A stretch of DNA of 16,386 bases from positions 1-16,386 of the forward strand of contig REAV01000083.1 in assembly GCA_004294465.1 (NCBI GenBank), written 5' to 3'. The notes beneath the pieces are model-generated. The model worked only from the letters and a program-made list of their open reading frames with translations, was not told the DNA's origin and searched no databases. Origin of the DNA: Sphingobacteriia bacterium. Its GTDB lineage: Bacteria; Bacteroidota; Bacteroidia; Chitinophagales; Chitinophagaceae. How positions within the stretch are numbered: the first letter of the stretch is position 1; every line of letters starts with the position of its first letter. The translations under genes were made by a program, and so were the position numbers. Shown here piece after piece: positions 1 through 16,386 of this stretch.

Positions 1-55
1 ACTAGTTTCTACCTACACAACGCAATGTCTTTTTTAAAATTTAAGAAAAATAATA

Positions 56-106
56 TCTCAAGTTTGAGAAAAAATTCAAAAATATTAATTTCGAATTTGA
101 TCTCAA
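56..106 (-). terminator. Candidate hairpin at the end of the ilv operon
   Basis: Read on the minus strand, this hairpin starts at the base right after the TAA stop of the thrA-like fragment. Arms 101-106/64-69 (TTGAGA with TCTCAA) and 93-98/72-77 (AAATTC with GAATTT) are perfect. They are separated by a symmetrical 2x2 internal loop and closed by a 15-base loop. A third copy of the TTGAGA motif (56-61) can compete for the same partner. The T-rich stretch (ATTATTTTTC) comes only about 10 bases later, so this is not a textbook intrinsic terminator. Its position at the end of the reading frames makes a transcript 3' end plausible. The rest of 1-106 shows no coding sequence. Confidence 0.35.
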
Positions 107-322
107 TTATTTTAATCCATATAATTTAATTTCTTGCTTATAATTTTCATTTCCTGTAGAAGCCAATTTACCTGTGTAAATTAATTGATCCGTCACACCA
201 CCCAAAGCAGAAACAACCAGAACAAGAGGCTCTTGTTTAATCGCCTTTAATACAATATCAACTACCTTATTAATATTAGTTGCATTGGCTACCGAACTAC
301 CCCCAAATTTTAAAACTTGCAT
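107..322 (-). pseudogene. Truncated aspartokinase / ThrA N-terminal fragment
   Basis: The 71 residues begin MQVLKFGGSSVANATNINKV and continue through VVSALGGVTD. These match the first strand, phosphate-binding loop and following segment of aspartokinases, especially the N-terminus of bifunctional aspartokinase/homoserine dehydrogenase (ThrA) from Bacteroidota. A complete ThrA is about 800 residues. Here homology stops near residue 66 (YKQEI) and the frame ends at TAA five residues later. Translation of 1-106 in the same frame gives no aspartokinase-like sequence, so the break is a truncation or rearrangement and not a single frameshift. It lies 31 bases downstream of ilvA on the same strand and would be co-transcribed. 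The fragment cannot be a working kinase. It is either a remnant of a thr gene once next to ilvA (threonine is the IlvA substrate) or a partial duplication. The conserved start and well-preserved motifs suggest the break is recent. Confidence 0.7.
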
Positions 323-353
323 GATATTATTACTTATGAGACTTATTTAATTT

Positions 354-1619
354 TTATACTAGGTATCCAAACACATTGTCATTCTTATCCAATGGTGTGT
401 AATTCACATTGTACTTTTTCATGTTACTGATTAACTTGGCATAATCGCTATTCTCTAATAGTTCAATACCAACCAAAGCAGGGCCGTTTTCTTTATTGTG
501 TTTCTGCATGTATTCAAAACGAGTAATATCATCGGTTGGCCCGAGTACATAATTTACAAATTCTTTAAGAGCACCTGGCCTTTGCGCAAACCTAATTAAA
601 AAATAATGCTTTAGCCCTTCATATTGCAAAGATCGCTCTTTGATTTCTTGCATACGATCTATATCGTTATTACTTCCACTAACAATGCATACAATTGTTT
701 TACCTTTTATTGCTTCTGCATAATCATCTAATACAGCAATCGATAATGCACCTGCTGGTTCAACAACTATTGCATCTTCATTGTATAATTTTAAAATGGT
801 TGTACAAACTTTTCCTTCATTCACTAAATGCATATCATCCAATACTTCTTTGCAAATAGCAAATGGAACATCGCCTACTCGCTTAACAGAAGCCCCATCC
901 ACAAAACGTTCGATATTCTCTAAAGTAACTGGATGCCCAGCTTTTAAAGCTTCATACATAGAAGGAGCACCTTCAGGTTCTACTCCAATAATTTTTGTGT
1001 GTGGTGAAAAAGTTTTAAAATATGCTCCTACCCCCGCTGATAAACCACCACCACCTACTGGGGAAAAAACAATATCAACATAAGGTAAATCCGCTAAAAT
1101 TTCTACCCCCACTGTGGCTTGTCCTTCAATGATTCTGTGGTCGTCAAAAGGAGGAATAAATGTCATCTCATTTGCTTGAGCATATTCTATTGCAGCAATA
1201 GCACAATCATCAAAAGTATCTCCAACTAATTTTATTTCTACATGACCATCTCCAAACATTTTTGTTTGACTCACTTTTTGATTGGGTGTAATAATGGGCA
1301 TAAACACTACACCCTTTATATTTAGCTTTCTACAGCTATAGGCAAACCCTTGTGCATGATTACCTGCTGATGCACAAACAACGCCTTTATCCAATTGATT
1401 GGTAGGCAAACTACTCATCATATTATATGCGCCACGAATCTTATACGAACGTACCACTTGCAAATCTTCTCTTTTCAAAAAAACCTTGCATTGGTATTTC
1501 TTGGACAAATTGATATTATACGTTAAGGGAGTATGTGTTACAACTGTTTGCAGTCGATGCGCTGCACCCATAACATCTAATCCAAAACAAAGGGTATTAT
1601 TAGCTATAACATTTTCCAT
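354..1619 (-). CDS. ilvA: Threonine ammonia-lyase (threonine dehydratase), biosynthetic
   Basis: PLP-dependent deamination of L-threonine to 2-oxobutanoate, the first committed step to isoleucine, in the cytoplasm. The PLP lysine is K60 in the SYKIRGAYN motif. The glycine loop that holds the PLP phosphate is visible as VGGGGLSAG, and SGSNND is the usual segment near the cofactor ring. From about residue 335 the protein has a single ACT-like regulatory region (HYFLIRFAQRPGALKEFV...). At 421 residues it matches the short Bacillus/Corynebacterium-type IlvA with one regulatory domain, not the roughly 510-residue E. coli form with two. Feedback inhibition by isoleucine is therefore expected but not shown. 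The start lies 10 bases after the ilvC stop, so it is a tightly packed operon member. M17 is a possible alternative start. It is the last intact ilv gene of the operon. Confidence 0.96.
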   Translation of the reverse strand: MENVIANNTLCFGLDVMGAAHRLQTVVTHTPLTYNINLSKKYQCKVFLKREDLQVVRSYKIRGAYNMMSSLPTNQLDKGVVCASAGNHAQGFAYSCRKLNIKGVVFMPIITPNQKVSQTKMFGDGHVEIKLVGDTFDDCAIAAIEYAQANEMTFIPPFDDHRIIEGQATVGVEILADLPYVDIVFSPVGGGGLSAGVGAYFKTFSPHTKIIGVEPEGAPSMYEALKAGHPVTLENIERFVDGASVKRVGDVPFAICKEVLDDMHLVNEGKVCTTILKLYNEDAIVVEPAGALSIAVLDDYAEAIKGKTIVCIVSGSNNDIDRMQEIKERSLQYEGLKHYFLIRFAQRPGALKEFVNYVLGPTDDITRFEYMQKHNKENGPALVGIELLENSDYAKLISNMKKYNVNYTPLDKNDNVFGYLV

Positions 1620-1629
1620 ATCAAGTGTA

Positions 1630-3114
1630 TCAAGCGTTTGTATTGATGGTCTTCATATCGGTCATGGCTTGTCTTAATTCTTCGCCAATTAATTCTACCG
1701 GATGATAACGAATAACTGCATTCACCGCAATCAAAGTTTTATTATCTACACCAGCATCTTTACCAGTGTTAAAATTTTTCCCGATCACATCTGTATCTAT
1801 TTTTTTCATGAAATCAGCAAGCAATGGTTTACATGCATGATCAAATAGATAACATCCATATTCTGCTGTATCAGAAATCACTCGATTCATTTCAAATAAT
1901 TTTTTGCGGGCAATGGTATTGGCGATTAATGGTGTTTCATGCAACGATTCATAGTATGCAGATTCTTCTTTAATGCCGGCTTCTACCATTGTTTCAAAAG
2001 CCAACTCAACACCTGATCTTACAAAAGCCACCATTAAAAGTCCATTGTCGAAAAACTCCTGCTCTGCAATTTTCATAGACCCTGGCGTTGTTTTCTCAAA
2101 AGCTGTTTCTCCAGTAGCCGCTCTCCAGGTCAATAAGTTTTTATCATCGTTGGCCCAATCAGCCATCATCGTTGAAGAGAAAACGCCACTCATGATATCA
2201 TCCTGGTGTTTTTGAAAAAGAGGCCGCATAATATCTTTCAATTCTTCAGATAACTCGAATGCTTTTAATTTAGCAGGATTGGAAAGTCTATCCATCATAG
2301 CGGTAATACCTCCTTGCTTCAAGGCTTCTGTTATCACTTCCCAACCATACTGAATAAGCTTAGCAGCATAAGCTGCGTCAATTCCTTTTTCGATCATTTT
2401 ATCGAATGAAAGTATAGAGCCAGTTTGCAATAATCCACATAAAATTGTTTGCTCGCCCATCAAATCGGACTTCACTTCAGCAACAAAGGAAGATTTCAAA
2501 ACACCTGCACGATGACCACCAGTTCCTACACAATATGCTTTTGCGTAATCCCAACCTTTTCCTTCAGGATCGTTCTCTGGATGAACTGCTATTAATGTAG
2601 GCACCCCAAATCCTCTTTTGTATTCTTCACGCACTTCAGTTCCAGGACATTTTGGAGCAACCATAATAACAGTAATGTCTTTTCTGATTTGCATTCCTTC
2701 CTCTACAATATTAAACCCATGGGAATAAGACAATGTTGCCCCATGCTTCATCAATGGCATTACTGCAGAAACAACAGCAGTATGTTGTTTATCTGGAGTT
2801 AAGTTAATTACTACATCTGCAGTAGGAATCAATTCTTCATAAGTACCTACTTTAAATTGATTATCGGTTGCATTTTTCCAGGAAGCTCTTTTTTGCTCAA
2901 TTGCATCTTTACGCAATGCATAGGCAATATCTAATCCAGAATCTCGAAGATTCAATCCTTGATTTAATCCTTGTGCTCCGCAACCAATGATTACCATTTT
3001 TTTTCCTTTCAGCGAATTGATGCCATCTGCAAAAGCAGTTTTGTCCATAAACTCACAAGTACCTAATTGATTGAGTTGCTCGCGAAGTGGTAAAGAGTTA
3101 AAATAATTTGCCAT
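1630..3114 (-). CDS. ilvC: Ketol-acid reductoisomerase (NADP+), class II
   Basis: Mg2+-dependent isomerisation and NADPH reduction of 2-acetolactate or 2-aceto-2-hydroxybutanoate to the dihydroxy acids of the valine/leucine and isoleucine branches. At 494 residues it is the long class II form with a duplicated knotted C-terminal domain. It is strikingly close to E. coli IlvC throughout (for example [20 protein letters not shown] and [19 protein letters not shown]). The nucleotide-binding loop GCGAQG starts at residue 44. R68, R76 and S78 match the E. coli residues that bind the NADPH 2'-phosphate, which indicates NADPH preference. The metal-site acidic residues lie in KSDLMGEQ. The start is [14 protein letters not shown], aligned with the family start. 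It follows ilvN after a 51-base gap in which I see no hairpin or terminator. Confidence 0.97.
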
Positions 3115-3165
3115 TTTAGTATTGATTATCTGTTGATTAAATTGTATTGTATGTTGAATAAAAAA

Positions 3166-3753
3166 TTACATGGTAAAAACCTGGTCTGCTTTGTCTAGAA
3201 ACTCATTCTCAATGAGCTCTTCAGCTGGTTCAACAGCTTCAAACTCTTTCAGCTTTTCATGAAAACCTTTACTGGCTTTAATGATCGCTACTCTTGCACT
3301 TCTCACAAATTCTATAAGTCCATAAGGAGCCAATACTTCCACTAACCTATCTGTTTCTTCTCTGTGCCCGGTAGTTTCAAAAATGGTATAATCTTTTCTG
3401 ATAACAACTGCTCTTGCTCCATATTCGCGCAACAATCTTTCTACTTTCAATTTTTCTGCAACTTCATCAGTAGAAACTTTGTATAATGCCATTTCCTGCC
3501 AGATGATTTCTTCATTGGTATTGAAATATGCTTTAAGTACTTCAATTTGTTTTTCAATTTGTCTGCAAAGTTTGCGAACCACTTCCTCTGTTTCGTTTAT
3601 TACCACTGTAAAACGATGAATGCCTTCTGCTTCAGATGGTGAAACATTCAGGCTTTCGATATTAATTTTTCTCCGGGAAAAAATAATAGCAATGCGGTTT
3701 AATAAACCAACTTGATTTTCAGTATAAACAGTAATGGTATATTCTGCTTTCAT
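3166..3753 (-). CDS. ilvN: Acetolactate synthase small (regulatory) subunit
   Basis: Regulatory subunit that activates the IlvB catalytic subunit and normally confers valine feedback inhibition. The N-terminal ACT domain spans about residues 3-75 (YTITVYTENQVGLLNRIAII, then RRKINIESLNVSPSE and IHRFTVVIN). The C-terminal ALS small-subunit domain follows to about residue 170 (RLLREYGARAVVIRKDYTIFETTG, then YGLIEFVRSARVAI). The length of 195 residues is within the family range, with an extra acidic tail (FEAVEPAEELIENEF). The start is 7 bases after the ilvB stop, as expected for subunits made in step. I see nothing unusual in the ACT domain; the glycine of the VGLLNRI turn, often needed for valine binding in this family, is present. 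Confidence 0.95.
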   Translation of the reverse strand: MKAEYTITVYTENQVGLLNRIAIIFSRRKINIESLNVSPSEAEGIHRFTVVINETEEVVRKLCRQIEKQIEVLKAYFNTNEEIIWQEMALYKVSTDEVAEKLKVERLLREYGARAVVIRKDYTIFETTGHREETDRLVEVLAPYGLIEFVRSARVAIIKASKGFHEKLKEFEAVEPAEELIENEFLDKADQVFTM

Positions 3754-3760
3754 TTGTTGA

Positions 3761-5527
3761 TTATTTTAATCTGATTTCTGATACACTGCAACCTTGCGGT
3801 ACCATGGGGAATACATTGTTTTCTTTACCAACCATCACTTCCAACAAATAAGAACCATTGTGCTCAAGCATGGTTTTAAGTGCCGATTTTAATATTGTTC
3901 GATCATCTACTGATTGCCCCGCAATACCATAAGCTTTTGCCAATTGAACATAATCAGGGCTTTGAATATCTACGAAAGAATAACGCTTGTCGTTAAACAA
4001 TTGCTGCCATTGGCGGACCATTCCTAAAAAGCGATTGTTCAGTATCAAAATTTTTACATTCAATTCGGTTTGCATGATGGTTCCCATTTCTTGCAAAGTC
4101 ATTTGAAATCCACCATCACCAATAACGGCAACTACCGTTCTATCCATCGCCCCAAATTTTGCCCCAATTGCAGCTGGTAAGGCAAAGCCCATTGTTCCCA
4201 AACCCCCAGAAGTGACATTGCTTTTAGATTGATTGAATTTGGCATATCTGCAAGCTACCATCTGGTGTTGTCCTACATCAGTTACTATAATTGCATCACC
4301 ATTGGTGAGTTCATTTAATAAATGAATGACTTCTCCCATGGTAATTTCACCTTCTTTAGGATGCAATTCTTCTTGTATAACTATGTCGATTTCTTGTTGA
4401 GTATACTCATTGAATTTTGCTAACCAAGCAGTATGTTGTTTTGCTTCGATCAATTGAGTAAGCATTGGCAATGTTTCCTTGCAATCGCCCCATACAGGCA
4501 CATCTGCTTTTACATTTTTATCTATTTCAGCAGGATCAATATCCAAATGAATAATTTTAGCCTGTTTGGCATATTTATCTAACCTTCCAGTTACCCGATC
4601 ATCAAATCGCATTCCTATTGCAATCAATACATCACATTCATTGGTCAACACATTGGGGCCATAGTTTCCATGCATACCCAACATTCCAACGTTTTGCGGA
4701 TGATCGGTTGGCAATGCACTTAAACCGAGGATTGTCCAAGCTGCCGGCAAACCGCCTTTTTCAATAAATGCTTTAAACTCTTTTTCGGCTTTACCTAAAA
4801 TGATCCCTTGACCAAAAAGTACAAATGGTTTTTTTGCCTGATTAATCAATGCAGCTGCCTGTTCTATATATTCTTTACGAATGATCGGTTTAGGACGATA
4901 ACTTCTGATATGATCACATTTTATATATCCTTCGTAATTGAATTTTTGAATCTGTGCATTCTTAGTGATATCAATTAATACAGGACCTGGTCTTCCGGTA
5001 CGAGCTATATAAAATGCTTTTGACAATACATGCGGAATTTCAGCAGCATCAGTTACTTGACAATTCCATTTAGTTACAGGTGTAGTAATATTGATTACAT
5101 CGGTTTCCTGAAACGCATCGGTACCTAATAGATGCGCAAATACCTGGCCAGTTATGCAAACCAATGGTGTGCTATCAATCATAGCATCAGCTAAACCAGT
5201 TACTAAGTTGGTTGCACCAGGCCCGCTTGTTGCAAACACAACCCCTACTTTTCCACTACTGCGTGCATAGCCTTGCCCAGCATGTATTCCACCTTGTTCA
5301 TGACGAACTAGAATATGTTTTAATTGATCATTGTAATCGTACAATGCATCATAAATAGGCATGATAGCTCCACCAGGATATCCAAAAATAGTATCTACTC
5401 CTTCTGCAATACAGGCTTCTAAAACAGCTTGTGAGCCGGACAACTCACCCCCCTGACCCCCCTGAAGTGGGGGATTTAGTATCGCCGTTTTATTTTTACT
5501 TTCTATTTCAGTATTTACTGTATTCAT
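3761..5527 (-). CDS. ilvB: Acetolactate synthase large (catalytic) subunit
   Basis: ThDP- and FAD-dependent condensation of pyruvate with pyruvate or 2-oxobutanoate, the shared second step of valine/leucine and isoleucine synthesis. The catalytic glutamate is E77 in RHEQGG. The ThDP motif runs from GDGGFQMTLQEM to LILNNRFLGM. The tryptophan in MVRQWQQLF is the family residue linked to 2-oxobutanoate preference. The central FAD domain is present, and the full 588 residues cover the family. The N-terminus is odd. Before the usual family beginning (SGSQAVLEA, residue 30) there is a tail MNTVNTEIESKNKTA followed by residues 17-27, LNPPLQGGQGG, encoded by a C/G-rich palindromic repeat. No other ATG lies between the tail and the core, so the ATG at 5525-5527 is taken as the start. 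The gap to ilvD is 46 bases and contains a second copy of the repeat. Confidence 0.96.
   Translation of the reverse strand: MNTVNTEIESKNKTAILNPPLQGGQGGELSGSQAVLEACIAEGVDTIFGYPGGAIMPIYDALYDYNDQLKHILVRHEQGGIHAGQGYARSSGKVGVVFATSGPGATNLVTGLADAMIDSTPLVCITGQVFAHLLGTDAFQETDVINITTPVTKWNCQVTDAAEIPHVLSKAFYIARTGRPGPVLIDITKNAQIQKFNYEGYIKCDHIRSYRPKPIIRKEYIEQAAALINQAKKPFVLFGQGIILGKAEKEFKAFIEKGGLPAAWTILGLSALPTDHPQNVGMLGMHGNYGPNVLTNECDVLIAIGMRFDDRVTGRLDKYAKQAKIIHLDIDPAEIDKNVKADVPVWGDCKETLPMLTQLIEAKQHTAWLAKFNEYTQQEIDIVIQEELHPKEGEITMGEVIHLLNELTNGDAIIVTDVGQHQMVACRYAKFNQSKSNVTSGGLGTMGFALPAAIGAKFGAMDRTVVAVIGDGGFQMTLQEMGTIMQTELNVKILILNNRFLGMVRQWQQLFNDKRYSFVDIQSPDYVQLAKAYGIAGQSVDDRTILKSALKTMLEHNGSYLLEVMVGKENNVFPMVPQGCSVSEIRLK
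5447..5478 (+). repeat. C/G-rich short palindromic repeat, copy inside ilvB
   Basis: On the plus strand: C6 (5448-5453), TGA, C6 (5457-5462), TGAAGT, G5 (5469-5473), then ATTTA. The inner C5/G5 arms form a strong hairpin with a 6-base loop. This composition is unlike the surrounding AT-rich gene. The repeat is in frame with ilvB and encodes residues 17-27, LNPPLQGGQGG. Peptides such as NPPL(K/Q)GG are a familiar sign of interspersed C/G-run repeats read through by ORF callers in Bacteroidota and cyanobacteria (general knowledge; no search was done). It resembles a REP-type element. I see no transposase in the window. Confidence 0.7.
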
Positions 5528-5551
5528 AAAATTATTTTAATCATTTTATCT

Positions 5552-5573
5552 CCCCCCTTTAGGGGGCGGGGGG
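5552..5573 (-). repeat. C/G-rich short palindromic repeat, intergenic ilvD-ilvB copy
   Basis: Plus-strand layout: C6 (5552-5557), TTTA, G5 (5562-5566), C, G6 (5568-5573). The next base begins the ilvD stop codon (5574-5576 read on the minus strand), so the element abuts the gene end exactly. It has the same plan as the copy in ilvB (outer C-run, short break, inner C-run, loop, G-run) but in opposite orientation, about 75 bases away. The local stem is C5/G5 with a 4-base loop. As RNA it may act as a processing or pausing hairpin between ilvD and ilvB; no T-tract follows, so it is not a clear terminator. Confidence 0.65.
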
Positions 5574-7253
5574 TTATATTTCATCAGTTACACAACCTTC
5601 AGAAGCATCTTTCACTGATTGTGCGTATTTAAACAATAATCCCTTTGTTGCATTTGGTGCAGGTTTTACCCATTTTGCTTTTCGTGCTGCTATAATATCA
5701 TCTGCAACTTTTAAAGTCATTTTTTTGGTGGCCACATTTAACTCAATGATATCATCATTCTCTACCAGCCCAATCAATCCTCCACTTACTGCTTCTGGTG
5801 TAATATGCCCTACAACAAAACCATGTGTTCCGCCACTGAATCTTCCATCTGTGATCAATGCAACAGACTTACCCAAACCTGCGCCAATAATGGCCGATGT
5901 AGGCTTGAGCATTTCAGGCATACCGGGTGCGCCCTTTGGGCCCACGTTTCTGATTACTACTACATCACCTGCCTTGATCAAGCCAGAATTAATTCCTTCA
6001 ATCAAAGCTTTTTCACCATCAAAAACCCTTGCAGGGCCTTCAAATAATTCACCTTCTTTTCCACTGATCTTTGCTACACTTCCTCCTGTTGCTAAGTTTC
6101 CAAACAATATTTGTAAATGACCTGTTGATTTGATTGGTCGCTCAATAGGTAGAATTACTTTCTGCTGATCAAAATCTAAATCAGGGATATCAGCCAAATT
6201 TTCAGCAATGGTTTTTCCTGTTACTGTTAAGCAATCTCCATGCAACATTCCTTTACTCAATAAATATTTCATTACTGCAGGAATGCCACTGTATTGATGA
6301 AGATCTTGCATCAAATAAGTGCCGCTTGGTTTGAAATCGGCCAATACAGGAACTTTATCACTGATGCGTTGAAAATCGGCCAAAGTAATTTCAACATCAA
6401 CACTTTTTGCCATGGCAATTAAATGCAATACTGCATTGGTACTTCCACCCAAAACCATTACAATGGTGATTGCATTCTCGAATGCTTTAAAAGTCATAAT
6501 ATCTTTAGGGCAAATATTTTTTTCCAGTAAAACTTTAATGGCTTTACCTGCAGCCAAACATTCATTTTGTTTATCATCACTCAATGCTGGGTTTGAAGAT
6601 GAAAAAGGTAAACTCATACCCAATGCTTCAATTGCTGAAGCCATAGTGTTAGCCGTATACATTCCCCCACAAGCACCAGCTCCAGGACAAGCATGTTGTA
6701 CAATGCCTTTAAAATCTTCTTCATTTAAATTACCGGCCAACTTTTGACCTAATGCCTCAAATGCTGAAACGATATTTAAATGTTGTCCTTTATAATGACC
6801 TGCAGCAATTGATCCACCGTATATCATAATGGCTGGTCTATTCAATCTTCCCATTGCTATCAAGGAACCTGGCATATTTTTATCACAACCAGGCAAAGCA
6901 ATTAATCCATCATAATATTGAGCTCCACAAACCGCCTCAATTGAATCTGCAATTACATCTCTACTCACTAAGGAATAACGCATTCCATCAGTTCCATTAC
7001 TAATTCCATCACTAACGCCAATCGTATTAAAAATCAATCCCACTAAATCATTTTCCCAAACACCTTTTTTTACCACTTTAGCTAAATCATTCAAGTGCAT
7101 ATTACAAGTATTGCCATCATAGCCCATACTAACTATACCCACCTGTGCTTTTTTAAGATCTGATTCAGTTAATCCTATACCATACAACATTGCTTGCGCT
7201 GCAGGCTGCGTAGGATCTTGTGTAATTGTTTTACTGTATCTATTTAATTCCAT
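5574..7253 (-). CDS. ilvD: Dihydroxy-acid dehydratase
   Basis: Iron-sulfur dependent dehydration of 2,3-dihydroxy-3-methylbutanoate/-pentanoate to the 2-oxo acids used for valine, leucine and isoleucine. The three cysteines expected to bind the cluster are visible: C50 ([11 protein letters not shown]), C123 ([10 protein letters not shown]) and C195 ([17 protein letters not shown]). The C-terminal domain carries [19 protein letters not shown]. The length of 559 residues equals the family norm, so the gene is intact. The start [10 protein letters not shown] lies 8 bases after the ilvE stop. The 3' end runs directly into the C/G-rich repeat. The cluster type ([2Fe-2S] or [4Fe-4S]) cannot be settled from sequence by eye. 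Confidence 0.97.
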
Positions 7254-7261
7254 TGCTTTGA

Positions 7262-8134
7262 TTAATTTTTTTCATGCACTAAATCAGTATAGGCTTTTTG
7301 AATTTTTGCTCCTACACTATTTTGCCATTGTTTTGGAAATACTGTTGTATCAATTGATTCCCATCCTATTATTTCTGCTGCAGTACCACAAAAAAATGCA
7401 GCATCTGCTTCTTTTAATTGTTGAATGGTATAAGTACCTTCTGTTACCTGAATATGTAATTGCTCACAAATTTCAAAAACGGTGGCCCTTGTTATACCAG
7501 GAAGAATATGCCCTAATTCGGGTGTATATAAAGCGCCATCTTTCTCAAAAAAAATATTTGCACCAGGTCCTTCTGCTATATGATCGTTCATATCTAATAA
7601 TAGCGCTTCGTCAAATCCCTTTGCTTTTGCTTCCTGACTAGCCATAATAGAATTTACATAATGCCCTGCTGCTTTTGCATGAATCTTAAAGGCTTTAGGG
7701 TTGGGTCTTTGAAAAGAAGAGGTCATCACCCGCAATAATTTATCACCCAAAAAAGGAGCCATTTCCCAAGCTTCAATAAATAAATAGGATTCAGTATTAA
7801 CAGCAAAACTCATATTTGCTGGTGCATAAACTACAGGACGTATATATGCATTTTGAAAATTATTTTTCCTCAATACTTCATAAGTAGCATCAATTAAATC
7901 TTGTGTATGATAGGTATAAGGAAGATTGATGGATTGTGCTGAAACTTTCAATCTTTCAAAATGTTCGATGGGCTTAAAGATTTTAGTTTCGCCACTGGCA
8001 GTTTGATATGATCGAATACCTTCAAAAACAGAATATCCATAATGCAAAGACTGGGAATACAGATCCATTTTTGCATCAGCTGCTTTCACAAATTGTCCAT
8101 TGTGAAAAATAATTGTTTCGTTATTATAATACAT
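7262..8134 (-). CDS. ilvE: Branched-chain amino acid aminotransferase (class IV)
   Basis: PLP-dependent transfer of an amino group between glutamate and the 2-oxo acids of valine, leucine and isoleucine, the last step of all three branches. Fold-type IV features are clear: [13 protein letters not shown] (residues 31-43), the PLP lysine K154 in [26 protein letters not shown], and [12 protein letters not shown]. At 290 residues it is of the short bacterial IlvE size. D-amino-acid transaminase and aminodeoxychorismate lyase share the fold, but operon position and motifs favour IlvE. It is the first structural gene after the attenuator. The ATG lies about 20 bases past the terminator T-tract, and the upstream sequence has no Shine-Dalgarno, as is usual in Bacteroidota. 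Confidence 0.95.
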
Positions 8135-8155
8135 ACAACGTTTATTTCAAGTAAC

Positions 8156-8182
8156 AAAAAAACCCCGCTTTTGGCAGGGTTT
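8156..8182 (-). terminator. Intrinsic terminator of the ilv attenuator
   Basis: Minus-strand stem AAACCCTGC (8182-8174) pairs with GCGGGGTTT (8168-8160): nine pairs including one U-G, with the 5-base loop CAAAA. Seven consecutive T (8162-8156) follow, the first three of them part of the stem. This is a classic Rho-independent terminator, yet it stands just upstream of ilvE and after the BCAA-rich leader ORF, so its role must be conditional. It would also end read-through transcripts coming from leuB. Confidence 0.85.
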
Positions 8183-8219
8183 ATATTTTAAGTTTTTAGC
8201 TTTTTTATAAAACACCACC
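8173..8219 (-). promoter_or_regulatory. Candidate antiterminator pairing in the ilv leader
   Basis: The minus-strand segment GGTGGTGTTTTATA (8219-8206), which encodes the last leader codons (Gly-Gly-Val-Leu-stop), can pair with TATAAACCCTGCC (8185-8173), which contains the terminator 5' arm. TTTATA/TATAAA gives six perfect pairs. After a bulged T, GGTGGTG pairs with CCCTGCC with two U-G pairs and one mismatch. This pairing and the terminator exclude each other. A ribosome stalled at the Ile/Val codons would leave the segment free, while one at the leader stop would cover it. This was worked out by hand; no folding energies were computed. Confidence 0.65.
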
Positions 8220-8327
8220 TTTCAACAAAGGAATAATAATGACAATTGTAATAATTGTCATTGCACTAATTGTAGTATAGATTCCTTTATTCAAAATGGT
8301 ATTCATTAGAGAACTAAAGATAATCAT
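8205..8327 (-). CDS. ilv operon leader peptide (attenuation peptide)
   Basis: A 40-codon ORF between leuB and ilvE. Its last 18 residues read MTIITIVIIIPLLKGGVL. By my count the whole peptide has 11 Ile, 5 Leu, 2 Val and 5 Thr. The dense block lies at residues 24-35. The VIIIP core is reminiscent of the E. coli ilvGMEDA leader peptide IlvL, which also runs through Val-Ile-Ile-Ile-Pro. In-frame ATGs at 8327, 8306 and 8261 are all possible starts; the shortest gives an 18-residue peptide holding the full control block. The stop (8207-8205) lies 22 bases before the terminator stem. The peptide itself needs no function: its translation rate would report charged Ile/Val/Leu tRNA levels to the downstream ilvE-D-B-N-C-A operon. 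This assignment is inference from position, codon content and RNA structure. Confidence 0.85.
   Translation of the reverse strand: MIIFSSLMNTILNKGIYTTISAMTIITIVIIIPLLKGGVL
8240..8260 (-). repeat. Perfect inverted repeat within the leader control codons
   Basis: TGACAATT (8260-8253) and AATTGTCA (8247-8240) form eight perfect pairs around a 5-base loop. The hairpin lies over codons 23-30 of the leader peptide, the start of the Ile/Thr/Val block. It may be an RNA pause or protector hairpin in the attenuator, or may simply follow from repeated ACA/ATT/GTC codons. Confidence 0.5.
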
Positions 8328-8370
8328 ACTTAAGTAGAAAACAAAGAACTATTCGAAATAATATTATTAT

Positions 8371-8386
8371 ACAAACAACTGTTTGT
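8371..8386. promoter_or_regulatory. 16-bp palindrome after leuB, possible ilv operator
   Basis: ACAAACAACTGTTTGT consists of perfect 7-base arms around a 2-base centre. It starts at the base right after the leuB stop codon. No T-tract follows on the minus strand, so a terminator is unlikely. It lies 44 bases upstream of the first leader ATG, where an ilv promoter would be expected, so a protein-binding site is possible. No clear Bacteroidota -7 box (TAnnTTTG) was found; TTCTTTG at 8348-8342 is the nearest partial match. Confidence 0.35.
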
Positions 8387-9499
8387 TTATATAATGGTTG
8401 AAGCATTTAGTGTAGCATTGCTACTCAACTCTTTTTTATTGTTTCTTTTTATATAGTCTGCTATTAAATCTCCAATAGCTGCTGTTCCATAGTTGTTGAT
8501 AGGATCAATGTCTTTTGAAACAAAACTGTGTGTTAATGTCCAGTTGACTGCTTCTCGAACCAAATTAGCTTCTGTATATAAGTTGAAATGGTCTAACATC
8601 AACGCAGCAGACAAAACGGATCCCAAAGGATTAGCTATATCTTTTCCGGTTGCCTGAGGATAGGAACCATGTATCGGTTCAAACAAAGCCGATCCATTTC
8701 CGATTGATGCAGATGGCAGTAAGCCCAATGAACCACTCAATACACTTGCTTCATCGCTGATAATATCTCCAAACATATTCTCAGTAAGTACCACATCAAA
8801 CTGAGCAGGGTTGATGATTATTTGCATTGCCGCATTATCAACAAACATATAATCTACAGAAACATCGGGGTATTGACTTGCCAATGACTGTACTACTTTT
8901 CGCCATAATCGCGAAGTTTCCAACACATTCGCTTTGTCAATCAGGGTTAATTTTTTTCTTCTTGTTTGAGCAGATTTAAATGCCAGGTGAGCAACTCTTT
9001 CAATTTCATAAGAATGATAAGCGCACTCATCAGTTGCAAAAGTTTGATCTTCGTTTAAAGATCGCTTTCCAAAATAAATGCCCCCTGTAAGTTCTCTAAA
9101 AATAATAAAGTCAACACCTTGTAGTTGCTTTGTTTTTAATGGAGATAAATGAGCCAAAGAAGCATAAGTATTGATGGGTCTGATATTTGCAAACAACTCC
9201 AACTCCTTGCGTAATTTCAACAAGCCTTGTTCAGGGCGAACTTTTGCTGAAGGATCATTGTCATATTTAGGATGGCCTATCGCTCCAAATAAGATAGCAT
9301 CGCTTTGCTTGCAAATAGCTACAGTCTCATCTGGCAGCGGATTTCCTGTTTTATCAATTGCATCTGCTCCCATTAAAGCATGAGCAAATCTAAACTGATG
9401 GTCAAACTCCAATGCAATGGTATTGAGTACTTTTATAGATTGCGCCGTTACTTCAGGGCCAATACCGTCTCCGTTGACTACTGCTATCTTCTTATCCAT
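8387..9499 (-). CDS. leuB: 3-isopropylmalate dehydrogenase
   Basis: NAD+-dependent oxidation and decarboxylation of (2R,3S)-3-isopropylmalate to 4-methyl-2-oxopentanoate. Family motifs are present: VVNGDGIGPEVTAQS near the N-terminus, ELTGGIYFGKR, DNAAMQIIINPAQFDVVLTENMFGDIISDE with the metal-binding aspartates, and FEPIHGSYPQATGKDIANPLG for NAD binding (GSYPQATGKDIAN type, not NADP). The start chosen is the ATG at 9497-9499 (MDKKIAVVNGDG), one base after the leuD stop (TAATATG), giving 370 residues. A longer in-frame start at 9529 would add [10 protein letters not shown] and overlap leuD by 29 bases; that extension has no family counterpart. The C-terminal tail NNKKELSSNATLNASTII is longer than usual and Ser/Asn rich. 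Confidence 0.95.
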   Translation of the reverse strand: MDKKIAVVNGDGIGPEVTAQSIKVLNTIALEFDHQFRFAHALMGADAIDKTGNPLPDETVAICKQSDAILFGAIGHPKYDNDPSAKVRPEQGLLKLRKELELFANIRPINTYASLAHLSPLKTKQLQGVDFIIFRELTGGIYFGKRSLNEDQTFATDECAYHSYEIERVAHLAFKSAQTRRKKLTLIDKANVLETSRLWRKVVQSLASQYPDVSVDYMFVDNAAMQIIINPAQFDVVLTENMFGDIISDEASVLSGSLGLLPSASIGNGSALFEPIHGSYPQATGKDIANPLGSVLSAALMLDHFNLYTEANLVREAVNWTLTHSFVSKDIDPINNYGTAAIGDLIADYIKRNNKKELSSNATLNASTII

Positions 9500-9500
9500 A

Positions 9501-10088
9501 TTATTCTTTGGTACTTTTTTCGAATTCACTGATGAGTTCCTTTTTGCTTAACAAAAAATCGATATCGTCATACCCATTTAATAAACAGGTTTTTTTATAT
9601 GGATTGATCTCAAAATGAGATGAAGCTCCAGTGGTATCAATGGTAATTGTTTGAGCTTCTACATTAATTGTAAGAGTTGATTCATTTCCTTGTTGAAATA
9701 TTTCCTGCAGAAAATTGTCTGAAACAGTTACTGGCAAAACACCGTTATTCAATGCATTGTTTTTAAAAATGTCGGCAAAGAAGCTTGAAACCACTGCATT
9801 AAATCCATAATCTAATAAAGACCAGGCAGCATGTTCTCTGGAAGACCCACAACCAAAGTTTTTTCCTGCAACTAATATTTCTCCTGTATACTGAGGTTGA
9901 TTCAATGCAAAATCTTTTTTCGGCATTGATTCATCATTATTAATATAACGCCAATCACGAAACAAGTTTTTTCCAAATCCTTCTCTGGTGGTTGCTTTTA
10001 AAAAGCGTGCAGGAATGATCTGATCGGTATCAATATTTTCCATTGGCAATGGAACAAAACGACTATGTATTTTTTGTAAAGCTTTCAT
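9501..10088 (-). CDS. leuD: 3-isopropylmalate dehydratase small subunit
   Basis: Small subunit of isopropylmalate isomerase, which with LeuC converts 2- to 3-isopropylmalate. It has the swivel-domain signatures [20 protein letters not shown] near the N-terminus and [21 protein letters not shown], the substrate-contact loop of the family, then [20 protein letters not shown]. The length of 195 residues fits the LeuCD-type bacterial enzyme. It starts 9 bases after leuC and ends one base before the leuB start, so leuC-D-B are very likely translated from one message. Confidence 0.96.
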
Positions 10089-10097
10089 TTTTATTAA

Positions 10098-11498
10098 TTA
10101 TATCAACGCTCTAATATCTGTTACTACACCTGTAATTGCTGCTGCTGCAGCAGTTAATGGGCTTGCCAATAATGTTCTAGCTCCAGCACCTTGACGTCCT
10201 TCAAAATTTCTATTGGATGTACTAATACAATATTCTCCAGCAGGAATTTTGTCTTCATTCATTCCTAAACAAGCACTACAACCCGCTTGCCTTACCTGAA
10301 AACCAGCTTCCGCAAAAATTTGATCAAGTCCTTCGGCATGTACTTGTTTTGCTACTTGTTGAGAGCCTGGCACTATCATTACATGCACCGAACTATTTTT
10401 CTTTTTACCTTTTACCAAAGCAGCCACTTCTCTTAAATCTTCAATTCTGGAATTGGTACAACTCCCAATAAAAATATGTTGCACAGGCATCCCTAATAAA
10501 GATGCTCCTGATTCAAGCCCCATGTATTGCAATGCTTTGATAATATTATTTCGCTCGCCTTCATCAGCAATATTATCCGTTATAGGAATATTTCCATTGA
10601 TGGCAATGCCTAATCCTGGATTGGTTCCATAAGTAATCATCGGTTGAATATCTGCTGCGTTGATATTGATTTCACTATCAAAAATGGCATCCGAATCAGA
10701 ATACAATTGACTCCATTCATTGATGGAATCGTTCCATGCGGTTCCTTTTGGAGCGAAGGCTCTACCTTTTATGTATTCAAAACAAGTTTCATCTGGAGCA
10801 ATCATTCCACCTCTTGCACCCATTTCTATACTCATATTACAAATGGTCATTCTTGCTTCCATAGAAAGAGATCGGATGGTAGTTCCTGCATATTCAACAA
10901 AATAACCTGTTGCCCCACTCGATGAAATTTTTGCAATGATGTAGAGTATGATATCTTTAGAAACAACTCCTTTTTGTAAAGCGCCTTCGATATTGATGCG
11001 CATTGTTTTAGGTTTTGTTTGTAATACACATTGAGAAGCAAAAACCATTTCAACTTCACTGGTACCAATTCCAAACGCAATTGTACCAAATGCGCCATGG
11101 GTGGAAGTATGACTGTCTCCACATACAATGGTCATACCTGGCTGAGTTATGCCTAATTCAGGACCAATCACATGCACAATACCTTGGTATGGATGACCTA
11201 AGCCATATAATTCAACTCCATGCTTCTCACAATTTTCAATCAATTGCTCTACCTGCATTCGAGATAACTCATCTTTAATGGGCAAATGCTGATTTAAAGT
11301 AGGAACATTATGATCAGCTGTTGCAATGGTTTGCTTTGGCCTGAAAAGTGAAACACCTCTTTGTTCAATTCCTTTAAATGCTTGCGGACTTGTTACTTCA
11401 TGAATAAAATGTCGATCGATGTACAAAACAGAAGGACCATTGTTAATAGTTTCTACAACATGTTTGTCCCAGATTTTATCGAAAAGTGTTTTTCCCAT
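10098..11498 (-). CDS. leuC: 3-isopropylmalate dehydratase large subunit
   Basis: Large, [4Fe-4S]-bearing subunit of isopropylmalate isomerase of the aconitase family. The start [15 protein letters not shown] is the family start. [25 protein letters not shown] is visible in the first domain. The cluster cysteines are in [11 protein letters not shown] (about residue 347) and [10 protein letters not shown] (about residues 407 and 410). The C-terminus [19 protein letters not shown] is typical. At 466 residues it is complete and matches the E. coli LeuC length. The gap from leuA is 15 bases. Confidence 0.97.
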
Positions 11499-11513
11499 TG
11501 ATTCTTAGATTGA

Positions 11514-12680
11514 TTATGCAATTGCATTTTCTGGAACATGGGCTTCTGCCATTGCTCTCAGATCGCTTTCTACTACTTCTTTTTTACTATCTGCAATTTT
11601 TACAAATGCCTGATACAAATGATCGATATCATTTCTATTAAATTCATACCCCAATTTTTGAAAACGATATGCAAGTGCACTTCTCCCACTTCTTGCAGTC
11701 AATACAATTTTACTTCCTTCAGCACCTACCTGTTCAGGATTAATGATTTCGTATGTCTGAGCGTCTTTTAAAAATCCATCTTGGTGAATTCCGGAAGAAT
11801 GTGAAAATGCATTTGCGCCAACAATTGCTTTATTGGGTTGAACAGGCATACGCATGATATCTGATACTTCTCTGCTCAAAGGATTGAGCATTTGTGTTTT
11901 AATATTGGTATAAAGCCCTAAGTGTTTGTGTTGTTGAATGATCATTACCACTTCTTCTAAAGAAGTATTTCCTGCACGCTCTCCTAATCCGTTAATGGTA
12001 CATTCTATTTGTCTAGCGCCGTTAATAACACCACTAATGGAGTTGGCTGTTGCTAATCCTAAGTCGTTATGACAATGACATGAAAGAATGGCTTTATCCA
12101 TATTAGGTACATGGTTCATTAAATAAGCGATTTTTTCGCCATACTGATAAGGCAGGCAATAACCAGTGGTATCTGGTATATTTACTACCGAAGCTCCTGC
12201 AGCAATAACTGCTTCAACTATTCTTGCTAAGTATTCGTTATCGGTTCTACCAGCATCTTCTGCAAAAAATTCCACATCATCGGTAAAATTTCTTGCCCAT
12301 TTAACTGCTTGAATAGCTCTTTCTAAAATTGCTTCTTGAGTGGTATTGAATTTTGCTTTGATATGAAAATCAGAAGTGCCAATACCAGTGTGAATGCGTG
12401 GACGAACTGCATATTTTAATGCTTGTGCTGCAACTTCTATATCTTTTTGTACCGCTCTGGTTAATCCACAAACAGTTGCTTTTTTGATTACCCTTGATAT
12501 GGCTTGAACCGATTCAAAATCGCCAGGACTAGAAATAGGAAATCCTGCCTCAATAATATCAACTCCTAATTCTTCTAATTGAAGGGCTAAAGCTAATTTT
12601 TCTTTTGTGTTGAGTTTACAGCCTGGCACTTGTTCCCCATCACGAAGTGTGGTATCGAAAATCTGAATTTGTTGATCCAT
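11514..12680 (-). CDS. leuA: 2-isopropylmalate synthase, short form without regulatory domain
   Basis: Condenses acetyl-CoA with 3-methyl-2-oxobutanoate, the first committed step to leucine. The HMGL-like TIM-barrel motifs are clear: [17 protein letters not shown] (R13 and D14 in the active site), the metal-binding [13 protein letters not shown], and [15 protein letters not shown] linker subdomain with [11 protein letters not shown] follows. The protein ends at residue 388, about where the C-terminal leucine-binding LeuA dimer domain begins in the roughly 510-residue enzymes, so feedback control by leucine through that domain is absent. Such short LeuA proteins are, to my knowledge, common in Bacteroidota. 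Homocitrate or citramalate synthase are alternatives within the superfamily, but the leuCDB neighbours favour LeuA. It is the first gene of the leu unit, 25 bases after a hairpin with T-tract. Confidence 0.94.
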
Positions 12681-12704
12681 AACCCTAATTTGAATGATAT
12701 TGAT

Positions 12705-12765
12705 AAAAAGACAGGCTCGTGTAGGTTGTTATTGATTGCCTTAAATAACAACTGTACGGCCTGTC
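12705..12765 (-). terminator. Terminator-like hairpin in the leuA leader (candidate attenuator)
   Basis: Minus-strand GACAGGC (12765-12759) pairs with GCCTGTC (12716-12710). Stacked inside are CGT/ACG with one bulged A and, past a small internal loop, GTTGTTATT (12752-12744) with AATAACAAC (12733-12725). The loop is 10 bases. Nineteen pairs in all are followed directly by TTTTT (12709-12705). A T-tract follows only on the minus strand. No minus-strand gene lies upstream that would need ending, because the neighbour is divergent, so the hairpin most plausibly controls leuA read-through. No leucine-rich leader ORF was found. If the leuA transcript starts downstream of it, the hairpin would have no role in leuA. 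Confidence 0.65.
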
Positions 12766-12767
12766 AT
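12741..12767 (-). CDS. Possible 8-codon leader ORF in the leuA attenuator
   Basis: ATG-ACA-GGC-CGT-ACA-GTT-GTT-ATT-TAA encodes MTGRTVVI. The ORF fills the 5' arm of the leuA leader hairpin almost exactly and stops in its loop. A ribosome slowed on the Val-Val-Ile codons would physically block the hairpin. It is the only ATG-started minus-strand ORF I find between 12900 and leuA. It is so short that chance is a real alternative. Confidence 0.3.
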   Translation of the reverse strand: MTGRTVVI

Positions 12768-12768
12768 A

Positions 12769-12818
12769 TTCGAATGTAGAATGTATTATCTTCGAAATTG
12801 GATCAATATTGATTCGAA
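12769..12818. promoter_or_regulatory. Three TTCGAA palindromes at 22-bp spacing
   Basis: TTCGAA occurs at 12769-12774, 12791-12796 and 12813-12818, exactly 22 bp apart, about two helical turns. A 12-bp perfect palindrome ATCAATATTGAT (12802-12813) overlaps the third. All lie in the region between divergent leuA and the plus-strand gene, just upstream of the leuA hairpin. Another TTCGAA is in the ilv leader (8352-8357) near the expected promoter. They may be a regulator-binding array; the regulator is unknown. The rest of 12681-12891 shows no clear promoter consensus. Confidence 0.35.
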
Positions 12819-12891
12819 AATACACTGGTTAAGGAACAACAATTCGGCTAAAACCCTTACCAGTATTGATTTTTTGAACAAACAAATTACG

Positions 12892-14448
12892 ATGCCCAAC
12901 CGCAGCGCAGATGCCCTTTTTCAATTGGTTCATTCACTAGAAAGGGCAGAAAAACGCAATTTTAAGCTATATATGACCAGAAATTCGGCTTCTGGCAACC
13001 TTAAAGTAATTCAGCTATTTGATGCGCTCGATAAAATGAAGGACTATGACGAGTCGGTATTATTGGCTAAAAACCCAACTATTCAAAAACAACAGTTATC
13101 TAATTTAAAGGGCCATCTATATCAAGAGATCTTAGCTAGTTTAAGATTATTAAAACAAGAAAGCAATATTGATCTTCAATTGCACGAGCAATTGGACTTT
13201 GCCAGAATTTTATACAACAAAGGTTTGTACTTGCAGAGTTTGAAAATATTAGACCGGGTTAAAGACTTAGCAAAAGCAAATAACCAGGTTACATATATAC
13301 AGCAGGTTTTGTTTTTAGAGAAAAAGATCGAAAGCTTACATATTACCAGGAGTATGCAAGACAGAGCAGATGTATTGTGTAATGAAGTAGATGAAACCAA
13401 TGCCCGTTTAGAAATCATCAGTAAGCTATCCAATATTGCCCTCTTACTATACGCATGGTACATCAAACATGGAATCGCCAGAAACGAAGAAGATAAAAAA
13501 GGCTTAGATGCCTATTTTAAAGACCCTGTTTTTAATGAATCGCAATTGTATAAAGGTTTCTACGAAAGACTATACCTGAATCAATGTTATTGCTGGTATG
13601 CATTTATTAATCAAGAATTCTTATTGTATTATAGACATACGCAAAAATGGGTAGACCTTTTTCATTTGGAACCTAAAATGATTGAAGTGGAAACTGCGCA
13701 TTATATCAAAGGGATGCACAATTTATTATCCGCGCATTTTGATTTAAGGAATTATAGAAAGTTCAATGAAACCATTTTAATATTTGAGCAATTCATTAAT
13801 ACTCCTATTGTTCAGGAAAATCAGAATAACCTGATACAAACATTTACTTATTTGTATACTGCCAAATTGAATAAGCATTTCATGGAAGGCACATTTACAA
13901 AGGGTATACAGCTGGTCCCGGAGATTGAAGCTAAACTAAAAGAGTATGAATTATACTTAGATGGGCATCGAATTTTAGTATTCTATTATAAGATTGCATC
14001 ATTGTATTTTGGAAGTGGAGATAGTGAAAAAAGTATTGATTATTTAAATAAGATCATCAATTTAAAATTAGACCTCAGAACAGATCTACAATGTTATGCG
14101 CGTTTATTGCACCTGATTGCACATTATGAATTGGGAAATTATGAGTTATTACAATACTTATTAAAATCGGTCTACCGATTCATGGCCAAAATGCAAAATT
14201 TAAGCACAGCGGAAGAAGCCATATTTGGATTTTTGAGAAATGCCTTTAGCAGTTCGCCCAAAAAAGTAAAACCACTTTTTGAAAGTTTATTGATTGAATT
14301 AAAATTAATTTCCGATCAGCCTTTAGAAAACAGGGCATTTATGTATTTGGATATTATATCGTGGTTGGAAAGTAAGATTCAGCAAAAGCCTGTTCAAACA
14401 ATTATTCGACAAAAGTTTTTGGCTTCTAAAAAGAGAATGAACGACTAG
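12892..14448 (+). CDS. Uncharacterised helical-repeat (TPR-like) cytoplasmic protein
   Basis: I do not recognise a named family. The 518-residue product has no signal peptide or membrane segment. It is nearly all predicted helix, with repeating Leu/Tyr/Ala patterns such as LHEQLDFARILYNKGLYLQ and DSEKSIDYLNKIINLKL that look like tetratricopeptide-type helical pairs. The N-terminus has a compact conserved-looking block (SLERAEKRNFKLYM, then LFDALDKMKDYDES and QLSNLKGHLYQEIL). A scaffold or protein-interaction role is possible but unproven. The start chosen is the ATG at 12892 (MPNRSADALFQLVHSLERAEK). A longer in-frame start at 12781 adds 37 residues that look like non-coding DNA and would run over the TTCGAA array. 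It is divergent from leuA, and its stop codon shares CTAG with the convergent kinase gene. Confidence 0.85.
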   Translation: MPNRSADALFQLVHSLERAEKRNFKLYMTRNSASGNLKVIQLFDALDKMKDYDESVLLAKNPTIQKQQLSNLKGHLYQEILASLRLLKQESNIDLQLHEQLDFARILYNKGLYLQSLKILDRVKDLAKANNQVTYIQQVLFLEKKIESLHITRSMQDRADVLCNEVDETNARLEIISKLSNIALLLYAWYIKHGIARNEEDKKGLDAYFKDPVFNESQLYKGFYERLYLNQCYCWYAFINQEFLLYYRHTQKWVDLFHLEPKMIEVETAHYIKGMHNLLSAHFDLRNYRKFNETILIFEQFINTPIVQENQNNLIQTFTYLYTAKLNKHFMEGTFTKGIQLVPEIEAKLKEYELYLDGHRILVFYYKIASLYFGSGDSEKSIDYLNKIINLKLDLRTDLQCYARLLHLIAHYELGNYELLQYLLKSVYRFMAKMQNLSTAEEAIFGFLRNAFSSSPKKVKPLFESLLIELKLISDQPLENRAFMYLDIISWLESKIQQKPVQTIIRQKFLASKKRMND

Positions 14449-15548
14449 CTTAAAATGGCATCGTTCACCGGAAATTCGATAGAAATTTTACATCCCATAT
14501 TTGATGCAGCAACAATACTGATAGTTCCCCCAAATAATTCAACCCTGCTGGTGATATTATAAATACCAATTCCATTTTTTTGAGTACTCGTATCAAATCC
14601 AATACCATCATCACTCACAATGAGATAAATTATTTGTTCATTTCTGCCCAACTCGATAGTACAATGCTTTGCAGCTGCATGTTTCAACACATTGCTTACT
14701 TGTTCCTGAATAATTCTGAAAATGCTTAATTTAAAATCGTACCGTATATCATTTTCAAAAAAACTTTCGGAATTAAAATGAATTTGTACAGTATTCAGTG
14801 CAGCTACATCATCAATTATACTATCGATGGCTTTAACCAATCCAAAATCTTTGATTAAAGGAGTAACTAAATTTTTGGTAAGCTTTCTGATCTCTTCAAT
14901 GGCATTGAAAATAAAATTAGCAGACTGTTTTAAAATATCAGAGCCACCTTCTTGTTTTTTTTCTGCTGAAGCAATATACATCATCGCAACAGTGAGTTGT
15001 TGATTTACATTATCGTGCAATTCTCTGCTCAAATCATGCCTTTCCTTTTCCTGGGCAATAATTACTGCTTCTGCAATTTCTTTTTGTTTTAAGTTTCTTT
15101 CCTCTTCCAGTTTTTGCTCCATCGCCATCCTCGTGCTCAAGGTATTTTCTAAATTCCTTTTTCTTTCAATGCTATATTGAATTGATTTTGCCAATAATTT
15201 TTCTTCGAATTCTCCTTTTACCAAATAGTCTTGCGCTCCTTTAGACATGGTTTCCAATGCCATTTCCATATCTGCTAAACCAGTCAAAACAATTATTGGT
15301 ATATCAGATGCAATTTGATTGATATGCTCAAAGGAATCAATACCAGCACTATCCGTAAGAGAGAGATCCAATAAAATTAATTGGGGCTTATTGCTTTCTA
15401 ATAATAAAACAGCTTCACCAAAACTATTGGCGCGATATATTTTTTCGATGTTTAACCTTGTTTTCCACAACAGACCTTCCAGTACAAACAAATCAGCCGG
15501 ATTGTCTTCTACTACTAAAATGGTTAAAAGTTGTGGGACATCAGGCAT
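14445..15548 (-). CDS. Soluble hybrid: receiver domain plus NarL-type histidine kinase
   Basis: Residues 1-120 are a response-regulator receiver: acidic pair E14-D15 (VVEDNPAD), phospho-acceptor D61 (LLDLSL), T89 (VLTG) and K111 (YLVKG). A charged coiled-coil linker (about 128-165) follows. A HisKA_3 dimerisation domain comes next, with phospho-accepting H178 in RELHDNVNQQL, and a GHKL ATPase domain completes it (N-box QVSNVLKHAAA, then SDDGIGFD and GIGIYNI). There is no sensor or membrane segment and no DNA-binding domain, so the receiver probably tunes the kinase in the cytoplasm. The output regulator, expected to be of LuxR/NarL type, is not in the window. The start ATG overlaps the upstream synthetase stop by 8 bases (ATGCCTGA), indicating translational coupling. 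The length of 367 residues is consistent with these domains. Confidence 0.93.
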   Translation of the reverse strand: MPDVPQLLTILVVEDNPADLFVLEGLLWKTRLNIEKIYRANSFGEAVLLLESNKPQLILLDLSLTDSAGIDSFEHINQIASDIPIIVLTGLADMEMALETMSKGAQDYLVKGEFEEKLLAKSIQYSIERKRNLENTLSTRMAMEQKLEEERNLKQKEIAEAVIIAQEKERHDLSRELHDNVNQQLTVAMMYIASAEKKQEGGSDILKQSANFIFNAIEEIRKLTKNLVTPLIKDFGLVKAIDSIIDDVAALNTVQIHFNSESFFENDIRYDFKLSIFRIIQEQVSNVLKHAAAKHCTIELGRNEQIIYLIVSDDGIGFDTSTQKNGIGIYNITSRVELFGGTISIVAASNMGCKISIEFPVNDAILS

Positions 15549-16386
15549 AAATTCTTTCTATAGCATCTTTAAATTTCTCCATGACTACTTTTCTTTTCAA
15601 GCTCATTTTAGGAGTCATTTCTCCGGTTTCAATAGTCCATTCGCGAGGCAATAATTCAAACTTCTTTACCTGCTCTACATGATTAAAATAAGTATTGAAA
15701 CTTTCTACTAACCCTCTATACAATTCCAAAACCTTTGGATGATTCACTACATCTTCGTTGGTAGTATAAGGAATATTTTTTTCGCGCATCCATTCAGCCA
15801 AAGTAGCAAAGGAAGGCACAATGAGTGCACCCACAAATTTCTTTTCGGCGCCTACAATCATTACCTGCTCAACAAAAGGGCTTTCTTTTAACTTATTTTC
15901 AATTGGTTGGGGAGCTACATATTTACCACCACTAGTTTTGAATAACTCTTTTTTACGATCGGTTATTTTCAAAAACTTGTTTTCATCCCATACGCCAATA
16001 TCACCAGTTAATAACCAGCCATCTATAACCGTTTCTGCTGTAAGATCAGGTCGCTTATAATAACCCTTCATTACGCATGGACCACTTACTAAAATCTCTC
16101 CATCTTCGGCTAACTTAACTTCAATGCCGGTAATTGGAGGTCCGACTGTTCCAAATTTAGTTCCTCCTTTTTCTTGTCTGTTTACACAAATTACAGGGCT
16201 ATTTTCTGTTGGACCATAGCCTTCGTAAACATTGACACCTGCAGCATTAAAAATGCGCAAGAGTTTTACCTGACATGCTGCTCCTCCTGTAATGATATAG
16301 GAAATATTACCGCCTAATGCCTCTCTCCATTTAGAGAAAATCAGTTTATTGGCAATAGCAAGTTGAACGTTATACCAAATACCACC
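15541..16386 (-). CDS. AMP-forming acyl-CoA synthetase, C-terminal part (cut by window edge)
   Basis: The frame is open to the window edge with no stop, so the 5' end lies outside. The 281 visible residues start GGIWYNVQLA and carry YIITGGAACQ, YEGYGPTENSPVI (the YGxTE adenylation motif), GWLLTGDIGVWDENKFLKITDRKKE (the TGD and D/R/K motifs that bind AMP), and near the end GEMTPKMSLKRKVVM with the catalytic lysine region. This is the C-terminal half of a long-chain fatty-acid-CoA ligase (FadD/FAA type), which activates fatty acids with ATP and CoA. A TTG near 16260 is internal, not a start, because homology continues upstream of it. Substrate range cannot be read from this part. It is coupled to the kinase gene downstream. 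Confidence 0.92.
   Translation of the reverse strand, partial: GGIWYNVQLAIANKLIFSKWREALGGNISYIITGGAACQVKLLRIFNAAGVNVYEGYGPTENSPVICVNRQEKGGTKFGTVGPPITGIEVKLAEDGEILVSGPCVMKGYYKRPDLTAETVIDGWLLTGDIGVWDENKFLKITDRKKELFKTSGGKYVAPQPIENKLKESPFVEQVMIVGAEKKFVGALIVPSFATLAEWMREKNIPYTTNEDVVNHPKVLELYRGLVESFNTYFNHVEQVKKFELLPREWTIETGEMTPKMSLKRKVVMEKFKDAIERIYA

Follow-up and report, generated by a model that had tools for sequence, protein, structure and literature searches.

The gap between leuB and ilvE in the 16,386-nt stretch of Sphingobacteriia bacterium DNA analysed here (hereafter, the window) very probably carries a ribosome-mediated transcription attenuator for ilvEDBNCA. The features computed for this element are a leader ORF, an intrinsic terminator, conservation of Ile and Val codons, an alternative pairing and a promoter-like motif. 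Control of the ilv genes by a leader peptide through attenuation had been proposed in an earlier note on this DNA, and the proposal gains computational support from relatives, as an Ile/Val-rich leader ORF together with a terminator was found in 114 of 129 ilvE upstream regions (105 distinct ones once identical regions were removed). The homologous gaps, whose comparison the same note had suggested, likewise retained Ile/Val codons in 114 of the 129.

Gene order, leader ORF and predicted promoter

According to the best NCBIfam models, the window carries a row of leuA (11514-12680), leuC (10098-11498), leuD (9501-10088) and leuB (8387-9529), followed by ilvE (7262-8134), ilvD (5574-7253), ilvB (3761-5527), ilvN (3166-3753), ilvC (1630-3114) and ilvA (354-1619), all on the minus strand; leuB is the last gene upstream of the attenuator and ilvE is the first gene proposed to be controlled. 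The leuB-ilvE gap comprises 252 nt (8135-8386) and contains the ORF at 8205-8327 and, nearer ilvE, the intrinsic terminator. Directly downstream of ilvA, an aspartokinase-like stretch (122-316, minus strand; 54.9 bits, under the family cut-off) covers only the N-terminal part of the model, and might tie Thr/Ile precursor supply to the leu-ilv row. Divergent from leuA, an ORF of 555 residues (12781-14448, plus strand) had no Pfam match at 0.001.

The 40-codon ORF described in the earlier note is present in the leuB-ilvE gap at exactly 8205-8327 (minus strand); it encodes MIIFSSLMNTILNKGIYTTISAMTIITIVIIIPLLKGGVL, followed by a stop codon, and its C-terminal end is MTIITIVIIIPLLKGGVL. The control codons (8232..8261, minus strand) encode MTIITIVIII, an Ile/Val run with two Thr. 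When the 252-nt gap was subjected to 2000 dinucleotide shuffles, the window's 8 Ile/Leu/Val of 10 residues were reached in 71 and its 9 of 12 in 52, its 7 Ile/Val of 10 in 8, and its 11 Ile/Leu/Val/Thr of 12 in 3 and 12 of 16 in 29. By itself, the composition of the window ORF is only moderately unusual in such AT-rich DNA, which is suggestive and not decisive, and the case for a leader rests on the relatives, where the observed Ile/Val density was reached by 5 or fewer of 100 shuffles in 100 of the 105 distinct loci.

Upstream of the leader lies a promoter-like motif of the Bacteroidota type (8345-8315, minus strand), recognized by its sequence only, with a -33 element TTTG (8342..8345, within TTCTTTG) and, 19 nt from TTTG, a -7 element TATCTTTA (8315..8322; consensus TAnnTTTG). 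The -7 box of Flavobacterium psychrophilum spans -12 to -5 (PMC9723704), which places the predicted transcript start of the window near 8310, upstream of the core of the ORF and not downstream of it, the position that the earlier note had held to be damaging to a leader. Since the ATG at 8327-8325, with which the ORF had been taken to begin, precedes this predicted start, ATG 8306 is the first usable one in frame after the promoter-like motif and is the likely start codon. The likeliest extent of the leader is hence 8205..8306 (minus strand; 33 codons, MNTILNKGIYTTISAMTIITIVIIIPLLKGGVL and a stop codon), and the codons ahead of this ATG are probably not translated from the predicted promoter. 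The box-to-ATG distance is 8 nt in the window and 2-21 nt (one 52, median 17) in 59 relatives with the GTTCTTT form of the motif, so that a later TTG (8294) may instead be the start codon.

Across the 105 leaders, GTTCTTT-N16-24-TAnnTT[TC][GA] was found upstream of 62, the window included, compared to a mean of 0.2 and a maximum of 1 over 20 shuffle rounds; the strict textbook form, TTTG-N19-21-TAnnTTTG, was found for only 10, the window not among them. At least one of four promoter patterns was matched at 87 of the 105 loci, and the 18 matching none are nine of the ten Chryseobacterium-type loci (L047-L056) and nine others.

Distribution of the element among relatives

The 129 ilvE upstream regions consist of 59 loci from named records, 30 loci that a search across 195 genomes of this family returned, with the window itself among them, and 40 further stretches from that search. 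Five partial matches (two in G047 and one each in G043, G076 and G135) were left out, as were many matches with at most 34% identity, which are other aminotransferases. The terminator-anchored scan required at least 5 Ile/Val in 10 codons, with L057 the lowest at 5, so that a few chance ORFs could be among the 114. Leaders of the Sediminibacterium type (L009, L013, L014, L015, L022), which are missed by an earlier scan scoring Ile/Leu/Val over 10 residues, were found by reading the gaps and were recovered by the terminator-anchored scan. Leader-bearing loci include those of Sediminibacterium, Flavihumibacter and Chitinophaga, and also of Chryseobacterium and Epilithonimonas, which belong to another order. 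At the leader loci of Chitinophaga, Chryseobacterium and Epilithonimonas, the 2.5 kb ahead of ilvE showed no leu gene.

The leader and terminator pair was lacking in 15 of the 129 regions. In 11 of these (L002, L007, L008, L012, L018, L020, L036, L060, L108, L111 and L117), leuB ends 3-43 nt before ilvE and there is neither leader nor terminator, which points to a fusion of operons in which the attenuator was lost; among them is the nearest relative found, L002 (IlvE 89%), with 12 nt from the leuB stop to the ilvE start. Gaps of 213, 86 and 80 nt with no leader or terminator were seen in L043, L045 and L125, respectively, and L059 (48% identity, different gene order) has a terminator and no ORF above the cut. 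Ahead of leuA, no copy of the leader was seen by eye, either in the window or in nine of ten relatives lacking it before ilvE; in the tenth, L140, only part of leuA is present. In the genome from which the window comes, no Thr leaders were seen by eye before two aspartokinase genes, and hisG had no match in what is an incomplete assembly.

A phylum-wide search for ilvD gave matches in 109 of 148 genomes, and 30 returned loci were inspected, 8 of which carry a leader and terminator before ilvD, with 6 to 8 Ile/Leu/Val in 10. Those of L159, L160 and L165 are candidate leaders located more than 200 nt from ilvD and may be chance, and those of L152, L154, L167, L169 and L170 lie within 80 nt of ilvD. 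The latter are Ile/Val/Thr-rich, have other sequences (e.g., MMQISIIITSVVVVNVIHTSASGML) and come from other families of the phylum. At the remaining 22 loci, the gene upstream of ilvD is ilvE in twelve, leuB in four and neither in six.

Terminator and alternative pairing

The ORF is a candidate attenuator because an intrinsic terminator (8155..8182, minus strand), formed by a stem of 9 pairs at 8182-8160 (-12.3 kcal/mol) and a U-run, stands between it and ilvE, the first structural gene, which is where an attenuator calls for one. This terminator had gone unmentioned in the earlier note. On the same strand, segment 2, GGTGGTGTTT (8210..8219; Gly-Gly-Val and the start of a Leu codon), represents the antiterminator arm, and segment 3, AAACCCTGCC (8173..8182), can pair either with segment 2 or with the 3' arm of the terminator. 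A further hairpin, AAUGACAAUU-AUUAC-AAUUGUCAUU (8238..8262, minus strand), lies inside the control codons and is protector- or pause-like.

In the relatives, the 5' arm of the terminator (CCGCCTCC) can pair with the last codons of the leader (GGAGGTGG), most of which encode Gly. The duplex between leader 3' end and terminator 5' arm has a median of -16.9 kcal/mol, compared to -8.4 for shuffles, and was matched by 5 or fewer of 100 shuffles in 99 of 105 loci. A Gly-bearing pair starts four codons after the Ile/Val run in 77 of the 105. Clades differ in their arms, yet complementarity is kept, as illustrated by GGAGGTGG with CCGCCTC in L005, GGAGGATAGG with CCTTCCTCC in L024 and GTGAGAGGG with TCCTTCTCAC in L057. 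Across the relatives, the predicted antiterminator has one arm in common with the terminator and would be masked by a ribosome that has reached the stop codon; in the window, the pairing of GGUGGUGUUU with AAACCCUGCC is present but weak (-8.0 kcal/mol vs -6.4 for shuffles, z -1.0), and L003 (z 0.3), L009 (-0.9) and L091 (-1.4) also had weak duplexes among the 16 loci listed.

Folds were also computed in which a ribosome footprint blocked the A-site codon together with 15 nt upstream and 13 nt downstream of it, with the transcript cut ahead of the terminator 3' arm; the 5' arm was considered engaged if paired upstream over 6 nt or more. The geometry of this footprint is a crude approximation, since a stall at the last Ile of E. 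coli ilvL (L204), folded under the same setting, produced no antiterminator. The 5' arm was engaged in 102 of 105 loci with the ribosome at the last Ile/Val codon and in 101 with the ribosome in mid-run, as opposed to 14 once it was placed at the stop codon; in the window, it was engaged with a stall at the last Ile and free in mid-run and at the stop. The stalled fold was stabler by 4 kcal/mol or more in only 54 of the 105 loci, and in the window the fold with the ribosome at the stop (-18.9) was stabler than the one for a ribosome stalled on the last Ile (-8.5), because the freed leader RNA folds on itself. With no ribosome, the 5' arm was engaged upstream in 98 of 105 loci, and protector-like pairing of the last codons occurred in 26 of 105; the window belongs to the protector type, with its 5' arm unengaged, so that its default state differs from that of most loci.

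Amino acids probably sensed by the leader

Leader ends such as IIIVVVIIIPATHGGGTCM, VVVVVIIIPALNGGASCI, VVIIVVVIISHQYGG and IIILVILVIIGFRW are typical of the relatives, and the densest ten residues of the 105 loci are composed of 50% Ile, 35% Val, 2.5% Leu and 0.8% Thr. The family-wide run thus consists of Ile and Val, and Leu is peripheral. The third codon positions, predicted earlier to be free, are not, as Ile is encoded by ATT in 449 of 530 codons and Val by GTG or GTC in 306 of 363 across the 105 leader cores; the codon changes do, on the other hand, lean towards synonymous ones. For 38 near pairs that do not overlap, the single-base codon changes within the 14 core codons comprised 65 synonymous and 62 non-synonymous ones in the leader frame (51%, about twice the 27% expected at random); the two remaining frames gave 21% (random 21%) and 9% (random 17%). 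A codon run for the products of the pathway is, accordingly, conserved as codons. In the 105 leader cores, GTG and GTC are strongly preferred over GTT and GTA for Val, and ATT for Ile.

The earlier note held that the peptide senses all three end products of the pathway, and a leader sensing the three branched-chain amino acids and Thr equally would account for the close spacing of Ile, Val, Leu and Thr codons in the window peptide, but it appears rather unlikely given the low shares of Leu and Thr in the densest ten residues. Among the 105 loci, two Leu between the Ile/Val run and the Gly codons are found in the window only, and stalls at these two Leu codons would set the footprint on or beside segment 2, with no clean antiterminator resulting in the folds. 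The dominant amino acids are most likely Ile and Val, with Thr a possible addition in this species and Leu a doubtful one.

Proposed mechanism and alternative explanations

For the attenuator, translation of the leader, ribosome stalling and termination in the cell are steps that we infer. RNA polymerase would start at the Bacteroidota-type promoter just upstream and would make the 33-codon leader. With ample charged Ile- and Val-tRNA, the ribosome would reach the stop codon and cover the Gly-Gly codons of segment 2, which would allow the terminator at 8182-8160 to form ahead of ilvE. If Ile- or Val-tRNA were short, the ribosome would stall in the run TIVIII, segment 2 would stay uncovered and could base-pair with the terminator's 5' arm, and the polymerase would continue. 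Evidence against an attenuator comes from the weak antiterminator of the window and the lack of an antiterminator from a mid-run stall there, as well as from the fold energies, the differing default state of the window, the nearest relative and the ten other leaderless loci with an adjoining leuB, and the three longer gaps that also lack a leader.

Alternatively, the stem could be a plain terminator of the leuACDB transcript, followed by an independent ilvE promoter, with the Ile/Val ORF an accident of AT-rich DNA. The position of the terminator between leuB and ilvE would agree with this, as would the 71 of 2000 shuffles that reached the Ile/Leu/Val density of the window. A plain terminator is nevertheless very improbable, as the leader is kept with a synonymous bias in 114 of 129 loci and is also present where no leu gene was found in 2.5 kb (Chitinophaga, Chryseobacterium, Epilithonimonas), a promoter-like motif stands upstream of the leader, and leader and terminator are both absent where leuB abuts ilvE. 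That the small peptide is itself active, for example in the membrane or in trans, would fit the hydrophobic Ile/Val runs and the report that the attenuator leader peptide peTrpL acts in trans (PMC7298713), but appears most unlikely, as by eye the residues outside the run vary, save for the Gly codons that form the RNA arm, and the ORF precedes a terminator and is able to pair with the 5' arm of the latter.

With an attenuator as the preferred explanation, the sequences of more than 100 loci would make classical ilv attenuation a standing device in Chitinophagaceae and some Flavobacteriales (both assigned by name), and would also provide an example of an attenuator that is absent where two operons are fused. 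In this phylum, where translation is initiated through signals other than Shine-Dalgarno (PMC9723704), the element could serve to report on Ile/Val sensing and on the coupling of transcription to translation.

A conserved hairpin before leuA

Directly before leuA, the window contains a long conserved hairpin (12703-12768, minus strand) with a covarying stem and the loop GCAAGCAA / GGCAGGCAA / GGCAATC, which is followed by a U-rich stretch in some loci. A covariance model was built from 17 of the 38 leuA upstream regions inspected and is biased to these 17, because presence of the motif, judged by eye, was the basis of their choice; the hairpin is visibly absent from several of the 38. The model gave 34 listed matches in 29 of 98 family genomes, 26 of which are located directly before leuA by coordinates (that of the window and those in 25 of the 97 other genomes), with 13 of these 26 in genomes outside the model; the other 8 listed matches are weak (E 2.7e-4 or worse) and located elsewhere than leuA. 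In 119 genomes of the class, two weak matches were found besides the window, with no leu or ilv gene in the stretch fetched. The 7-pair core showed 97.5% pairing and 13 double-changed cells, and none of 500 shuffles reached either value or the covariation score; the number of pairs with double changes (3) was reached by 84 of 500 shuffles and that of pair types by 309. No Rfam match at gathering level was found in 11 of the loci with this hairpin, and a search of the open-access literature found no paper on it. A Leu leader peptide within the hairpin was considered and rejected, as LLLL occurs in one frame in individual species and, by eye, start codon and frame are not kept.

It is conceivable, as a tentative reading, that two serial RNA devices govern the leu-ilv row, namely an ilv attenuator in a Bacteroidota form and an undescribed leuA leader RNA, possibly a new cis-regulatory class. 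In the ilv device, the antiterminator would be written in the Gly codons of the leader, and untranslated RNA would default to readthrough in most relatives examined.

Comparison with known systems

Attenuators have reportedly been predicted by comparative genomics by Vitreschak and co-workers in 2004 and by Lopatovskaya and co-workers in 2010, and the former are said to have named Bacteroidetes/Chlorobi among the groups with candidate attenuators. These predictions reportedly include Ile/Val/Leu leaders with alternative hairpins, in which they resemble the present element. For F. psychrophilum, which belongs to the same phylum and another family, hints of attenuation by leader peptides upstream of amino acid operons have been described, in an article whose main text does not contain the term "ilv" (PMC9723704). 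Leaders that likewise control ilv genes have been described in other phyla, including the attenuator peptide of the S. aureus ilv-leu operon, which is called leucine-rich (PMC5794164), and the uORF of Corynebacterium ilvBNC, which is a leader peptide (PMC10272879). A search of titles and abstract starts in the open-access literature found no paper on an ilv leader in Chitinophagaceae.

As to a T-box or another leader of the Rfam collection, no family reached its gathering score in the window, and ten relatives gave three chance-level matches far below gathering (rnk_pseudo, Cgb105 and rli40; E 0.08-0.14). In the Pfam comparison, neither the window leader nor those of four relatives matched PF08046 (IlvGEDA_leader) at E values up to 10, and E. 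coli IlvL matched it at 4.2e-17; the Chryseobacterium-type leader is too short for this profile test. The likeness to IlvL that was noted earlier is weak in the window taken alone, where 21 of 1000 residue shuffles align as well. Hence, the window leader is predicted to work like E. coli IlvL, and membership in the Pfam family is unsupported by the profile search.

Similarities to the E. coli K-12 ilvL attenuator of ilvXGMEDA (L204) include a short leader, VVVIIIP before a G-rich stretch, a terminator about 22 nt past the stop codon and ilv genes downstream. Unlike E. coli ilvL, the window has its antiterminator arm in Gly codons, a Leu content that is not conserved, a Bacteroidota-type promoter lying a few nt ahead of the start codon and a position between leu and ilv genes. 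The mechanism is thus classical and well known, and is here conserved in a bacterial group on which little has been written in this respect.
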